A stretch of DNA of 64,000 bases, taken from positions 372,001 through 436,000 of the forward strand of contig NC_009464.1 in assembly GCF_000063445.1 (NCBI RefSeq), given 5' to 3'. Both the position numbers and the translations under genes were made by a program. Under the pieces are notes generated by a model. That model was not told the origin of the DNA. It did not search any database and saw only the letters and a program-made list of their open reading frames with translations. Position 1 is the stretch's first letter. The number at the start of each line of letters is the position of its first letter. This document shows, piece after piece, positions 1-64,000 of this stretch. The DNA comes from Methanocella arvoryzae MRE50 (GTDB lineage Archaea; Halobacteriota; Methanocellia; Methanocellales; Methanocellaceae).

Positions 1-1
1 C

Positions 2-556
2 ACTAAACGGGAGCCTCTCAACTGGCAGCCCCCCGGCACGAAGATCGAGTATTCGCTCGACGACGGCCTTACAATCCTGGCCCGGCGGACCAGCCCGGTA
101 GAGACTATGCACATCCATTTCAGGAAAGTCCACGCGCTGACAGTTTTCCAGCTCGAAGACGGAGCCGAGCTGAACCTGGTAGGGGAAGAGTCGGATCTCG
201 TAGACAAGATAGAGAAGGACCCCTCGATTATCGAGCCGGGGCTCCGGGTACTGCGGAGAGAAAAGACGACAGACTCCGGCTACATCGACCTGTTCTGCGA
301 AGACGCTAAGGGCAATACAGTAATCGTAGAGGTCAAGCGCACTTTGATTTCGCACAACGCCGTATACCAGCTTGAAGCCTACCTGATCGACTTCAGGAAG
401 AAGAACAAGGAGGCGCCGGTCAGAGGCATCCTCTGCGCGCCCAGAATATCCGAGATGGCGAAGACTCTCGCGGATGAAAAAGGCCTGGAGTACAGGCAGA
501 TCGAATGGGACTTCGAGCTTAAGGATAAAAAACAGCGATCGCTGGATTGTTTTTAA
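2..556 (+). CDS. nucS: NucS/EndoMS-type endonuclease, 3' part (5' end outside the window)
   Basis: The frame is open from base 2 to a TAA at 554-556, so only the C-terminal part is present. The stretch GLRVLRREKTTDSGYIDLF followed by GNTVIVEVKR is the catalytic core of the NucS/EndoMS family (restriction-endonuclease-like fold; D and E-x-K metal-binding residues). In archaea and actinobacteria this enzyme cuts mismatched or branched DNA and substitutes for MutS/MutL repair, often with PCNA. The visible upstream residues continue the same frame, so the internal ATG at 107 is not the start. Family assignment is by motif; the PCNA-binding tail cannot be judged with confidence. Confidence 0.88.
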   Translation, partial: TKREPLNWQPPGTKIEYSLDDGLTILARRTSPVETMHIHFRKVHALTVFQLEDGAELNLVGEESDLVDKIEKDPSIIEPGLRVLRREKTTDSGYIDLFCEDAKGNTVIVEVKRTLISHNAVYQLEAYLIDFRKKNKEAPVRGILCAPRISEMAKTLADEKGLEYRQIEWDFELKDKKQRSLDCF

Positions 557-831
557 AATGAGCAACATCGCCGGGATCGCCTTTTGAAAGGGCGCCGGCA
601 TAAAGGCTCTGGTCAATCGTGGCAGCCATGGCAGTCAGGTTCGCACTATGCCGAAAAGCCAGGCTGTATCCGTTCCCGGCGGTATCGATCTCCTGAATGG
701 CCAGAGCCTGTTAGTAAGCCGACATAGGGCTTATTGTTAATATCGTTATCGTTTACGCATCCTGATATACCAATGTGGATACCATAGCGATAATTCAGCC
801 TGCCATATCGGAGTCAGGCATTTTATTCCTG

Positions 832-848
832 CCAAAAGTATATTTTGG
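832..848 (+). promoter_or_regulatory. Palindromic AT-rich promoter element upstream of the MFS gene
   Basis: CCAAAA at 832-837 and TTTTGG at 843-848 flank GTATA, giving a near-perfect palindrome that contains a TATA-like core. It lies 22-38 bases upstream of the ATG at 870, where an archaeal TATA box would give a leaderless or nearly leaderless transcript. A symmetric TATA region suggests a repressor site over the promoter, which is inference. The rest of the 557-869 gap shows no gene that I can support. Confidence 0.4.
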
Positions 849-869
849 ATACTGTGGTATCTCCACGAG

Positions 870-2096
870 ATGCTGAAGAGGTTGACAGCACTCGATCTAT
901 TTTTGATCATGTTCGTGCTGATGTTCTACGGAAGGCTTAGTGTCGTGCTTTTCATCCCCCAGTACGCCATCGACTATGGCATACCTGCGCCTTATTACAG
1001 CCTGCATTTCGCCATGGTCAGCATAGGCTCGGCAGTGTCCAACCTGCTCAGCATTATTCTGCTGCGGCACGTCAATCCAAAAAAGATGTTCCTGGCTATC
1101 GGTGTAATCTCCGCCATCTACGAAATACTGCTCTACTTATACCCCTCTCCTGAAACGCTGCTGATCTCAGGCCTGCTGATCGGCCTGGCAGCCGGGACTT
1201 TCTGGAGCCTGACTTTCCTGATGGTGTGCGAGCTTATCGATGCCTACGGCTTATCTACCACGGACGCGTTTTCCCGGTACAACGTCATCACGACTGTAAT
1301 GAGCGCCCTGACCCCCCTCATCGCCGGGGCGATCGTACAGACTTTCGGGTACGGCATATGGCTGCTGTCCGCCCTGGCATTCCTCATCATCTCCACGGCG
1401 ATCATGGCGTTCTTCAAAGACCCGATCTACTACAAGACTTATGGCCAGTATCCCATCAAGGAAGACCTCGGCAAAGTGCTCGGCAACAAGCGCACAGTAA
1501 TTACTTTCCTGCTGATCATGCTGTTCATGACGCTCACCGTCAGCACCTGGTCTTCGCTGTCAAAAGTCTTCTTCGCCAACATCGGCATTCGCAGCGTCTG
1601 GCTGGGAGTGCTGAGCGTAGTGGTCAGCGTCGTCACCATCATCGTATACTGGCTGCTTGCCAGACAACGCTTCGGCAACCGCAGGATGATCGCCACTCTC
1701 GGCATTGTCATATTTGGTGCTGAACTGCTGCTGATCACCTTCACGTCCAACCCGCTCATCGTCTTTATCCTCGAGGGCATCGTAGGCACCGCCGGCATAG
1801 CAGCCGTCAGCTTCTCGACCCAGAACATCCTGAAGAACACGTTCCAGGAGCGGACCTACATCGGCCGGCCCATCTTCGCGCTGGGCATGTACATCGCCAA
1901 CGCCATCTGGTTTGCCGCCTGCGGGTACATCATCGCCGATTGCGGAGGCTATACTGCCGTGGGGCAGATCCTCGGCATCACCGTAGACCAGTTCGGGTTC
2001 CGGATGCTGCTCCTGATCATGGCTTTACTCACCGCCTTGTGGGCTGTCAGTATGTGGAAATATGAAGGCGCAATGGTCAAAGATCGCAGAGACTAA
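870..2096 (+). CDS. MFS-type membrane transporter
   Basis: A 408-residue hydrophobic protein with about 12 predicted transmembrane segments and a charged central loop (around residue 190-210), the usual two-times-six layout of the major facilitator superfamily. The first helix starts at residue 8 and basic residues follow the second and fourth helices. No substrate-specific motif is recognised, so solute and direction are unknown. It is a single gene, with a TATA-like palindrome at 832-848 and no clear Shine-Dalgarno sequence, consistent with a leaderless start at ATG 870. The downstream Mut7-C gene is 56 bases away on the same strand. Confidence 0.75.
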   Translation: MLKRLTALDLFLIMFVLMFYGRLSVVLFIPQYAIDYGIPAPYYSLHFAMVSIGSAVSNLLSIILLRHVNPKKMFLAIGVISAIYEILLYLYPSPETLLISGLLIGLAAGTFWSLTFLMVCELIDAYGLSTTDAFSRYNVITTVMSALTPLIAGAIVQTFGYGIWLLSALAFLIISTAIMAFFKDPIYYKTYGQYPIKEDLGKVLGNKRTVITFLLIMLFMTLTVSTWSSLSKVFFANIGIRSVWLGVLSVVVSVVTIIVYWLLARQRFGNRRMIATLGIVIFGAELLLITFTSNPLIVFILEGIVGTAGIAAVSFSTQNILKNTFQERTYIGRPIFALGMYIANAIWFAACGYIIADCGGYTAVGQILGITVDQFGFRMLLLIMALLTALWAVSMWKYEGAMVKDRRD

Positions 2097-2152
2097 GAGT
2101 TCCGTCTCCAGAACAGCCCAATCTTTTTGCCTCCCGAGACTATAACTAATCT

Positions 2153-2650
2153 GTGGATCGCCCGAAATTCCTCGTCGACCGGATGCTGGGCAGGCTAGTC
2201 GCCTGGCTGCGCATCTTCGACTATGATACGCTGAGCGCGCTGGAGCTGCAGATCGAGGAGGATGAGGACCGCAGGCTGGTCGATATCGCTCTGCAGGACG
2301 GCCGGGTGCTGCTGACCCGGGACAGGGGACTGGTGGAGAGAGCCAAAAAAGCTGGGGCGATTGCCATTCTCATCTCACCCGATAAAGTCACGGACCAGCT
2401 ATGTGAACTGATCAAGCATGTTCCCATTAACACACAGCCCGTTATGGAGCGGTGTACCGTCTGCAACGCCGGGCTCCGCAGAGCTACGGCTGAAGACATC
2501 CGGCGTACAAAGCATTACGTGCCGGAGCATCTCGTGGAAGAAGGCAAAGAGTTCTGGATATGCGAACGCTGCGGCAAGATCTACTGGATGGGCAGCCACT
2601 GGCGGAATATTATGAAGACTTCGTCGGAGATCGACGTTTGCAGGAAATAG
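2153..2650 (+). CDS. Mut7-C RNase domain protein (DUF82)
   Basis: 165 residues starting at GTG 2153. The N-terminus (KFLVDRMLGRLVAWLRIFDYDT) and the later VLLTRDRGL carry conserved acidic residues of the PIN-like Mut7-C fold. Two cysteine pairs (C-x2-C near residue 100 and C-x2-C near 143), then YWMGSHWRNI, form the zinc ribbon that ends this family. Mut7-C proteins are predicted RNases; the name comes from the C-terminal domain of the animal mut-7 exonuclease. Length and domain order are typical of the archaeal stand-alone form. It converges with the PadR gene 21 bases downstream. Substrate is not known. Confidence 0.82.
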   Translation: MDRPKFLVDRMLGRLVAWLRIFDYDTLSALELQIEEDEDRRLVDIALQDGRVLLTRDRGLVERAKKAGAIAILISPDKVTDQLCELIKHVPINTQPVMERCTVCNAGLRRATAEDIRRTKHYVPEHLVEEGKEFWICERCGKIYWMGSHWRNIMKTSSEIDVCRK

Positions 2651-2671
2651 CTCCCCGGAAAAATCTCCATA

Positions 2672-3187
2672 TTACAACGGCGCTTTCTGTAACTCTTCCA
2701 GCGCCTTGTTGACCCTGACGATCTCCGTATCCAGAAAAGTTTTCAGCTTCATTAGCGCCTTCAGGCGCTGGTCAGGATCGAGGGCGTTCATCATCGCCTT
2801 TCCTTTTTTTGTAAGCAGAACTGTCAGGTGGTCGGGATTGACGCGTTCGGCTTCAAGCAGGGAGGAGATGAAGGCGTTGATGAACGACTCGAAGTCCCTT
2901 TCGCTCTCTTCGAGCAGCTTTTTGCCAGTTTCGGAGATTTTATAGACTCTTCGTGCCCTTTCGCCGTCCTTTTCTTCCCACGAGGTGATGTAGCCGTCGG
3001 CCTCGAGGCGGTTTAGCAGTTTGTATATGGCCGAGTGGGATGGCCGCCAGTGGCCGCCGGTGTGCCTTTCGATGTCCTGCATGAGCATATACCCGTGTTT
3101 CGGCGAATTTCTCAGGAGCATGAGCACGAAGTAGTTCAGGCTCGCTTTCGTGGGATTCTGAAAGAAATTGGGTATCGCCACGGACAT
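2672..3187 (-). CDS. PadR-family transcriptional regulator
   Basis: 171 residues with an N-terminal winged helix: YFVLMLLRNSPKHGYMLMQDI, then SHSAIYKLLNRLEADGYI and an ARRVYKISETGK wing, the standard PadR order. The C-terminal half is helical and probably dimerises. PadR proteins usually repress a neighbouring promoter and respond to small molecules such as phenolic acids. The gene is transcribed away from the aromatic-pathway operon starting at 3350, and the shared intergenic region holds two nested inverted repeats (3219-3259), so autoregulation or control of the aroA'-aroB' pair is plausible. Effector unknown. Confidence 0.85.
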   Translation of the reverse strand: MSVAIPNFFQNPTKASLNYFVLMLLRNSPKHGYMLMQDIERHTGGHWRPSHSAIYKLLNRLEADGYITSWEEKDGERARRVYKISETGKKLLEESERDFESFINAFISSLLEAERVNPDHLTVLLTKKGKAMMNALDPDQRLKALMKLKTFLDTEIVRVNKALEELQKAPL

Positions 3188-3218
3188 AATACTTCATATA
3201 TATTCTGTCATTTTATAT

Positions 3219-3259
3219 TTTGCCGGCACATGTCTTGCTAAAACATATTTACCGGCAAA
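3219..3259. promoter_or_regulatory. Nested inverted repeat between padR and the aromatic operon (candidate PadR operator)
   Basis: TTTGCCGGCA at 3219-3228 and TACCGGCAAA at 3250-3259 are inverted copies with one mismatch. Between them lie ATGT and ACAT, themselves inverted and 9 bases apart. PadR regulators classically bind ATGT/ACAT-type palindromes, and this site sits in the only gap between a padR gene and its divergent neighbour. Binding is inference. Confidence 0.5.
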
Positions 3260-3315
3260 TTATGCGCGGAGCGTCACAAAATCCACATGACCGATAACTA
3301 TATCATCATATCCGT

Positions 3316-3336
3316 GCTACTGTGTATCACAGTAGC
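3316..3336 (+). promoter_or_regulatory. Perfect 9-bp inverted repeat in the aroA' leader
   Basis: Arm GCTACTGTG at 3316-3324 and its exact complement CACAGTAGC at 3328-3336 are separated by TAT. The repeat ends 13 bases before the ATG at 3350 and begins about 15 bases after an AT-rich TATA candidate near 3297-3306, so it would cover the transcription start or form a hairpin at the RNA 5' end. It is a candidate operator or leader hairpin for the two-gene operon. Confidence 0.5.
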
Positions 3337-3349
3337 ATGGTGTATTTTC

Positions 3350-4144
3350 ATGACTATAGGCAAGCAAATCCGCATCGAGCGGATCAGGGACAGGAAAAGC
3401 GGTAACAGTTTGATAATCCCCGTAGACCACGGCATTTCCGTCGGCCCGATCAAGGGCATCATCGACCTGGCAAAGACCATCGATCAGGTTGCAGAAGGAG
3501 GCGCAAATGCAGTGTTGATGCAGAAGGGCATGGTCCCCCATGGCCACAGGGGCTATGGCAGGGACGTGGGCCTGATCGTCCACATGAGCGCGTCCACTTC
3601 CCTCGGCCCCGACCCGAATAACAAGGTGCTTGTCTGCACAGTGGAAGAAGCGATCAAGATGGGCGCAGACGCCGTAAGCGTCCACATCAACGTCGGCAGC
3701 GACACCGAAAGCGCCCAGCTCCAGAGCCTCGGATGCGTGTCGAAGACCTGCGCAGAGTGGGGCATGCCCCTCATCGCAATGATGTACCCCAGGGGTGCGT
3801 CGATCAAGCAGGAGCACGACGTTAGTGTCGTGGCCCATGCAGCCAGGGCGGGGGCTGAGCTTGGGGCTGACATCGTCAAGACCAACTACACAGGAGATCC
3901 CGACTCCTTCAAGACCGTTGTACGCGGCTGCCCTGTGCCCGTCATCATCGCCGGAGGGCCGAAGATGAAATCGGACACAGACCTTCTCGAATCCGTCGAG
4001 GGAGCTATCGCCGCTGGTGCAAAAGGAGTAGCGTTTGGCAGAAACGTATTTCAGCACGAATTCCCCACTAAGATTACGAAGGCCGTAGCACGGATCGTCC
4101 ACGAAAAGTGGTCGGCTTCCGAGGCCGCAGAGGAACTAAAATGA
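3350..4144 (+). CDS. aroA': 2-amino-3,7-dideoxy-D-threo-hept-6-ulosonate (ADH) synthase
   Basis: 264 residues from ATG 3350. A class I aldolase TIM barrel of the MJ0400 type: [11 protein letters not shown] near the N-terminus, MMYPRG, the Schiff-base lysine region [14 protein letters not shown] and the phosphate-binding [10 protein letters not shown]. In archaea lacking the DAHP route it condenses 6-deoxy-5-ketofructose phosphate with aspartate semialdehyde to make the precursor for 3-dehydroquinate. A longer frame starts at 3287, but its 21 extra residues are hydrophobic and are encoded across a perfect palindrome (3316-3336), so the shorter start is preferred. It overlaps the DHQ synthase II gene by ATGA. 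A paralog lies at 60837-61625. Confidence 0.9.
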
Positions 4145-5265
4145 GCGATAAGCTGGTCTGGATCGACGCACAGGGCTCCTGGAACGGGGCGAAAGAGAAG
4201 GTGACAGGGGCACTCGAGTCCGGCGCAAATGCCGTGCTGGTGTCGCCGGAAAACGTCGAGCGCGTTCGCGAGCTGGGAAAAATGACTGTAGCAGCCGCGG
4301 AGGGTAACCCGGACATCAGGGTGATCGGCATCGGCTCCGAAGGCGACGGTACGCTCTTTCTACCGCACGACCTGAACTCGTCGGAAGACATGGCGACAGC
4401 TAAAGCACTGAAAGCTCAGGGCACTACCACTGCTGCCTACGTCAGGCTGGCAGGCAAGGAATACGAGCAGTTCGCCGCCAGGATGGGCAAGCTCTGCGAC
4501 TACCTCATCATTGAGGGCGATGACTGGAAAGTCATCCCGCTCGAAAATTTGATCGCCGAGCTCGGCGGGTCCGGCACCAAAATCCTGGCGAAGGCCAGGG
4601 ACATCGACGAAGCCTCGGTCGCCCTGCAGACACTGGAAAAAGGAGCTGACGGCGTCCTGGTCGACGTGGACGATCCGTTGAAAGTCCGTGAGATCGCCCG
4701 CGCAGTATCCACGAAACAGGCGGGGCTCGGCCTTACGCCGGTAACGATCACTGCAGTCAGAGACGCCGGCACCGGGGACCGGGTCTGCATCGATACCTGC
4801 TCGCTGATGACGCCTGGAGAAGGGATGCTCATCGGCAACCAGTCCAGCGGCCTATTCCTGGTGCAGTCCGAGGCGGAAGAGAGCCCGTACGTGGCGAGCA
4901 GGCCGTTCAGGGTGAACGCAGGCGCAGTGCACGAGTATGTGCTCGTCGGAGAAAAGACCAGGTACTTATCCGAGCTTGCCAGCGGAGACCCGGCGCTGAT
5001 CGTCACCAGGGACGGCGACGCCAGGAAAGCGACCATCGGCAGGGTGAAGATCGAGCGCAGGCCGCTCCTGTACGTCGAGGCGGAAACCGGCGACCGGAAG
5101 ATCTCCGCTATCCTCCAGAACGCAGAAACCATTAAGCTCGTCGCAGCAGACGGCAGTTCCACACCAGTGACGGCTCTGAAACCCGGCGACCGGGTGCTGG
5201 CTAAGCTTGAAAAGGAAGCCCGGCACTTCGGAATGAAAATCGAGGAAACGATCGTAGAAAAATAA
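4141..5265 (+). CDS. aroB': 3-dehydroquinate synthase II
   Basis: 374 residues from the ATG at 4141, which overlaps the previous stop (ATGA); an in-frame start further upstream would lie inside aroA'. The N-terminus [13 protein letters not shown] and the C-terminal half ([33 protein letters not shown]) match the MJ1249-type DHQ synthase II, which uses NAD+ to oxidatively deaminate and cyclise ADH to 3-dehydroquinate. Length fits the family (about 360-380). Tight coupling to ADH synthase makes this the archaeal alternative entry to aromatic amino acids and p-aminobenzoate. No further shikimate genes follow. Confidence 0.92.
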
Positions 5266-5473
5266 CTTTTTCCCTGACCTCTGTAAATCAGGCCACGTCC
5301 GAAGACATCAGCTCCAGCATCCAGAAGTGACAGGTAGAGGGCGAAGGTACCTCTATCCGGCCCGCGGTCCCGCCCGGATGTACGAAAGTTTGGGAATAGT
5401 GCCTGCAGGGCTGATCCCTACCTAAGCCCTGTGCTACGGAAACCTTATTTTCTTTAGGGCCGATTAGTAGAGC

Positions 5474-6430
5474 GTGTCCAAGAATTCGAAGTCCCGGGCC
5501 CGGAAAGGGCAGAAGCAGGCTGTCCGCAGGTGGGCTGTGCCTATCGCCCTCCTGGTTTTCATCGCAATCATAAGCATGGCATATCTTGCCTTCCAGAGCG
5601 CACATGAGACGCCGATCACGCTATGGAAGCTGGACAACGCCAGCAGGCTCGGATTCGAGCAGCGGGAGCCTGTCGACGGGTCTTCCACAGTGATTGAGTC
5701 TACTCCGGACTATACTGTAGAGAATGTGGTCTACAAGAGCTTTGGAGATAATGTACATGCTCTTCTGCGCATCCCGAAGAACATCACTAACCCACCGGTA
5801 GTGATCGTGCTCCCGGCAGCAACCGTCAATAAAGAAGCTGATGCAGATATGGCAAAAGCACTGGCATCCTGGGGCTACGCTTCGCTGACGCTGGATGAGA
5901 GGGGCAATAACGGCTCGACGCCCGGACCGTCGGCCATGGACCTGAACGGCGGCTACCAGGCCTTTATCAACAACCGGGACCCCGTTCAGTACAAGCAGGT
6001 TTTCGACGTGCTCCAGGGCTATGAATACATTAAGTCCCGCGCTGACCTGAACGGCAGCAATGTCGCCGTACTCGGAGAGAGCATGGGCGGCCGGTTCGCG
6101 ATCGTCTCCGCTGCGCTAGAACCCGGTATGAAAGGCGCGTTCGTCATCAGTTCCGGGCCATACGGCCTCGACCGGACGGGAAATGCTCTTGCAGACCAGT
6201 TTAGCACATCGGTAGAGCCTGAAACCTATCTCTCGATGCTTCCGCCCCGAAAAGTGGTCATGTTCCACTTCACGGGCGATAAAGTCATCCCTGTGGAACA
6301 AGGCAAGTCCCTGTATGCCAATGCCAGCGAGCCTAAGGCCTGGTATGAATATAGCGGCGACGTGCACGGGGTGTACAGCGAGATCTACGCAGAAGACCTG
6401 CGCAACGAGCTTAAGGCGGTGCTCGGGTGA
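5474..6430 (+). CDS. Membrane-anchored alpha/beta hydrolase
   Basis: 318 residues from GTG 5474. A basic N-terminus (about 20 residues) is followed by one transmembrane helix (ALLVFIAIISMAYLAF), so the enzyme domain is probably outside the cell. The hydrolase domain has the nucleophile elbow GESMGG, an acid in GDKVIPVEQG and a histidine in GDVHGVYSE, a complete serine-aspartate-histidine triad. The fold resembles dienelactone hydrolase or prolyl oligopeptidase-type esterases; substrate is unknown. Its stop overlaps the GTG of the next gene (GTGA), so the two are probably translated together. Confidence 0.78.
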   Translation: MSKNSKSRARKGQKQAVRRWAVPIALLVFIAIISMAYLAFQSAHETPITLWKLDNASRLGFEQREPVDGSSTVIESTPDYTVENVVYKSFGDNVHALLRIPKNITNPPVVIVLPAATVNKEADADMAKALASWGYASLTLDERGNNGSTPGPSAMDLNGGYQAFINNRDPVQYKQVFDVLQGYEYIKSRADLNGSNVAVLGESMGGRFAIVSAALEPGMKGAFVISSGPYGLDRTGNALADQFSTSVEPETYLSMLPPRKVVMFHFTGDKVIPVEQGKSLYANASEPKAWYEYSGDVHGVYSEIYAEDLRNELKAVLG

Positions 6431-7224
6431 GCCAGACAGTAGATCTGGCTGTCCGGTATCTAACACAGGCCCAGAACAGCGACGGGTCCTGGGGCTCTGG
6501 CGACCCGATGGTCTCCGCGAGAGCCATTTATGCTCTAAAAGACTGCGAGGGCTCGGAAGCTGTTATAGAACGCGGGATTGCATATCTAGAAAGCTGCCAG
6601 CAGCCCGATGGGCACTTCCCCCCTAAAACGCAAATGTATACGGATGCTGCCACTACCGCATACGCGCTAGTTGCCTTGAACCAGTATAGCTATTCCAAGG
6701 CCAGCAAGCTGGTAAGCCGGGGCCTGATATGGCTGATGGAGCACCAGCAGCCCGACGGCTCGTGGAGTGGCCACAATACAAACAAGAACGCCTATACGAC
6801 CTCGCTATGTCTACGAGCGCTGTACACGTTCTACCTGACTGGCATTTCAAGGTATCGCAAGGGCGTAACGCATGTGATGGAAAAGATGGCGGAGCCAGGC
6901 TTCTTCGACGAGCCGGTCTCCCATGTCTATGCGCCGGTGCTGAACATGCACCGGATCGGCTATCTGATGCCAGAAGTGCGAGAAGCGTTCGTTAACTATG
7001 CGACAGAGCATATCGACCTGTCGATGAAGGCCGGAAAAATAGTAGATGTTGCTTATCTCTGCGGCACACTGGCCGCTCTCGATGAAGAAGATATGGCCCG
7101 GCAGTGCGCTGACTACCTTGCCGGAGCCAGGAATTCCGATGGCGGGTACGGCAAAGAAACTGGCCAGGCAAGCGACCCGAACTGGACTGCCTTAGTGATG
7201 CTTGCGCTGGAAAACCGGCTTTGA
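6427..7224 (+). CDS. QW-repeat (prenyltransferase/squalene-oxidase-like) alpha-toroid protein
   Basis: 265 residues from GTG 6427, overlapping the hydrolase stop. It has repeated units of the type AQNSDGSWGS, CQQPDGHFP, HQQPDGSWSG and ARNSDGGYGK, the QW-like motifs of the alpha/alpha toroid found in squalene cyclases, protein prenyltransferases and complement-like proteins. It lacks the DxDD acid motif of squalene-hopene cyclase and is far shorter, so a cyclase activity is unlikely. No signal peptide is seen. Function is unknown; pairing with an anchored hydrolase is the only context clue. Confidence 0.75.
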   Translation: MSQTVDLAVRYLTQAQNSDGSWGSGDPMVSARAIYALKDCEGSEAVIERGIAYLESCQQPDGHFPPKTQMYTDAATTAYALVALNQYSYSKASKLVSRGLIWLMEHQQPDGSWSGHNTNKNAYTTSLCLRALYTFYLTGISRYRKGVTHVMEKMAEPGFFDEPVSHVYAPVLNMHRIGYLMPEVREAFVNYATEHIDLSMKAGKIVDVAYLCGTLAALDEEDMARQCADYLAGARNSDGGYGKETGQASDPNWTALVMLALENRL

Positions 7225-7342
7225 ATAAATTAGTTTTCCGGATTCCCAGCATTTTTCCACATATTCCAATATTTTTACTTTATGACTTTGAAATGGCATG
7301 ATCAATCTGACATGTAGCAGGAGGATTTGACTAAAAAGGGTA

Positions 7343-7351
7343 AAATATTTA
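7343..7351 (+). promoter_or_regulatory. TATA-type promoter of the KamA-family gene
   Basis: TATTTAAAA at 7343-7351 lies 26-34 bases before the ATG at 7377, the spacing expected for an archaeal promoter with a leaderless transcript. There is no Shine-Dalgarno sequence between it and the ATG. Confidence 0.45.
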
Positions 7352-7376
7352 AAAGGTTACTCAAAAACCCATTATT

Positions 7377-9278
7377 ATGAGTGAAATTTCGTCAAAAGCC
7401 TCAAAGAACAAACCGTTCAGGCTTGATACCATTAACACGCCTCAGGAGCTGAACCCCCGAAACACACTGCTGGTACTCAAGGCTCCTAAAGAGGATCTGG
7501 TAGAGCTGATGTGGCTGACTGATCACACGATCAAGAAATTGCTCATCGCGTCCGGAGGCCTCGAAGAGGCGAGGGACAGACTATTTGACTATCTTAACAG
7601 CCTGGAAAGGCACTATTTCAACGTTTATTCCGATCGAAAGTTCAAAGACCTCCACATGCTGGAGAAAAACAACGCAAAAGAATGCATTCGTGTCCTGAAG
7701 AACGTCATCAGGACAGAAAATGAGCGCCTGACCGGATTTTCGGCACTTAAGGTGCTGTACGATATCGCCAAAGGCCGAAAGGAGGCCTTGAACCGCGTCA
7801 GCGAAGGGTTTATCGCGGAATTTATCTATCTCTTCAAGGGCATCAACGGCAAGTCCGACATTCTCTTCGGGGATGATCTACAGCCCGACTCTATTGAGGA
7901 CAGCCGCCTCGCATCAGTAAACCGCTCGATGCAGCTCGATCATTACTCGCGCAAGATGAACGCGTACTTTTCCCGGTACCATTCGGGGCTCGAGCCGGAA
8001 ATCCGCGAACAGAGAGAAGCCTTAAAAAAGGATATACTGGACTACTTTGGAGCAGGCGAAGCCGACTGGCAGGATTTCGGCTGGCAGATGAAGCATATCC
8101 TCACGGATTATAAGACAATATCTGAACTGGTCAGGCTCGATCAAGACGAGATAAGCGCGCTTAAGTTTGCGCAGGAGCACAATATACCAGTACAGATCAC
8201 ACCCTACTACCTGTCACTCTTTAACAAAGCCGGCAGGTCTGCACTTGACCGGGCAGTCCGGGCACAGGTTCTGCCGAGCATGAACTATTGTAAAACTATC
8301 GTTAAAAACAGGCAAAGCGCTGCAGACATGGACTTCATGGGCGAGAAATGGACCAGCCCGGTGGAAGGGATTACTCGCCGCTACCCACAGATCCTGATTC
8401 TCAAGCCCTACGACTCCTGCCCCCAGATCTGCGTCTACTGCCAGCGAAACTGGGAGATTAAAAGTATAGATGAAGCAGAGGTAAAACGGGATACCATTCA
8501 GAATGCTATCCAGTGGATAAAGGATAACGAAAGTATCTCGGAAGTACTAATCACAGGCGGCGATCCGCTCACCATGAACGACCAGTACATCGATTCGCTG
8601 CTGCGGAAAGTCTCCGGGATCGACCACGTGGAGCGGCTGAGGATAGGTACCAGAACCCCCGTCACTGTGCCGTTCCGCATTACTCCGAAACTGGCAGAAA
8701 TCTTAAAACAGTATCACCAGCCGGGAGCGAGAGAAGTGTGCGTTGTCACACACTTTGAACACCCGATGGAAATGACGCCTGAGTCGCTTCAGGCAGTACA
8801 GACGATAAGGCAGGCCGGCATGAGCGTCTACAACCAGCAGGTCTTCACGTACTATAACAGCAGGAAATTTGAAATCGCGAAGATGAGGAAAGTCCTGAAG
8901 ATCTGCGGCGTCGACCCGTACTATACCTTTAACACCAAGGGTAAGGAGGAGACGATGGATTTCAGGGTGCCGATCGCCCGCGTGGAACAGGAGCGCAAAG
9001 AAGAAGCAAGGCTCCAGCCGGGAATCGTCCGGACAGACGAGCCGGTCTTCAACGTACCAAAGCTCGGCAAATCACACCTTCGCGCCTGGCAGGACCACGA
9101 AGTGATCATGATTTTGCCTGGAGGCCAGCGATCTTACCGGTTCTACCCGTGGGAATCCAAGCTCGCCATCTGTGATACATACATCTACACGGACGTGTCC
9201 ATATTCGACTACCTGCGGCGCCTGAACGCCGACGGCGAGGACGTTTGCGAGTACCGGTCGATCTGGTACTACTTCTGA
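7377..9278 (+). CDS. KamA-family radical SAM protein (lysine 2,3-aminomutase-like, long form)
   Basis: 633 residues. The radical SAM cluster motif CPQICVYC (C-x3-C-x2-C) is near residue 348, followed by TGGDPLTM, as in lysine and glutamate 2,3-aminomutases. These use PLP, a 4Fe-4S cluster and S-adenosylmethionine to shift an alpha-amino group. The protein is about 200 residues longer than archaeal AblA, with a helical N-terminal extension of about 280 residues of unknown role. The acetyltransferase AblB, which normally partners AblA to make N-epsilon-acetyl-beta-lysine, is not adjacent, so the substrate should not be assumed to be lysine. Single gene with its own TATA box. Confidence 0.82.
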   Translation: MSEISSKASKNKPFRLDTINTPQELNPRNTLLVLKAPKEDLVELMWLTDHTIKKLLIASGGLEEARDRLFDYLNSLERHYFNVYSDRKFKDLHMLEKNNAKECIRVLKNVIRTENERLTGFSALKVLYDIAKGRKEALNRVSEGFIAEFIYLFKGINGKSDILFGDDLQPDSIEDSRLASVNRSMQLDHYSRKMNAYFSRYHSGLEPEIREQREALKKDILDYFGAGEADWQDFGWQMKHILTDYKTISELVRLDQDEISALKFAQEHNIPVQITPYYLSLFNKAGRSALDRAVRAQVLPSMNYCKTIVKNRQSAADMDFMGEKWTSPVEGITRRYPQILILKPYDSCPQICVYCQRNWEIKSIDEAEVKRDTIQNAIQWIKDNESISEVLITGGDPLTMNDQYIDSLLRKVSGIDHVERLRIGTRTPVTVPFRITPKLAEILKQYHQPGAREVCVVTHFEHPMEMTPESLQAVQTIRQAGMSVYNQQVFTYYNSRKFEIAKMRKVLKICGVDPYYTFNTKGKEETMDFRVPIARVEQERKEEARLQPGIVRTDEPVFNVPKLGKSHLRAWQDHEVIMILPGGQRSYRFYPWESKLAICDTYIYTDVSIFDYLRRLNADGEDVCEYRSIWYYF

Positions 9279-9336
9279 AATAAGACATGCCGGATAGCTA
9301 TCGGACAGCCGAATGAGGCTCCGGGCAAAATCCTGC

Positions 9337-9377
9337 CGGGCGGGCATCTATAAAAAAATAAATTGATCGCCCGCCCG
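9337..9377. terminator. Inverted repeat between convergent genes, probable bidirectional terminator
   Basis: CGGGCGGGC at 9337-9345 and its exact complement GCCCGCCCG at 9369-9377 flank an A/T-rich 23-base loop. It fills the gap between the stop at 9278 and the convergent trkH stop at 9383. Confidence 0.5.
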
Positions 9378-9382
9378 ACATT

Positions 9383-10840
9383 TCAGAACTTCAGGCCTTT
9401 CAGCAGGTATCTTGCCAGCAGCAATACCGGGATGATCTCCAGCCGGCCGATCCACATGTCGAAGATGATCACGATCTTTCCGAGAACGCTGAGATCAGGA
9501 TTGACTATCCCGCAGGTGATGCCAACGTTGCCGATTGCAGAGCTGACCTCAAAGACGATGTGGCCGAGGTCATACGAGGGGCCCACAATGTTCGCCATGA
9601 TGAAGACGCTCAGCAGTATTCCGACCACCCAGAGGAAAGAGATAAAAGTAGCTTCAGTCAGCTCTGCCGCGACCAGGTCTTCTGTCACTCGCCTGTTGCC
9701 GATTTTTACGACCGCTATGGCATTTTTGGAACGCAGCACTTTCGCAAACCAGAGCTTGACCTGATCGCCCAGGAAGATCGCCCTGGCAATCTTGATACCG
9801 CTGGCCGTCGAACCTGCACACCCGCCGATCACCATGGCTACGGACATGATCAGCAAGGCCGGCGTCGTCCATCCGGAAAGGTCTGCAGTCTGAAACCCTG
9901 CCGAAGTAATCGCCGAGATGAACTGAAAGACAGAGTACCTTAGCGACATGACAATGTCGTTGTAGAAAAAGAAGTTTTGAATTGTAAGAACGACGGAGCC
10001 TATCGCGATAACGATGAAGAACGTCCTGACCTGGATGTTCTTCAGCAGGCTGCCAGGGCCCTTTCTGAACATCCGGTAGATGACGACGAATGGTATGGCT
10101 CCGGCAATGATGATCGGTAATATTGCCAGTTCTATGAAGATATTATCATAGGCTGCTATACTCTCCCCGTAGACTGAGAAACCTCCGGTTCCGATAGCCG
10201 TCATAGCTGTATTGGTGGCATCCCAGATCGGCATCCCCGCAGCATAAAGCAGCAGAAACCCGCAAACAGACAACACAATATAGAGGATCCAGATCGTTTT
10301 GATAGTCGACCTGATGCTCGGATGGATCTTATCCTTGTGCGCCTCCGACTGGTAAAACATATACGTACTGGTCCCCGGCCGGATCAGTATTGTGACCATC
10401 AGCACGATGACGCCCAGGCCTCCGATCCACTGGTTTACGCTGCGCCAGAACTGGACCATCGGCGAAGCTTTTTCAGGGCTGGATAACATGCTATAACCAG
10501 TACCCGTCCACCCGGAAATCGACTCGAAAAAAGCGTCGAGCGGGCTCATGTTTGCTACAGTCATAAAGGGGATCATACTGATGGCAGGCACGATCAGGTA
10601 AGCCAGTGCAGCGATGATCATGGCATGCTTAAGCTCAGGGTTGATGTTGCCCGGAATCAGCATCCTGATCACAAGCCCCATCCCGATGCCGAGCACCGCC
10701 CCAGACATAAACCCATAAAATGCAGGCGCATCTCCGACTCGCCAGCTGAAAATGGCCATCGCCAGCATCACGATGCCTATGATTAAAAACAGCCCTTTCA
10801 GGTTGTTTAGTATGATCTGGATATCCTGGACAAACCCCAT
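9383..10840 (-). CDS. trkH: TrkH-family potassium uptake protein
   Basis: 485 residues with about 10-12 transmembrane segments. Four pore regions with selectivity-filter glycines are visible: SGWTGTGYS, TAIGTGGFSV, ITSAGFQTAD and GNVGITCGIV, the hallmark of SKT-superfamily K+ transporters. It imports K+ and normally needs a cytosolic RCK/TrkA partner, but no trkA is in this neighbourhood. The start is the ATG at 10840; a short frame upstream is a shadow. An AAGCCC/GGGCTT hairpin lies upstream at 10924-10941. Confidence 0.9.
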   Translation of the reverse strand: MGFVQDIQIILNNLKGLFLIIGIVMLAMAIFSWRVGDAPAFYGFMSGAVLGIGMGLVIRMLIPGNINPELKHAMIIAALAYLIVPAISMIPFMTVANMSPLDAFFESISGWTGTGYSMLSSPEKASPMVQFWRSVNQWIGGLGVIVLMVTILIRPGTSTYMFYQSEAHKDKIHPSIRSTIKTIWILYIVLSVCGFLLLYAAGMPIWDATNTAMTAIGTGGFSVYGESIAAYDNIFIELAILPIIIAGAIPFVVIYRMFRKGPGSLLKNIQVRTFFIVIAIGSVVLTIQNFFFYNDIVMSLRYSVFQFISAITSAGFQTADLSGWTTPALLIMSVAMVIGGCAGSTASGIKIARAIFLGDQVKLWFAKVLRSKNAIAVVKIGNRRVTEDLVAAELTEATFISFLWVVGILLSVFIMANIVGPSYDLGHIVFEVSSAIGNVGITCGIVNPDLSVLGKIVIIFDMWIGRLEIIPVLLLARYLLKGLKF

Positions 10841-11053
10841 TTTCCTTCACCAGGCTGCGAGTGTAAAAAGCGAGCCGCTATAGACTGATGGATAGCTCCT
10901 GACAAACCCGTATATGGAGCCATAAGCCCTGCAACGGGCTTCAAGTCCTCAGCCTAATAACTGATTTAATGATCTGCTATAGCCTTATGCCTCAAGCACC
11001 ATAACAATTCTGGTTAACGGGAGCCCGTAAATCGAGAAACCTGCCGGGGCTGC

Positions 11054-11347
11054 TCAGTCCCAGCTGACGACCAGATCGCCTTTTCTCATAGGCTTGCCAC
11101 ATTTGGGGCAGACGCCGGGGAAGGTCCAGATGCGGAACCTGTGGCTGAACGATTCCGGGCAGCGGGCCTTTTTATGAAACGCTTTCTGCTTGATCGTGTA
11201 GCTGCTGTGATCCTCCAGCTCATAAAGCTCTTTGCAGTCCTCGCACAGGATCGTGAGACCGGAAGTGATCTCGTCCCTGCCGTTCTCGCCCGAGACCATA
11301 GCTTCGTAGCCGCATGCATCGCAATGGAACTTGTAAATCTTGACCAT
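11054..11347 (-). CDS. Small zinc-ribbon protein
   Basis: 97 residues with three cysteine pairs: CDACGY at the N-terminus, CEDCKE in the middle and CPKCGKPM near the C-terminus. This suggests two treble-clef or ribbon metal sites. It starts at ATG 11347 with GGTGAA just upstream. Such small multi-ribbon proteins are common in methanogens as predicted nucleic-acid-binding or adaptor proteins; no family is recognised. It is a single gene downstream of no obvious partner, separated from trkH by 213 bases. Confidence 0.65.
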   Translation of the reverse strand: MVKIYKFHCDACGYEAMVSGENGRDEITSGLTILCEDCKELYELEDHSSYTIKQKAFHKKARCPESFSHRFRIWTFPGVCPKCGKPMRKGDLVVSWD

Positions 11348-11379
11348 TTTTCACCAGACCGTTAGCTTAAACCTGAGCT

Positions 11380-11410
11380 GCAGCGGTATCTTGCACAGAC
11401 AATCCGCTGC
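11380..11410 (-). other. Hairpin in the leader of the zinc-ribbon gene; remainder of 11348-11738 featureless
   Basis: GCAGCGG at 11380-11386 and CCGCTGC at 11404-11410 are exact complements around a 17-base loop, 33-63 bases upstream of the ATG at 11347. It could be a leader structure. In the other 300 bases of this gap I see AT-rich promoter-like sequence around 11440-11465 and nothing else. Confidence 0.3.
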
Positions 11411-11738
11411 CGCGAGCCATTCATTTACCGGCTAATTATCGGCAGAATAATACTTAATCTTTATGCAGCACGGCAAAATAATCCTGCGATTACATGGCAA
11501 TAGTGCCACAACAACTCCCCGCCTCAAATGATCATCTTTCCGTCCGCCCACACAGACCGCTTTAGATTGAAAAGGTAACATCAATCCCAGCGGGGGAGGT
11601 GACTCCCACAAGGCTCCGTCCGGATAACTTCTTCGCCCCTCTGCAAGCCGAGGATATCCCGCAGGGCAATTCCGACAGCTTCTTTTAACGTGGCCGGCTA
11701 TATACTCCCTGTAATCAATAGCTATTCTGAGGACGTAT

Positions 11739-12348
11739 ATGGTAGTTTTGAATGGTTGTCGGGAATCGGGCGAGCAGGAACAGGCAGGAACTGGAATTGG
11801 CTACGTGGCATTTCTCAGGGGCATCAACGTCGGCGGCCATTCGATATTGAAGATGGCTGACCTGGGGAAAGCGTTCGAAGCCATGGGCTTCAGGCACGTG
11901 AAGACGGTGCTCGCCAGCGGCAACGTGCTCTTTGAGGCGTCGGAGGAAAATACCGCTGTGCTTTCTGAAAAGATCATGCAGCAGCTCCGGGAAGCCTTCG
12001 GGCGGGAAATACTGGTGATCGTGCGCACCGTTGATGAACTCAGAGAGCTTGAAACTGAGCATCCCTTCGAGGGCATCGTGGTACGCCCACAGACCCGGCT
12101 GGTCGTAATGTTTCTATCGGATAACATAATACAGCCGAACCTCTCCGATCTGCCGGTAAATGAAGACTTTAGAATTATCGGCGTCTACGACCGGACAATA
12201 TGCAGTGTTATATGAAGAGCGAGGTACTGGGACCGTGCAGCTGATGGGTGCTCTGGAGAACAAATTCGGAAAGCAGGTGACGACTCGCACCTGGAGCACC
12301 GTGCTCAAGGTTTTGAAGGCCGGCGCTGCCCTGCAAGAAAAAAGATAG
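11739..12348 (+). pseudogene. DUF1697 protein gene with a frameshift
   Basis: The first frame (ATG 11739 to stop 12215) contains YVAFLRGINVGGHSI, KTVLASGNVLF and HPFEGIVV, all typical of DUF1697. The family's C-terminal block appears in another frame: ALENKFGKQVTTRTWSTV, in the reading ending at 12348. The two halves join if one base is gained or lost around 12190-12212, after DFRIIGVYDRT. Either the gene is broken or the sequence has an indel error. DUF1697 proteins are about 180 residues and of unknown function. Confidence 0.8.
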
Positions 12349-12527
12349 CCGCGTATCCGATTTTCTGTTCTTATCTACCATCTCGTAGCAGACGTGCCCG
12401 CCAACCGCTGCCACAGGCAATGCCCGAGACTATGAGAACCGGCGTGCAGATCAGCCGGGTTTATTATTTTGTAATTACCATATATTATCAATAATTTTAT
12501 GTCACCTCCTGCTATAACAGCTACAGC

Positions 12528-13748
12528 ATGAAACTCGATAAGGGCACGCTATTTCTCGCGTTTACAGGTATAGTAATAATCGTTCTGCTTATCGCACTTA
12601 CAGCTACTGTTGCTACCGGCCCGACACGGCCGGCGGCATATGCATTGCCAGTACCAGACTCGTCGGGCAATGAGGGGGCTTCCATGTGGGGCCCGGAGAA
12701 CAATAGACCCGAGCCAGCACAACCCGTTGTGAAGACCTCAAATTACCCGGGGTTTTCCACGAAGTACTATTTAGGTTACCCAACCATCTGCTATGATGGC
12801 GCGGGTAATCAATATACAGGCCAGGATTTGACGTTAAACGATGATGGTACTATCACCTTAGTGGTTGTGTGTCATAACCTTAGACAAGGGTTAAACCAGC
12901 AGACCTTTACGGGAGGCATCTGGTATAAGGTAAAAGGCAAGGGCCACCAGATTTACTTAAACCTGGATGAAAATGACGTCAGATCTCATGAGTCAGGAAT
13001 AACTTTTTTCGGTTTTGAGCTTGTCACAGACAAGGTCGTCGATATTGTAGACGATTATGGAACAGATGGTTTCCGCATTAGCAACCTTGCAGGATATGGA
13101 GGGGATGAATATACCGCATGGGATGCAGGCTATTCTACGATGACTGCCCCGGCAGACCTGATCGTCCAGTACATCGATTCGTGCGTACCGGCAGATGCGG
13201 CACGACCGTACATTGAAAGAGGCTATACTGCACAGCAAGCGATACCGTACATTAGCTACAATATGCCCGTAGATACAGCAGCGTATTTCATGCAGCGGGG
13301 CATCTCCGCAGACCTTTGCGGCCCTTACCTTGCCGCGGGCGCATCACTGGAAGATACGGTCGCTTACCTGAACTCCGGCTATACTGCTGAACAGATTATG
13401 CCCTTCGTCAAGGCAGGAGTCAGCGAGAGCGACACTATGGCATACCTCGATGCCGGCGTCACATACGACAGGGCCAGACCGTATATCGGAGCAAACCTAC
13501 CGGCGAGCTTGTCGGCACCTTATGCAGCGAGTACATACTCGTTCGAGCAGTGCGTGCCATATATCAACGCTAACATAAGCCTGAGCAAGTCCCGGCCGTT
13601 CCTGCTCCTCAATATACCTTCAGACCAGGCGGTCGTCTACATCAACAACGGCATTCCGGCGATGACGGCAAAGCCCTATGTCGACGCGGGAGTCCCGGCC
13701 GAGAAGGCGGTGGATCAGATCAGGCAAGGCATACCACCGACAGTTTAG
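12528..13748 (+). CDS. Membrane-anchored surface protein with fifteen tandem 13-residue repeats
   Basis: 406 residues. Residues 8-30 form one transmembrane helix (LFLAFTGIVIIVLLIALTA), then a Pro/Ser-rich linker and a globular domain (about 55-205) with two cysteines. From residue 212 to the end there are fifteen consecutive 13-residue units with no insertion or deletion, such as ARPYIERGYTAQQ, IMPFVKAGVSESD and AKPYVDAGVPAEK. The approximate consensus is A-x-P-Y-I-x-A-G-I-P-x-D-x. Each unit probably forms a short helix plus turn, stacking into a solenoid outside the cell. No known family is recognised. Single gene flanked by unrelated neighbours. Confidence 0.8.
   Translation: MKLDKGTLFLAFTGIVIIVLLIALTATVATGPTRPAAYALPVPDSSGNEGASMWGPENNRPEPAQPVVKTSNYPGFSTKYYLGYPTICYDGAGNQYTGQDLTLNDDGTITLVVVCHNLRQGLNQQTFTGGIWYKVKGKGHQIYLNLDENDVRSHESGITFFGFELVTDKVVDIVDDYGTDGFRISNLAGYGGDEYTAWDAGYSTMTAPADLIVQYIDSCVPADAARPYIERGYTAQQAIPYISYNMPVDTAAYFMQRGISADLCGPYLAAGASLEDTVAYLNSGYTAEQIMPFVKAGVSESDTMAYLDAGVTYDRARPYIGANLPASLSAPYAASTYSFEQCVPYINANISLSKSRPFLLLNIPSDQAVVYINNGIPAMTAKPYVDAGVPAEKAVDQIRQGIPPTV
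13161..13745 (+). repeat. Region coding for 15 x 13-residue protein repeats
   Basis: Fifteen in-frame 39-base units. Conservation is at the protein level (Y/F at position 4, I/L/V at 5, G/N at 8, P/S/T at 10) and the DNA units have diverged, so the array is old rather than a recent slippage expansion. Confidence 0.8.
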
Positions 13749-13900
13749 AAGTCATTTCCAGGACACTGCCGGCGGGATTTCCGCCACTTCTTTTTTATAT
13801 TCGTCATTCAAATCCTCAGCAGCCCCCGATTCCTCACTGTCCTCCCCTCTGATCGCCTGACCTATAGTTTATATCGTATCAGCGAGGTATTCGTCCTGAA

Positions 13901-14527
13901 ATGCTGGAGCTATTTGTCGCTGGCCTGATCCTGGGACTGACCCACGCCATACCTCCCGGCCCAATCACGTTTGAAGTCTTGAGGAGGGCAGTAACATCGG
14001 GGCCCGTCGACGCCATCAAGACGGACATAGGGGCAGTGGCTGCAGATGCCATCTATTTTATCCTGATTATGATCGGCCTCGCCCAGGTCGTCAACAACCC
14101 GACGGGCAGGGTAGTACTATGGTTGATTGGCTGCATGGTGCTCCTCGGCCTCGGCCTCAAAGGGCTTCATGGGGCGCTCTGCGGGAAAGCGAATAATAGT
14201 CAGGGTAAGCAGTCGAGGGGCGAATCTTCTTCTATCGTTTCAGGGTTCCTGATCAGCATTACTAGTCCGTTTACCATCATCTGGTGGACGGGGATATTCG
14301 CGGGGATAGCCAGTACTGTCACAATAAATCTTGAGAGCTCAGTACTAGCCTTTCTTGGCATTGAACTCGCATGTATACTATGGTTTACGGGACTTGCAGC
14401 GATAGGATCGGCGAGCAAAAAGTTCATCGGCGAGAAGTATATGACGGCCATGTCGGCCGTTTGCGCCCTGGTGATGATCGCTTTCGGAGTATTGCTATTT
14501 TATCAGGGTTACACGACAATACTATAA
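13901..14527 (+). CDS. LysE-family translocator
   Basis: 208 residues with about six transmembrane segments. The N-terminus GLILGLTHAIPPGPITFEVLRRA carries the family's PGP motif after helix 1, and ISITSPFTIIWWTGIF matches the second-half N-P/S-P signature. LysE/RhtB proteins export amino acids or similar solutes. A TATA-like TTTATAT at 13868-13874 is about 27 bases before the ATG, pointing to a leaderless transcript. Substrate cannot be read from the sequence. Confidence 0.85.
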   Translation: MLELFVAGLILGLTHAIPPGPITFEVLRRAVTSGPVDAIKTDIGAVAADAIYFILIMIGLAQVVNNPTGRVVLWLIGCMVLLGLGLKGLHGALCGKANNSQGKQSRGESSSIVSGFLISITSPFTIIWWTGIFAGIASTVTINLESSVLAFLGIELACILWFTGLAAIGSASKKFIGEKYMTAMSAVCALVMIAFGVLLFYQGYTTIL

Positions 14528-14575
14528 AATATTCTTATGGCCCAGTTATCTTACAATAAATAGTGTGGAATACCG

Positions 14576-14956
14576 ATGAGCATTATCTTACACATCGCCC
14601 GCCGCCAGGATTGGGAAGCTTCGGTTCCCTACGGCTACTACGAACCCGATTCTCTGGACACAGACGGCTTTATCCACTGCTCCACCATCGGGCAAACAGT
14701 GGATATTGCTAATCAGTTTTACGCTAACCAGCAGGATCTGGTTCTGCTCTGCATTGATAAGTATCAGACAGAAGCCGAGGTAAAATATGAAGTACCGGCT
14801 TGCGCTGGCGATGAATGGGCGGGCTCACTGTTTCCACGCATTTATGGGCCGCTTAATTTGTCGGCCGTAGTCCTGGTTGTCGAGTTCGTGCCCGGGGAGG
14901 ATGGGATGTTTAAGTTACCGGCTGAGATCGGGTGGCTGATTGCGAGCCTTAATTAA
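14576..14956 (+). CDS. DUF952 family protein
   Basis: 126 residues with the DUF952 signatures: ILHIARRQDWEAS, DGFIHCSTIGQT and FPRIYGPLNLSAVV. The fold is similar to ADP-ribosyltransferase-like proteins, and the family is of unknown function. It is on the same strand as lysE, 49 bases downstream, and may share its transcript. It is the last gene before the integrated region starting at 15002. Confidence 0.85.
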   Translation: MSIILHIARRQDWEASVPYGYYEPDSLDTDGFIHCSTIGQTVDIANQFYANQQDLVLLCIDKYQTEAEVKYEVPACAGDEWAGSLFPRIYGPLNLSAVVLVVEFVPGEDGMFKLPAEIGWLIASLN

Positions 14957-15001
14957 TTAGAAATATATGTAGTGGTGGAAAATTTAAGAAATTATATTAG
15001 C

Positions 15002-15018
15002 AGCCCCGTTCGGATGTT
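15002..15018 (+). repeat. Distal copy of the tRNA-Gln 3'-end sequence (att-like repeat 1)
   Basis: AGCCCCGTTCGGAT at 15002-15015 is identical to bases 25667-25680 inside the tRNA gene, in the same orientation; GTT follows, as in the copy at 18114. It marks the left end of the integrated region. Confidence 0.75.
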
Positions 15019-15162
15019 AGTGAACTCGTGGATGACACTCTGATTTATTACAATTTTATGACTATTTAGTTACTTAATACTATTGTATAGCTTATAAAAT
15101 AATTCTTTTATAAAACACAATAGATCAATAAAAATCTTTATCTCAACTAATTAAAAGAAAAA

Positions 15163-15324
15163 TTAGTAAAACAAACAAGTTGATGTCTCACACCATTCGC
15201 CCTCTGTAGAAGGTTGTACAATTTTTCTTTTGGTAATATAGGGTTTAACTTTTTTCATAGTATCTTTATATTTTTTTTCAGCATCCATTAATCGTTTTTT
15301 ACCTTCTTCGAAATGTTCTTCCAT
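15163..15324 (-). CDS. Small 53-residue protein behind the SDH_sah protease gene
   Basis: Open from ATG 15324 to a TAA at 15163-15165, with a good Shine-Dalgarno AGGGG six bases before the ATG. It begins 35 bases after the protease stop on the same strand, so it should share the transcript. The protein starts MEEHFEEGKKRLMDAEKKY, a charged helix, and ends with a basic stretch and two cysteines (EWCETSTCLFY). No family is recognised. A role with the protease is inferred only from position. Confidence 0.5.
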   Translation of the reverse strand: MEEHFEEGKKRLMDAEKKYKDTMKKVKPYITKRKIVQPSTEGEWCETSTCLFY

Positions 15325-15983
15325 ATTCTACCCCTCTTCTACAATCGTGTAAGACTTTTCTACTTTGCAGATACTATAAATGAATGATCTTTGGATTCTA
15401 CACATTTTGTTACTCTTGTTGATACGAAGTTGTTAGTTCTAATATATAGTTCATGTATTAATAGCCATGTCGGATCTCTAACATCCATAATTTCAATATT
15501 AAGTCCGCATGTTTTAGCTTCTTCGCAGTTAATGGGTCTTCCATGGGTCTTTGTATATTCCGGCGATAAAAAGATTTCTATTTTTTTATATATCTCTTCT
15601 TCGCTCATACCTTTCATCATACCAGACGATAGTGTCTTAGCGGATATACTTTTAGATAGTTCTATTGCAGACTCTATCTCCTTAATTTCCCTTTCATCAT
15701 AATTTTCTAACTGTTGTAGATATGGCTCAATATTCCCATTTCCAGATACCGCACGCTTAAATAAGTCTTTATAACTTTGTATTACATTATATGCAGAAAA
15801 TCTCTTAAAGGAACCATTCTTTTCCGTAATCGTGATTTGTGGATCTACGGGGCCAAGTTCTGATGTCGGGCTCATTATTATTTTGGATGCTCCAAAACAA
15901 ATCATAGTCGCTGCGGATTTTGCCTTATTTGGAACAATTGCTATAAACTGTTTTGTCCCGCTATAACTCCTACAAACATTTAT

Positions 15984-17296
15984 GGCTCTTCTCCGATTGT
16001 CGGGTGAGGAACTGCTAGTTGTAATGGGTGATTTTAAGCCACCGCTTGCCCTTGTAATGTTGGCACAATATCATGGGTAAGCGGTGTAAATACTCGTTAG
16101 TATTCAAGAGCCAGTTTAATTTTAAGGGATTTAAGATTGCTGGTATCAGTCATGATGATGAACGGCTTCTTGTCGAGTTAGAGAGATCAGGGAGGCCTCT
16201 TTTGTGTCCTCGTTGTGGCAGGCGTGTTAAACGTGTTGAGGATGAGTATGTCCGAGTGGTCAGGGACCTGGATTTGGGGTGTCTGCGTTGTTATGTGCAG
16301 TTCCCTCAATACAAGATCTTTTGCCGGTGTGGCCACAGGGGTCATGAGAAACTGGAGTTTGTAAGGGAGTACTCGAGATGCACGAAGAGACTGGAAAAGC
16401 ATGTCTCGGTTCTCTGTAAGCATATGAGCATTAAAGAAGCCGCCCAGGTCGTAGGGTTAGACTGGAAGACTGTGAAGAGTATTGATAAGAATACGATGAG
16501 AGAATCCCTTGTCCCGTTAGATTCCAGTAATCCCCGGGTGATCGGCGTGGATGAGATCGCTTATGAGAAAGGCCATAAATACCTCACAGTAGTCCGGGAT
16601 GTTGAAAAGGGCTGTGTTCTCTGGACGGGCATTGGGAGAAAAGAGGTGACACTCGACCTGTTCTTCGCCATTCTAGGATACGAGAAAAGCATGAACGTTA
16701 AAGCGGTGGTCATGGATATGTGGGATCCATATATTGCCAGCGTCCGTAAAAACACGAGGGCGGAGATCGTGTTCGATAAGTTCCATATCGCTAAGAAAGC
16801 AGGGGAATGCATAGACAGTATCCGTAGACGGGAATTCAGGGGTGCAGGCAAAGCTGAACGAAAACACTGGAAGGATAAGCGTTTTCTTATCCTTAGCAGG
16901 GAGAAGAATCTCTCCAGTGATAAGAGGGAGACTCTTCAGGAACTATTGGAGTTGAACCAACCCTTGTACAAGGCATACTTGTTGAAAGAACAACTCCTGG
17001 ATATCCTGGACGCCCGCCACCAGAACCATGCAATGCTCCGGTTGCAGACATGGAAAGAGAACGTGGAGAGTAGCGGATTGGAGGAGTTCCAAGCTCTGGT
17101 AAGGACATTGGATCGTTACATGTACGGTGTGACCGCCCTCTTCAAACATCATATCACTAATGCCGGTAGCGAAGGTTTCAACACCAAGATCAATATCATC
17201 AAAAGAAGAAGTTACGGCCTCCAGGACCTGGAGTATTTTATGCTTAAAATATTAACAGTCTGCCGGAAACCCTCATCCTAAAAATGGAGAAGAGCC
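15984..17296 (+). mobile_element. ISL3-family insertion sequence (1313 bp)
   Basis: The left end GGCTCTTCTCC (15984-15994) and the right end, whose complement also reads GGCTCTTCTCC (17286-17296), form perfect 11-bp terminal inverted repeats, with further similarity (GTGAGG / ATGAGG). The flanking 8-bp target duplication is ACATTTAT at 15976-15983 and 17297-17304. Eight-base duplications are standard for ISL3. The intact transposase, exact ends and exact duplication point to a recent, probably still active insertion. Confidence 0.93.
16073..17281 (+). CDS. ISL3-family transposase
   Basis: 402 residues. An N-terminal zinc-binding region has CPRCGRRVKR and a further CRCGHRG. The helix-turn-helix is CKHMSIKEAAQVVGLDWKTVK, and the DDE nuclease domain starts at VIGVDEIAYEKGHKYLTVV and continues with VVMDMWDPYIASV and the C-terminal NAGSEGFNTKINIIKRRSYG, the conserved ISL3 glutamate block. 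Length is normal for the family. The gene fills the IS, with its stop 15 bases from the right end. Complete and uninterrupted, so likely functional. Confidence 0.93.
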   Translation: MGKRCKYSLVFKSQFNFKGFKIAGISHDDERLLVELERSGRPLLCPRCGRRVKRVEDEYVRVVRDLDLGCLRCYVQFPQYKIFCRCGHRGHEKLEFVREYSRCTKRLEKHVSVLCKHMSIKEAAQVVGLDWKTVKSIDKNTMRESLVPLDSSNPRVIGVDEIAYEKGHKYLTVVRDVEKGCVLWTGIGRKEVTLDLFFAILGYEKSMNVKAVVMDMWDPYIASVRKNTRAEIVFDKFHIAKKAGECIDSIRRREFRGAGKAERKHWKDKRFLILSREKNLSSDKRETLQELLELNQPLYKAYLLKEQLLDILDARHQNHAMLRLQTWKENVESSGLEEFQALVRTLDRYMYGVTALFKHHITNAGSEGFNTKINIIKRRSYGLQDLEYFMLKILTVCRKPSS

Positions 17297-17576
17297 ACAT
17301 TTATAATCCTTTCGGCAGCTAAGCCATCGCCACCGGGGGAATTGATACATAATGCAAATCCCTTCGACAAATCCATTTTTTGTAATACTCCCTCAATTAT
17401 ATCGACATCAGCTGAATCAATCATCACTGGGTAGCGGAAACTAGTAAAATACGATACTACCGGAACACCTAACTGTTTCTCAAGACGAGTAAATAGGTGC
17501 TTCCTAGTTACATGACCTTGGTTTTGTTCATTCATAACCGTATTAAAAATAGTTTGGTCCTTACCATTAGCCAAAC

Positions 17577-17768
17577 TCAACACCATTTGGATGTAAATAG
17601 CTTATTCAATAAATAATTAACCTTTAATCGATTATTGAGCATTATATATAAGCATACTTCGAACTCATAGATATATAGTGTTTTAAAAAATTCATCGGTA
17701 TTATAGTTATTCTCTTTTGAAGATAATCGGCTATCATCGCTCATTTTTAATTGTTTATATTTGTTCAA
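17577..17768 (-). CDS. Possible short gene before the protease gene
   Basis: Up to 63 residues from TTG 17768, or 55 from ATG 17744. Its stop overlaps the protease ATG region (17584-17586). The sequence is AT-rich and Lys/Asn/Leu-rich with no recognised domain. It could be a remnant of a longer gene, since it sits where element B has its rep gene relative to the hairpin block. Weak support. Confidence 0.25.
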   Translation of the reverse strand: MNKYKQLKMSDDSRLSSKENNYNTDEFFKTLYIYEFEVCLYIMLNNRLKVNYLLNKLFTSKWC

Positions 17769-17775
17769 GTAAAGG

Positions 17776-17850
17776 GGCGACTCACTTCGCTCGTCGCCTT
17801 ACGGGCCGCCTTCGACGGCCTTCGTAAGTGCGCTTAGTGAACGTATATCA
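17776..17850. other. GC-rich hairpin block in element A (origin-like)
   Basis: GGCGAC (17777-17782) pairs with GTCGCC a few bases on, followed by a second hairpin GGCCG / CGGCC and a partial outer pairing of CTTACG with CGTAAG. These are GC-rich islands in AT-rich DNA, just upstream of minus-strand genes, the same setting as the larger block at 21855-22085 before rep. The rest of 17851-18113 has another GAGGGG / CCCCTC hairpin near 17927-17942 and no gene that I can support. Confidence 0.4.
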
Positions 17851-18113
17851 AAGGATCAATTTAACAGCTCAATTGGCCCATGGTTAGCGACTAGGCACAT
17901 CCTGACTCTAACCTCCTGAGAGGGGAACAAACCTCTCCCCTCCGCACGACGATGGTTGGGACTTGTCTTAGTTTACCCCATATCTCTCAGCCCGGGCTAT
18001 GATAACCCACGCATAAAAAATGAAAAAGTAATAGCCATCAAATGTGTTTGTTAGAATTTATTTCAGAGCAGAGCTGTTAGATTATGTGAAAACTCTAAAA
18101 ATATGTAATAAGT

Positions 18114-18130
18114 AGCCCCGTTCGGATGTT
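18114..18130 (+). repeat. Middle copy of the tRNA-Gln 3'-end sequence (att-like repeat 2)
   Basis: AGCCCCGTTCGGAT at 18114-18127 followed by GTT, identical over 17 bases to the copy at 15002 and over 14 bases to the tRNA end at 25667. It divides the island into two elements. A GGGGAG / CTCCCC hairpin follows at 18141-18153. Confidence 0.75.
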
Positions 18131-18221
18131 GGCGCTCATGGGGGAGACTCCCCGCCTCATTATGTTTATCGATAGACGATTAACTACTTAACGTTTTTGC
18201 ATAATTGATAAAAACGGGTCT

Positions 18222-18275
18222 CAGCATGAGGCTAAAGCGGTCCGAAGCTATCAAAACTTCGGGCTGATATTTTAA
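18222..18275. terminator. Repeat-hairpin 1 (same family as 19830-19885)
   Basis: A hairpin with arms CCGAAG and CTTCGG around CTATCAAAA, followed by a T-rich run. The segment TCAGCATGAGGCTAA at its left and AGCTATCAAAACTTCGGGC are nearly identical to the copy at 19830-19885. It precedes the gene at 18451 by about 180 bases. Confidence 0.45.
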
Positions 18276-18450
18276 TTTTCATTTGTCTTCACTATCGCCA
18301 TCTGTAGATTCAATTTTGTCATACACATTTACAGAAACAGGGCATGAGACTAAATTGATTTTTAATTAACTAATTTTACGTTTATAACTACATTACCTTT
18401 ATTAGACATTATAACTAATTTGTGTAAAATATTATTTATAGGTGTTATTA

Positions 18451-19809
18451 ATGATGATTGGTAAGTTTTGGAGATGTAATAGTTGTGGGGCAATCATAAA
18501 AACTAAAATTGGGGTTGGGTATCAAAAAGAAACGAATTATAAATTTGAATGTGAAAGATGTCATCAAGAGATTACATTACGATTTATTATAAAAGAATAT
18601 ACAGATAAATTGGGCAGAACTAACTATAAGGATATATGGATACCTGATGGAATCTCAAAATCGAAAAGTAATAAATTTGACTTTTGCTTTACCAGTCACC
18701 CAGATTTCCCAACGAGGACATCGGATGTATATAGCTTTCCTTTTATTGATGCACTCAATAATAGAGACGAAACTGATATTCTCCAAAGACAATTGAGACA
18801 AGTTTTCTGGCACGAATTGTCAATGAAAAAAGCCAAAAATTTAAAAATGATTTATCGGAATTATTCATTAGGGGACTTTGAAAATTTTAAAAAGGGTATT
18901 ATTGCTTTTCAAAAAGGCTCAACAGAATTTGATAGTAAGATATTATCTGCACTCCTACCAGGAGAACTACCATTAAATAACAATATGGATAAATTAAGTG
19001 CACTATCAAGAGTTCTAGATGCTTGTTTTTTTCCTATAGTGGTGTCGAAAAATCATTTTGAGCTATATCATTACTTTGAATCTTATATCGCAGATTTGAA
19101 TCAAACAGAATATCAAAATTACAACGAATTTGTTGATTTTTTAGTTAATAATAATTACCTTACTGATATTCAAAATAAGTGCTTTGAATACATATTTAAC
19201 TTCTTAGATCTCTCAGAGGATTTTTCACCAGTAATCTTTGAATGGGACCCAGAAAATCCTGATGCCACATTCCCAAGCGATGCTAATATTAATAACAACA
19301 TAAGCTTTGATAAAATTAAATCGTTTTCTGTTGATGGATTTGAATTACTAAGTAAATCACTCGTTATTATAATAGGACTAATAAATATAAAGCATCGGCA
19401 TAATTACGACTCAATTAACTATGACCCTAGAGAACGAAATAAAAAACCTTTTAAAGGTGGTTTGATTGAATTTAATGCAATAGCCAACGCGCCCAAATTT
19501 AAGTTGTTATCTGAAGAGAATAAATTTGATAAATGGATAAATCCAGTAATAGATTCAAAACTCCGTAATGATATAGGTCATTTTGGATATACGATTGATT
19601 CAAACAAGGGCTATATTACTTATTACACAAATAAAGAAAAAACAAAATCAAATACTATTACTTATGGCGAATATTTATTCAGATGCATACGATTATTAGT
19701 TAGAGTGTATCAAGTGAATATCTTGGTAAAAATGATAATGTATCAACATCTCATCAAAAACACGATGGATGAAGATGCTACTCAAGTATCGGCAGATATA
19801 AAAATTTAA
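18451..19809 (+). CDS. Zinc-ribbon protein with a C-terminal HEPN-like RNxxxH motif
   Basis: 452 residues from ATG 18451 (GGTG lies 6 bases upstream; GTG 18442 is an alternative). The N-terminus has a zinc ribbon (CNSCG, then CERCHQ). The middle is mostly helical with no recognised domain. Near residue 371 is LRNDIGHFGY, an R-N-x3-H arrangement followed by a long helix, which fits the active-site motif of HEPN RNases found in abortive-infection and toxin proteins. Low GC and its place on an integrated element favour an anti-phage or addiction role, but this is inference from one motif and context. Confidence 0.55.
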   Translation: MMIGKFWRCNSCGAIIKTKIGVGYQKETNYKFECERCHQEITLRFIIKEYTDKLGRTNYKDIWIPDGISKSKSNKFDFCFTSHPDFPTRTSDVYSFPFIDALNNRDETDILQRQLRQVFWHELSMKKAKNLKMIYRNYSLGDFENFKKGIIAFQKGSTEFDSKILSALLPGELPLNNNMDKLSALSRVLDACFFPIVVSKNHFELYHYFESYIADLNQTEYQNYNEFVDFLVNNNYLTDIQNKCFEYIFNFLDLSEDFSPVIFEWDPENPDATFPSDANINNNISFDKIKSFSVDGFELLSKSLVIIIGLINIKHRHNYDSINYDPRERNKKPFKGGLIEFNAIANAPKFKLLSEENKFDKWINPVIDSKLRNDIGHFGYTIDSNKGYITYYTNKEKTKSNTITYGEYLFRCIRLLVRVYQVNILVKMIMYQHLIKNTMDEDATQVSADIKI

Positions 19810-19829
19810 TATTACTTTTGTGCTCATTC

Positions 19830-19885
19830 TCAGTATGAAGCTAAGTCAGTCTGAAGCTATCAAAACTTCGGGCCGACTTAGATTT
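19830..19885. terminator. Repeat-hairpin 2, bidirectional terminator between convergent genes
   Basis: The arms AAGTCAGTCTGAAG and CTTCGGGCCGACTT (imperfect) flank CTATCAAAA and are followed by GATTTTTG. It sits between the plus-strand stop at 19809 and the minus-strand stop at 19895. A diverged copy lies at 18222-18275. Confidence 0.6.
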
Positions 19886-19894
19886 TTGTATCGG

Positions 19895-20977
19895 CTAATA
19901 TTGCGACCTTTCCTTTGCTAACGCAAACATGAATAAGGCAACACCAGCGATTATTACGATAGTAAGGACAAATACAACCACCGTTACGATAAAATTAATT
20001 ACTGCCATAATACTATTGAAAATAAATGTCGATAGGCCATTTGTTACTACGATACTGATGCTATTTAGGGTATTATCTGGTAACAAGAAGATGAATCCTA
20101 TACAGCATAATACCGCAATTAATAATGAAGCCTTTTTTAGATTATCAACGTTCCATGACCTAAAAAAGTAAATAAATTTTTCAACATTCGTAAGAGTTTT
20201 GACTGACCCATCCAATTGGTTTGAGATTATTCCATCGTTTATTTCTTCAGCCCTCGTTTGTAGCAATTTCTTAAGAATGAATATCAATATGTATCCTATA
20301 AACAGGGAGCAAACTATTAGTATACTTCCTTTTATAAACGTAATTATTATCCATAGTACAATATTTGTTAGAGATAATGCGGTAGAATTTGGATTAATAA
20401 AGTTAATCACCATGGGGGTAATCCAATTTGATACAAGCCCCCCAAATGCTAGATAAAATATACCCAATAGTAATCCGATTATTACTATCCCACCTAAAGC
20501 GGTTCCAGCGAACCCCATACCACCATATCCGCTACTATGTGAGTAGCTACCTGACGAAGATTTTCTAGAACTAACACTAGATGAAGAAGGCGAAGAAGTT
20601 ACCCTGGGATAGCCATAGGAACTCATTGACGTTTTCGTATCAGATGTGACAATTCTCCTGTCTGCCAAAATTTTTTCCAATAGGCCTTTGAGGTACTCTG
20701 GGCGTTTATAGGTAATATCGGATAGCTGTATCTTAGGGATTTTATTACTACCAGCTAATTTATGACAATTCGCACAAAGAACTATCAAGTTACTGGGAGA
20801 ATTATAGTCATATCGCCCATCAGCATCTCTTACCGGTTCAATATGATGTACTTCTAAAACTTCTATGTCGCAGATTGAACCGCATTTCTCACATTTATGG
20901 CCCACTGCCTCTTTTATCTTCCTAACCATCGACTGTGTTAATGCACTTCTTGTACCATACGAAAAATCATCATCCAT
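19895..20977 (-). CDS. HNH endonuclease fused to a multi-pass membrane domain
   Basis: 360 residues. Residues 25-90 form an HNH nuclease: KCEKCGS, then LEVHHIEPV, NLIVLCANCHKL, with both zinc cysteine pairs and the HH/N/H catalytic set present. A Ser/Gly/Tyr-rich linker (about 118-155) follows, then five or six transmembrane helices (from about residue 157 to 355). The nuclease should face the cytoplasm, tethered to the membrane. The gene overlaps the 3' end of rep by 40 bases, so it is co-expressed with it. Membrane-bound HNH proteins are not standard homing or restriction enzymes; effector, entry-exclusion or DNA-transfer roles are possible. Confidence 0.75.
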   Translation of the reverse strand: MDDDFSYGTRSALTQSMVRKIKEAVGHKCEKCGSICDIEVLEVHHIEPVRDADGRYDYNSPSNLIVLCANCHKLAGSNKIPKIQLSDITYKRPEYLKGLLEKILADRRIVTSDTKTSMSSYGYPRVTSSPSSSSVSSRKSSSGSYSHSSGYGGMGFAGTALGGIVIIGLLLGIFYLAFGGLVSNWITPMVINFINPNSTALSLTNIVLWIIITFIKGSILIVCSLFIGYILIFILKKLLQTRAEEINDGIISNQLDGSVKTLTNVEKFIYFFRSWNVDNLKKASLLIAVLCCIGFIFLLPDNTLNSISIVVTNGLSTFIFNSIMAVINFIVTVVVFVLTIVIIAGVALFMFALAKERSQY

Positions 20978-21846
20978 CTGTTAACCCAGCAATCTATCAG
21001 ATATAATAGGATTAGTGATATTAAGCTTACTACATATGAGCATAGATATATGAATAAAAAAATAGGTAAATCATCATAGCCTAGTTCTGCTCTTGCTAAG
21101 CGGATTTTATGTTTTGCTATGATGCTACAAGTGGCAAAATTGATAAAGTCGATATAAGCTGGACCATATGCGATTTGATTTTTGTTGTAATAATCAAGCC
21201 AATATCTCGAATTCTGGTTAAAATGTGGGTCTATTTCGACTTCAATTTCGCCTTTGGCTTTTCCTTCCCAATCCTTTTGTTTAGGTCTTTTTCCCCCACT
21301 GAAACCAAAGCGTCTTTCGTTCCTTTTAAAGTTGTCACCTCCACTTAGCTGTTTTGTCATATATTTCATCATGTAAGCAGCCGCATTTCGCATCTCGCAA
21401 GCATCCTCGATATGTACGATGTGGCTTTGGCCTCCAGTAGCTTTAATCCATAGCTCTTTGATTCTGGATTGTGGTATGTACATGTTTATAGCTACATGCA
21501 GGTGTCTTACTCCTCGCTTGGTAAATTCTTTCACCCAGAACGCCTTTAGTCCATTATGGTCTTTTTTAAGATTATCCATTAGCCGCCGGTAGTGCTTCAT
21601 GATGTCTTTTTTATTTGTGGCAGTGGATCTCTCTGTTAGAGTTAGGAAGCGGACATGTTCACCCCGGAAGAATATGTTGACATCATCCAGTAGCTTGTTC
21701 ACCTGGACTTTTGAGCATACGGGGCAGTCCCACTTTTTGCAGGGTATGTGGAATCGTTCTCCATCGGTATTGCTTTGACCGTATCCGATGGGTTTGACAC
21801 AGTTTGTCATTTGTTGGTTCTTCCTTTCCTTTTCTAAGTTGTTCAT
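20938..21846 (-). CDS. HUH-type rolling-circle replication initiator (Rep)
   Basis: 302 residues from ATG 21846. Motif I is FLTLTE, motif II is the metal-binding HLHVAINM (H-x-H), and motif III YMMKYMTK carries a single catalytic tyrosine region. An N-terminal zinc site is likely in CKKWDCPVCSK. These identify a Rep that nicks a plasmid origin and starts rolling-circle replication. The C-terminus (about 255-290) is a hydrophobic stretch, LPIFLFIYLCSYVVSLISL, suggesting membrane attachment. The structured block 21855-22085 just upstream is the expected origin. The 3' end overlaps the HNH-membrane gene. Confidence 0.82.
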   Translation of the reverse strand: MNNLEKERKNQQMTNCVKPIGYGQSNTDGERFHIPCKKWDCPVCSKVQVNKLLDDVNIFFRGEHVRFLTLTERSTATNKKDIMKHYRRLMDNLKKDHNGLKAFWVKEFTKRGVRHLHVAINMYIPQSRIKELWIKATGGQSHIVHIEDACEMRNAAAYMMKYMTKQLSGGDNFKRNERRFGFSGGKRPKQKDWEGKAKGEIEVEIDPHFNQNSRYWLDYYNKNQIAYGPAYIDFINFATCSIIAKHKIRLARAELGYDDLPIFLFIYLCSYVVSLISLILLYLIDCWVNRWMMIFRMVQEVH

Positions 21847-21854
21847 ATACGGTC

Positions 21855-22085
21855 AAGTGAAGAGCCGGGCTTCGCCCGGCGGGGTGTCCATAGGACACCC
21901 CTTATTCCGCCTGCGGCGGGGTGGGGTACTGAACCGAAGTATTAAGGCGGGGTATGCGTCGGCTTTGCCGATGACACACTGCGGCGCGACGGCCTCACCA
22001 AAGGTTCAGCCATCGCGCCTTGGTGTCACCCCTTCGGGGCGCTATACCCCACTCTTAAAACTTCGGTTGTACCCCACAATGATGA
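21855..22085. other. Highly palindromic GC-rich block upstream of rep, candidate double-strand origin
   Basis: Several hairpins in series: GCCGGGC / GCCCGGC at about 21863-21879; GGGGTGTCC / GGACACCCC around ATA at about 21881-21901; CCGCC / GGCGG near 21908; then a large outer pairing of ACCGAAGT...CGGGGTAT (21932-21955) with ATACCCC...ACTTCGGT (22043-22066), enclosing smaller stems including TCGGC / GCCGA and GGCGCGA / TCGCGCC. The density of stems in AT-rich DNA right before an HUH rep gene fits a rolling-circle origin. The nick site cannot be fixed by eye. Confidence 0.6.
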
Positions 22086-22252
22086 CACCTGCGATGCTCT
22101 GGATTCCTACCAAATATGGGTAGGGGAAGACACCGCAAGCTAACTCATGCATACAAACTCCACTTGGACTGTTCAACTTCGGCCAGCGATGGGGCGATGA
22201 ACTCCCCATCTCTGACCTACGTTTGTTAGATAACTCCTATGGGCAGATTCTG

Positions 22253-22399
22253 CTAGTCGATAAGTTCCCAGAAACCTTCTTTAATTGCAATATCGGCCAC
22301 TTTACGTAGAAAAGGTTCAAGCTGCTCGTAAACAGCCCTACGTACTCTATACACTTCAAAGTTAGATTCATTAACGTTTTCAGCGATTATATCAATCAC
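22253..22399 (-). CDS. Small 48-residue helical protein
   Basis: Open from GTG 22399 to TAG at 22253-22255, with AGGGG about 7 bases before the GTG. The protein (VIDIIAENVNESNFEVYR at the start, KVADIAIKEGFWELID at the end) is one or two amphipathic helices with many acidic residues. It lies between the origin block and the IS1634-type insertion, whose left end is only 24 bases upstream, so the insertion may have cut off its promoter or an N-terminal part. A GATGGGG / CCCCATC hairpin follows at 22188-22210. Confidence 0.4.
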   Translation of the reverse strand: MIDIIAENVNESNFEVYRVRRAVYEQLEPFLRKVADIAIKEGFWELID

Positions 22400-22422
22400 C
22401 GGTTGCCCCTACTGAGCATAAA

Positions 22423-24172
22423 CCTATAACCCACATTCCGCTGGTAATTTTTAGTCATAGTATTTTTTGTACGGTTCGCCTAACAGGTCAAGGATTGTTC
22501 GCAGATCGTCTGTGATATGAGTGATCTCGGTCAGACTGTGATTTTCTATGTTTACATGCACTTCAGCCACCCCTAAGAACAGGTAGAATACCCATTTCAT
22601 TGTAGGGTTTTGGATTCGTTTTTTAGTCTGGCTCCGAACAGTCTTCCCTGACGATTTCAGCTTCTCTCGAAGCTTCCATTCAAGTATGCTGTAGATGAGA
22701 AGGCACAAGACCATGATCATTGCCAGGGCCTCGATCCGCTCTGGTTTTTTCAGGTACACGTTCGATACTCGGAACGTGTCATCTTTCAGGAATCTGAATC
22801 CCCGTTCGACGATGCCCTGATCCTTGTAATCGGTGAGTAGTGATTCCCCGTCTCTTTCAACGTCGTTGGTGGCAATGATGAATCTACCCAGCCGCTCCCG
22901 TCTCCGAGTCACTTCTTCCTGGTTGGTCTTGATCGTTGCCTTAATCCTGTAAAACTCTTGAACCGGTTCGTTCTTCCTGGGTCTGCCTCTGCCATTCTTC
23001 TTCCGGAAGGCCTCCGTGGAAACCGCTTCGAATTTTACCAATGGGTGATCCAGGATCCATTTGTGGGCGGCTTTCAAAGCATCTTCTCCGCAAAAGAACT
23101 CTTGGTTACGCAGGTGCACGAAACTTTTCTCTGTAGCATCTAACTCCACCGATAGTTTCCGTTCGAAGGTGCCAGTCATCGTTTTCTGCATCTCCTTCGA
23201 ATTGACCAGGATCCACTTCTGAGGGACTCCAGCATAATCAGACAGGGTCTCATAATACGAGTAACGCTGGTCCTTACAGGGTTTCAGCTCCACGTCACTT
23301 CCCAGAAGCTGAGCCGCCTCCTTGATCGTGTTCGGAACACGGCTAATCCAAAAAGTACTGACGCCAACACCCTGCAAATTCTCCTTCGTATAAAAGGCAC
23401 TATCAGCAACATGATACACCTTATCCTTTGAACTGAGGCCACGTTTCAAAGATTCAACCATCTCCATGAGGCTCTTACGATCACTATGATTCCCACTGAA
23501 CGCCTTCATAAACAATGGCATACCATGATGGTTACAAGCTAACCCCACCACGAACCGTTTCAAGTCCCAACGCCCATCCTTAGGCAACCCAAGATTGATC
23601 TTGATGTCCGCCTCCCCCTCTTCCGGGTACTCGCCATACAAGCTGAAACTAGTCGTATCCAAATGCAAAAGATGTGTACGTAAGCCCAGTTTCTTCATCA
23701 CGCCATTAAGAATGATTTCGTTGAACAACTCGGTCGGCCCGTACTCGCTGATACAATCCAACGTCTTCCCCAAAGCATCATCATTCAAATACTCAGGACT
23801 TACGCCCCCTCCAAGAAGCCGCTCACATGGCACTTTACTGAAAAACTCAGGAGTCATGTATAATGGCCGATCAACGAATCCCAGCCCATTCAGGATCATC
23901 GCTTTAACCGTGACACCATGACCAATCCGATGCACCCGTTTTTTAGGAAGCACCTCATCGATAATGCCAGCTACCCCATACTCATCATAACAGCCGGCAA
24001 CCAATCCCAGATGATCAAGCATCCTCGTATCAACGTTTTTCATTAACCAGTGATACGAGAAGACAGCATAAAAACAAGAAGCAAGAACAGCAAGCCATTA
24101 CACTGCAAAAGCGACCCACTCAGGGCAGTAAATCAAAAACCCAAAATTTACCAGCGGAAAGTGGGCTATAAG
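22423..24172 (-). mobile_element. IS1634-type (IS4 superfamily) insertion sequence
   Basis: Imperfect terminal inverted repeats of about 27 bases: TATAACCCACATTCCGCTGG from 22425 and, on the complement, TATAGCCCACTTTCCGCTGG ending at 24170. One intact transposase gene fills it. I could not find a convincing target duplication, so the outer ends are good to about 3 bases. It is inserted in element B between the origin block and the integrase. Confidence 0.85.
22451..24043 (-). CDS. IS1634-family transposase
   Basis: 530 residues. The N-terminal domain (DHLGLVAGCYDEYGVAGIID) is the one found in IS1634 transposases, then the DDE domain: HLDTTSFSLYGEY for the first D, VADSAFYTKENL for the second, and a Y-x2-R-x3-E-type region around DQGIVERGFRFLKD. 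The C-terminal LAMIMVLCLLIYSILEWKLR helix is also typical. Full length and uninterrupted, so probably functional. The start is ATG 24043, 129 bases inside the right terminal repeat. Confidence 0.9.
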   Translation of the reverse strand: MKNVDTRMLDHLGLVAGCYDEYGVAGIIDEVLPKKRVHRIGHGVTVKAMILNGLGFVDRPLYMTPEFFSKVPCERLLGGGVSPEYLNDDALGKTLDCISEYGPTELFNEIILNGVMKKLGLRTHLLHLDTTSFSLYGEYPEEGEADIKINLGLPKDGRWDLKRFVVGLACNHHGMPLFMKAFSGNHSDRKSLMEMVESLKRGLSSKDKVYHVADSAFYTKENLQGVGVSTFWISRVPNTIKEAAQLLGSDVELKPCKDQRYSYYETLSDYAGVPQKWILVNSKEMQKTMTGTFERKLSVELDATEKSFVHLRNQEFFCGEDALKAAHKWILDHPLVKFEAVSTEAFRKKNGRGRPRKNEPVQEFYRIKATIKTNQEEVTRRRERLGRFIIATNDVERDGESLLTDYKDQGIVERGFRFLKDDTFRVSNVYLKKPERIEALAMIMVLCLLIYSILEWKLREKLKSSGKTVRSQTKKRIQNPTMKWVFYLFLGVAEVHVNIENHSLTEITHITDDLRTILDLLGEPYKKYYD

Positions 24173-24228
24173 TATCTATCGCCTCATATTTGAGATATGA
24201 ATATATTAAAAAGGTAATTGAAAAAAGA

Positions 24229-25443
24229 TTAGGCAGATTCTTCAAAGACTTCGCAGAGCATGTCCCTTATCTTCGGATGCTCCATTAGTTTAATCAACCT
24301 CTGTTTTGCCTCGCTTTCCTCTTCTCGCAGTGATTTAACGCCCTCTTTTAACGACCTGGCACACTTTGGGCAATACATGTTTGTCGGCTCATTCACGTAA
24401 CCACAAACACACTTAACCGGCTTTATCGAAGATTCTGGTTTAGTTGCTGGAGCTGCTATACCCGCCTTTGAAAGAATGGCTTTTTCCAGGTCGTTATCTG
24501 CCAGTTTCAGGTAGAAATCAAACATTTTGGTCGATTGCTTTTTCCACATCATCTTTTTGATAACGCTCTCCTGGTAGCCTTCCCTAATCATGTTCGTAAT
24601 TCTGGAAGTCCTGAACAGCTTAGGGGTAACTGGCTTTGTGATGCCAGCAGCCGTTTTTGCGTTATCAATCAACCTGGTAACAGCCTTATACGTTATCGGC
24701 TGGTCCCGCTCAAGCAGCTTGAAAACAAAATCATCATTCTTAACATCCCCTAAATCATTCCTGTACTGCATCAGGTACGCTTTGCAGGATACAACGTATA
24801 CAACCCGTTCCCCACCTACTTTCTGGTCTTCTAGCCTGACCTTGCAATCAAGGTCTTTGAAAGTTAAGTCATTCCAGGTCAACCGGCCCAGTTCTCCGAC
24901 TCTCGCTCCAGTCTCGTATAACGTCATGATAAACGCTCTGTCTCTGGAATTCTTACATGCCTTTATCATCGCCTGAATATCGTCGGCAGTCAGGATGTCT
25001 TCTGACTTGATGCTATCAAAAGTCTCCTGGGGTGGCTCAATCTCATTAAGCTCTTCATCATCAATCGGAGCAATAATCTTCTTCCGAATCAGGAACCTGG
25101 TAAACGGCTTAATAGTCTTCACCATTCCACGCTGCGAACTTTGGCTATACTTCCTTCCGCAATATGCGCTATCGCCGTTCTGCAATGCCCTCAAACCTAA
25201 AAGCAAGTCATCTATGGTCATCTGGTCGTAAGGGACTTTAATAAAACGCCGCCACTGCGTTAACATTGTGGCAATTCGAGCCGCACGCCTTTCAATAATT
25301 TTACCCTTCGCCAACTTACTTACAATGTAATTTGTGATGAGCTTCGCATCGCTTGCCGTTATTGTTCCCTTATCAACGTGCTTTGCAATAATGACTTCGT
25401 AAGTGTACTTGTCATTATAAGCTAAGAAATTCTCATTATACAT
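24229..25443 (-). CDS. Tyrosine recombinase / integrase with C-terminal zinc ribbon
   Basis: 404 residues from ATG 25443 (GGTGA upstream; ATG 25449 and TTG 25479 are alternatives). The catalytic domain has the first arginine in YETGARVGELGRL, a K-x2-R box in TPKLFRTSRITNM in place of the usual H-x-x-R, and the nucleophile tyrosine in MFDFYLKLAD. The K-x2-R variant is known in archaeal virus integrases. After the catalytic domain comes a zinc ribbon (CVCGYVNEPTNMYCPKC) and a charged helix. It is next to the tRNA-Gln gene whose 3' end is the apparent att core, so it is the likely integrase for element B and perhaps A. Confidence 0.9.
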   Translation of the reverse strand: MYNENFLAYNDKYTYEVIIAKHVDKGTITASDAKLITNYIVSKLAKGKIIERRAARIATMLTQWRRFIKVPYDQMTIDDLLLGLRALQNGDSAYCGRKYSQSSQRGMVKTIKPFTRFLIRKKIIAPIDDEELNEIEPPQETFDSIKSEDILTADDIQAMIKACKNSRDRAFIMTLYETGARVGELGRLTWNDLTFKDLDCKVRLEDQKVGGERVVYVVSCKAYLMQYRNDLGDVKNDDFVFKLLERDQPITYKAVTRLIDNAKTAAGITKPVTPKLFRTSRITNMIREGYQESVIKKMMWKKQSTKMFDFYLKLADNDLEKAILSKAGIAAPATKPESSIKPVKCVCGYVNEPTNMYCPKCARSLKEGVKSLREEESEAKQRLIKLMEHPKIRDMLCEVFEESA

Positions 25444-25665
25444 GGACATCACCGTTTTGAGGCAGGCGGTCAAATGCAAACGAGATACTCTCTTATTCTT
25501 GCATTGTTCCCTTTATGTGCCGCTTATCCATGTACGATGGGCTTATAACCAAAACAGCCGGGACTTAAACCGCTCTACGGAAGCCAAGCATAGTGGTATT
25601 TTACAGCCATCTATGACTCTTAAAAAATTGCGTTTTTTGTTTGGAGTTATTACTTAAGAGTATCA

Positions 25666-25738
25666 TAGCCCCGTTCGGATTCGAACCGAAGTCAAAGGAT
25701 CCAGAGTCCCCTATGATTGACCGCTACACTACGGGGCT
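25666..25738 (-). tRNA. tRNA-Gln (CUG)
   Basis: Read on the minus strand, AGCCCCG pairs with CGGGGCT as the acceptor stem, GGTTCGAAT is the T-loop, and the anticodon loop is CTCTGGA with anticodon CTG. Discriminator base A; no encoded CCA. The anticodon stem contains two G-U pairs. No intron. The gene is intact, with its 3' end serving as the integration site of element B. Confidence 0.92.
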
Positions 25739-25912
25739 GTTTCGCCGACCAAAATATAGCATCAACAGATATAACGTTTTCGCTCACGTCCAACACATCC
25801 CTCATTTGAGGCTATAGCCAAATACTATGGCCTGTGCGATCGCATGGCCTGTCAATACCGATACACAAGCCCAAATAAAATGGGCAATTGTCGTCCCATT
25901 TAAAATAAGCAC

Positions 25913-25990
25913 TCTGTGAGTCTCTGTGTACCTCTGTGCCTCTGTGGTAAACCGTTCTCTGTGCGTCACGGTGGTGAACCAGCCTCTCCC
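25913..25990. repeat. CTCTGTG-type dispersed repeat, copy 1
   Basis: Degenerate repeats of CTCTGTG with TCTGTGGTAAACCGTTCTCT in the centre. The same order (TCTGTGGTAACCAGTTCTCT) occurs at 45200-45240, so this is a dispersed intergenic repeat. It lies between the tRNA and lipA; the rest of 25739-26119 holds only a TATA-like TTATATATTAAT (26092-26103) placed for leaderless lipA transcription. Confidence 0.65.
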
Positions 25991-26119
25991 GGGATCCCTA
26001 TAGTAAATAGTTCGACGTTCCACGACTGTGCTCCATCCCACCCCCGAGGGCTATCCTTCAACACTGGTTACCCAAAATACGGTAAAAGTAATTATATATT
26101 AATCATATAATTATAACAC

Positions 26120-27010
26120 ATGCCCGATCCTACCTCCCCTAAGCCGGACTGGCTGAAGGTACGCCTGCCGAGGACTGATAAGTACGGCGCTGTGAAAGAC
26201 GTGATCAAGAAATACAACCTTAACACGGTCTGCAGCAGCGCAATGTGCCCGAACGCCTTCGAGTGCTGGGATGGAGGCTGCCTGACATTTATGGTGCTCG
26301 GGAACACCTGTACCAGGGCCTGTCGGTTCTGCACGGTCACCCATGGTCCTGCCGGAGAGCCTCTTGATTCGAACGAGCCGCAGCGGCTGGCAGCAGCGGC
26401 TAAAGAGCTTGATCTGAGTTACGTAGTGATCACTTCTGTGGACAGGGATGACCTGCCGGATTATGGTGCGGGGCATTACGCGGCGTGTATCAGGGCGGTG
26501 AAAGAGCAGTTGCCCGGCGCCCGGGTAGAGGCGATTATTCCTGATTTTACGGGCAGGCTGGACTTGCTGGAGCAGGTCGTGGATGCCCGGCCTGACGTCA
26601 TCTCCCACAATATCGAGACTGTGGAGCGGCTATCTCCTTCTGTCCGGGACCGGCGGGCGGGTTACTATCGATCGCTCGACGTGCTGCGGGATGTCAAGCG
26701 GGTTAATCCTCACATGCTGACTAAATCGTCGCTGCTGTTGGGCATGGGGGAGGAGGACATCGAGATCAAGGAGGCGTTGCACGACTTGCAGGAGGCCCGG
26801 GTGGATATTGTCACTCTCGGCCAGTACCTGCGGCCGAGTATCCGGCAGTGGCCTGTACACCGGTATGTTGCCCCTGGCGAGTTTAGCGAGCTGGCAGAGT
26901 ACGGGAGGTCGCTGGGCTTCAAATACGTGGCAGCAGGGCCGTTCGTGCGGACTTCGTACAGGGCGGGAGAGCAGTATGTTTCGGTGATAGCGGATTCCAG
27001 GATGGCATAG
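26120..27010 (+). CDS. lipA: Lipoyl synthase
   Basis: 296 residues. Two iron-sulfur cluster motifs are visible: CSSAMCPNAFEC (C38, C43, C49; auxiliary cluster) and CTRACRFC (C64, C68, C71; radical SAM cluster). The C-terminal SSY-like serine motif is represented by VRTSYRAGE. The enzyme inserts two sulfurs into the octanoyl group on E2 domains. It starts the operon with E1 alpha, E1 beta, E2 and E3, spaced 2 bases from E1 alpha. A TATA box about 20-28 bases upstream suggests a leaderless message. Length is normal for LipA. Confidence 0.95.
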   Translation: MPDPTSPKPDWLKVRLPRTDKYGAVKDVIKKYNLNTVCSSAMCPNAFECWDGGCLTFMVLGNTCTRACRFCTVTHGPAGEPLDSNEPQRLAAAAKELDLSYVVITSVDRDDLPDYGAGHYAACIRAVKEQLPGARVEAIIPDFTGRLDLLEQVVDARPDVISHNIETVERLSPSVRDRRAGYYRSLDVLRDVKRVNPHMLTKSSLLLGMGEEDIEIKEALHDLQEARVDIVTLGQYLRPSIRQWPVHRYVAPGEFSELAEYGRSLGFKYVAAGPFVRTSYRAGEQYVSVIADSRMA

Positions 27011-27012
27011 AA

Positions 27013-28092
27013 ATGGACGAGAAATTTTTGTATAAGCTGGTCAAAGGCGAGACTTTTCGCATCGTGTCCCAGGATGGCAGCGCAAACGAGCTTGACCCGG
27101 GCCTTCCCGAGGACCTGCTGCTGAAGATGTACCGACTGATGGTGCAGGCGAGGACGTATGACGAGAAGGCGTTGAAATTGCAGCGGGGCGGGAGGATGGG
27201 CACGTATCCCCCGATCGCCGGCCAGGAAGCCATCCAGATCGGCAGTGCGCTGGCTATGGCAGAGGAGGACTGGATGGTGCCGTCGTACAGAGAGATCGGC
27301 GCCATGATCGCCAAAGGCGTGCCGATGCAGACGTTGTACATGCTCTGGATGGGCAACGACTACGGGAACCGGACCCCTGACAATGTCAGGTGCCTGCCAA
27401 TCGCCATTCCTGTCGGAAGCCAGGCTTTGCACGCTACCGGCATGGGCTGGGCAGCCCGGCTTAAAAAAGAGAAGCTGGCGATCACCTGCTATTTCGGGGA
27501 TGGTGCCACTTCGAGGGGCGATTTCCACGAAGCAATGAACTTTGCCGGCGTTTACCATGTGCCCGTCGTCTTCATCTGCTCCAACAACCAGTTCGCTATC
27601 TCTACGCCGAATCCTTTGCAGACGAGGGCGGAGACTTTCGCGCAGAAGGGCATCGCTTACGGTATCCCGAGCTACAGGCTCGACGGCATGGACGTGCTGG
27701 CCTCCTATGTTATAGTCAAAGACCTGCTCGACCGGGCCAGAAACGGTGAAGGGCCTGCCTTTATTGAAGCGATCTGCTACCGGTTCGGGCCTCACACCAC
27801 ATCGGATAATCCCGACCTCTACCGGTCTAAGGGGGAGGTCGAGAAAATCCGGAAGGAGACAGACCCGATCGACCGGTTCAGGAATTACCTTGTCAATAAG
27901 GGGCTCTGGGACATCGACAAGGAGACCCGGTTACATGACGAGATGGATGCCCTGATAGATAAGGCTGCAAAAGAGGCAGAACAGGCTCCCGCTCCTGAGT
28001 TTGAAGAGCTCTTTAAGCACGTGTTCGCGGAGGAGCCGCAGTTCCTGAAAGAAGAATACGAGTACTACAAGCGTGTCTCCGGAGGGAAATAG
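27013..28092 (+). CDS. pdhA: Pyruvate dehydrogenase-type E1 component, alpha subunit
   Basis: 359 residues. Thiamine diphosphate-binding motif is GDGATSRGDFHEAMNFAG ending with VFICSNNQFAIS, and the substrate-region GRMGTYPPIAGQEAIQIG matches E1 alpha of the PDH / branched-chain group. The phosphorylation-loop-like RFGPHTTSDNPDLYR is present. E1 decarboxylates a 2-oxo acid and passes the acyl group to lipoate on E2. Sequence alone does not settle pyruvate versus branched-chain substrate. The gene sits 2 bases after lipA and 1 base before the E1 beta ATG. Confidence 0.92.
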   Translation: MDEKFLYKLVKGETFRIVSQDGSANELDPGLPEDLLLKMYRLMVQARTYDEKALKLQRGGRMGTYPPIAGQEAIQIGSALAMAEEDWMVPSYREIGAMIAKGVPMQTLYMLWMGNDYGNRTPDNVRCLPIAIPVGSQALHATGMGWAARLKKEKLAITCYFGDGATSRGDFHEAMNFAGVYHVPVVFICSNNQFAISTPNPLQTRAETFAQKGIAYGIPSYRLDGMDVLASYVIVKDLLDRARNGEGPAFIEAICYRFGPHTTSDNPDLYRSKGEVEKIRKETDPIDRFRNYLVNKGLWDIDKETRLHDEMDALIDKAAKEAEQAPAPEFEELFKHVFAEEPQFLKEEYEYYKRVSGGK

Positions 28093-28093
28093 C

Positions 28094-29071
28094 ATGGCGA
28101 TGCTGAACAACATCCAGGCAGTCAATGACGCGCTGATGGTCGAGATGGGGCGAGACCCTTCGGTCATCGTCATGGGCGAGGACGTAGGCAAGGAGGGCGG
28201 CGTGTTCAGGGCGACTACGGGCTTGCAGGAGAAGTTCGGACGAGAGCGGGTCGTGGATACGCCGCTGTCTGAGAACGGCATCATCGGCACGGCGATCGGG
28301 CTTGCCCTCAACGGGATAAAGCCAGTGTGCGAAATTCAGTTCTCCGGGTTCGTTTACGCTGGCTATGAGGAACTCATTGCCCATGCTTCCAGAATAAGGC
28401 AGCGAACCATGGGCCGATTTTCAGTACCCATGGTGGTGCGGATGCCTTATGGTGGCGGCGTGAAGGCGCTGGAGCATCACAGCGAGAGCTACGAGACCAT
28501 TTTCCTCCATGATCCTGGGCTGAAAGTCGTGGCCCCGTCTACGCCCGCCGATCTGAAAGGGCTCCTCATCGCCTCAATTCGTGACCCCGATCCGGTCATT
28601 TTCCTGGAGCATATCAGGCTGTACCGGGCTCACCGGGAAGAGGTGCCGGATGGCGAATATACCGTTCCGATTGGCAAGGCAAAGGTGACCTTGCCCGGCA
28701 AGGACCTGACTATAGTGGCGTGGGGTGCCATGGTCAACGTATCACTTGAGGCGGCTAAAACGCTGCAGGAACAGGGTATCGCTGCCGAAGTCATCGACCT
28801 GCGCACTTTGAAGCCCCTGGACAAAGACGCAATCCTCGATTCTGTAAAGAAGACGGGCCGGCTGGTCATCGTAGAGGAGGCACATCGAATACTGGGCTTC
28901 GGGTCGGAGATCAGCGCCATTGTCAGCGAAGAAGCGATCCTGCACCTGAAAGGCCCAGTCATCCGGGTGTCCGGCTACGACATCCGGTTCCCGCTGTACA
29001 AGCTGGAGGATCAGTACCTGCCTGACCCGGAGCGGGTCGTAGCGGCTGCGAAAGAAGTCATGCAATACTAA
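28094..29071 (+). CDS. pdhB: Pyruvate dehydrogenase-type E1 component, beta subunit
   Basis: 325 residues from ATG 28094, chosen because GGAGGG lies 7 bases upstream; a longer frame from 28073 would overlap E1 alpha. Recognisable blocks are VIVMGEDVGKEGGVFRAT, VDTPLSENGIIG, VRMPYGGGVKALEHHSES and VIDLRTLKPLD, all typical of E1 beta. With the alpha subunit it forms the alpha2-beta2 thiamine enzyme. The gap to E2 is 13 bases. Confidence 0.93.
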   Translation: MAMLNNIQAVNDALMVEMGRDPSVIVMGEDVGKEGGVFRATTGLQEKFGRERVVDTPLSENGIIGTAIGLALNGIKPVCEIQFSGFVYAGYEELIAHASRIRQRTMGRFSVPMVVRMPYGGGVKALEHHSESYETIFLHDPGLKVVAPSTPADLKGLLIASIRDPDPVIFLEHIRLYRAHREEVPDGEYTVPIGKAKVTLPGKDLTIVAWGAMVNVSLEAAKTLQEQGIAAEVIDLRTLKPLDKDAILDSVKKTGRLVIVEEAHRILGFGSEISAIVSEEAILHLKGPVIRVSGYDIRFPLYKLEDQYLPDPERVVAAAKEVMQY

Positions 29072-29084
29072 TGCTGGTGATCTT

Positions 29085-30371
29085 GTGACGTACGAGTTCA
29101 AGCTTCCCGATCTGGGCGAGGGCATCACTTCGGGAGAAATAAAGAAGTGGAACGTGAAGAAGGGCGACAAAGTAGAGGAAGACGACCCGATCGCCGAGGT
29201 CGAGACAGATAAGGCAGTCGTAGAGCTGCCAGCACCCGTTTCCGGTACAGTAGAGGATATCAAGTTTAAGGAAGGTGATATGGTCCCGGTCGGCAGCGTG
29301 ATCGCTGTCATCCGGGAAGAAGGCGAAGAGACTAAGGCGCCGCCACCGCCGCAGGAAAAGGCGCCTTCTCCTGTACAGGAGAAGGCGATCGAGAAGGCTA
29401 CTGCAGAGGCGAAGGAGCCGGAAGTTAAGCCGCCTGCCGAAGCTGTCGGCAGAGCCCCCGGAAAAGTCCCGGTGCTGGCCACTCCGGCGACCCGTATGCT
29501 GGCAAAACAGCTGGGCGTAGACATCGAATCAATAAAAGGCACGGGCCTTGGCGGCCGTATTACTGACGAGGATGTCAAAGCCGCATCAGCAAAGCCAGCC
29601 GCAAAGCCAGCGCCTGCTCCTGCTCCCGCTCCCACTCCTGCGCCGGCCGCTCCTCCCGCCGGGCCTGCCGGGCTGGAAGAACGGATACCACTGCGGGGCA
29701 TCAGGCGGACGATTTCCGACAACCTGATGCGCTCCCTCCAGCATACTGCGCAGGTGACTGTTTTCGACGATGCAGACGTGACTAAGCTGAGCGAGCTCCG
29801 GGAGCAGGTGAACGGCGCCCGTAAAGACGGAGTCAAGGTGAGCTACCTTGCTTTCACTGTGAAAGCCGTGTCTGCAGCTCTCCGGAATCATCCTGTCCTG
29901 AACGCCAGTATTGACGACGAGAAAGGCGAGATAGTGCTCAAGAAGTACTACAATATCGGCCTGGCCATCGACACTCCCAGAGGCTTGATGGTAGCACCTG
30001 TGAAGGATGCCGATCGCAAGAGTATCGTGCAAATCTCCAGGGAGATCAAAGAGCTCGTCGAGCTGGCGGAGTCGGGGAAGATCGGCGTTGAGCAGCTACG
30101 GGGAAGTACATTCACTATCGCCAACATCGGCAGTATCGGGGGGCTTTTTGCCACGCCTATCATCAACCCGCCGGAATCTGCTATTCTTGAGATGCAGCAG
30201 ATAAGGGATATGCCCCGGGTCTGCGACGGCAATGTCTGTGTGCGCAAGGTGATGAACCTGAGCCTGACGATCGACCACCGCATCATCGACGGCGCCGAAG
30301 GCCAGCGTTTTCTGAACGAGGTCAAAGGCTATCTCGAAGACCCGGCTGCACTACTGGTAAATATGCCGTGA
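29085..30371 (+). CDS. pdhC: Dihydrolipoamide acyltransferase (E2)
   Basis: 428 residues from GTG 29085. The lipoyl domain carries ETDKAVVE with the acceptor lysine K43, then a Pro/Glu/Lys linker, the peripheral subunit-binding domain (ATPATRMLAKQLGVDIESIKG), a Pro/Ala-rich hinge and the catalytic domain ending with LTIDHRIIDGAEGQ (catalytic H and D). One lipoyl domain only, as in most Gram-positive and archaeal E2s. It is the core of the multi-enzyme complex and the target of LipA and of the LplA/LplB pair at 32160-33175. Confidence 0.93.
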   Translation: MTYEFKLPDLGEGITSGEIKKWNVKKGDKVEEDDPIAEVETDKAVVELPAPVSGTVEDIKFKEGDMVPVGSVIAVIREEGEETKAPPPPQEKAPSPVQEKAIEKATAEAKEPEVKPPAEAVGRAPGKVPVLATPATRMLAKQLGVDIESIKGTGLGGRITDEDVKAASAKPAAKPAPAPAPAPTPAPAAPPAGPAGLEERIPLRGIRRTISDNLMRSLQHTAQVTVFDDADVTKLSELREQVNGARKDGVKVSYLAFTVKAVSAALRNHPVLNASIDDEKGEIVLKKYYNIGLAIDTPRGLMVAPVKDADRKSIVQISREIKELVELAESGKIGVEQLRGSTFTIANIGSIGGLFATPIINPPESAILEMQQIRDMPRVCDGNVCVRKVMNLSLTIDHRIIDGAEGQRFLNEVKGYLEDPAALLVNMP

Positions 30372-30382
30372 GGCGATTCTTT

Positions 30383-31786
30383 ATGGTTGTCGGCGACATT
30401 GAAGTCGGGACAGATGTCCTCGTGATCGGCGCCGGGCCGGCGGGATATACGGCGGCAATCCGGCTCGGGCAGATGGGCATGGACGTGACCCTGGTCGGCC
30501 CGGAGATCGGGGGTATCTGCCTTAATCATGGCTGTATCCCTGTCAAGGGGATCGTCCGCACGCTCGATCTGGTTGCCGACGTGACTGCTGCAGAGGCCCG
30601 GGGAATCAAAGCTCACGGGGTGGAAGTTGATCTAAACAAGGTACAGGCATGGAACGCCCAGGTCATCCGGAAGCTGCAGGCCGGCATCAGGAGCCTCCTG
30701 AACGCAAGTGGCGTACAATTGTTCGAAGGCACCTGCTCGTTTACGTCGTCGACCACAGCGGTGGTACGTATTCACGGGAGCACTCAGCATATCAGGTTCA
30801 GGAAAGCGGTCATCGCCACAGGTATGCACTATATTGTCCCTGAGGGTATCCGGCCTGATGGCAGGCGCATCATTTTTCCCCACGCTGTAGCTCATCTCCA
30901 TAAGGTCCCGGGTACCGCCGTTATTCTGGGCGGCGGCATAGACGGGGCGACAATGGCCTCCCTGCTTGCTAAGATGGGTACCAGAGTGACCCTCGCCTAT
31001 AAAAGTGCCTCGTTGGTCCCTGCAATCGATGATGACGTTTTGCAGCCGGCGATGAAAAGCCTGGCAGACCTGGGAGTGCAGACTTTCCCTCAGGCCTCAT
31101 GGGAAGTGCATTCCGAGGGCGGAGAAGTCGTCATTCGATCCGGGAACGAGACGACCACACGAACGCCAGATCTGATATTGATTTGCTCGCCTACAAAAGC
31201 GAACGTTCAGAACCTGTCCCTGGACCGGACAAAAGTCAGGCTCACGGATAAGGGGTTTGTCGAGGTCGACGATCGTTATCGCACGGCCGACCCCTCGATC
31301 TATGCCATTGGAGACGTGCTCGGTGGCAGACGTAATGCAAGTGTGGCATTCCGCGACGGGCTCTCTGTGGCAAACATCATAGCGGGAAAGCCCGGGCTGC
31401 CTGATTACCAGGCCATGACTCTGACCATCGAGGCCGGGCTTGACATAGCTTCAGCGGGCATGGGGGAAAAAGAGGCGAAAAAGGCAGGCATAGACGTCAC
31501 GGTGAGCCGCTCCCCGTATTCTGCCAACGGCGGGGCTGCTACATACGGTAAACAGGATGGCTTTATCAAAGTAGTGGCGGAAAAGCAGACCGGCCGCATC
31601 CTCGGCACACAGATCGTGGGACCCCGTGCCGGCGATCTGATCGGAGAAGCCCTGCTGGCCATTGAAATGGGAGCAAGGCTGGAAGATGTTGCGCTGACCC
31701 TGCATCCCCACCCGGAGCTCAACGAGATCTTTGCCGACGCCTGCGCCAGGGCTGCGGGGTTGTCGGCCAACGTTGTTAAAAAATGA
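30383..31786 (+). CDS. lpdA: Dihydrolipoamide dehydrogenase (E3)
   Basis: 467 residues from ATG 30383 (GAGG about 9 bases upstream); GTG 30368 overlapping the E2 stop is the alternative. The FAD-binding GAGPAGYTAAIRLG, redox disulfide CLNHGCIPVKG (C-x4-C), NAD-binding ILGGGIDGATMASLLAKMG, YAIGDVLGG and the C-terminal HPHPELNEIFADA (catalytic H and E) are all present. The disulfide motif has H and V where most E3s have V and S. It reoxidises dihydrolipoamide with NAD+. Last gene of the PDH operon. Confidence 0.93.
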   Translation: MVVGDIEVGTDVLVIGAGPAGYTAAIRLGQMGMDVTLVGPEIGGICLNHGCIPVKGIVRTLDLVADVTAAEARGIKAHGVEVDLNKVQAWNAQVIRKLQAGIRSLLNASGVQLFEGTCSFTSSTTAVVRIHGSTQHIRFRKAVIATGMHYIVPEGIRPDGRRIIFPHAVAHLHKVPGTAVILGGGIDGATMASLLAKMGTRVTLAYKSASLVPAIDDDVLQPAMKSLADLGVQTFPQASWEVHSEGGEVVIRSGNETTTRTPDLILICSPTKANVQNLSLDRTKVRLTDKGFVEVDDRYRTADPSIYAIGDVLGGRRNASVAFRDGLSVANIIAGKPGLPDYQAMTLTIEAGLDIASAGMGEKEAKKAGIDVTVSRSPYSANGGAATYGKQDGFIKVVAEKQTGRILGTQIVGPRAGDLIGEALLAIEMGARLEDVALTLHPHPELNEIFADACARAAGLSANVVKK

Positions 31787-31834
31787 ATACTTCTCGAAAG
31801 GTTGACTGCTCGAATAAATTCGGCGACAGGCCGC

Positions 31835-32120
31835 CTTGTTCTTAGTTCGCAAAGGCTCAAAGGCGCAAGGACGCAAAGAAATTACTGAAAAACTGGGTCC
31901 GGGAGGTATTGAGAGGTCGGAGAGGAGGTCGGAGAGGTTCACGGAGTTCAGAGAGAACGTTCAAGCGGGGAGGTCAAGGAGGTCATGGAGATCAGAGAGG
32001 AGGTTATGTAAGTACCCGGAGGTCAGAGAGAATTAACTTAAAAAACCTCTCCGACCTTTCCACACTCCCAATCCCCCTCTCAGACCTCGCTACCCTCTCG
32101 AACCTCCCAGCCTGAAAATC
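31835..32120. repeat. Low-complexity inverted repeat region between convergent operons
   Basis: Starts with a CGCAAAGGC-type periodic run (31849-31880), then purine-rich copies of GAGGTCGGAGAGG (31913-32030), then the complementary pyrimidine-rich run CCTCTCCGACCT and similar (32044-32110). So left and right halves are inverted to each other. It fills the 373-base gap between the E3 stop and the convergent lipoate-ligase stop. No gene is supported here; the small open frames are low-complexity artefacts. Confidence 0.6.
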
Positions 32121-32159
32121 CTCCCCCGCCTCCCGGGAACTCCCCGACCTCCAGGAGTT

Positions 32160-32909
32160 TCACCGAGAGCAGTTCCACTCATCCGAGCAGTACTTTGGTA
32201 CCAGCCGTCGGACTGCTTCGGCTTCTTCTAAAGAAAGCTCTCCCGGCTTCCAGCTCTTGCCTGCCGTGAAGCCGAGCAACAGGGCGTTGTAGAGCATCTG
32301 CAGTGACGGGCAGCCTTCTTCAGATGCCGAGGTGACGTAGTCTCTAAATGTTGTTACAGCCTTACCGTCCAGCTTTTTCTCCGAGGGTTTTAACACTGTA
32401 AACATGCTGTCTCTGTCGACGCTGTATAGGATAGTCCCGTGCTGGGTGAGGACTCCCTGTCGCCTGGTCTGGGCGCTGCCCGAAATTTTTCTGCCATTAA
32501 CAGTGACATCGTTGATCGGCCTGAACTCTGCCTTGATGTCCGTGATGGAGAGCCCGTTTACGATCCACCCGCAGATCTCTTTATATGAGGCCTTGATGTC
32601 TTTCGGGAAGTACCTCTCAGGCGCGATGACGCTGTAAGTGATCTCGCCCGAATGGTCGTGGTACACTGCCCCGCCGCCTGTACGCCTGCGGACAATGTCG
32701 ATGCCTTTCTCTTTACAGCCCGCTACGTTCACTTCGTCCTGCAGGCACTGGAAGCAGCCGATGGTGACGGCTGATGGCTTCCACCTGTAAAACCGTATCG
32801 TAGGCATGGACAGGCCGGCAGTGATGCCTTCTGCAATCGCCTCGTCTATGGCCATGTTCTCCGCTGCAGATCGCAGCTCGAGAGGGATTACTCTCCACAC
32901 TGGAAGCAC
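32160..32909 (-). CDS. lplA: Lipoate-protein ligase A, catalytic (N-terminal) subunit
   Basis: 249 residues from GTG 32909. The lipoate ligase signature RRRTGGGAVYHD and RFYRWKPSAVTIGCFQ are clear. It activates lipoate (or octanoate) with ATP and moves it to the E2 lysine. The C-terminal accessory domain of bacterial LplA is absent and is supplied by the separate gene just upstream (32888-33175), with which it overlaps by 22 bases, as in the split ligase of Thermoplasma. The operon converges with the PDH operon, whose E2 is the expected substrate. Confidence 0.9.
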   Translation of the reverse strand: MLPVWRVIPLELRSAAENMAIDEAIAEGITAGLSMPTIRFYRWKPSAVTIGCFQCLQDEVNVAGCKEKGIDIVRRRTGGGAVYHDHSGEITYSVIAPERYFPKDIKASYKEICGWIVNGLSITDIKAEFRPINDVTVNGRKISGSAQTRRQGVLTQHGTILYSVDRDSMFTVLKPSEKKLDGKAVTTFRDYVTSASEEGCPSLQMLYNALLLGFTAGKSWKPGELSLEEAEAVRRLVPKYCSDEWNCSR

Positions 32910-33175
32910 TCCGTAAAAAGTTGCGCTATTGTCTCAGAATCGATGCCGATCAGCTCCAGCTTACGGGCCATAATATGATTATCGATCACATCTTTAACTC
33001 TGTCCGCGGGCTCGTCTACCGGCAGGCCGGCAAGCAGCTCTTCGATCTCAAAGATGCCCTCTTCCGGATGCACGAAAAAATCGCCTGATAGCCGGATTCT
33101 CGCAGTCTGGCCACTCATGTCTATGGCTAGCCTGACCAGTTTGCCCCCGGGGACTTTTTTCTCGGCTCTGATCAT
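32888..33175 (-). CDS. lplB: Lipoate-protein ligase accessory (C-terminal-domain) subunit
   Basis: 95 residues from ATG 33175, which overlaps the rhodanese stop as ATGA; the longer frame from 33214 is rejected for this reason. Sequence features such as KKVPGGKLVRLAIDM and RIRLSGDFFVHPEEG match the LplA C-terminal domain made as a separate protein in archaea, which LplA needs for the adenylation step. It lies between rhodanese and lplA genes in a tight three-gene operon. Confidence 0.85.
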   Translation of the reverse strand: MIRAEKKVPGGKLVRLAIDMSGQTARIRLSGDFFVHPEEGIFEIEELLAGLPVDEPADRVKDVIDNHIMARKLELIGIDSETIAQLFTECFQCGE

Positions 33176-33564
33176 TGATAGCGGCTCTCTGTGGGCAGCC
33201 CGGACTGTTTCCACTCCCTGAGGCCGCCTTTATAGTCTCTGACGTTCGTGTAGCCCAGCCTGGTGAGTATCTTGGAGGCGCTGGTGCTGGCTGAGCAGAC
33301 GAAGCTGTCGCAGTACACGATGACCATTTCGTCTGGCCGTATCATGTTTTTGGCAGATTCCTCGATCTCGTCGAGCGGCAGGGACCTCGCGCCTTTGATG
33401 TGCTCCCGGTCGAAGTCGTTTCTGCTCCGGACATCCAGCAGTACGAATGGTTCGTTGTTGTCCATCATCCTCTTCAGGTGATCCATGCTGATCGACCTGA
33501 CGTGCGCCGTGTACAATGATAACACCAAAAAAGTTACGCGTTTGTCACGATAAAAATATTTCAT
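33172..33564 (-). CDS. Rhodanese-domain protein
   Basis: 130 residues (ATG 33564; a shorter start at 33486 would remove part of the fold). It has the rhodanese blocks FVLLDVRSRNDFDREHIKGA, the active-site loop VYCDSFVCSAS with the candidate catalytic cysteine, and GYTNVRDYKGGLREWKQSGLP. Rhodaneses carry persulfide sulfur. It is first in the operon with the split lipoate ligase, so a part in supplying or handling sulfur for lipoate or iron-sulfur clusters is an attractive inference. Confidence 0.85.
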   Translation of the reverse strand: MKYFYRDKRVTFLVLSLYTAHVRSISMDHLKRMMDNNEPFVLLDVRSRNDFDREHIKGARSLPLDEIEESAKNMIRPDEMVIVYCDSFVCSASTSASKILTRLGYTNVRDYKGGLREWKQSGLPTESRYQ

Positions 33565-33730
33565 TCGGTTTCAGTAGGTTTGAGTGACCGGTCGCCCGGC
33601 TTTTCACGCCTTCTGTCATATTATCAGCTTTCCAGTGTGCAGGAAATGGTCTGGTTATCCGTGACAGATCAAACGGAAACCTGCTTTTACAAGGCCATTT
33701 TAATATATTTATCAAGTTTTAAATGTTTCA

Positions 33731-33769
33731 TGATCAATTGCATCTGATGCGCGGATGCAATAGCGATCA
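33731..33769 (+). promoter_or_regulatory. Inverted repeat at the start of the secreted-protein message
   Basis: ATTGCATC (33737-33744) and GATGCAAT (33754-33761) are exact complements, extended by TGATC and GATCA outside. It lies about 25-30 bases downstream of a TATA-like TTAATATATTTATC (33700-33713) and just before the GGAGGG ribosome-binding site (33774-33779). It is either an operator at the transcription start or a leader hairpin. Confidence 0.45.
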
Positions 33770-33787
33770 TTGAGGAGGGTAATTGAG

Positions 33788-34222
33788 ATGAGAACATTGA
33801 GAATTGTATTGGCACTGCTGGCGCTATCCGTTTTCGCCGGTGCGGCGATGGCGGTGGGCAATGCAGCGACATCTGGATCAGCCATGGCACCATCTGCACA
33901 GATGGCGTCTTTGAAAATGCCCGGGATGGTACCGTCCCTCGATAAGCTGACAGCCAGGATCAACCTGATGGACAGGATCGGCAGCGAAGCGATGGATGAA
34001 GCAAGCGTAGCTGCGAGCAACGCAGTCAAAGGCAAGGCAGCACAGATGACCTATGGCATCCAGAAGAACATTGTCCAGAACATGGGAAAAATGTCCGGGG
34101 CGATCTCACTGCCCGGTATGAGCCCTGTAACCGGCCGGCTCAACGACATGAGAGCGATACCCGCTCCCGGTCCGATGAATATGCCTGACTGGACGACGCC
34201 GGGAATAATTTTTACCCTTTAG
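33788..34222 (+). CDS. Small secreted protein, Met/Ala-rich
   Basis: 144 residues from ATG 33788, chosen because GGAGGG is 8 bases upstream; an in-frame TTG at 33770 lies before the ribosome site. A clear signal peptide (MRTLRIVLALLALSVFAGAAMA) is followed by a mature region rich in Met, Ala, Gly and Pro with several MPGM/MSP-like motifs. No family is recognised. Two other secreted low-complexity proteins lie at 37826-38441 and 38598-39293, so this part of the chromosome is a cluster of surface or extracellular proteins. Confidence 0.7.
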   Translation: MRTLRIVLALLALSVFAGAAMAVGNAATSGSAMAPSAQMASLKMPGMVPSLDKLTARINLMDRIGSEAMDEASVAASNAVKGKAAQMTYGIQKNIVQNMGKMSGAISLPGMSPVTGRLNDMRAIPAPGPMNMPDWTTPGIIFTL

Positions 34223-34288
34223 GTCTGGGTAATTATTAGAAAAAGGTATTGAGGCACAGAGGGTAGAACCCCTCTGCAGCCTTTCTGC

Positions 34289-35998
34289 TCATGCGGTCTT
34301 GATTCTGGCGATTTCTTCCAGGCCGAGTTCCTTGATTGAGGTTTCCCTCATCTTGTACTTCTGGATTTTCCCCGACACAGTCATAGGGAACTCGTCTACG
34401 AACTTGATGTACTTTGGAATCTTGTAGTGGGCGATCTTGCCCTTGCAGTATTCCTTTATTTCGCCTTCGGTCAGCTTGCAGCCGTTCTTGACCTTGACCC
34501 ACGCCATCAGTTCTTCCCCATACTTGAGGTCCGGGACGCCTATCACCTGGGCATCGCTGATCATCGGGTGGGTGTAGAGGAACTCTTCGACCTCCCTCGG
34601 GTAGATGTTCTCTCCGCCTCTGATTACCATGTCTTTGATGCGGCCGGTGATCTTGCAGTAGCCATCCTCGTCCAGCACTCCGAGGTCGCCGGTATGGAGC
34701 CAGCCTTTCTCGTCAATGGCCAGAGCGGTAGCATCCGGGTTCTTGTAGTACCCCTCCATAATCATGTAGCCTCTGGCGCAAATCTCTCCCGGCACGCCTC
34801 TGGGAACGATTTCTCCGGTTTTCGGGTCGATGATCTTGATTTCAGTATGGGGCATCGGCTTGCCTACTGTGGAGACTCTCTTCTCAAGCGAGTCGTCAGT
34901 AGAAGACATCGTCAGCCCCGGCGAGGCTTCAGTCTGGCCATAGGTGATGACGATATCCCGCATATTCATGAGGTTGTTAACTTTCTTCATGTACTCGATC
35001 GGGCAGGGTGAGCCGGCCATAATGCCCGTGCGCAGCGAACTCAGGTCAAACTTGCTGAACAGGGGATGCTCCAGCTCTGCGATGAACATGGTCGGCACAC
35101 CATGAACTGCGGTGCACTTCTCTTTTTCGATGGCGGTCAGCGTCGCTATCGGGTCGAAGTGCTCGGCGGGCAGGACCATGGTAGCCCCATGAGTCATGCA
35201 TGCCAGGTTCGAAAGTACCATGCCGAAACAGTGGTAGAATGGCACAGGTATGCACAGCTTGTCCTTTTCGGTGAACTTCATGTATTCGCCGATGAAATAG
35301 CCGTTATTCAGGAGATTATGATGCGTGAGCACCACGCCTTTGGGGAAACCTGTGGTGCCTGAGGTGTACTGAATGTTGATAGGATCGTCAAAGGACAGCG
35401 TGCCCTGCACCGTACACAGCGCAGCGTCCGGGATCTCATCGCCCTTCTCGAGCATCTCATCCCAGGTGTACATGTAGTCCTTCTTGTCGCCGCGAATCAG
35501 GACTACGGATCTCAGGAACGGAAGATTTTCGGAGTTGATATTACAGGGCCTGGACGTCTTGACTTCGGGGCAGACGTCCTCGAGCATCTTCACGTAGTCC
35601 GAGGTCTTGAAACTTTCAATGAGCACCAGGCCCTGTGCTTCGGACTGCTGCAGTACGTACTCCAGTTCATGGGTCCGGTATGCAGGGTTGATGTTGATCA
35701 GGATAATGCCGACTTTAGCCGTGGCAAACTGCATGATGACCCATTCGGCAACGTTTGTTGCCCAGATGGCTACACGGTCGCCCTTCTTGTAGCCCATGCT
35801 TAATAATCCCTTAGCTGCCCTGTTCACCTGCTGCTGAAATTCCTGCCAGGTATAGCGAAGCCCCTGGTGTTCTGATACAAGCGCATCCCTTTCGGGATAC
35901 GTGCTGGCGATCTCATCGAACATGTCACCGATAGTCATGCCGATGAGGGGCTTGTCAGATCCCGTGTATGCGTAGCTTAGGGATTTTCGTTTAAGCAT
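34289..35998 (-). CDS. Acyl-CoA synthetase (AMP-forming)
   Basis: 569 residues. The ATP/AMP motifs are YTSGTTGFPKGVVLTHHN, ITYGQTEASPG, GWLHTGDLGVLDEDGY and the C-terminal lysine motif MTVSGKIQKYKMRE. Overall similarity is to medium-chain / long-chain fatty acyl-CoA ligases (FadD, fatty-acid group). It activates a carboxylic acid with ATP to acyl-CoA. Its promoter (TATAAATA at 36077-36084 on the minus strand) lies downstream of three palindromes (36121-36166). The gene diverges from the PaaK-type ligase at 36430. Substrate is unknown. Confidence 0.9.
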   Translation of the reverse strand: MLKRKSLSYAYTGSDKPLIGMTIGDMFDEIASTYPERDALVSEHQGLRYTWQEFQQQVNRAAKGLLSMGYKKGDRVAIWATNVAEWVIMQFATAKVGIILININPAYRTHELEYVLQQSEAQGLVLIESFKTSDYVKMLEDVCPEVKTSRPCNINSENLPFLRSVVLIRGDKKDYMYTWDEMLEKGDEIPDAALCTVQGTLSFDDPINIQYTSGTTGFPKGVVLTHHNLLNNGYFIGEYMKFTEKDKLCIPVPFYHCFGMVLSNLACMTHGATMVLPAEHFDPIATLTAIEKEKCTAVHGVPTMFIAELEHPLFSKFDLSSLRTGIMAGSPCPIEYMKKVNNLMNMRDIVITYGQTEASPGLTMSSTDDSLEKRVSTVGKPMPHTEIKIIDPKTGEIVPRGVPGEICARGYMIMEGYYKNPDATALAIDEKGWLHTGDLGVLDEDGYCKITGRIKDMVIRGGENIYPREVEEFLYTHPMISDAQVIGVPDLKYGEELMAWVKVKNGCKLTEGEIKEYCKGKIAHYKIPKYIKFVDEFPMTVSGKIQKYKMRETSIKELGLEEIARIKTA

Positions 35999-36076
35999 TT
36001 CTAACCACCGAATATCATATGGCTGTCAAATGCAGCCAGTATGTTAACACGTGTCATTGTAGAGTAGGTTTTCGTG

Positions 36077-36084
36077 TATTTATA
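36077..36084 (-). promoter_or_regulatory. TATA box of the acyl-CoA synthetase gene
   Basis: On the minus strand TATAAATA matches the archaeal TATA consensus closely; transcription would start near 36053, leaving a leader of about 55 bases before the ATG at 35998. The three palindromes at 36121-36166 lie 37 bases or more upstream of it, a position typical for an activator. Confidence 0.6.
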
Positions 36085-36120
36085 CCTAACCCTGCAATAC
36101 ATAGCACCTGTGCCTTGATC

Positions 36121-36166
36121 GGCAAGTACTTGCCACGGCAGGTATTTGCGACGGCAAGTACTTGCC
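36121..36166. promoter_or_regulatory. Three palindromic operators spaced exactly 16 bp
   Basis: GGCAAGTACTTGCC at 36121-36134, a degenerate copy GGCAGGTATTTGCG at 36137-36150, and a second perfect GGCAAGTACTTGCC at 36153-36166. Each is a 14-bp palindrome, with starts 16 bases apart. They lie in the region between divergent acyl-CoA and aryl-CoA ligase genes. This is a strong candidate for cooperative binding of a dimeric regulator that may sense an acyl-CoA or organic acid. The rest of 35999-36429 shows only promoter-like A/T-rich DNA. Confidence 0.75.
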
Positions 36167-36429
36167 GCACTTGCACGATTGCTAGCCATACTAATAAAAA
36201 TGCTCGGCTCTTAAATCTTTCGTAGCGATAAGCAATAATGAAGATAGCGTATAAACAATTATCATGATTATAGATTAGGAATTATCGATTCAGCCATTCC
36301 AGGGCAATACTATCCCCACATGATTGCTTTCAGACCACTTATTCAGCATATATATGCTGAGCCGTACAGATTCGGTATATATGTTAAAGTGATCTGCTGA
36401 AATAGTTGTAGCGTTAGGTGGGTCGGTAG

Positions 36430-37806
36430 ATGCTGAGACCGGATAACAAGTACTGGAACAGAGAACTGGAGACGATGCGCCCGGAAGAGCGCGATCAGAG
36501 GATTCTGAAGCAGATCAAATACCAGCTGAACTATGTTTACAATAATATCCCATTCTACAGGAGACTGTATGATGCTAAGGGCTTCAAGCCGGAAATGGTA
36601 AAGACCCTCGCCGATTTCACGAAAAAGGTACCCATCATCAAGAAGAGCATGCTCCGGGAAAGCCAGGCAATGTATCCTCCTTTCGGGGATTACTGGGGCG
36701 GTAAGGACGTTTACCGGATACACGGCTCATCAGGCACGACAGGAATCCCGACCCTGTATGCGATATCTAAGAAGGACTGGGATCACATCTCCGATGTCCA
36801 GGCGATGTGTTATTACAGCACGGGTATCCGGTCGCACGATACCGTGCAGGTATCGATGCTCCTCAGCCTGTTCATGGGCGGATGGGGTGCCGTACTGGCA
36901 TCCGAGCGCATCGGCGCCAGGACATTCCCGATAGGTGCCGGTAACACAGAGCAGCAGGCTACTTTGATGAAAATTCTGAAGCCCAGCGTACTTACCTGTA
37001 CTCCCACATATGCGATCCATCTTGGCATGGTGGCCAAAGAAATCGGCATAGACCCTCGTGAGATCGGGGTAAAGAAAGGTGTTTTCCTGGGAGAGCCGGG
37101 GGCAGGTATCCCGAGCATCAGGAGACGTATCGAAGATATCTGGGGCTTGAAAGCTTATGACTGCGGCTCTACCTCTGAAGTGACTCCATGGGCAACCAAC
37201 TGCGAATGCGAGGAGCAGGCAGGTATGCACTGCTACACTGATCAAGTATATACTGAGATCGTAAGCGAGGACGACCCGAACGAAGGGATGGCCTATGGCG
37301 AAGAGGGCGGTATCGTGTATACTACCCTGTATCGTGAGTCCCAGCCGATGATCCGGTTCTGGTCAGGCGACAGATCCATGATGACGATGGAGAAGTGCAA
37401 CTGTGGCAGGACATATCCGCGCCTTCCGAAAGGAATCTTTGGCAGGCTGGATGATATGCTGATCATCAGGGGAGTCAACACATTCCCGAGCGCCATTGAA
37501 GAGGCCATCAGGAAGTGCGAAAACGCGGGCGCCGAGTTCAGGATCATCGTGACCAGGCCTAAAGACATGGATCTTGTAGCGCTGGAAGTCGAGCACCGGG
37601 ATGGCCTGTTCGATGGACTATCAGAAACAGAGATCAAACGTCTTAAACAGGAGCTCATAAGCGAAATCGCAAATAATGTGAAAGCAGGCTGCGGTATCAG
37701 CACTTCAGTAGAGATCGTCAGCCCCCGTACTCTGCCCGTGGCTCAGCTAAAAAGCAAGCGAGTCGTAGACCGGCGGACAGGAGTCTGGACTGATTGCAAG
37801 CCTTGA
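36430..37806 (+). CDS. Phenylacetate-CoA ligase family protein (PaaK-type)
   Basis: 458 residues from ATG 36430 with GGTGGG upstream. The PaaK-type N-terminus (YVYNNIPFYRRLYDAKGF), the ATP motif HGSSGTTGIPTLYAIS, DCGSTSEVTPWATNCEC, FWSGDRSMM and IFGRLDDMLIIRGVNTFPS are all present. Methanogens use such ligases to activate aryl acids such as phenylacetate, which ferredoxin-linked oxidoreductases then convert to aromatic 2-oxo acids. The 2-oxoacid oxidoreductase at 39504-42293 is nearby but not in the same operon, so a pathway link is only suggestive. Confidence 0.87.
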   Translation: MLRPDNKYWNRELETMRPEERDQRILKQIKYQLNYVYNNIPFYRRLYDAKGFKPEMVKTLADFTKKVPIIKKSMLRESQAMYPPFGDYWGGKDVYRIHGSSGTTGIPTLYAISKKDWDHISDVQAMCYYSTGIRSHDTVQVSMLLSLFMGGWGAVLASERIGARTFPIGAGNTEQQATLMKILKPSVLTCTPTYAIHLGMVAKEIGIDPREIGVKKGVFLGEPGAGIPSIRRRIEDIWGLKAYDCGSTSEVTPWATNCECEEQAGMHCYTDQVYTEIVSEDDPNEGMAYGEEGGIVYTTLYRESQPMIRFWSGDRSMMTMEKCNCGRTYPRLPKGIFGRLDDMLIIRGVNTFPSAIEEAIRKCENAGAEFRIIVTRPKDMDLVALEVEHRDGLFDGLSETEIKRLKQELISEIANNVKAGCGISTSVEIVSPRTLPVAQLKSKRVVDRRTGVWTDCKP

Positions 37807-37825
37807 AGCAGGCTTGCTTCAGCCC

Positions 37826-38441
37826 TCAACACTGTTTTTTATTTTCAGGCGGACAGTACTGAGTCCGGCACTCGAACGGCGTGTACATTTCTGTGCAGGC
37901 ACTCATACAGGATTCTCCTTCTACGACAGCCGGGGGTTCACCACCCATTGCTTGCACAGACGCTGCCGACGGGCCGCTGCCACCCGGAGCCGGGCCCTGC
38001 TGTGCAAACCCCCCGTATTCTCCACCATAGATCGTGCTCTGGATATTGAATAGTGCTGTATGGCCCCGGGCGTCCGCCGGTCTGTCCTGCGGCGGCCCCA
38101 GGAATGCCGTACAGGTTTTCCTGCACAATTCCGGACTGGGGCGATGGCGGGCTCGAGATGCCCAGCGGGCCGAAACCATTCCGATCGTATCCCTGCGACA
38201 TAAAGCTGGTACCACCATACTGCTGGCCAGGGCCATAGCCGATGTTGCCGCCGAAGGTCGAGCCTCCACCTGACATCGACTGCTGGCCCCCCATGGCACC
38301 TCCTGATGACGTGCTCCCGCCCGTCGAGCTTCCCGTCGAGCCCTGGGCACTGGCCTGGTGAGGTAATAGTAAGAAGAGTATACATGTCAGGACGACCAGC
38401 ACACAGGATATGCGGACACTTCGTCTCATCATATAAATCAC
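37826..38441 (-). pseudogene. Secreted Gly/Ser-rich protein gene with a frameshift
   Basis: From ATG 38441 (or 38429) a signal peptide (SCVLVVLTCILFLLLPHQASA) leads into a Gly/Ser/Gln-rich region. Around 38040-38060, after RPGPYSTIQ, that frame becomes unlikely, while a second frame continues the same composition (IYGGEYGGFAQQGPAPGG) and ends in a cysteine-rich tail (CMSACTEMYTPFECRTQYC) at 37826. One extra base in the sequence explains both. It could be a real mutation, a sequence error or programmed frameshifting. Whole product about 200 residues, extracellular, family unknown. Confidence 0.6.
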
Positions 38442-38597
38442 ATAGTCATTGAGTTTGGGTTCCCCGATGAAATAACTACCCCGGCGTATCGCTGGATACC
38501 GGCGTCCTGAAGTAAAAAGGTTGAACGATGGCGGAAGGATCTGCTTCAGCCATCATCCCTGCTACCTACGGCTTATATCCTGGCTGCGATCTGGCGG

Positions 38598-39293
38598 CTA
38601 CTTCAAGGTGGACCCGAAGGCGTTCGACGTCAGTGAGACACCGCCGAAGGGCACTGCCAGCGCATTGCTGAAGCCGTTCGCTGTCAGGCCAGGAATAGAG
38701 GTGAAGCCGGTAGAGGACAGCTGCGTCGAGGTCGGGGAAATCAGCACGTTGCTGAAGCCGTTGGCCGTAATACCGGGCTGGGTGACGAATCCCTGAGAGC
38801 TCAGTGTAGTACTGAACGGGGATGCGAACGAGTTACTGAAGCCGCTCGCAGTTATGCCGTTCGCCTGGTTGAAGGCGTTGGAGAAAGTATTGGATGCTCC
38901 GAACGGAGATGCGAACGCGTTGGTAGTGCCCATGCCTGTTATGCCGCCCGTCTGACCAAAGACGTTAGAGAAGGTGTTAGCTCCGCCGAACGGAGATGCA
39001 AAGGCATTGGTAGTACCCATACCTGTTATACCGCCAGTCTGGCCAAAGACGCTGGAAAACGCGTTTGATCCCGAAAACGGCGAAGCGAACGCATTACTTG
39101 TGCCCGTTCCGAAAGTGCTACCGATAGAGCCGAAGCCGGTCGAGAAGCCTGTCGTGCCTCCCTTTCCGGCAGTTGCAGTGCTCGTGCCTGATCCTGCCGC
39201 TCCCGAAGTCGCGGCATCGGCTAATCCAATCATCCCGATACCGACCGCCAATACCAATAACACGGTCAGTGCAATCCGAATCTTGCCTGTCAT
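38598..39293 (-). CDS. Secreted protein with six FG-rich 25-29-residue repeats
   Basis: 231 residues from ATG 39293 (an upstream in-frame start at 39344 lies before the signal peptide). The signal peptide is IRIALTVLLVLAVGIGMIGLADA. After a Gly/Thr/Ser spacer come six tandem units with the core NAFASPF and VFGQTGGITG: three of 29 residues, two of 28 and a shorter last one. Almost no charged residues occur in the mature protein. It should be extracellular and either disordered or a stacked beta structure. No family recognised. Confidence 0.7.
   Translation of the reverse strand: MTGKIRIALTVLLVLAVGIGMIGLADAATSGAAGSGTSTATAGKGGTTGFSTGFGSIGSTFGTGTSNAFASPFSGSNAFSSVFGQTGGITGMGTTNAFASPFGGANTFSNVFGQTGGITGMGTTNAFASPFGASNTFSNAFNQANGITASGFSNSFASPFSTTLSSQGFVTQPGITANGFSNVLISPTSTQLSSTGFTSIPGLTANGFSNALAVPFGGVSLTSNAFGSTLK
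38601..39104 (-). repeat. Tandem 84-87-bp coding repeats
   Basis: Six in-frame units encode the FG-rich repeats. Those nearest the N-terminus (for example around 38918-39090) are almost identical at DNA level, and those nearest the C-terminus have diverged, suggesting recent duplication at one end. Confidence 0.7.
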
Positions 39294-39503
39294 GTTCTCA
39301 CACCAAATCAGGATTACGGGGACTTTACATAACTGATGCTGCACGATTCAACGCCACTTCGCTTGCATCCCGGGGCGGCAAGTCAGGTTTGACAGAATAA
39401 AAATACAAATGTGCACTTTTCCTGTGCCGGAAGCCGGCGCGAACGTTAGGAAAAGGTGTGCGGGGAGCCTGTAAATTATATGAAAAATGGGGAGAGAGCT
39501 TAT

Positions 39504-39803
39504 TCACTCTCTCTTCATTTTAATACACTTGGAGGGACATTCGTTTGCGCAGATACCGCAGCCCTTGCAGTAGTCGTAGTCGATGTTCAGATCATCGTCG
39601 ATACAGGCTTCGGGACAATACAGGATACAGTTCCCGCACTTCTTGCAGGCCTCGATTTCAAGCTCTGGCTTGAACGTCCTCCAGGTGCCGGTCTTGCCTG
39701 CGGCACCATGCTGCGGCTTCGATGCCGGGGTCACCGGCAGATCCCACTTGTTCTTGCCGCCTTTGACGCCGGCACTCATTTGAACTGTCTTAGCTTTCAG
39801 CAC
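39504..39803 (-). CDS. porD: 2-oxoacid:ferredoxin oxidoreductase, delta (ferredoxin) subunit
   Basis: 99 residues from GTG 39803, overlapping the gamma stop. Two 4Fe-4S motifs, [15 protein letters not shown] and [15 protein letters not shown], are in the C-terminal half, and the N-terminus has the family's [10 protein letters not shown]. It passes electrons from the thiamine enzyme to ferredoxin. Last gene in a beta-alpha-gamma-delta operon. The type (pyruvate or branched-chain 2-oxo acids) cannot be fixed from this subunit. Confidence 0.9.
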
Positions 39804-40333
39804 ATGACCACCTTCTCGTATGCTTCCCTGGCTGCGTTCACGTTTCTCTCGTCGCTGAACGTTTCCTTGATCGCGGCCAGTGCCGAGTCCAGGCCGACCA
39901 CGTTTAGCTTCGCCAGCGCTCCAAGGATGGGCGTGTTCAGGATCGGGTTGCCTGACAGGACCAGCCCCATCTTCAAAGCGATGTCTGTCACATTCACAGT
40001 AGCCACCTTGAAGTCGCCCTGGGGCAGCTTCGCGTGGTGGTTGGTATTAACAATCAGCAGTCCTCCGGACTTGAGCCCGTCTGTGACGTTCACCAGATCG
40101 AGGATCGAGTCGTCCAGCACCACGACGATGTCGGGCTGGTAAATCTGGCTGGAGATCTTGATCTCATCTTCGCTTATACGGGTGAAGGACGTAACTGGCG
40201 CTCCCCGGCGCTCTGCGCCATAGAGCGGGAAGGCAGTACTGTACTTGCCTTCGAGGAAAGCCGCCTGCGCGAGCAGTTTGGATGCGGTCACGCCGCCCTG
40301 CCCTCCTCTGGAGTGGAACCTTATTTCCAGCAT
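39797..40333 (-). CDS. porC: 2-oxoacid:ferredoxin oxidoreductase, gamma subunit
   Basis: 178 residues. The N-terminus [20 protein letters not shown] is the signature of the gamma subunit, and [18 protein letters not shown] is typical of the pyruvate/2-oxoisovalerate enzymes. It starts 3 bases after the alpha stop and overlaps the delta start. Part of the four-subunit heteromer. Confidence 0.9.
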
Positions 40334-40335
40334 TG

Positions 40336-41436
40336 TTAGTCCACCCCCAGCCAGACTTCGCCTTCAGGTTTGGCCTTCCTTACGATGGCGGCGAGATCCT
40401 TGAAGGTGACGTCCTGGCCACCGATGCCGGCGATTACGTTGAAGACCTTGACGTCGTGCCTGAACCGGATTTCCTGTGCGAGGATACCACCGGCGCCCGG
40501 GGAGTAATCGCGGTCCAGCACAACAACACGCTTGCCCTCAAGAATGCTGAGGTCCGGGAACGGCCTGAACTGCCTGACTCTGACCGCGCCTGCTTTCACG
40601 CCTTCCTTGCGCAGCAGGTCCACGGCCATTTCAGCCTCCCTCGCGATGGTGCCCATGCCTACAATAACGACTTCGGCATCGTCTGTTTTGTACTCCATAA
40701 CCGCAGAGTATTTGCGCCCGAACCGCTCTGCGAACTCTGCCTCGATCTCTTTCATTAGCCTGCCCGCCAGATCCATATCGTCCTTGATCATGCGGCGGAA
40801 CTTAAAGTAGTCTGCCGGGCCGGTCAGGTTGCCATACGACATCGGGTTTTCAGTGTCGATCGCGTGAGGCATGTTAATCTCAGGCAGGAAGTCGCCTGTT
40901 TCGGTAATATCCAGCGGCTGGATCGCGTGGCTGAGGATAAACCCGTCGAGGTTGATCATGCAGGGCAGGTACACAGACTCAGCGAGCTTGTAGCCCATGA
41001 TCACCGAGTCGTAGACTTCCTGCACCGTCGCAGCGTAGAACTGCATCCACCCGGTGTCTCTCTGGGACAGGGCGTCCGTGTGCTCAGCCCATATATTCCA
41101 GGCCGGGCCGACAGACCTGTTGACATTTGCCATGACTATAGGCAGACGTGCGCCCGCCGCCCAGTGGATCATCTCGTGCATGTAGAGCAGGCCATGGCTC
41201 GAGGTAGCCGTGAAAGCCCTGGCGCCTGTGGCGGATGCACCGATGCAGGCGGCAAGCGCCGAGTGCTCGCTTTCGACCCGGATATAGGCGGCCTTCATCT
41301 TGCCGGTCTCGACGAAGTTCGCCACTGTCTCGACCACTTCCGTCTGCGGGGTGATTGGGTAAGCTGCGACGACTTCCACGTCGCACTCCTTGACTGCGTA
41401 GGCAACCGCCTGGTTGCCCGTTGCCATCTTCTTCAC
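40336..41436 (-). CDS. porA: 2-oxoacid:ferredoxin oxidoreductase, alpha subunit
   Basis: 366 residues from GTG 41436, overlapping the beta stop (ATG 41427 is an alternative). [32 protein letters not shown], with the YPITPQT motif, and [28 protein letters not shown] are the usual pyrimidine-domain blocks. It binds CoA and forms the catalytic core with beta. Similarity seems closest to the pyruvate and 2-oxoisovalerate enzymes rather than 2-oxoglutarate types, because a separate delta subunit is present. Confidence 0.88.
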
Positions 41437-42293
41437 TGCACTAGCCCCCTGATCCTCTGCATGCCCAGTTCAACCTCTCTCTTCATACTCTCTATGTCCG
41501 CTCCCTTGAAACGGCCCTGCAGCCTGATGTAATCATCTATCGGCGCCGGCTTCTTTAGCGCCGCCGAGGTCGGCGGGCTCAGGGTGACCTTACCGTTCTC
41601 GTACTCGTACAGGAACCACATACCGGACCGTACAGCCAGCTTGCCCAGCTCGATCGACTTTTCAGTCGGATACCGCCACCCGGACGGGCAGGGGACGTGT
41701 ATGTGTAGGAACTTGGTGCCCTCGATGGAGAGAGCCTTCTGCGTCTTCTTCAGGAGGTCCCGGGGGAAGGCTGCGCTTGCCGTAGCCATATAGGCTGGCC
41801 GGTGAGCCATGACGATGAAATCGATATCCTTCTTGGAATCTTTACGGCCCGTAGGAGTGGTGGTAGTAATCGCTCCGTAAGGTGTGGAACCGCTCTTTTG
41901 CATGCCCGTGTTAGAATAAGCCTCGTTATCGTAGCAGACGTACAGGATGTTCGCGTTACGCTCGATGGCGCCGGATAATGCCTGTATGCCAATGTCCACG
42001 GTGCCGCCGTCGCCGGCGAACACGATCACGTTCTTGCCCTTGTTCCTCGCTGCTGAGGCGATGCCATCGGCTGCCGCAGCCGCGGCCGCGAAGGCTATGT
42101 TCAGCACAGGAACGCCATAGGCCGATTTGGGGAACGAACCCTGGCACACCGTCGAACAGCATGCGGGGTTTACGATGATCGTATTTTTCCCCGCCGCCTT
42201 CAAGATATAGCGCAGGGCGAGCATGGCCGTACAACCGGCACAAGCAGTATTGCCTTTATAAAGGTATTCTTCCCGGGGGATGTCGTCTAGCAT
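41433..42293 (-). CDS. porB: 2-oxoacid:ferredoxin oxidoreductase, beta (thiamine) subunit
   Basis: 286 residues from ATG 42293 (GGTGGG upstream); GTG 42305 is an alternative. Cysteines in ACAGCTAML and ACCSTVCQG bind a 4Fe-4S cluster, GDGGTVDIGIQALSGAIERN is the thiamine site, and YDNEAYSNTGMQKSGSTPYG is characteristic of the pyruvate/2-oxoisovalerate beta subunit. First gene of the operon. The gene order beta-alpha-gamma-delta is the reverse of the common gamma-delta-alpha-beta. Confidence 0.9.
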   Translation of the reverse strand: MLDDIPREEYLYKGNTACAGCTAMLALRYILKAAGKNTIIVNPACCSTVCQGSFPKSAYGVPVLNIAFAAAAAAADGIASAARNKGKNVIVFAGDGGTVDIGIQALSGAIERNANILYVCYDNEAYSNTGMQKSGSTPYGAITTTTPTGRKDSKKDIDFIVMAHRPAYMATASAAFPRDLLKKTQKALSIEGTKFLHIHVPCPSGWRYPTEKSIELGKLAVRSGMWFLYEYENGKVTLSPPTSAALKKPAPIDDYIRLQGRFKGADIESMKREVELGMQRIRGLVQ

Positions 42294-42305
42294 GTTACCC
42301 ACCAC

Positions 42306-42729
42306 TTTTACGTCGTTAGAAAGGTCACACCGTACGACTTTACGTCGACGGCGTTACATCGTCTAAGACACAGGTGTTTCATAATCACACCCGAAGGACT
42401 AAAACCTTATGGTATAGACAGGCTCCTAAGAACCCTTACTCTCCTGATGCTCAGTCTAATAATTAATAAACAAATTATGAGCAGACCGTTTACCGCTGAA
42501 AGTCGCTTAGCTTCTACAAAATTCAGCGTCTGTTTGGCAGATCAAATCCGTTATAAGTATGGCAGCTGAAAAGAATTCGGCGTACGGGCAGCTATTGCGC
42601 CATTTTTTTATCGCTGTCGCTTCTTTTGTATCTAGTTTTCGCGATAGGCTTATCGAGGCCGCCGCAAGAGAGATACATCGGGCACGGAAGACGTGTCAAA
42701 ATAATATAGAAGGTGTGAGGTAGCAGGCT
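42306..42729. other. Divergent intergenic region between porB and the TPR gene
   Basis: Near the porB side there are TACGTCG / TACGAC repeats (42309-42355), including an imperfect palindrome CCGTACGAC / GTCGACGG at about 42331-42352, which may be an operator. AT-rich promoter-like DNA is at 42458-42480. GAGGT at 42717-42721 is the ribosome-binding site of the TPR gene. No gene is supported here. Confidence 0.35.
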
Positions 42730-43176
42730 ATGGAACAGAAAGCGAATGCCTGGAATGTGGGGGCTCATGCCAGAGACGATTGCCGAACTCCGCCCCGGCA
42801 GGCTCTGCCCGGGCACACCCTGTCGGATGTCAGCTATGCGCTGGAGATTGAACCTCAGAACATAGAAGTCCGCTTCAGCTACGCGCACCTGCTGGAGGAG
42901 AACGGCAGGTTCGAAGACGCTGAAAAAGAGTACCAGAAGGTGACCGAGGCGAAGCCGGAATACGTAGAGGCCTACGTACACTACGGTAACATGCTGCGGA
43001 AGACCAGCAGGGTCAGCGATGCTGAAGCTCAGTACAGGAAGGCAATCAGTGTCAATCCCCGGGATTTCAATGCACACTTCAGCTATGCTACACTACTGGA
43101 GGAGCAAAACCGCCTGGAAGAAGCGGAAGAAGAGTACGTCAACGCAGTGTATAGCAGAAGCGGGCATTCACGGTAG
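42730..43176 (+). CDS. Tetratricopeptide-repeat protein
   Basis: 148 residues with three TPR units: SYALEIEPQNIEVRFSYAHL, AEKEYQKVTEAKPEYVEAYV and AEAQYRKAISVNPRDFNAHF, each followed by LEE.. or RK.. turns. The N-terminal 30 residues look unstructured. TPR proteins mediate protein-protein contacts; the partner is unknown. GAGGT 8 bases before the ATG supports the start. Confidence 0.8.
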   Translation: MEQKANAWNVGAHARDDCRTPPRQALPGHTLSDVSYALEIEPQNIEVRFSYAHLLEENGRFEDAEKEYQKVTEAKPEYVEAYVHYGNMLRKTSRVSDAEAQYRKAISVNPRDFNAHFSYATLLEEQNRLEEAEEEYVNAVYSRSGHSR

Positions 43177-43286
43177 CAGAGAGTGACAGGATACCGCAGA
43201 GCCCCTAATAGCTAACAGTTAGTCGTTTCTGTACATGGGCTTCTGCCCCTACAGACTACTGTTCCTGCGGATCTATGTCAGTTCTT

Positions 43287-43583
43287 TTACCGGATCAGGT
43301 ACTCCCCTCGGGAGAAGCCCCCTCTCTTTGCCTTTTTATCCGCTCTGGCAAGATCTACCTCGCCCGGGTCGAGCCCGTAAGCTTCTATCAGCGCATCCAC
43401 GACTTCCAGGACATCTGCCAGTTCCTCAGCTATGTCGTCCGCCTGCCTGACTTCCTCGGCCTCTTCCACCAGCTTGTCTTTTAGCGCCCGGCGCAACCGC
43501 TCTCCGGATATCCTCTCGACTTCGGGGTCCTTTCCCTGCTGTCGCATGATCTCGGGTATTCTGTCCCTGACTAGCTTTCCCAC
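43287..43583 (-). CDS. MazG-like nucleotide pyrophosphohydrolase
   Basis: 98 residues from GTG 43583; the longer frame from 43712 adds 43 residues coded by promoter-like AT-rich DNA and is rejected. GKLVRDRIPEIMRQQGKDP is the start signature of the phosphoribosyl-ATP-pyrophosphohydrolase-like group, and KLVEEAEEVRQADDIAEELADVLEVVDAL contains the E-x-x-E...E-x-x-D metal site. It probably hydrolyses a nucleoside triphosphate to monophosphate, perhaps as house-cleaning. Confidence 0.82.
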   Translation of the reverse strand: MGKLVRDRIPEIMRQQGKDPEVERISGERLRRALKDKLVEEAEEVRQADDIAEELADVLEVVDALIEAYGLDPGEVDLARADKKAKRGGFSRGEYLIR

Positions 43584-43699
43584 GATCAGATGTCCGGGCT
43601 CCGAGTATTTAGAGCTTTCAGGGCAGAGCAGTAGATAGGCTTTAATAGATCGAATTTTTAATATATACAGAAATATATAATATTGGGAGTGATCATGCC

Positions 43700-44152
43700 T
43701 TGAAAAAGACACTGATGGTCGTCTATCTCAGCACTTCGGGCAACACGAAACGAATGGCAGATGCGATAGCGGCAGGTGCAGATTCCCGCGGGATCAACTC
43801 TGAGGTCGTCAGCTTCTACGACGTGGATCTCGATAAACTCAGGTCAGCGGACGCGATAGCCATCGGCTCCTCCACCTTCTGGTACAAGATGCACGATGCC
43901 ATGGAGAAGTTCCTCGACAGGCTGAAGCCTTTAAAGCTTGAAGGAAAGGTTGGCGCGGCCTTTGGCTCTTACGGGTGGAGCGGAGAAGCGCCGGTGCAAA
44001 TCGCGCAAAAAATGCGAGAATTGGGCCTGGACGTCATTGACCCGGTATTGCGTGTCCAGTGGGACCCGGAAGAAAAGGACCTGAAAGAGTGCGAGCGGCT
44101 CGGGAAAGATATTGCGAAAGCGTTGAAGAAGGAGCCCGTACCGGTCGCCTGA
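43700..44152 (+). CDS. Flavodoxin-like protein
   Basis: 150 residues from TTG 43700, with GGGAGTGAT as ribosome site; the ATG at 43695 is out of frame. The FMN phosphate loop is STSGNTKRMADAI near the N-terminus, GSSTFWYKM and GSYGWSGEAP provide the isoalloxazine loops. It is an electron carrier or a small FMN oxidoreductase of the type found with rubredoxin-like partners. An AT-rich divergent promoter region at 43640-43690 is shared with the MazG-like gene. Confidence 0.88.
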   Translation: MKKTLMVVYLSTSGNTKRMADAIAAGADSRGINSEVVSFYDVDLDKLRSADAIAIGSSTFWYKMHDAMEKFLDRLKPLKLEGKVGAAFGSYGWSGEAPVQIAQKMRELGLDVIDPVLRVQWDPEEKDLKECERLGKDIAKALKKEPVPVA

Positions 44153-44267
44153 ATCCCGGCTCGCTCCCTTTGCCTGCGTTTTTCCGCCGCATGCGGGATA
44201 ATAAAATACAAATAGGAAGGGTGTACATTATACTCATATCTGTCTTTGTTAACAGGAGGTTTATTTT

Positions 44268-44492
44268 TTGTTCCCCAACAAAAAAGTCCAGGCACTTATT
44301 GGACAAAAGGTTCAAGTTGAAATGAAAGGCGAGAAAAACATTCTCGAAGGCACTTTAGTCAGCGCAGACGACTACCTGAACCTTCACCTCGTCGACACTA
44401 CCGAAGTCGCTGCCGGCCAGAAGCTCCGGACCCTGGGATCGGTCGTGCTGAGAGGTAACAACATCATTTTGCTAAACCCGATCAAGGAGTAG
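44268..44492 (+). CDS. Sm-like (LSm) RNA-binding protein
   Basis: 74 residues from TTG 44268, supported by GGAGGT 7 bases upstream. The Sm1 motif is VQVEMKGEKNILEGTLVSADDYLNLHL and the Sm2 motif is LGSVVLRGNNIILL. It forms a ring that binds U-rich RNA. It is followed 7 bases later by the winged-helix gene at 44500 and likely shares its transcript. Confidence 0.92.
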   Translation: MFPNKKVQALIGQKVQVEMKGEKNILEGTLVSADDYLNLHLVDTTEVAAGQKLRTLGSVVLRGNNIILLNPIKE

Positions 44493-44499
44493 TAGTGCG

Positions 44500-45024
44500 G
44501 TGAACGCGACGAACGTCGAGGACAGGGCCCTTGAGCTTATCAAGGCCAGCCCAAAAGGCGTCCTCCAGAGCGACCTGTGGAAAGATCTGGATATAGACAG
44601 CCGGAAATGTTCCCGGGTAGTCGCCAAGCTCGAAGCAGAAGGCAAGATCAAGCGCACCTGGGAAACAGTCAGCGGTACCAGGACTTACAGGCTCACGTAT
44701 GTGCCTCCTAAGAAAGAGGCGCCCAAAAAGGAGTACAAATTCGACCTGATCATGGCCGAAGACGAAGTCGCTCCATGCGTCGGCTGCACTTACGAATGCG
44801 AGCCCGATTACTGCCCCGACCTGGGCAACTGGATCGAGCTGCTCGCAAAGGAAGAGTCGGCCAGGCTCAGAAAAATAGGCGCAAAGGAAGCTGCCGAGCC
44901 GAAGAAGGCTGCTAAAGCACCTGCGCCTGAGCCCGAGCCCGAGCCCGAGCCTGAAGTGGCCGAAGTAGAGCCGGAAGTCAAGAAGCCGGCGCCAAAGAAA
45001 GCCCCGGCCAAAAAGCGCAAGTAA
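44500..45024 (+). CDS. Winged-helix protein with four-cysteine motif and charged tail (TFE-beta/RPC39-like?)
   Basis: 174 residues from GTG 44500. Residues 5-70 form a winged helix (ALELIKASPKGVLQSDLWKD ... RKCSRVVAKLEAEGKIKR ... TRTYRL). Then comes PCVGCTYECEPDYCPDLGNW, four cysteines followed by a tryptophan, similar in layout to the Fe-S motif of TFE-beta and RPC39/RPC34. The tail is Glu/Pro/Ala-rich and then Lys-rich. It is next to the Sm-like gene. A basal or global transcription factor is a reasonable inference; a plain DNA-binding regulator is the alternative. Confidence 0.7.
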   Translation: MNATNVEDRALELIKASPKGVLQSDLWKDLDIDSRKCSRVVAKLEAEGKIKRTWETVSGTRTYRLTYVPPKKEAPKKEYKFDLIMAEDEVAPCVGCTYECEPDYCPDLGNWIELLAKEESARLRKIGAKEAAEPKKAAKAPAPEPEPEPEPEVAEVEPEVKKPAPKKAPAKKRK

Positions 45025-45072
45025 GAACGCGGCAATCGTTGCTGCGTCTATACTTTTTTATTTTAATTAGTC

Positions 45073-45265
45073 GTTTTCACCACAGAGACACACAGAGAAA
45101 CAGTTTACCACAGAGGCACAGAGAAACACAGAGACGCGCAGAGATTACTCTATAATTAATTTGATAGTAATCTTATAATACGCTAGTCTCTGTGAGCCTC
45201 TGTGAGCCTCTGTGTCTCTGTGGTAACCAGTTCTCTGTGAGCCTCTGTGTTTCTGTGGTAAATAG
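45073..45265. repeat. Inverted CTCTGTG/CACAGAG repeat element
   Basis: CACAGAG-type repeats (45082-45142) face CTCTGTG-type repeats (45186-45255), and the centre itself is an inverted repeat AGATTACT (45142-45149) / AGTAATCT (45166-45173). The right half shares TCTGTGGTAA..CAGTTCTCTGTG with the copy at 25913-25990. It fills the gap between convergent genes (wHTH and herA), where it could stop transcription from both sides. Confidence 0.7.
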
Positions 45266-45285
45266 TTATAACAGATTAAAAAAAT

Positions 45286-46854
45286 CTAAAGTGGTGACTT
45301 CCGTTCTCTGGCCAGTATGGCCGATGTTGCCTTCTGGACCCGGGATTTCTTCCAGTAGTTGCTCCACTCTTCGGGGGCATCTCTGCTGACGCCGCCGTGG
45401 GGCGTGGACCTTTCCCGGATTTTGACCAGCACTGGTGTGTTGATGGCAACGCCTGACACGATGGCTTCGCCTCTCGCCAGCGCGGGAAGCTCGTCCAGGA
45501 GTTCTCTGCTCATGCTTTCGATGCTGGAGGCGATCTGGCTCTGGTCTACGGGGTTGATGATCCGCATGGTGATCTGGGACATGCACTGCGATAGAGAATC
45601 GCTGTCCAGCTTGGCAGGGCGCTGGGAGACCATGCAGACGCCGATACCGAACTTTCGGCCTTCGGAGAGGATAGTTTTAAGGACTCTCTTGGACTTTGCC
45701 TCGCCGTTCTGGGGTGCGTACCTGTGAGCCTCTTCCAGCACTACAAAGGTCGGATATGGCAGGTAACGCTCTTCGTTTTCAGCGTAGCGCTGGTTGACGG
45801 TGCCTTCACGGGCGTCGAATAACCGCCTCAGCAGGACCGATACGATGAGCTGCTGGTCTGATTCGCCGATGCCGCTCAGGTCGAGAACGGTCAGCTGTCC
45901 CGGGGCAAATAGCTCTGCAAGCTGAGTATGCAGGTGGTCCTCGAAGATGCCCCGTCTCATCACCGAGTCGAAACGCCACAGGATGGCGTCGATAGTGGAC
46001 TCGTTGGTGGGGTTGCGCTGGACCTCGATTTCCCGGCGTAGGTCAGATTTCTTATGATGCGGCCCGTTCCGCCAGTTGAAGAACCCGGTGACAAAGAAGT
46101 GCTGCATCTTCTCTGACAGGTCGAGGATGCCCAGCAGGTCGTCCAGCTCGAGTTCAGTGATCTTGATCTTCAGCGACTCTTTGCGGTAAATCTTGACTGT
46201 GGGCTGGTAGTCGCCGTCCCTGAACTCGGGCTTGTTCACCATCTCGGAGAGAGTGGAATATTCGCCGTGCGGGTCGACGACGAGGATGGCAGCCCGGTTG
46301 TTGGGTTTCATCATCTCTTCCAGCAGTACGCCGATGGTGTAGCTTTTGCCGCTTCCGGTGGAGGCGATCACACTGACATGCTGGCTGACAATGTCTTTCA
46401 CGCTGACGACTACCGGGACGTCGGTGCCCGGTATGGTGCCAAGCGCTGCCGCGCCTCTGGCTTCTGCCTGAACTTTGCTGATGTTCTTCAGCACTTCCGG
46501 CCCCGCCATATAGATCGTTTCCCCGGAGTCCGGCATCGCCCGGGGGTGCTTGAACTCCTGGAGCTTTTCATTGAAGTATCCTACTACGAGGGCGGTCATC
46601 AGGTGGTGATCGTACTCTTCTGTGTCCATGCCCGCGAACTGCATAAGGTCTTTTGGGTTGATATCCGCTGCCTCTATGAACTCGTCAGGGAAGGTCTTTA
46701 GGGACTTTGAGTACGTGACCCTGCAGAGCACGTACCGCTCGGGGTCTACCCAGCGGTCTTTGTAGGCTACGAACTCTCCAGTCTTGAACTTGTGGGGAGA
46801 AACGAAGGTGATCTCGTTCTCCTCTACGTCTCTAACGACGCCTGCCGGCTTCAT
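45286..46854 (-). CDS. herA: HerA DNA translocase/helicase
   Basis: 522 residues. An N-terminal HAS-barrel-like region is followed by the FtsK-HerA ATPase: Walker A ASTGSGKSYTIGV, Walker B ILVVDPHGEYS, and EEAHRYAPQNGE plus the arginine-finger region GRKFGIGVCMVSQRPAKLD. HerA hexamers drive the NurA nuclease in resecting DNA ends after Mre11-Rad50 has started. It is the last gene of the operon and overlaps the preceding HAS-barrel gene by 23 bases. Confidence 0.95.
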   Translation of the reverse strand: MKPAGVVRDVEENEITFVSPHKFKTGEFVAYKDRWVDPERYVLCRVTYSKSLKTFPDEFIEAADINPKDLMQFAGMDTEEYDHHLMTALVVGYFNEKLQEFKHPRAMPDSGETIYMAGPEVLKNISKVQAEARGAAALGTIPGTDVPVVVSVKDIVSQHVSVIASTGSGKSYTIGVLLEEMMKPNNRAAILVVDPHGEYSTLSEMVNKPEFRDGDYQPTVKIYRKESLKIKITELELDDLLGILDLSEKMQHFFVTGFFNWRNGPHHKKSDLRREIEVQRNPTNESTIDAILWRFDSVMRRGIFEDHLHTQLAELFAPGQLTVLDLSGIGESDQQLIVSVLLRRLFDAREGTVNQRYAENEERYLPYPTFVVLEEAHRYAPQNGEAKSKRVLKTILSEGRKFGIGVCMVSQRPAKLDSDSLSQCMSQITMRIINPVDQSQIASSIESMSRELLDELPALARGEAIVSGVAINTPVLVKIRERSTPHGGVSRDAPEEWSNYWKKSRVQKATSAILARERKSPL

Positions 46855-47389
46855 AGCGGTTCTCCGTAAACTTTTTCAGGGCTTTCAGCATGCCAGAGCA
46901 CTCGGGCATGGCCTCAGAGGCCCGGTCGATTGCACTCGAAGCAACTGCGGGGCTGGTCGACTGTGTCAGCTTCTTGTAATAGCCAAAGCTCATCTTACCA
47001 TCGCCAGTGTGGTGGAAAGCTTTGATATCCGCCGGATGCATGAGTTCAACAATATCGTTGATTGCCGGAGTAAAGGCGATAGTGTGAGATGGAAGGCCGG
47101 TTGACATGCATCCGATTCCTGTAATAACGACGTAGGAGCTGCGGAAATCTGCCATGTAGGGCACGAAAACTTCCTGTTTCTCCTGCGGCAGATATGGAAG
47201 CAGATCTTCCTTCACGTTGTGCAGGATGTCGGATATGACTCCTATGACAGAGCCTTGCGCTGATTTGATCGATACGTAGCTGCCGATGCCCAGGCTGGAT
47301 GCCGGGATGTAGCCGCTATTCTCGTCGACCGGGACCCGGACGACGTATTCTGCGAAGGAGCGGACCTGTACTATAGAACCGATTTTCAA
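46832..47389 (-). CDS. Stand-alone HAS-barrel-like protein of the herA-nurA operon
   Basis: 185 residues from TTG 47389. The first 60 residues (GSIVQVRSFAEYVVRVPVDE ... IGSYVSIKSAQGSVIGVISD) look like the small beta-barrel found at the N-terminus of HerA. The middle has a second possible beta domain, and the C-terminal 60 residues are helical. No catalytic motif. It sits between nurA (2 bases away) and herA (overlapping), so it should be made with them. A loading or bridging subunit is inferred; annotation as unknown is the safe choice. Confidence 0.65.
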   Translation of the reverse strand: MKIGSIVQVRSFAEYVVRVPVDENSGYIPASSLGIGSYVSIKSAQGSVIGVISDILHNVKEDLLPYLPQEKQEVFVPYMADFRSSYVVITGIGCMSTGLPSHTIAFTPAINDIVELMHPADIKAFHHTGDGKMSFGYYKKLTQSTSPAVASSAIDRASEAMPECSGMLKALKKFTENRYEAGRRR

Positions 47390-47392
47390 CCG

Positions 47393-48547
47393 TCAGACCC
47401 CCTGATGCTTGTTAAGTTCTTTAGCGCTCTTGAACAAGTTAAGCTTATGCTTACGAGCCATGCTGTCGATCACGCTTTCGAACAAGCCTGACTCAGCGTT
47501 ATTGATCGTGGCGTACTCGTGCGCCCGGTGGATGATGTCCGGGTACCCGGGCCGGATGATGCACTCTGCTCGTATAATGTCGGTGATCCGGTCCAGCAAA
47601 CCTTCTTTGACGCACCATACCGGTACTTCTACTTTGCTTGGCAGAGCACCGCTGGCGTTCAGGTAGAAGAACGCGATGCTGTCTCTGTGTTTGCCGTACA
47701 GATCTAGGACTGAAGGGTTGCCATTGCCCATCCGGTCATCCCGGTCGCACAGGAAAGCTCTTGTTCTGTCGCCCCAGTTTAGGGTCTCCTTGATCACGAA
47801 GGCATCGGTGAGGTTGCTGGTGGGCGTGAGCTTGAAGAAGAGCCGCATCATCGTAATAAGATCCTGGCTCATTGACATATCAGTATATGCTACGACTGGT
47901 GATTTGTTGCGCTCGGAAGCCTCCATTACCCGGCCGACAGCATCTATGTACCTCGTCTGGTCTTCGCTGTTCATCTGGGTGATGAAAGACAGCACCAGCG
48001 AACCGTCCATGAAGACGACGTTGCCCGGATGGGCCTCGGTGAATGCCACGATCTGCCCGTACTCCATCTCGAACCGCTTGAGAGATACAGGGGACTGAGC
48101 ATACGCGTAGCCTCCAGCTTCCTTGAGCTCAGCAGGGGTCATCAGTTTCAGCATCGATGTGGTAGAGTAGCTGTTTTTGCCGGTGTGGCCGTTAGTGACC
48201 GTACAGGCCTGGGCCAGGCCTACGGGCATTGATAAAGCCGGGGATGGAAAGATCTGGCTGCCGTCTACCGCTCCAATTGTAGTTCCTTTCAGTGTCTCCA
48301 GCGCCCAGTCGGTCGCCTGCTGCCTGGACTCGAACTTCTGCATGAAGCGCCTGACGAACGCCCCTTCCTCCAGCACTTTGCATCCAGAGTACTTTCTGAG
48401 CGAGGTGTTAATCGAGGAATCGAGGCTGTCTATAACCGGAAGCTTCGCCCGGTACTCCTCGCAGACAGATTTCACGTCAGCGTCGAACTCCATGAACTGA
48501 TCTCTGGAGTCTGATATCTCCTGCATCAGGAGCTTAAGGTCCAGCAA
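47393..48547 (-). CDS. nurA: NurA 5'-3' nuclease
   Basis: 384 residues from TTG 48547, overlapping the rad50 end by 14 bases. TTIGAVDGSQIFPSPALSMP carries the first catalytic aspartate, and VVFMDGSLVLSFI carries the second. The RNase-H-like NurA dimer binds HerA and degrades the 5' strand at double-strand breaks. Its place between rad50 and herA matches the conserved archaeal resection operon. Confidence 0.9.
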   Translation of the reverse strand: MLDLKLLMQEISDSRDQFMEFDADVKSVCEEYRAKLPVIDSLDSSINTSLRKYSGCKVLEEGAFVRRFMQKFESRQQATDWALETLKGTTIGAVDGSQIFPSPALSMPVGLAQACTVTNGHTGKNSYSTTSMLKLMTPAELKEAGGYAYAQSPVSLKRFEMEYGQIVAFTEAHPGNVVFMDGSLVLSFITQMNSEDQTRYIDAVGRVMEASERNKSPVVAYTDMSMSQDLITMMRLFFKLTPTSNLTDAFVIKETLNWGDRTRAFLCDRDDRMGNGNPSVLDLYGKHRDSIAFFYLNASGALPSKVEVPVWCVKEGLLDRITDIIRAECIIRPGYPDIIHRAHEYATINNAESGLFESVIDSMARKHKLNLFKSAKELNKHQGV

Positions 48548-50882
48548 CCTGAGACCTCCTGACTGTGCTTTCGCCGTTGACTTTCTCGATCTCGATGACG
48601 TTCTCCAGGTTGGCGTTGAACGTATCGTCGTGGGAAATGACCACCATCTGCCTGAAATCCTTGATCCTCGTGATCTCCTGGGCCAGGTTATTGCGCCGGC
48701 GCTCGTCCATGTTCTGGGTAGGCTCGTCCAGGAATACTACGTCGCTGTTGGTCAGGATCTTCAGGATGGCCAGACGTACTGCCAGGGCTGCGCTCATCTG
48801 CTCTCCGCCCGAGAGCTGCTTGAATGACCGTTCCCTGCCATCTTCGATCATGATGATATCGTAATCTGCAGTCCACCTGATCTCCAGGCGGCGGTCTCCT
48901 GCGATCTCGCAGTACATCTTCGTCGCTTCCCTCGAGATCAGATCGATGTACAGCTGGACGATTTCCGGGCCAGCGATCTTTATGATGTTCCGGGAGATGT
49001 CCACAAACCGCATGTACTCGTTTTCTTCGGCCTGGGCCTTCTCGATCTCCTTGATCTTTTCCAGGTCTTCCATGATCAAGCGGATCTCCTCTGCAACAAC
49101 TTTAGCCCGCCGGGTCATCTCCTCTACTTTAGCCGCTGTAGAAGCGACCTCCCGGTTCAGTAATTCGCAAGTAGCCTTAGCCTGCAGGTGAGCATCCTTA
49201 TCGTAGAGTGCCCGCTTTTCCTCGAGCTGCTTTTCGAGCACGGAGAGTTCATTCTGGCATTTGTCTAGTGCAACAGTTGCCATTTCCAGCTTCTGCTGGA
49301 AGGAAGCCTTCTGCCCGGCCATTTTAACGTTCTGCTGGTAAGCCTCGTAGGCCGGCTTATAGCTGGCAATATCCTTGTTCGCCTGCTCTATCTCCTTCTG
49401 GACGTGCTCGTATTGCTTGAGACTGGTAAACTTTTCCATCAACTCCGCATTGCGGGCTTCGAGCTCATTCGCGAGCTTCGCTTTCTCCTCCTGGGCAGCA
49501 GTTTTCTTCTTTACCTGCTCCTGAAGCATGCTCAAGGCAAGCTTTGGATTCTTTAGTTCCCTTAGCTGATTCTCTATCGCTGCAGCCTGCGCTTCAAGCA
49601 GCCGTTTCTCGTCGTCTATCCGCCGGGTCTGGTTTGCGAAGTAGTCTGAAAAATCTGTTACGGCACCGCACTCGACGCCCATCAGAATCGGGCACATATT
49701 GCCTTTGCTGCCCCTGGCTTTGTTTACCCTTTCCCGGACCTGGGCCAGCTCGATGTCTTTCGCCTGGATCATCGACCGGGTCTTTTGTTTTTCTTCCTCC
49801 AGCTTTTCCTGTGCGAGAGCTTTTTCGGCAAGGGCGGGAATAGCTTTTTCTGTTTCTTCGATGTCTGTAAGTGCCTTGTCAGCCGCAGCGGATTTAGTGC
49901 GCAGCTCGGTGACCTTAATCGAGGTAGTGTTTATGGTTGTCAGGAGAGTATCTCTCTCGAGGCGCTGTTTCTCCAGCTTTTCCTTTTCGGCGTTCTTTGC
50001 CAGGAATGCGTCATAACCCGGCTTACTCTCAGCCAGTTTTTTCTCTGCGGCTTCGCAGGCCTGGAGCTGAGTCATAACGTCTGCAACTTCCCTGCGGACG
50101 CTGGCAGCCTCTGCGGTCTTCAGCTTAAACCGGGAGTCCAGTTCCTGCACGCTTTTCTCCAGGGCGTCCAGGCTCTCCTTTACAGAACTGGTCTCGGCGA
50201 GCTTCTGGCGTTTTTCTGCCAGCAGGCCGGAAAGGCTCAGGCTTTCTGCAGACAGGGTTTTTTGTTCATCTTTCAGCGGCTCGAGCCGGATCGTCTTGCC
50301 TTCGAGGAACTTTTTCTCGTTCTCCAGCCTGTCGATCCGGTCTTTGACGAGGTTTTTCAGCGAAAGCAGGTTCTTGAAGGCTACGTTGAACTCGTCAATG
50401 TGGAGCAGCGGGTCGAAGATGCTCTTACGCTTGGTGGCGCTCTCCAGGAACTCGGACACGAACGTGCCCTGTAACACTCCGATTGCGTTTTCGAACATCG
50501 ACTTGAGGCCGTCGAGATCAGCCACTCTGTAGCCCAGCACCTCGCACAGGCGATCACCCACGTCTTCCTTGCCTTCGTACTTCTGACCGAGGGAGTCGGT
50601 GATTGAGTACGCCTGCGATGATCCACACTTGCGGGTGATCACGTACCTGAGGCCGTCGCCGCCTTCGATCTCCACCGTGATTTCACCTGTTTTCTCCCCC
50701 TTCCTGACGAATTCCGCCTGGGTGTACGGCAAGCAGTCGAACAGGGCGTAGCCGATCGCTTCCAGCACCGTAGACTTGCCTGATCCGTTCAGGCCGGAAA
50801 TGCCTGTAATGCCTTCGGGCAGCTCTATTTCAGCTTCTTTGTAGCTCTTGATGTTCTTGAGGGAGACTCTTTTGATGATCAT
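48534..50882 (-). CDS. rad50: Rad50 ATPase
   Basis: 782 residues. Walker A is GLNGSGKSTVLEAIGYALFD, the ABC signature is FKQLSGGEQMSAALAVRLAIL and Walker B is VVFLDEPTQNMD, with long coiled coils between. In the exact centre (near residue 397) the sequence is MCPILMGVECGAV, so instead of the usual C-x2-C zinc hook there are two cysteines seven residues apart. It starts with ATGA overlap with mre11. Together they hold and process DNA ends. The length is at the short end for the family. Confidence 0.95.
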   Translation of the reverse strand: MIIKRVSLKNIKSYKEAEIELPEGITGISGLNGSGKSTVLEAIGYALFDCLPYTQAEFVRKGEKTGEITVEIEGGDGLRYVITRKCGSSQAYSITDSLGQKYEGKEDVGDRLCEVLGYRVADLDGLKSMFENAIGVLQGTFVSEFLESATKRKSIFDPLLHIDEFNVAFKNLLSLKNLVKDRIDRLENEKKFLEGKTIRLEPLKDEQKTLSAESLSLSGLLAEKRQKLAETSSVKESLDALEKSVQELDSRFKLKTAEAASVRREVADVMTQLQACEAAEKKLAESKPGYDAFLAKNAEKEKLEKQRLERDTLLTTINTTSIKVTELRTKSAAADKALTDIEETEKAIPALAEKALAQEKLEEEKQKTRSMIQAKDIELAQVRERVNKARGSKGNMCPILMGVECGAVTDFSDYFANQTRRIDDEKRLLEAQAAAIENQLRELKNPKLALSMLQEQVKKKTAAQEEKAKLANELEARNAELMEKFTSLKQYEHVQKEIEQANKDIASYKPAYEAYQQNVKMAGQKASFQQKLEMATVALDKCQNELSVLEKQLEEKRALYDKDAHLQAKATCELLNREVASTAAKVEEMTRRAKVVAEEIRLIMEDLEKIKEIEKAQAEENEYMRFVDISRNIIKIAGPEIVQLYIDLISREATKMYCEIAGDRRLEIRWTADYDIIMIEDGRERSFKQLSGGEQMSAALAVRLAILKILTNSDVVFLDEPTQNMDERRRNNLAQEITRIKDFRQMVVISHDDTFNANLENVIEIEKVNGESTVRRSQVAGP

Positions 50883-52294
50883 GGCGTCTTACCTCCGCTC
50901 CAGAACTGGTCCAGCGTTCTGCTTTGAACGAGCGGTGCTGGCGGGGCTTCGACTTTGGTTTCCACATGTTTCTGCCGGGCTTTCTTCTTCGGTGTCGGGG
51001 GCTTTTCCTCTACGGTCCTGGTCGACGCTTCTACCCCGGGCGCAGACACCGGCTTCTTCTCTTCGGCTGCCGGCCGGGCCGATATCGGCGCTTTCCCTGC
51101 TCTGATGTCCTCGAACGCCCTGCGCAATGTCCTGTCCAGCGTTTGGGGATCGGCTTCCCTGATGGCCAGGTCTTTGATCTCCGAGAGGACGCAGGCGAAA
51201 TATCCGGCATAGGGGGCCAGCATACTGTCAGTGGAAGCGAGCCGGCTCAGTACTTCTCTCTCGATGGCCAGCCGGTCGAAGTTGCCGGCTTCGATTCCCG
51301 AGATGCCGACCTCGTCGTTGGTCAGGTCGAACCGGGCGTCGACGTATAGCGGGTCGAGCTTTTCCGTGGCTATAGCTTTGACACTGTCGAGATCAAGGTG
51401 GGCTTTATCAAAGTTCAGGCAGCCCCTGAAAAGGATGTGGACTACCGGCTGCTGATCCAGCTTGCCTATGGTGGCAAGTCTTTTCTCTACCTCAGCCATA
51501 AGCGATGCCGCATTCAGGTGATCGTCAGTCCGTATCGTGATCGGCAGGAACTTTCTTCTCGGGATCTCTTTAAGGGTGGCTTTGCCATCGACAACGTGAT
51601 AGTAGCCTTTTGGCTCTCCGACTTCCGCGATCGAGCATGTGTCCGGGCTGCCCGGATTGAATACCCAGCTGTCGAGTTCGTAGGCGCAGTGGTAGTGGCC
51701 GAGGGCGAGGTAGTCGACTACATCCTTCAGCTTATATATGTCTTCATAAGAGGTTTCGCCGATGATGTTGCCTTTCATCTGGCCTTCGATACCTGTGTGC
51801 ATCATCAGCACTGTGTAGTTGGGCTTATCCGTTGAGTTGATCTCGGCAATTCTTCTGGCGATATCAGGAATAATCCTCGACGTCGATGCGCCTGCGTAAC
51901 ACATGCCAAAGATGCGGGTGCCGCCGATGTCGACAAAATCGTCCACCAGCCCTTCCGGCGACGGCTTGATCAGCTTGAGAAGGCCCTGGCTTTCCAGCGC
52001 TTCCAGCCAGGACATGCCATCCCTGACGAAAGCCCTGTCATGGTTGCCCTCGATAGCGATGCAGGGGATGCCTGCATCTTTTAACATAGTGAGAATGTGG
52101 TGCGCCTGGAAGTATGTAGGAGCGTTGATGTTGCGGCTGTGAAAAAGGTCGCCGGCGATTAGGACGAATTCAGCCCGGGCTTCGATCGCATGCTGTGCGA
52201 TCGTTTTGAACGATCGCCCGAAGTCCCTGAAACGTTCGTCCAGGTCGTACTGGCGATAGCCGAGGTGGAGATCAGCGGTGTGTATGAAGTTCAT
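50879..52294 (-). CDS. mre11: Mre11 nuclease
   Basis: 471 residues. Phosphoesterase motifs are complete: HTADLHLG, IAGDLFHSRN, IEGNHDRAF, MHTGIEG and ALGHYHCAYEL, giving the two-metal site. The C-terminal 70 residues are Pro/Lys/Glu-rich and end in LDQFWSGG, which may be a PCNA-interacting or Rad50-contact tail (Q-x2-F/L-type, uncertain). It makes the first cuts at DNA ends with Rad50. Confidence 0.95.
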   Translation of the reverse strand: MNFIHTADLHLGYRQYDLDERFRDFGRSFKTIAQHAIEARAEFVLIAGDLFHSRNINAPTYFQAHHILTMLKDAGIPCIAIEGNHDRAFVRDGMSWLEALESQGLLKLIKPSPEGLVDDFVDIGGTRIFGMCYAGASTSRIIPDIARRIAEINSTDKPNYTVLMMHTGIEGQMKGNIIGETSYEDIYKLKDVVDYLALGHYHCAYELDSWVFNPGSPDTCSIAEVGEPKGYYHVVDGKATLKEIPRRKFLPITIRTDDHLNAASLMAEVEKRLATIGKLDQQPVVHILFRGCLNFDKAHLDLDSVKAIATEKLDPLYVDARFDLTNDEVGISGIEAGNFDRLAIEREVLSRLASTDSMLAPYAGYFACVLSEIKDLAIREADPQTLDRTLRRAFEDIRAGKAPISARPAAEEKKPVSAPGVEASTRTVEEKPPTPKKKARQKHVETKVEAPPAPLVQSRTLDQFWSGGKTP

Positions 52295-52358
52295 AGGACA
52301 CCTTATGTTTATGGAGCAGGCGTATATTAACCGTAACTGGTGTGCGACCTGAAACTAT

Positions 52359-52892
52359 TCATTCCTGGAGCTGTGCTGGCTGCAATTTTGTCCGGAGGTA
52401 CTCCAGGCGCTCTTTCATGACCCTGAGTTCGTAATCGAGCTTCTCATTGCTGAAGATCTGCGACTCGCCCTCGATAGTGCTGGTGCGTGCGGCAACTTCG
52501 TCAAGACTTTTCATCGCTCTCCTGACGGCTCTCTCGTCAAGGCCGCCGGCTTTTATCCTTGTCTCCAGGCCATTCACTCTTTTTTCGAGCTTCTTGAGGT
52601 CTTTCAGCAGACTCTCGCCACCGAGCATACGGTCGAGCGCTAAAAGTGCTTTGTGTACTTCTTTCCCGCGTTTCGTGAGCTTGACGTATTTTACCCTGCC
52701 CTCGCTCACGAACTCCACCAGGCCACAGGCTTCTATGTCTGACAGGATGTTGGTAGTGTGGGCAAAAGTAGTGTCGGCTTCTTTCATCAGAGTGGAGACA
52801 TAGGGCTTCTCCACCCGGGAGATCGCGAGGAAGATCAGGCAGGGCTTTTTCTGCATGAACAGCTGTTTCAGGTCCTTTCCTTCCCTTTCCAT
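52359..52892 (-). CDS. Winged-helix protein upstream of mre11
   Basis: 177 residues. Residues 8-75 form a MarR/PadR-like winged helix (VEKPYVSTLMKEADTTFAHTTNILSDIEACGLVEF, then RVKYVKLTKRGKEVHKALL). The remainder is a long coiled-coil stretch with regular Leu/Ala spacing. It lies 64 bases before mre11 on the same strand, so it may regulate the repair operon or act as a structural DNA-binding partner. Not assigned to a known family. Confidence 0.7.
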   Translation of the reverse strand: MEREGKDLKQLFMQKKPCLIFLAISRVEKPYVSTLMKEADTTFAHTTNILSDIEACGLVEFVSEGRVKYVKLTKRGKEVHKALLALDRMLGGESLLKDLKKLEKRVNGLETRIKAGGLDERAVRRAMKSLDEVAARTSTIEGESQIFSNEKLDYELRVMKERLEYLRTKLQPAQLQE

Positions 52893-52904
52893 TGTTCTGC
52901 CTCG

Positions 52905-53471
52905 TCAGATAAGACATGCGCAGCGTTCTTTACCGCATGCCCATTCCAGGAACTGCCTGGAGGGATACTGGTGGAGCGCCGATGCCACGACGTACCCGTC
53001 TCCGATCTTTTTCGATATCAGTACAGGCCGGTTTTCCTCCCTGGCCATGACTACGTTGCCCTCCCATTCGGTGAAGTAGCCGTCGCAGTCGAGTTTGCCG
53101 GGCGGAATGAACGAAGCCGCGGGGTCTGCCGTGTCTACCAGAGTGACGTCTACAGCCTTGAATTTCATGTGATACGAGAGTGTCATTGGCAGCCAGTCGT
53201 ACGTGTAGTCGTCCAGCATCGCGCCGAAGACCAGCAGTACTCCGCCATGTTCTACGAACTGCGTTATCTTATCAGAGTTCCTCTCGATGGCAGAGAGTAT
53301 CTTATAATACTTGGGGTCGGCGAAGCCTGAAGGTATGATCAGCAGCTTACATGGCATGCAGAAGGGCGATCCGAACGCTCCGGGCGTAACCTGGTGGCAG
53401 GTGAACCCCAGCTCTTCGAATGCCTGGCTAAAGGCGTTACCGCGGTCCGATAAGAAAAGGGCGTCCGTCAT
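52905..53471 (-). CDS. Class I glutamine-amidotransferase-like (GATase1-like) protein, unknown function
   Basis: 188 residues. The layout (LFLSDRGNAFSQAFEELGF at the start, CKLLIIPSGF, ITQFVEHGGVLLVFGAM) resembles the Rossmann-like GATase1/ThuA fold, with a cysteine (CMPCK) that is not at the usual nucleophile elbow. The end GDGYVVASALHQYPSRQFLEWAC is also GATase-like. It is 12 bases upstream of the winged-helix gene and is the first gene on this strand, so it may belong to the repair operon. Activity is unknown. Confidence 0.55.
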   Translation of the reverse strand: MTDALFLSDRGNAFSQAFEELGFTCHQVTPGAFGSPFCMPCKLLIIPSGFADPKYYKILSAIERNSDKITQFVEHGGVLLVFGAMLDDYTYDWLPMTLSYHMKFKAVDVTLVDTADPAASFIPPGKLDCDGYFTEWEGNVVMAREENRPVLISKKIGDGYVVASALHQYPSRQFLEWACGKERCACLI

Positions 53472-53593
53472 CTCCAGTAAGTCTCGGATGCATCCTATTT
53501 AAGGGTGTTGTTTCCAGGGGCTGACCTGCTTTATAATTTGTCCGGATTGCAGTATGCCATATCCTCCCAGTTTGATTAAATATCGACATAATA

Positions 53594-53649
53594 ATACCAA
53601 CCGATATTACAGTCACCGGTTATACCACAACAGTTAATATTATCGGTAT
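53594..53649. promoter_or_regulatory. Imperfect inverted repeat in the divergent promoter region
   Basis: ATACCAACCGATATTA (53594-53609) and TAATATTATCGGTAT (53635-53649) are inverted copies with a small bulge. The right arm abuts a TATA-like TATAATATA just before the ATG at 53665, so binding there would affect the methyltransferase gene. Confidence 0.4.
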
Positions 53650-53664
53650 AATATACTCGTAATT

Positions 53665-54708
53665 ATGTTCCCGTGCCCCACCTGTGGCAGCCCCGATTGT
53701 ATCAGGCCCATGGATGAGATCCTGGCCGAAGCGCCGTCTATGTACGTGCCCTGCAGCACTTGCGTCGGGGATAAGCCGCTGGACAAGATGGCTCCCTTCC
53801 GGGGGCTGGGCGTTACTGTCAGTCCGGATGCGGGACGATGCCCGGTATGCGGCAGGCGGCATTTGGACATGGTCATGGCGCAGGTTCTGGACCTGCTGAT
53901 CGATGCCGGCCTGAAGCCTGGCAATGCCGCCCTGAAAGACGCGGGGACTCCGCTGGTAGCCTTTGGCGTCGACATGCTGGGGCCGCCGAGGCTGGGGAAG
54001 AAGGACCTGGTGCTTGTCCTGGACGATATCGATCGGAAGACTGCAGAAGATATCATGGCGAAGGTCCCCGAGATCAAGGGCGTAATCCGGAGGTACGGAG
54101 GGCCACGGATGAGTGTCGGGCTTATGGATACTGATCAGAAGCCGCACCTGTACGAACTGCAGGCAGGCTGCGACGTCCGGGGAGACGTATTAAATTCTCT
54201 GACCGGCGATTTCTGCTTCTACCGCCGCCAGTCCGTGATGCATATCGAGTACTGGAGAAACAACTCGGTAAAGATTAAAATGCTGGAAAAGATGTTCCTC
54301 CAGGGTGATCTGGCCGGCAAAACCGTAGTGGATGGCATGGCCAGCGCTGGCACGCTCGGGCTCATGGCAGCAGCTGCCGGGGCAAAAAAGGCTATCCTTA
54401 ACGATGCGTGGCTGCCCGCAGTCGAAAGCATACTATGGAACATCGATGCGAACCAGGCACTGCTGGGAGTCAGGCTTGAGCGGCTGCGCCCTCTTTCGGG
54501 CCTGCCCGACATCGGCGGCGAGCCCGAGCTGATCGCCAGAGCTTCGGGCAGTGTCGAGCTTGAAGTTTACCACGGGGACGTGAGAAAGCTACCGGGAGTG
54601 ATCAAGTCCTGCGACGTCTGCATCTTAGACCCCTTCCCGGGCATGCCGGCCGCGGATTTCGCTCATGATTGGCAAGATATTACTAAGGATAAGATCGTGG
54701 TTCTCTGA
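53665..54708 (+). CDS. Zinc-ribbon SAM-dependent methyltransferase-like protein
   Basis: 347 residues. The N-terminus has zinc pairs (CPTCGS, CSTC, CPVCGRRH). Around residue 215 begins a Rossmann methyltransferase domain with a motif-I-like TVVDGMASAGTLGLMAAAAGA and a motif-IV-like CILDPFPGMP. The closest recognisable style is that of Trm5/TYW2 and related archaeal RNA or tRNA methyltransferases, but the substrate cannot be told. The start is ATG 53665 with a TATA-like element just upstream, consistent with a leaderless message. Confidence 0.65.
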   Translation: MFPCPTCGSPDCIRPMDEILAEAPSMYVPCSTCVGDKPLDKMAPFRGLGVTVSPDAGRCPVCGRRHLDMVMAQVLDLLIDAGLKPGNAALKDAGTPLVAFGVDMLGPPRLGKKDLVLVLDDIDRKTAEDIMAKVPEIKGVIRRYGGPRMSVGLMDTDQKPHLYELQAGCDVRGDVLNSLTGDFCFYRRQSVMHIEYWRNNSVKIKMLEKMFLQGDLAGKTVVDGMASAGTLGLMAAAAGAKKAILNDAWLPAVESILWNIDANQALLGVRLERLRPLSGLPDIGGEPELIARASGSVELEVYHGDVRKLPGVIKSCDVCILDPFPGMPAADFAHDWQDITKDKIVVL

Positions 54709-54779
54709 TTCCCCTGGCCTGCGATCTGGCGTATCAGTTATATACGTTTGCCAGTATTGCATATTAACGAGGTATATTT

Positions 54780-55352
54780 ATGGTTAAGGTCATTGGTATC
54801 TGCGGTAGCCCTCGTATGCGGGGTAATACTGAGTATCTTATTAATGAGGCGCTTGAAACGCTTAAGGCCGAGGGTATCGAGGTAGAACTTATAAGGCTGG
54901 CGGAGAAGACTGTCGCCCCCTGCGAAGCTTGCGAAGCCTGCAACGCGCTTATGGACTGCCAGATATCGGACGATTTTCAGGAGATCTTCGCAAAGATGGA
55001 AGAGGCAGACGGCATCATCGTTGGCAGCCCCGTATACTTCGGCTCTGCGACCCCGCAGATGATGGCGCTGCTGGACCGCGCAGGATACGTAGCTCTCAAG
55101 AAGAACCGGTCGCTGGAGCGGAAAGTCGGAGCCTCCATTGCGGTCGCCCGCAGGGCGGGGGCGAACTTCACGTTTGCACAGCTGAACTATTTCTTCTTCA
55201 TCAACGGCATGATCGTGCCGGGCTCCACCTACTGGAATGTGGGCTACGGCAGGGCGCTGGAAGAAGTGAAAAATGATGAGGAAGGCCTGCGGACAGTCCG
55301 TAACCTCGCCGTAAACATGGCGTGGCTGCTGAAGAAAATACACAGCCAATAA
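54780..55352 (+). CDS. Iron-sulfur flavoprotein (Isf family)
   Basis: 190 residues. FMN-binding GICGSPRMRGNTEYLINEAL is followed by the compact cluster motif CEACEACNALMDC (C-x2-C-x2-C-x5-C), diagnostic of Isf, and GSPVYFGSATPQMM. In methanogens Isf takes electrons from ferredoxin and helps remove O2 and H2O2. GAGGT 7 bases before the ATG supports the start. It converges with the small membrane protein gene. Confidence 0.93.
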   Translation: MVKVIGICGSPRMRGNTEYLINEALETLKAEGIEVELIRLAEKTVAPCEACEACNALMDCQISDDFQEIFAKMEEADGIIVGSPVYFGSATPQMMALLDRAGYVALKKNRSLERKVGASIAVARRAGANFTFAQLNYFFFINGMIVPGSTYWNVGYGRALEEVKNDEEGLRTVRNLAVNMAWLLKKIHSQ

Positions 55353-55388
55353 GAGGCTGTTTAATTTTTTAATGTTCGGCTGCGCCGC

Positions 55389-55628
55389 TTAGTGGGCGGC
55401 GGCCGGAACTCCTAAATCTACTTTTACAGCTTTACCGCCGGTCATGACTCCGAACAGCATGATCATGAATCCATTAGTGGCCATCAGGAGGCTTATGAAA
55501 GCGGTTTCTATCGCGATGCCCTCGATGCCGAGGACCCCAGTGTATGACAGTCCGGTGATCATTATAAACATCAATCCGATGGTCATCAGTGCGGCACCGA
55601 TTGTCTGGAACATCCCGAACTTGCTCAT
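55389..55628 (-). CDS. Small two-helix membrane protein
   Basis: 79 residues with two transmembrane segments (MFQTIGAALMTIGLMFIMITGL and FISLLMATNGFMIMLFGVMTGG). No family is recognised. It begins with ATG 55628, preceded by GGAG about 7 bases upstream. The divergent region to methionine synthase is 296 bases, with AT-rich DNA but no other gene visible. Confidence 0.6.
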   Translation of the reverse strand: MSKFGMFQTIGAALMTIGLMFIMITGLSYTGVLGIEGIAIETAFISLLMATNGFMIMLFGVMTGGKAVKVDLGVPAAAH

Positions 55629-55924
55629 GTAGTATTTCCTCCATTACTGTCCGTACACTATGTACGTAAATAGATAGCACCTGCTCGTTTAAAAAGATTT
55701 TATTACGATTGTATAATTACATATAAACCTAATTTACCTTTAATATGGTCGATATAGACAGTATCAAATTGACCACCCATAGCATAAAGGATATTATTCC
55801 ACCGTGCACCTGTTTGCAAACGTATGTAATTTCTTATCGTCCGTTCAGGCAAAACAGGCCGGCAGCGGGGACTTCTTTGTTTACCAAAGGCTTAATATCT
55901 TAAGCAATATACCGGTATGTAGAT

Positions 55925-56812
55925 ATGTTAATTACTACAGTCGTAGGCAGCTACCCTACGGGAATTACCGTACACAGCGAGGAGGAGGCCAGGCGGGCTA
56001 TCGAGATCGCCGTCAACGATCAGGTAAAGGCAGGTATCTCAGTGATCTCCGACGGCCAGGTACGCACTGACATGGTGGGAATTTTCGCGCTGAACATGCG
56101 AGGCTACAGATACGAAGGCGGCAGGTACCATATCTCCGGCCGCATCGAAGCGCCGGACACTCCGGCCACAGTCAAGGATTACCTGTACGCTAAAAAAGTG
56201 GCGGGCGGCAAAGCCGTGGTCAAGGGCATTGTCACCGGACCGACGACGATGGCGAAGAGTTCGGTGGTCGATAAGACCTCGCCCTATAAGTCCACTTCAG
56301 ATCCGGAGCTGATCTATGATCTGGCTTACGCCCAGGCTTCGGAGGTCAGGGCTCTGGCCAGGGCGGGCGCCGACATCATCCAGATCGACGAGCCGTTCTT
56401 CAGCGTTGACGCGGACCTCGAAACCGGCATCAGGGCTGTGAACATAGTTGCAAAGGCTGCAGAAACTCCGGTCATGCACGTATGCGGAGACATCAGGCCG
56501 ATCTTTAAGAAGCTGCTCGAAGCCAACGTCAGGGTGCTCGACCATGAGTTCGCCATCTCGAAGAACCTCGAAGCCATGGACCGGGAACTGATCGAGGCGC
56601 ACGGCAAGATCATCGGCTACGGCTGCCTGGATACCAAGTCCAACACCATCGAGAGCGTGGAAACTGTCGAAGCAAGCATTCGCAAGGCCATCGAGAAGAT
56701 CGGGAAGAAGAACCTGTGGATCGACCCCGACTGCGGCATGAGGATGCGTACAAAAGAGGCGGCTTACGCTAAGCTGACCAACATGGTCGAAGCCGTCAGG
56801 AAGATCGGCTGA
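55925..56812 (+). CDS. Core-type methionine synthase (MetE C-terminal domain family)
   Basis: 295 residues. VVGSYPTG at the start, IQIDEPFFS in the middle, and the zinc ligands in MHVCGD (H-x-C) and DPDCGMRMR are typical of the MetE catalytic domain without the N-terminal folate part. In methanogens such core enzymes transfer a methyl group from a corrinoid protein to homocysteine. There is no Shine-Dalgarno sequence, but a TATA-like AATATA lies about 20 bases upstream, in keeping with a leaderless message. Confidence 0.88.
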   Translation: MLITTVVGSYPTGITVHSEEEARRAIEIAVNDQVKAGISVISDGQVRTDMVGIFALNMRGYRYEGGRYHISGRIEAPDTPATVKDYLYAKKVAGGKAVVKGIVTGPTTMAKSSVVDKTSPYKSTSDPELIYDLAYAQASEVRALARAGADIIQIDEPFFSVDADLETGIRAVNIVAKAAETPVMHVCGDIRPIFKKLLEANVRVLDHEFAISKNLEAMDRELIEAHGKIIGYGCLDTKSNTIESVETVEASIRKAIEKIGKKNLWIDPDCGMRMRTKEAAYAKLTNMVEAVRKIG

Positions 56813-56971
56813 AGCTCCCCTATTATGCAATGCCGGCGGCTATCGGCAGCCGGCTATGCAAGCGAAAATTTATTTAGCCCTTGTTCTTATCTTATTCTAG
56901 TTCAAAGGATGCCCGGAAAGCCGGGTTATCGCATCGGACACTTAATAACAAATATTGGTGGGTGATTTATT

Positions 56972-57345
56972 ATGGTAGATGGAGCTACAAATCCTGCAGC
57001 CGCACCAGTGCCCCCCCCATGGGTACGCCGGCTAAGAACCCGATCATCTCGGCAATCGTATCACTGCTCATCCCGGGCGTGGGACAGATCATCAACGGCC
57101 AGACGAAGAAAGGCCTCATCCTGCTGGTGGGCTATATCGTCCTCTGGGTAGTAATCTTCTTCCTGGCATTTTTCGGCACGTTCTTCCTGGCAATTATTAC
57201 CGCGCCGCTGGGCGGTATTGGCGGATGCTTATGCTGCTTGGGGTACGTAATTCCGCTGCTCGTCAACCTCTACGCAGCCTACGATGCCTACAAGATTGCC
57301 AACGACATCAACGCGGGCATCTTTGTCGGCGACTGGATGTCGTAA
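56972..57345 (+). pseudogene. TM2-like membrane protein, paralog 1, frameshifted at a C8 tract
   Basis: GGTGGGTGAT then ATG 56972 begins MVDGATNPAAAPVPPP, but the run of eight C at 57011-57018 shifts the frame away from the body of the protein, MGTPAKNPIISAIVSLLIPG, which continues to 57345. Nine C would restore one open frame of about 124 residues. The body has the IPGVGQIINGQTKKG turn and two to three hydrophobic segments, as in paralogs 2-4. Initiation at ATG 57019 is possible but has no ribosome site. Phase variation, mutation or sequence error are all possible. Confidence 0.65.
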
Positions 57346-57543
57346 TCCCTGCATTATCGGCCTTTAGGCCGTAAGATTTTTTATTGTTTTTATAGACTTA
57401 TACTGTTTTTTCCATGATACCTCCATTGCTATGGTGTCTTATTACTGTGAAGCAAGAACAAGCTATATGGGGCACACAGAGTTTAAGTATTATCCAAAGT
57501 ATTGATCAACAAATTCATTTTCATATCAGTAGTGGGGTACCAA

Positions 57544-58020
57544 ATGAAGTGTTATCTGCATAATCAAATGGATGCCGTAGGCACCTGCACAAGGTGTGGA
57601 AAAGCGGTGTGCTCTGAATGTACTCTGAACGTCAACGGAAAGATCGTATGTAAGCAGTGTGCAGAGCAGCTAGCATCCAACCCGGCATGCAATACAGCTG
57701 TTAATCGAAAAGAGCCAATACTATCGGCATTATTGACTTTACTGCTTTCCGGGCTAGGCCAGATCTATAACGGCCAGGTAAAAAAGGGCCTGACTTTTCT
57801 GGTGCTAGATATCCTGTTCGCCTTTGTGCTGGTCTTCCTGATTTTCGGTGGCAGCATCTTTATGGGTATGCTTACTTTCTGGGTAGGCGGTATGGGAGCG
57901 TGCTGTTGTTTCCCATTCATGATCCTGCCGTTCATCTGGAAACTGGGCTTTATATATGATGCATATATAGTTGCAGAGCAAATCAATCGTGGGGAAGTCG
58001 TAGGAGATTGGTTCCAGTAA
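57544..58020 (+). CDS. B-box zinc finger plus TM2-like membrane protein, paralog 2
   Basis: 158 residues from ATG 57544 (GTGGGG upstream). The first 40 residues are a B-box type zinc finger (MKCYLHNQMDAVGTCTRCGK then CSEC and CKQC), followed by a linker and the membrane part with GLGQIYNGQVKKG and two or three transmembrane segments. The conserved end (A-x-Q-I-N-x-G-x-x-x-G-D-W-F) is shared by all four paralogs. Function unknown; the finger should be cytoplasmic. Confidence 0.8.
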   Translation: MKCYLHNQMDAVGTCTRCGKAVCSECTLNVNGKIVCKQCAEQLASNPACNTAVNRKEPILSALLTLLLSGLGQIYNGQVKKGLTFLVLDILFAFVLVFLIFGGSIFMGMLTFWVGGMGACCCFPFMILPFIWKLGFIYDAYIVAEQINRGEVVGDWFQ

Positions 58021-58155
58021 CCAGCCTGCATTTTTTTAGTTATTTCGGCCGCTGGTATACAAGATCTTTAAGTCGCCTGTATCTGGCTCCTTTCTATCGA
58101 TATCTTTTTAAGAGTCCATCCCCTTGTATAATAAACTATTAAGGTGGGATAGGAG

Positions 58156-58530
58156 TTGAAGTGTTACCTACATAATGAAACTGAAGCAGTAGGCACCTGT
58201 ACCCGGTGTGGGAAGGCCTTATGCTCCGATTGCGCTATGAACGTCAACGGGAAGATGGTGTGTAGGCAGTGTACTGAACAGATGGCCAGCGCCCCTGTCA
58301 TCAACCGGAAGGAGCCCATTTTGTCGCTGATCCTCTCGTTCCTCGTACCTGGCCTGGGTCAGATCTATAACGGTCAGGTAAAGAAGGGCTTGGTGTTACT
58401 GGTAGCCTATTTCCTCTTGTGCTGGACTTGCATTGCGCCGCTTATTATATGGATTTATGGCTTATATGATGGCTACACGGTCGCTGCAGCCATTAACTGC
58501 GGTGAACACCAGCCGGACTGGTTCTCGTAA
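58156..58530 (+). CDS. B-box zinc finger plus TM2-like membrane protein, paralog 3
   Basis: 124 residues from TTG 58156, with GGTGGGATAGGAG just upstream. The order is the same as in paralog 2: zinc finger MKCYLHNETEAVGTCTRCGK with CSDC and CRQC, then VPGLGQIYNGQVKKG and two short membrane segments, ending GEHQPDWFS. It is shorter in the membrane part than paralog 2. Evidently derived by tandem duplication. Confidence 0.8.
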   Translation: MKCYLHNETEAVGTCTRCGKALCSDCAMNVNGKMVCRQCTEQMASAPVINRKEPILSLILSFLVPGLGQIYNGQVKKGLVLLVAYFLLCWTCIAPLIIWIYGLYDGYTVAAAINCGEHQPDWFS

Positions 58531-58645
58531 AACCCTCTTTTATCATTTTTTCAGACTTTTTCAGACTTGATCTGCTCGTTTTAACGGTGAATTCTTTTAA
58601 CCAGCCGGTCATCATGTCATAAACAAGTAACGGCGGAATCTCCGG

Positions 58646-59116
58646 ATGAAGTGTTACCTGCATAACGATACTGAAGCAATAGGCGCATGTACCCGATGCG
58701 GAAAGGGTCTCTGTTCATGCTGTACGATCTCGATCGACAACCGGATGATCTGTTAGGAATGTGCTGCAGTGATGGCTGAACAAGCACAGTACTGCTTACC
58801 GCGGAAAGACCCCTTCTTCGCCGCAGTCCTCTCAATCGCCGGCGGCTTGCTCACAGGAAGCCTGCTTTTCAGCCTCGGCCAGCTTTATAATGGCCAGGTG
58901 AAGAAATTCACCGTCTTGACCATCGTTAACATTTTCATGGGCGGGATCGTCGCAGCCCTGTACCTCGGAGGCAGCCTTATAACGGTTGGCGTAGGGCTGT
59001 TATGCTGTCTGCCAGTTTTTCTGTTACCCGTAATCATATATATTTATGAGATCTACGATGCTTACGTGACTGCTACCATGCTAAACCGCGGAGAACCTGC
59101 TTATGACTGGTTTTGA
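58646..59116 (+). pseudogene. TM2-like paralog 4 with an in-frame TAG after the zinc finger
   Basis: ATG 58646 starts MKCYLHNDTEAIGACTRCGK, as in paralogs 2 and 3, but codon 37 is TAG (58754-58756), exactly where they have K or R (CKQC, CRQC; here C-stop-EC). The same frame continues without another stop through VMAEQAQYCLPRKDP and the membrane part to 59116. Either a nonsense mutation has split the gene, with the second part possibly initiating at ATG 58769, or the stop is read through. No pyrrolysine genes are in this window. Confidence 0.7.
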
Positions 59117-59124
59117 TTACCACC

Positions 59125-59904
59125 TTATGTTTTCAGGTTCTTACCACTCTCGAACATCCTGACGCTGGCGATGAAGCAGATGATTAACACGACCATTATC
59201 GCTATCAGGCAATAGTAGGGGTCCGTCCGCAAGTAGCCGATCATCGAGTATCTAAAGCCGTCGATGACGTAGGTTAACGGGTCCACGTAAGAGACTATTC
59301 GGAGCCAGTCTCCGGGAACCATGTCTATAGAAAAGAAGACGCCGCCCAAAAACAGGAGGGGGCTAAGGATATAGCTCATCACGTTGCCTACGTCCTCGAT
59401 ATTCTTGGACCACTGGCCGAACATGACGCCTATGGTAGCGAAGATCGCCGAAGTGAATACCAGGAAGAGGATGAAGAGCAGGATATCGTGGAGCCATATT
59501 CCAAATAACAGCATGGTCACGGCCGCGATGATCAGGCCCATGAACAGGCCCCGGGCCATGCCTCCGAGCACGTAGGCCACGACCATGGTCGAATAGTGCA
59601 TGGGTGTGGTCAGAGGGTCTTCGATGTACTGGTTATCTCTTGAAATATAGATGGAGTAGGCCGGGTTGATGTACGCGTGGATGATCACCTGCATCATGAC
59701 CAGGCCGGGAAGCATGAACTCAATATATGAGTGCCCGCCCATCGGGGGGATGGCCGATCCGAGCGCGTAGCCGAACGCGAAGATGTACAGGAAGGTCGAG
59801 ACCAGGCTGGGCAGCACCGTCCGGTTGGGCTTTCTGGCAAACCGGATGATCTCCCGCTTCACCATGGTGGACATGGCGATGAGTTGCTTATTCACGCAGC
59901 TCAC
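59125..59904 (-). CDS. ABC-2 type transporter permease
   Basis: 259 residues from GTG 59904 with six transmembrane segments, and the family's LSPLLFLGGVFFSIDMVPGDW before the last helices. It overlaps the ATP-binding gene by 17 bases. With the ATPase at 59888-60832 it makes an exporter of the DrrA/DrrB or NodIJ type for drugs, lipids or polysaccharides; substrate is unknown. Confidence 0.88.
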   Translation of the reverse strand: MSCVNKQLIAMSTMVKREIIRFARKPNRTVLPSLVSTFLYIFAFGYALGSAIPPMGGHSYIEFMLPGLVMMQVIIHAYINPAYSIYISRDNQYIEDPLTTPMHYSTMVVAYVLGGMARGLFMGLIIAAVTMLLFGIWLHDILLFILFLVFTSAIFATIGVMFGQWSKNIEDVGNVMSYILSPLLFLGGVFFSIDMVPGDWLRIVSYVDPLTYVIDGFRYSMIGYLRTDPYYCLIAIMVVLIICFIASVRMFESGKNLKT

Positions 59905-60832
59905 GCCCCGTCAGCTTAATGAAGACGTCTTCCAGGCTGGATTCGGTGACGTGCATGGACTTGACGGACATTCCCGAGGTCCTGAGCATGTCGAGGATTT
60001 TTACCGCGGCGGTATTCGGGTCGGTCACCCTGACGCTGAGCATTCCGTCCTTCCACCAGACACGTCGGACCTCAGGAATAATTTTCAGGTCAGGCGGGGT
60101 CCCGCCGGAAAAGGCGATCTCGATCAGGTTACCGCTGCCCGAGGACTGGATCAGCTCTTTGGGCGAGCCCATGGCGATTATTTTGCCGTGGTCCATGATC
60201 GCCACCCGGGTGCACAGGTTTTCGGCTTCTTCAATGTAGTGGGTGGTCAGGATGATCGTCGTGCCGTCATCGTTCAGCTTTTTGAGCATCTCCCAGAGGG
60301 ATCGCCTGAGCTGAACGTCGACACCGGTGGTGGGTTCGTCCAGGAAGAGCAGTTTCGGCCTCTGCATCAGGGCTCTGCCGATCAGCAGGCGCCGTTTCAT
60401 GCCGCCGGAGAGTTTGGTGCACGCGGTATTAGCCTTATCCTTGATCTCCAGGAACTCCAGCAGCTCATCCGCCCTCGCTTCCCGCTCTCTGCGCTCCATG
60501 CCAAAATAGCCTGCGTGGTAGGTCAGGATGTCCCTCGTAGTCAGGTTCTCGTCGAAGTTGAAATCCTGGGGCACGACGCCGATGAGCTCTCTGGCCGCAT
60601 ACTTATCCTTAACAACGTCTTTGCCGAATATGGTCGCCGAGCCGTCCGTCGGCGTGCATAGCCCGACCAGTGTCCTGATTAGCGTGGTCTTGCCCGCGCC
60701 GTTGGGCCCCAGCAGCCCGAAAAATTCTCCTTTTTTAATCTCCAGGTCAACGTGATCTACGGCTACCAGCTTATCGAAAGACCTGGTCAGGTTCCGGATG
60801 ACGATCGCATCTTCTTCAGGCACTGCATACAC
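59888..60832 (-). CDS. ABC transporter ATP-binding protein (DrrA-like)
   Basis: 314 residues from GTG 60832. Walker A is GPNGAGKTTLIRTLVG, the signature is KLSGGMKRRLLIGRALMQRP, Walker B is LLFLDEPTTGVD, and the H-loop is TTHYIEEAE. The C-terminal 90 residues match the extension of the daunorubicin-resistance-type ATPases. Co-transcribed with the permease. Confidence 0.93.
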   Translation of the reverse strand: MYAVPEEDAIVIRNLTRSFDKLVAVDHVDLEIKKGEFFGLLGPNGAGKTTLIRTLVGLCTPTDGSATIFGKDVVKDKYAARELIGVVPQDFNFDENLTTRDILTYHAGYFGMERREREARADELLEFLEIKDKANTACTKLSGGMKRRLLIGRALMQRPKLLFLDEPTTGVDVQLRRSLWEMLKKLNDDGTTIILTTHYIEEAENLCTRVAIMDHGKIIAMGSPKELIQSSGSGNLIEIAFSGGTPPDLKIIPEVRRVWWKDGMLSVRVTDPNTAAVKILDMLRTSGMSVKSMHVTESSLEDVFIKLTGRELRE

Positions 60833-60836
60833 AGTC

Positions 60837-61625
60837 CTATAATTTCATGGCTTCTGCAGGGCTCAGCCCATTGTGGACTACCGCGCTAATCCGCCTGACC
60901 ATGAGGACCGGGTTCTCGTGCATGAACACGTTGCGGCCGATGGCAACGCCGCCTGCTCCGGCCTCCATCGCCCCACGGATCTTTTCCAGCAGCTCCAGGT
61001 CGGAGCCGGTCCGGAGGCCTCCTGCCACCAGCACTGGCACAGGGCAGCCTTTCACGACTTTCTTAAAAGAGTCAGGGTCTCCTGAATAGTTGGTCTTGAT
61101 CAGGTCTGCGCCCAGTTCAGCGCCCACCCTGCAGGCGTGGGCGATCAGGTCAGCGTCATACTGGTTGTGGATGTTCTTGCCTCTGGCGTACATCATGGCC
61201 AGCAGCGGCAAGCCCAGTTCCTCGCTCTCCCGGGATATGCGGCCCAGGTCGTCCAGCATCGCGAACTCCTTATCCGAGCCTACGTTGACGTGTATCGATA
61301 CGGCGTCGGCTCCGAGCTTCAGGGCTTCAAGAGGCGAAGCCACAAGAATTTTATAATCCGGATCAGTGCTGAGAGTGGTGCTGGCCGAGAGATGGATGAT
61401 CAGTCCCGTGTTTTTCTGGTGGCCGGCATAGCATTCCTTTGCGATGCCCTTGTGCATGATCATCGCGTTTGCCCCGCCTTCGCCTGCAGCGATCATCGAT
61501 TGCCTGATGTCCGAGAGGCCGGTGACCGGACCGAGGGTGACCCCATGGTCCACTGGCACCATTACAGTCTTCTTACTCTGCCGGTTGATAATGCGTCCAA
61601 GCCTTATGCACTTGCCTGTATTCAT
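60837..61625 (-). CDS. ADH synthase / archaeal class I aldolase paralog
   Basis: 262 residues. It shares the barrel motifs of the protein at 3350-4144: VPVDHGVTLGPVTGL, MMYARGKNIHN, the Schiff-base region DLIKTNYSGDPDSFKKVV and AIGRNVFMHENP. This family includes ADH synthase (MJ0400) and archaeal fructose-bisphosphate aldolase-like enzymes (MJ1585). Since the other copy is joined to DHQ synthase II, this one may have the aldolase role or be a second ADH synthase. It is just 4 bases upstream of the ABC genes' start, on the same strand, so probably co-transcribed. Confidence 0.82.
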   Translation of the reverse strand: MNTGKCIRLGRIINRQSKKTVMVPVDHGVTLGPVTGLSDIRQSMIAAGEGGANAMIMHKGIAKECYAGHQKNTGLIIHLSASTTLSTDPDYKILVASPLEALKLGADAVSIHVNVGSDKEFAMLDDLGRISRESEELGLPLLAMMYARGKNIHNQYDADLIAHACRVGAELGADLIKTNYSGDPDSFKKVVKGCPVPVLVAGGLRTGSDLELLEKIRGAMEAGAGGVAIGRNVFMHENPVLMVRRISAVVHNGLSPAEAMKL

Positions 61626-61819
61626 GATTGCACCTATAGGGAAGCTGGTTTAGTCGGATGCCGGTCAGGCGAAATCTTCGAATTCATGCATATATACGTT
61701 TATTATACAAAATGTTTTCCTCATAGCTTCCTGGCCGGATATGTTGAAAGAATATGGGCATGTTTGACGGTTAGTAAAAAAGCAGTTCTGGCGAATACGC
61801 CGCTAAAGGGTCTGGTTGT

Positions 61820-61844
61820 CTCGCCGCGCTGCAGTCGCGGCGAG
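61820..61844 (-). terminator. Perfect hairpin after the NimA-like gene
   Basis: CTCGCCGCG (61820-61828) and CGCGGCGAG (61836-61844) are exact complements with a 7-base loop, 13 bases after the stop at 61857 in the direction of transcription. No T-run follows, so it may be an RNA-end stabiliser as well as a terminator. Confidence 0.5.
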
Positions 61845-61856
61845 AGTCCGTCAGGC

Positions 61857-62357
61857 TTAATGGGCTTTCTTGCCAGTGATCTCTTTAGCTTCCAGCTTGT
61901 AGAGCGTCAGAGGTATGTTGGATGCAGACAGGTAATCGATCCCTTTCTTCGACCATGGCACTCGCAGCAGGTAGGTGATACCAACCTTGTCCTTGACCGC
62001 CGTGGACATTGCCACGTTCATGGTATTCCGCTCCTCGCTGTCCGTCACTTCGACCAGCCTGCCCTTGAGGATGACACTTCTGTAGTCTGACAGGTCTTTG
62101 CTCGCCCAGTCCACTTCCACGGTCACATTCGGGTCCCGGCTCAGCAGGTCCATCTTTTTGCCTGTCGAGGTCAGGTGGAAATACATCGTATCCCCGAAAT
62201 AGTAGTACTCCATGGGCAGCGTATACGGATATGGCTGATCGTTGAATGTTATCCGGCACAGCAACTGGCTGTTGAGCAGATCATCAATTTCGCGGTGCGA
62301 CATGTCCGGCAGATCGAACCGTTTGATCTCGTAATCCCTCTTTATTTGTTCCTGCAC
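61857..62357 (-). CDS. Pyridoxamine 5'-phosphate oxidase-like (NimA-like) flavin protein
   Basis: 166 residues from GTG 62357; GGTG and a TATA-like TTATATTTATT lie just upstream, whereas the longer frame from 62387 would begin inside that promoter. Blocks LLCRITFNDQPYPYTLPMEYYYFGDTMYFH, MDLLSRDPNVTVEVDW and VILKGRLVEV match the split-barrel FMN proteins that include 5-nitroimidazole reductase NimA. Substrate unknown. Confidence 0.8.
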   Translation of the reverse strand: MQEQIKRDYEIKRFDLPDMSHREIDDLLNSQLLCRITFNDQPYPYTLPMEYYYFGDTMYFHLTSTGKKMDLLSRDPNVTVEVDWASKDLSDYRSVILKGRLVEVTDSEERNTMNVAMSTAVKDKVGITYLLRVPWSKKGIDYLSASNIPLTLYKLEAKEITGKKAH

Positions 62358-62524
62358 TGCAAACACCAAATAAATATAAGTTTTCAAATAAATAAATACG
62401 ATGCACGCAGTTGCCGGAGATTGAGTGCTTATACGGGCTATCGGAATCTTAATTTCCGCCGCTGCGCAGGAGAAAAGCTGGGAGAAACAGGCCGGGCAGT
62501 TATAGTCCTCTGGGACGATACTTC

Positions 62525-62713
62525 TTATTCCCCGGTATCCGACTGGGACTCATCGTAGTTGGCCCGGGCATACTCTTCCCTGCGGCGGTCCGCCCGTCGG
62601 TTGAAATCTTCGACCCTGTCCGGGCTCTGGCTGCTCTGCTCCCGGTTCAGCCGCTTTTCCCGCTCGATGTCCTCCGCTACGATATCCTCTACACTTCGCT
62701 TTTGTTCAGCCAT
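62525..62713 (-). CDS. Small highly charged protein
   Basis: 62 residues from ATG 62713, almost all charged or polar (SVEDIVAEDIEREKRLNREQ; DFNRRADRRREEYARANYDE). Probably helical and soluble. No family recognised. A separate transcription unit is likely, as its neighbours are 77 or more bases away. Confidence 0.5.
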   Translation of the reverse strand: MAEQKRSVEDIVAEDIEREKRLNREQSSQSPDRVEDFNRRADRRREEYARANYDESQSDTGE

Positions 62714-62790
62714 GAATAATCAGGTGGATATAAGGAGCCCGGGAAGAATAATCATCCCCCGTAATCTGGCGATCTATGGCTCTCAATCGA

Positions 62791-63168
62791 TTACCTGTGC
62801 TGTGCGTGCTTCAGGCCTTCGTTGAACAGTGTCAGCATGTGCTCATCATCGAGGGAGTAGATTGCCGATTTGCCCTCTTTCCGGAACTTGACCAGCCGCA
62901 TAGCCTTTAAAATTCGGAGCTGGTGGGATATGGCGGAGTTTTCCATACCCAGTGCGCAGGCAATGTCGCAGACGCACATCTCTCCCGCAGAGAGGGCATT
63001 GATTATGCGGAGCCTAGTAGGGTCGCCCATGACCTTGAAAATGTCCGACAGGCGCTGCACGGTCTCCTCGTCGATCGCCCTGGCCCGGGCTCTGCTGACT
63101 GAGCCTTCGTGGACCTGCGTCGCCTCGCAGGAATCATAATCATTGGTGGAATCCGGATGGCCAGCCAT
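62791..63168 (-). CDS. ArsR/SmtB-family metal-sensing repressor
   Basis: 125 residues. The winged helix has ALSAGEMCVCDIACALGMENSAISHQLRIL, including the alpha-3 metal site CVC of CadC/ArsR-type sensors. The end YSLDDEHMLTLFNEGLKHAQHR has the alpha-5 D-x-H...H-x2-H set of SmtB/ZiaR-type zinc sensors. The N-terminal CEATQVHEG fits the extra cysteine of CadC/ZiaR. Both site types are present, so it may sense zinc or cadmium/lead. No metal transporter is adjacent in the window. Confidence 0.88.
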   Translation of the reverse strand: MAGHPDSTNDYDSCEATQVHEGSVSRARARAIDEETVQRLSDIFKVMGDPTRLRIINALSAGEMCVCDIACALGMENSAISHQLRILKAMRLVKFRKEGKSAIYSLDDEHMLTLFNEGLKHAQHR

Positions 63169-63215
63169 GGAGTATCAATGGAATATGCCTCCGGCCGGCG
63201 ATATAGTTTTTGCGC

Positions 63216-63971
63216 TCAGACGATCTTAAAGTATTCGCACAGCTTCCACCGGACCGCCATCGGCAGGTAAAACAGCTTGACGTGCAGGGGCGACTCTTCC
63301 AGGCCATCGATGAACTCCCGGTACTTGATCAGCATGTCGCCCAGTTCCAGCTGGTAGTACCGGGCGTGGTAGATCATGAGAAAGACTAACCCGACTGCCA
63401 TAAGTCCTAAGACTACGTCCAGGGGTACCGGTATCTGAAGCAAATTACCGGCCACGAGGCCGCCGATGATCAGTGTGTTAAACACGTAGAGCGGAATCGA
63501 TAGTAGTGATGTCTTAAAATGGTATCTCTTATAGAATCCGGTAGTCATGGCCACGTACCAGATCAAAAATACTAGCAGAGCCACTTGCAGGGCCAGTATG
63601 TTAAACAGGACCCCGATCCCGAAGACGATGATCAGGGGGAGCTTGATCAGCCTGCCTACCAGTTCATTTTTCAGGTCGATGCCGGGTTTCTCCGGAATTT
63701 CTTCCGAGCTGACCTTCAGGCCTTCCTTCCCGTACTCGATCTTCACGTCCATAAGGTAGTACCGCTTGACTTTGCGGCTGCCTTCAGCCTCCCAACGGCC
63801 TTCGACGATGCCCTCTTCCTCCATCGCCTTCAGCCGGCGCACTACAAAGGGCTCGCTCAGCCCCATCTCCTGCGCCAGCTCCCGGGGATAGTACGGCCTG
63901 GCTTTGAGCCGGTCCAGGATCTTGAGATTAGACTCGTTGTTCAGCAGGCGGGCGACGTCTTTCGCGGGCAT
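63216..63971 (-). CDS. Membrane-bound winged-helix transcription regulator
   Basis: 251 residues. Residues 1-70 form an ArsR-like winged helix (NLKILDRLKARPYYPRELAQ, EPFVVRRLKAMEEEGIVEG, KVKRYYLMD). Four to five transmembrane helices follow from about residue 110 to 205, then a cytosolic tail. Such one-component membrane regulators are common in methanogens and may react to membrane or envelope signals. No target is evident. It is 48 bases upstream of the ArsR/SmtB gene on the same strand. Confidence 0.78.
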   Translation of the reverse strand: MPAKDVARLLNNESNLKILDRLKARPYYPRELAQEMGLSEPFVVRRLKAMEEEGIVEGRWEAEGSRKVKRYYLMDVKIEYGKEGLKVSSEEIPEKPGIDLKNELVGRLIKLPLIIVFGIGVLFNILALQVALLVFLIWYVAMTTGFYKRYHFKTSLLSIPLYVFNTLIIGGLVAGNLLQIPVPLDVVLGLMAVGLVFLMIYHARYYQLELGDMLIKYREFIDGLEESPLHVKLFYLPMAVRWKLCEYFKIV

Positions 63972-64000
63972 CAGTGGCTAATATTCAGAGCTATCATATA

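Follow-up and report, generated by a model that had tools for sequence, protein, structure and literature searches.

A genus-restricted, membrane-anchored Methanocella protein with fifteen 13-residue units predicted to form an alpha-solenoid

Apart from PPR proteins, classical alpha-solenoids have units of similar or greater length than the PPR unit, each built of two or three helices and about 30-45 residues long. To our knowledge, no classical family has one helix per 13 residues. The PPR unit spans 31-36 residues (PMC11514114). An array in a protein of Methanocella arvoryzae MRE50 resembles the classical families in its stacked short tandem helices (predicted here), its ungapped units of fixed length and its few conserved core positions. 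It differs in having one 9-residue helix per 13 residues, and at most a 26-residue pair. A 13-residue helical repeat was not found described in open-licence papers.

The window analysed here is a stretch of 64,000 nucleotides, positions 372001-436000 of a 3,179,916-base single-contig archaeal genome. The start and layout of the repeat gene are identical in the ortholog of Methanocella sp. PtaU1.Bin125. The gene and its parts, in window coordinates, are the following.

12528-13748, + strand: whole gene of the membrane-anchored 13-residue-repeat protein, a 406-residue open reading frame with an ATG start
12540-12614, + strand: N-terminal transmembrane helix or signal anchor, residues 5-29, a hydrophobic stretch that AlphaFold2 (AF2) models as helix 5-29
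12615-12734, + strand: Pro/Gly/Asn-rich linker seen in the sequence, about residues 30-69, pLDDT mostly <30
12735-13151, + strand: Methanocella-specific domain, residues 70-208, with predicted strands, pLDDT <50
13152-13736, + strand: predicted alpha-solenoid, residues 209-403, modelled by AF2 as fifteen helices of about 9 residues, the last at 391-399
13161-13199, + strand: unit 1, IVQYIDSCVPADA
13200-13238, + strand: unit 2, ARPYIERGYTAQQ
13239-13277, + strand: unit 3, AIPYISYNMPVDT
13278-13316, + strand: unit 4, AAYFMQRGISADL
13317-13355, + strand: unit 5, CGPYLAAGASLED
13356-13394, + strand: unit 6, TVAYLNSGYTAEQ
13395-13433, + strand: unit 7, IMPFVKAGVSESD
13434-13472, + strand: unit 8, TMAYLDAGVTYDR
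13473-13511, + strand: unit 9, ARPYIGANLPASL
13512-13550, + strand: unit 10, SAPYAASTYSFEQ
13551-13589, + strand: unit 11, CVPYINANISLSK
13590-13628, + strand: unit 12, SRPFLLLNIPSDQ
13629-13667, + strand: unit 13, AVVYINNGIPAMT
13668-13706, + strand: unit 14, AKPYVDAGVPAEK
13707-13745, + strand: unit 15, AVDQIRQGIPPTV, a degenerate C-terminal cap in which P-Y is missing and the helix is kept in the AF2 model

The linker is poorly conserved with the ortholog. The domain that follows it is probably beta-rich, as the predicted strands suggest. Of the 197 genomes searched, it occurs in just the two from Methanocella, apart from one marginal match (E 0.04), and no convincing relative was found in Pfam or in those genomes. 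Neither this domain nor the array matched Pfam, NCBIfam or PHROGs above cut-off, and neither had a significant match among PDB sequences.

Residues 212-406, the C-terminal half of the protein, divide into fifteen units of 13 residues with zero indels, just as the preliminary description had stated. That description also called the repeats exact, which holds for their length only. It does not hold for their sequence, since the mean pairwise identity between units is 24.5% for protein and 40% for DNA. This low identity marks the array as old rather than recently duplicated in tandem. The periodicity is nonetheless far above chance. Across lags 13, 26, 39 and 52 the mean BLOSUM62 self-similarity takes values of 0.85, 1.43, 0.87 and 1.07, respectively; none of 2000 shuffles exceeded -0.05 over lags 5 to 39. 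The remainder of the 406-residue protein shows no periodicity.

The units follow the consensus [ATCSI]-x-P-[YF]-[ILV]-x-[AS]-[GN]-[IVY]-[PST]-A-[DE]-x. Most constant are positions 10 (Pro/Ser/Thr in all fifteen units), 4 (Tyr/Phe in 14/15) and 8 (Gly/Asn in 13/15). Pro occupies position 3 and Asp/Glu position 12 in nine units each, and Ala occupies position 11 in seven. Position 1 favours a small residue, position 5 is aliphatic and position 9 is aliphatic or Tyr. The array also differs from known repeats, as had been proposed for TPR, HEAT, ankyrin and pentapeptide repeats. The period of 13 (26) does not fit TPR, ANK, HEAT, ARM, PPR or Sel1 repeats, and no Pfam family matched at E<=10. Pentapeptide repeats have a period of 5 and form a beta-helix, whereas here the period is 13 and helices are predicted.

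The strongest period is 26 rather than 13. Units two apart are more alike than adjacent units (p = 0.006 in MRE50 and 0.019 in the ortholog; 20000 unit permutations), while an even/odd parity test that takes in every pair of units gives a weak result (p = 0.03 and 0.09, respectively). Since units two apart exceed neighbours in likeness, the helices probably sort into two alternating layers, giving a 26-residue structural (A/B) repeat. The single-helix period proposed earlier agrees with the one helix per 13 residues in the AF2 model, with the qualification that the natural unit may be this 26-residue helix pair.

Two AF2 models were made. The first used the full-length protein as a single sequence without an alignment, and it placed 14 of the 15 repeat helices, with pLDDT 80-93 across much of residues 240-310. 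The second used residues 199-406 with two sequences, MRE50 and the ortholog. This repeating model has all fifteen helices, a mean pLDDT of 93.0 and a pTM of 0.78; AF2 can be over-confident on repeats, and this pTM leaves the superhelix geometry uncertain. In fragment numbering the helices run from H11-19 to H193-201 in steps of exactly 13, and nearly all have 9 residues. Each starts at position 11 of its unit and ends at position 6 of the following one, and the turn comprises unit positions 7-10, x-G-[IV]-[PST]. The structural phase is thus slightly offset from the sequence units, with the first predicted helix beginning at residue 209 (13152). In this model each unit is predicted to give a helix stacked in one superhelix, a rod or coil, as expected of an alpha-solenoid. 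The mid-helix Pro found in 9/15 units is unusual for an alpha helix.

A fold search with the array model gave no PDB match at E <= 0.001 and nothing among viral models. The best PDB fold matches were the designed left-handed alpha/alpha toroids 5byo, 4yxz and 4yxx, at E 0.05-0.17 and a TM-score of about 0.2, which is not significant. These toroids are closed or curved stacks of short helices; they are artificial, and their two-helix repeats are longer than the repeat of the array. PriB/SSB-like matches to the full-length single-sequence model were rejected as meaningless because they fall on its low-confidence beta part. The suggestion of an undescribed solenoid fold is therefore in keeping with the family, PDB-sequence and fold searches, and it stands as a prediction. 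The model supports a lineage-restricted alpha-solenoid of a new short-unit type.

The predicted turn also resembles a known nucleic acid-binding motif. Helix-hairpin-helix (HhH) motifs and the array both have a G-h-x-x-x-x-A turn between two short helices, and the array turn, G-[IV]-[PST]-x-x-x-A, recalls the HhH hairpin G-h-G-x-x-x-A. The array could then be a tandem HhH-like structure for binding extracellular DNA or RNA, in a ComEA-like layout. Archaeal HhH pieces chosen by a 13-residue G-to-G pattern all align with it in one phase, although this agreement is partly imposed by the search pattern, and weak fold matches to DNA polymerase beta were seen at E 5-8. However, the second Gly of the GhG signature is replaced by Pro/Ser/Thr in the array, giving G-h-[PST], and profile comparison by hhalign reached a probability of only 12%. 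The array is also net acidic, with 17 D+E and 11 K+R in MRE50 and 23 and 15 in the ortholog. We consider an HhH-like role very improbable.

The only ortholog detected, that of Methanocella sp. PtaU1.Bin125, is split across two contig ends. Its array also has 15 units, colinear with those of MRE50, and for 14/15 MRE50 units the best match in the ortholog is the unit with the same number. This colinearity indicates that the array was complete before the species split and has neither grown nor shrunk since. Between paired units, Pro3 is identical in 13/15, Tyr/Phe4 in 12/15 and Gly8 in 11/15. Amino-acid identity over the array is about 60%; identities at the three codon positions are 74/77/48%, and four-fold sites are 44% identical. 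The difference between about 60% amino-acid identity and 44% at four-fold sites points to purifying selection on the protein.

Constant length together with unit-specific conservation suggests a specific partner or a fixed spacing for the array, not a phase-variable adhesin. If spacing were all that mattered, the array would be a passive spacer or stalk that fixes the distance to the S-layer or another surface contact, with no specific ligand surface. The fixed copy number and the lack of indels between the two species fit such a role. The units, however, have each retained their own identity across species, with no drift to a common consensus, and the array lies at the C-terminal end, not between an anchor and a head. 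A passive spacer is thus an unlikely reading.

The preliminary description had proposed counting copies in other Methanocellales; the array was detected in the genus Methanocella only. Unit-profile and array-profile searches did not detect it in two other Methanocellia genera, nor anywhere else among 295 to 393 Halobacteriota genomes. A scan of 85,000 species genomes relied on exact matches to short peptides, a method that distant relatives would escape. Viral contigs scanned with the array, the ortholog alignment and a bacterial consensus gave nothing. Three candidates were rejected as chance matches: L006 (G118, E 0.004) is MutS, L022 (the MRE50 genome itself, E 0.07) is a multi-pass glycosyltransferase-like membrane protein, and L048 (G057, E 0.009) is antisense to an HMG-CoA-synthase-like gene.

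Stretches of the W-x-x-A-G-F-x-P-E-E-A type occur in bacterial proteins. Probing with this pattern brought up proteins from Nonomuraea, Euzebya and Acaryochloris records. The W-x-x-A-G-F-type stretches lie in hypothetical proteins (L019:1899-2654 in Nonomuraea, L018:1188-2318 in Acaryochloris, and L017:1992-2630), two of the three clearly period-13, and no Pfam family covers their repeats. The bacterial consensus probe also matched the DotG decapeptide repeat (PF25296), which repeats an AGF-type turn with a period of 10 against 13 here. PF25296 did not match the Methanocella protein.

The Methanocella unit profile scores 23.7 bits on the Nonomuraea stretch LRRLLRAGVPADVARAYADAGWDGAE, against a maximum of 12.3 in 1000 shuffles, and 11.5 bits on the Acaryochloris protein, a score reached by 3/1000 shuffles. 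Each of these two proteins is period-13 by itself (0/500 shuffles). The Euzebya protein was not significant either with the Methanocella unit profile or in its own period-13 test. The Nonomuraea and Acaryochloris arrays share with the Methanocella array the period, an aromatic residue at position 4, G at 8, a hydrophobic residue at 9, S/T/P near 10 and A at 1. They differ in having Trp for Tyr, no mid-helix Pro and, among the sequences read, no evident N-terminal transmembrane helix. Because bacterial proteins carry the same G-hydrophobic-[PST]-xxx-A turn and period 13, the motif is not purely archaeal. The sequence link between the arrays is modest.

These arrays could belong to a broader, uncatalogued family of 13-residue helical repeats shared with bacteria, of which Methanocella acquired or retained a local version. 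The scores above shuffles, the independent period of two of the bacterial proteins and the absence of a covering Pfam family argue for this origin. Against it, a direct tblastn with the Methanocella protein was empty in plasmids and phages, an A3 profile search of the Euzebya and Acaryochloris records missed the arrays there, and the Euzebya protein lacks significance. Convergence could also easily produce a G-hydrophobic-[PST] turn between short helices. We regard a shared family as rather doubtful; it is compatible with a genus-specific surface protein and differs from it on origin. Somewhat less doubtful, and still tentative, is that a natural class of alpha-solenoids with one 9-residue helix per 13 residues (a 26-residue pair) exists uncatalogued, scattered across archaea and bacteria.

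The location of the array is suggested by the N-terminus. Lys2 and Lys5 stand on the N-terminal side of the hydrophobic helix; on its other side the first Lys or Arg comes no earlier than residue 34. By the positive-inside rule this distribution would place the array outside the cell. The protein would then be extracytoplasmic, at the cell surface, as the earlier proposal of an archaeal surface protein had it. The signal anchor is consistent with that proposal, and the surface location derives from the transmembrane helix and the charge rule; its archaeal part is qualified by the bacterial proteins that share the turn and period. The opposite N-out topology would make the protein an N-terminally anchored cytoplasmic scaffold. 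The array has few N-glycosylation sequons (only one is present), as might be expected inside the cell. The charges flanking the helix point the other way, and we judge a cytoplasmic location quite improbable.

Our favoured, probable explanation is that the protein is specific to the genus, anchored in the membrane and extracytoplasmic, and that fifteen helices make its C-terminal half a rigid alpha-solenoid, serving as a scaffold or binding arm for another protein or a surface polymer. From the sequence and the DSSP assignment of the model, Gly/Asn at position 8 would terminate each helix. The hydrophobic residue at position 9 would be buried in the core, which Tyr4 and Ile5 would line, and Pro/Ser/Thr at position 10 would cap the following helix. 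Small residues at positions 1 and 11 may allow tight packing of adjacent helices. The protein would thereby display a rigid, acidic, Tyr- and Pro-rich solenoid facing outward.

The gene neighbours give no functional or partner hint in either Methanocella genome. In MRE50 the gene is flanked by a DUF1697 gene and a LysE-type exporter gene, and in the ortholog by genes for an acyl-CoA ligase and a ferritin-like protein, which differ from the MRE50 neighbours (the exporter and both ortholog neighbours were named from reading the sequences). The upstream DUF1697 gene (window 11739-12345; Pfam 1.6e-35) stops early at 12215. Beyond this point, what looks like a DUF1697 C-terminus, EERGTGTVQLMGALENKFGKQVTTRTWSTVLKVLKA, seems to continue in a different frame; this tail alone scored nothing in Pfam. 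The gene is probably frameshifted or a pseudogene. A few kilobases downstream of the repeat gene lie transposase-like genes at 16073-17281 (ISL3-like) and 22451-24043 (IS1634-like). A tyrosine-recombinase-like gene (24229-25479) adjoins tRNA-Gln (25666-25738), and together these genes may mark an integrated element. Further along, at 26120-31786, a LipA-like gene is followed by an apparently complete pyruvate/2-oxoacid dehydrogenase operon (E1 alpha, E1 beta, E2, E3), and a 2-oxoacid:ferredoxin oxidoreductase-like pair lies at 40336-42305. A methanogen would be expected to depend on ferredoxin oxidoreductases.

Should the model of the array be correct, a natural helical solenoid would be built from very small pieces, single-helix units of 13 residues. 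Such a unit would be useful for repeat-protein design and for understanding how solenoids arise from short peptides. For an orphan membrane-anchored Methanocella protein the analysis offers an initial structural hypothesis, along with a profile for seeking related arrays in bacteria and archaea, and the interest of the array would grow if it and the bacterial ones turn out to form one family.
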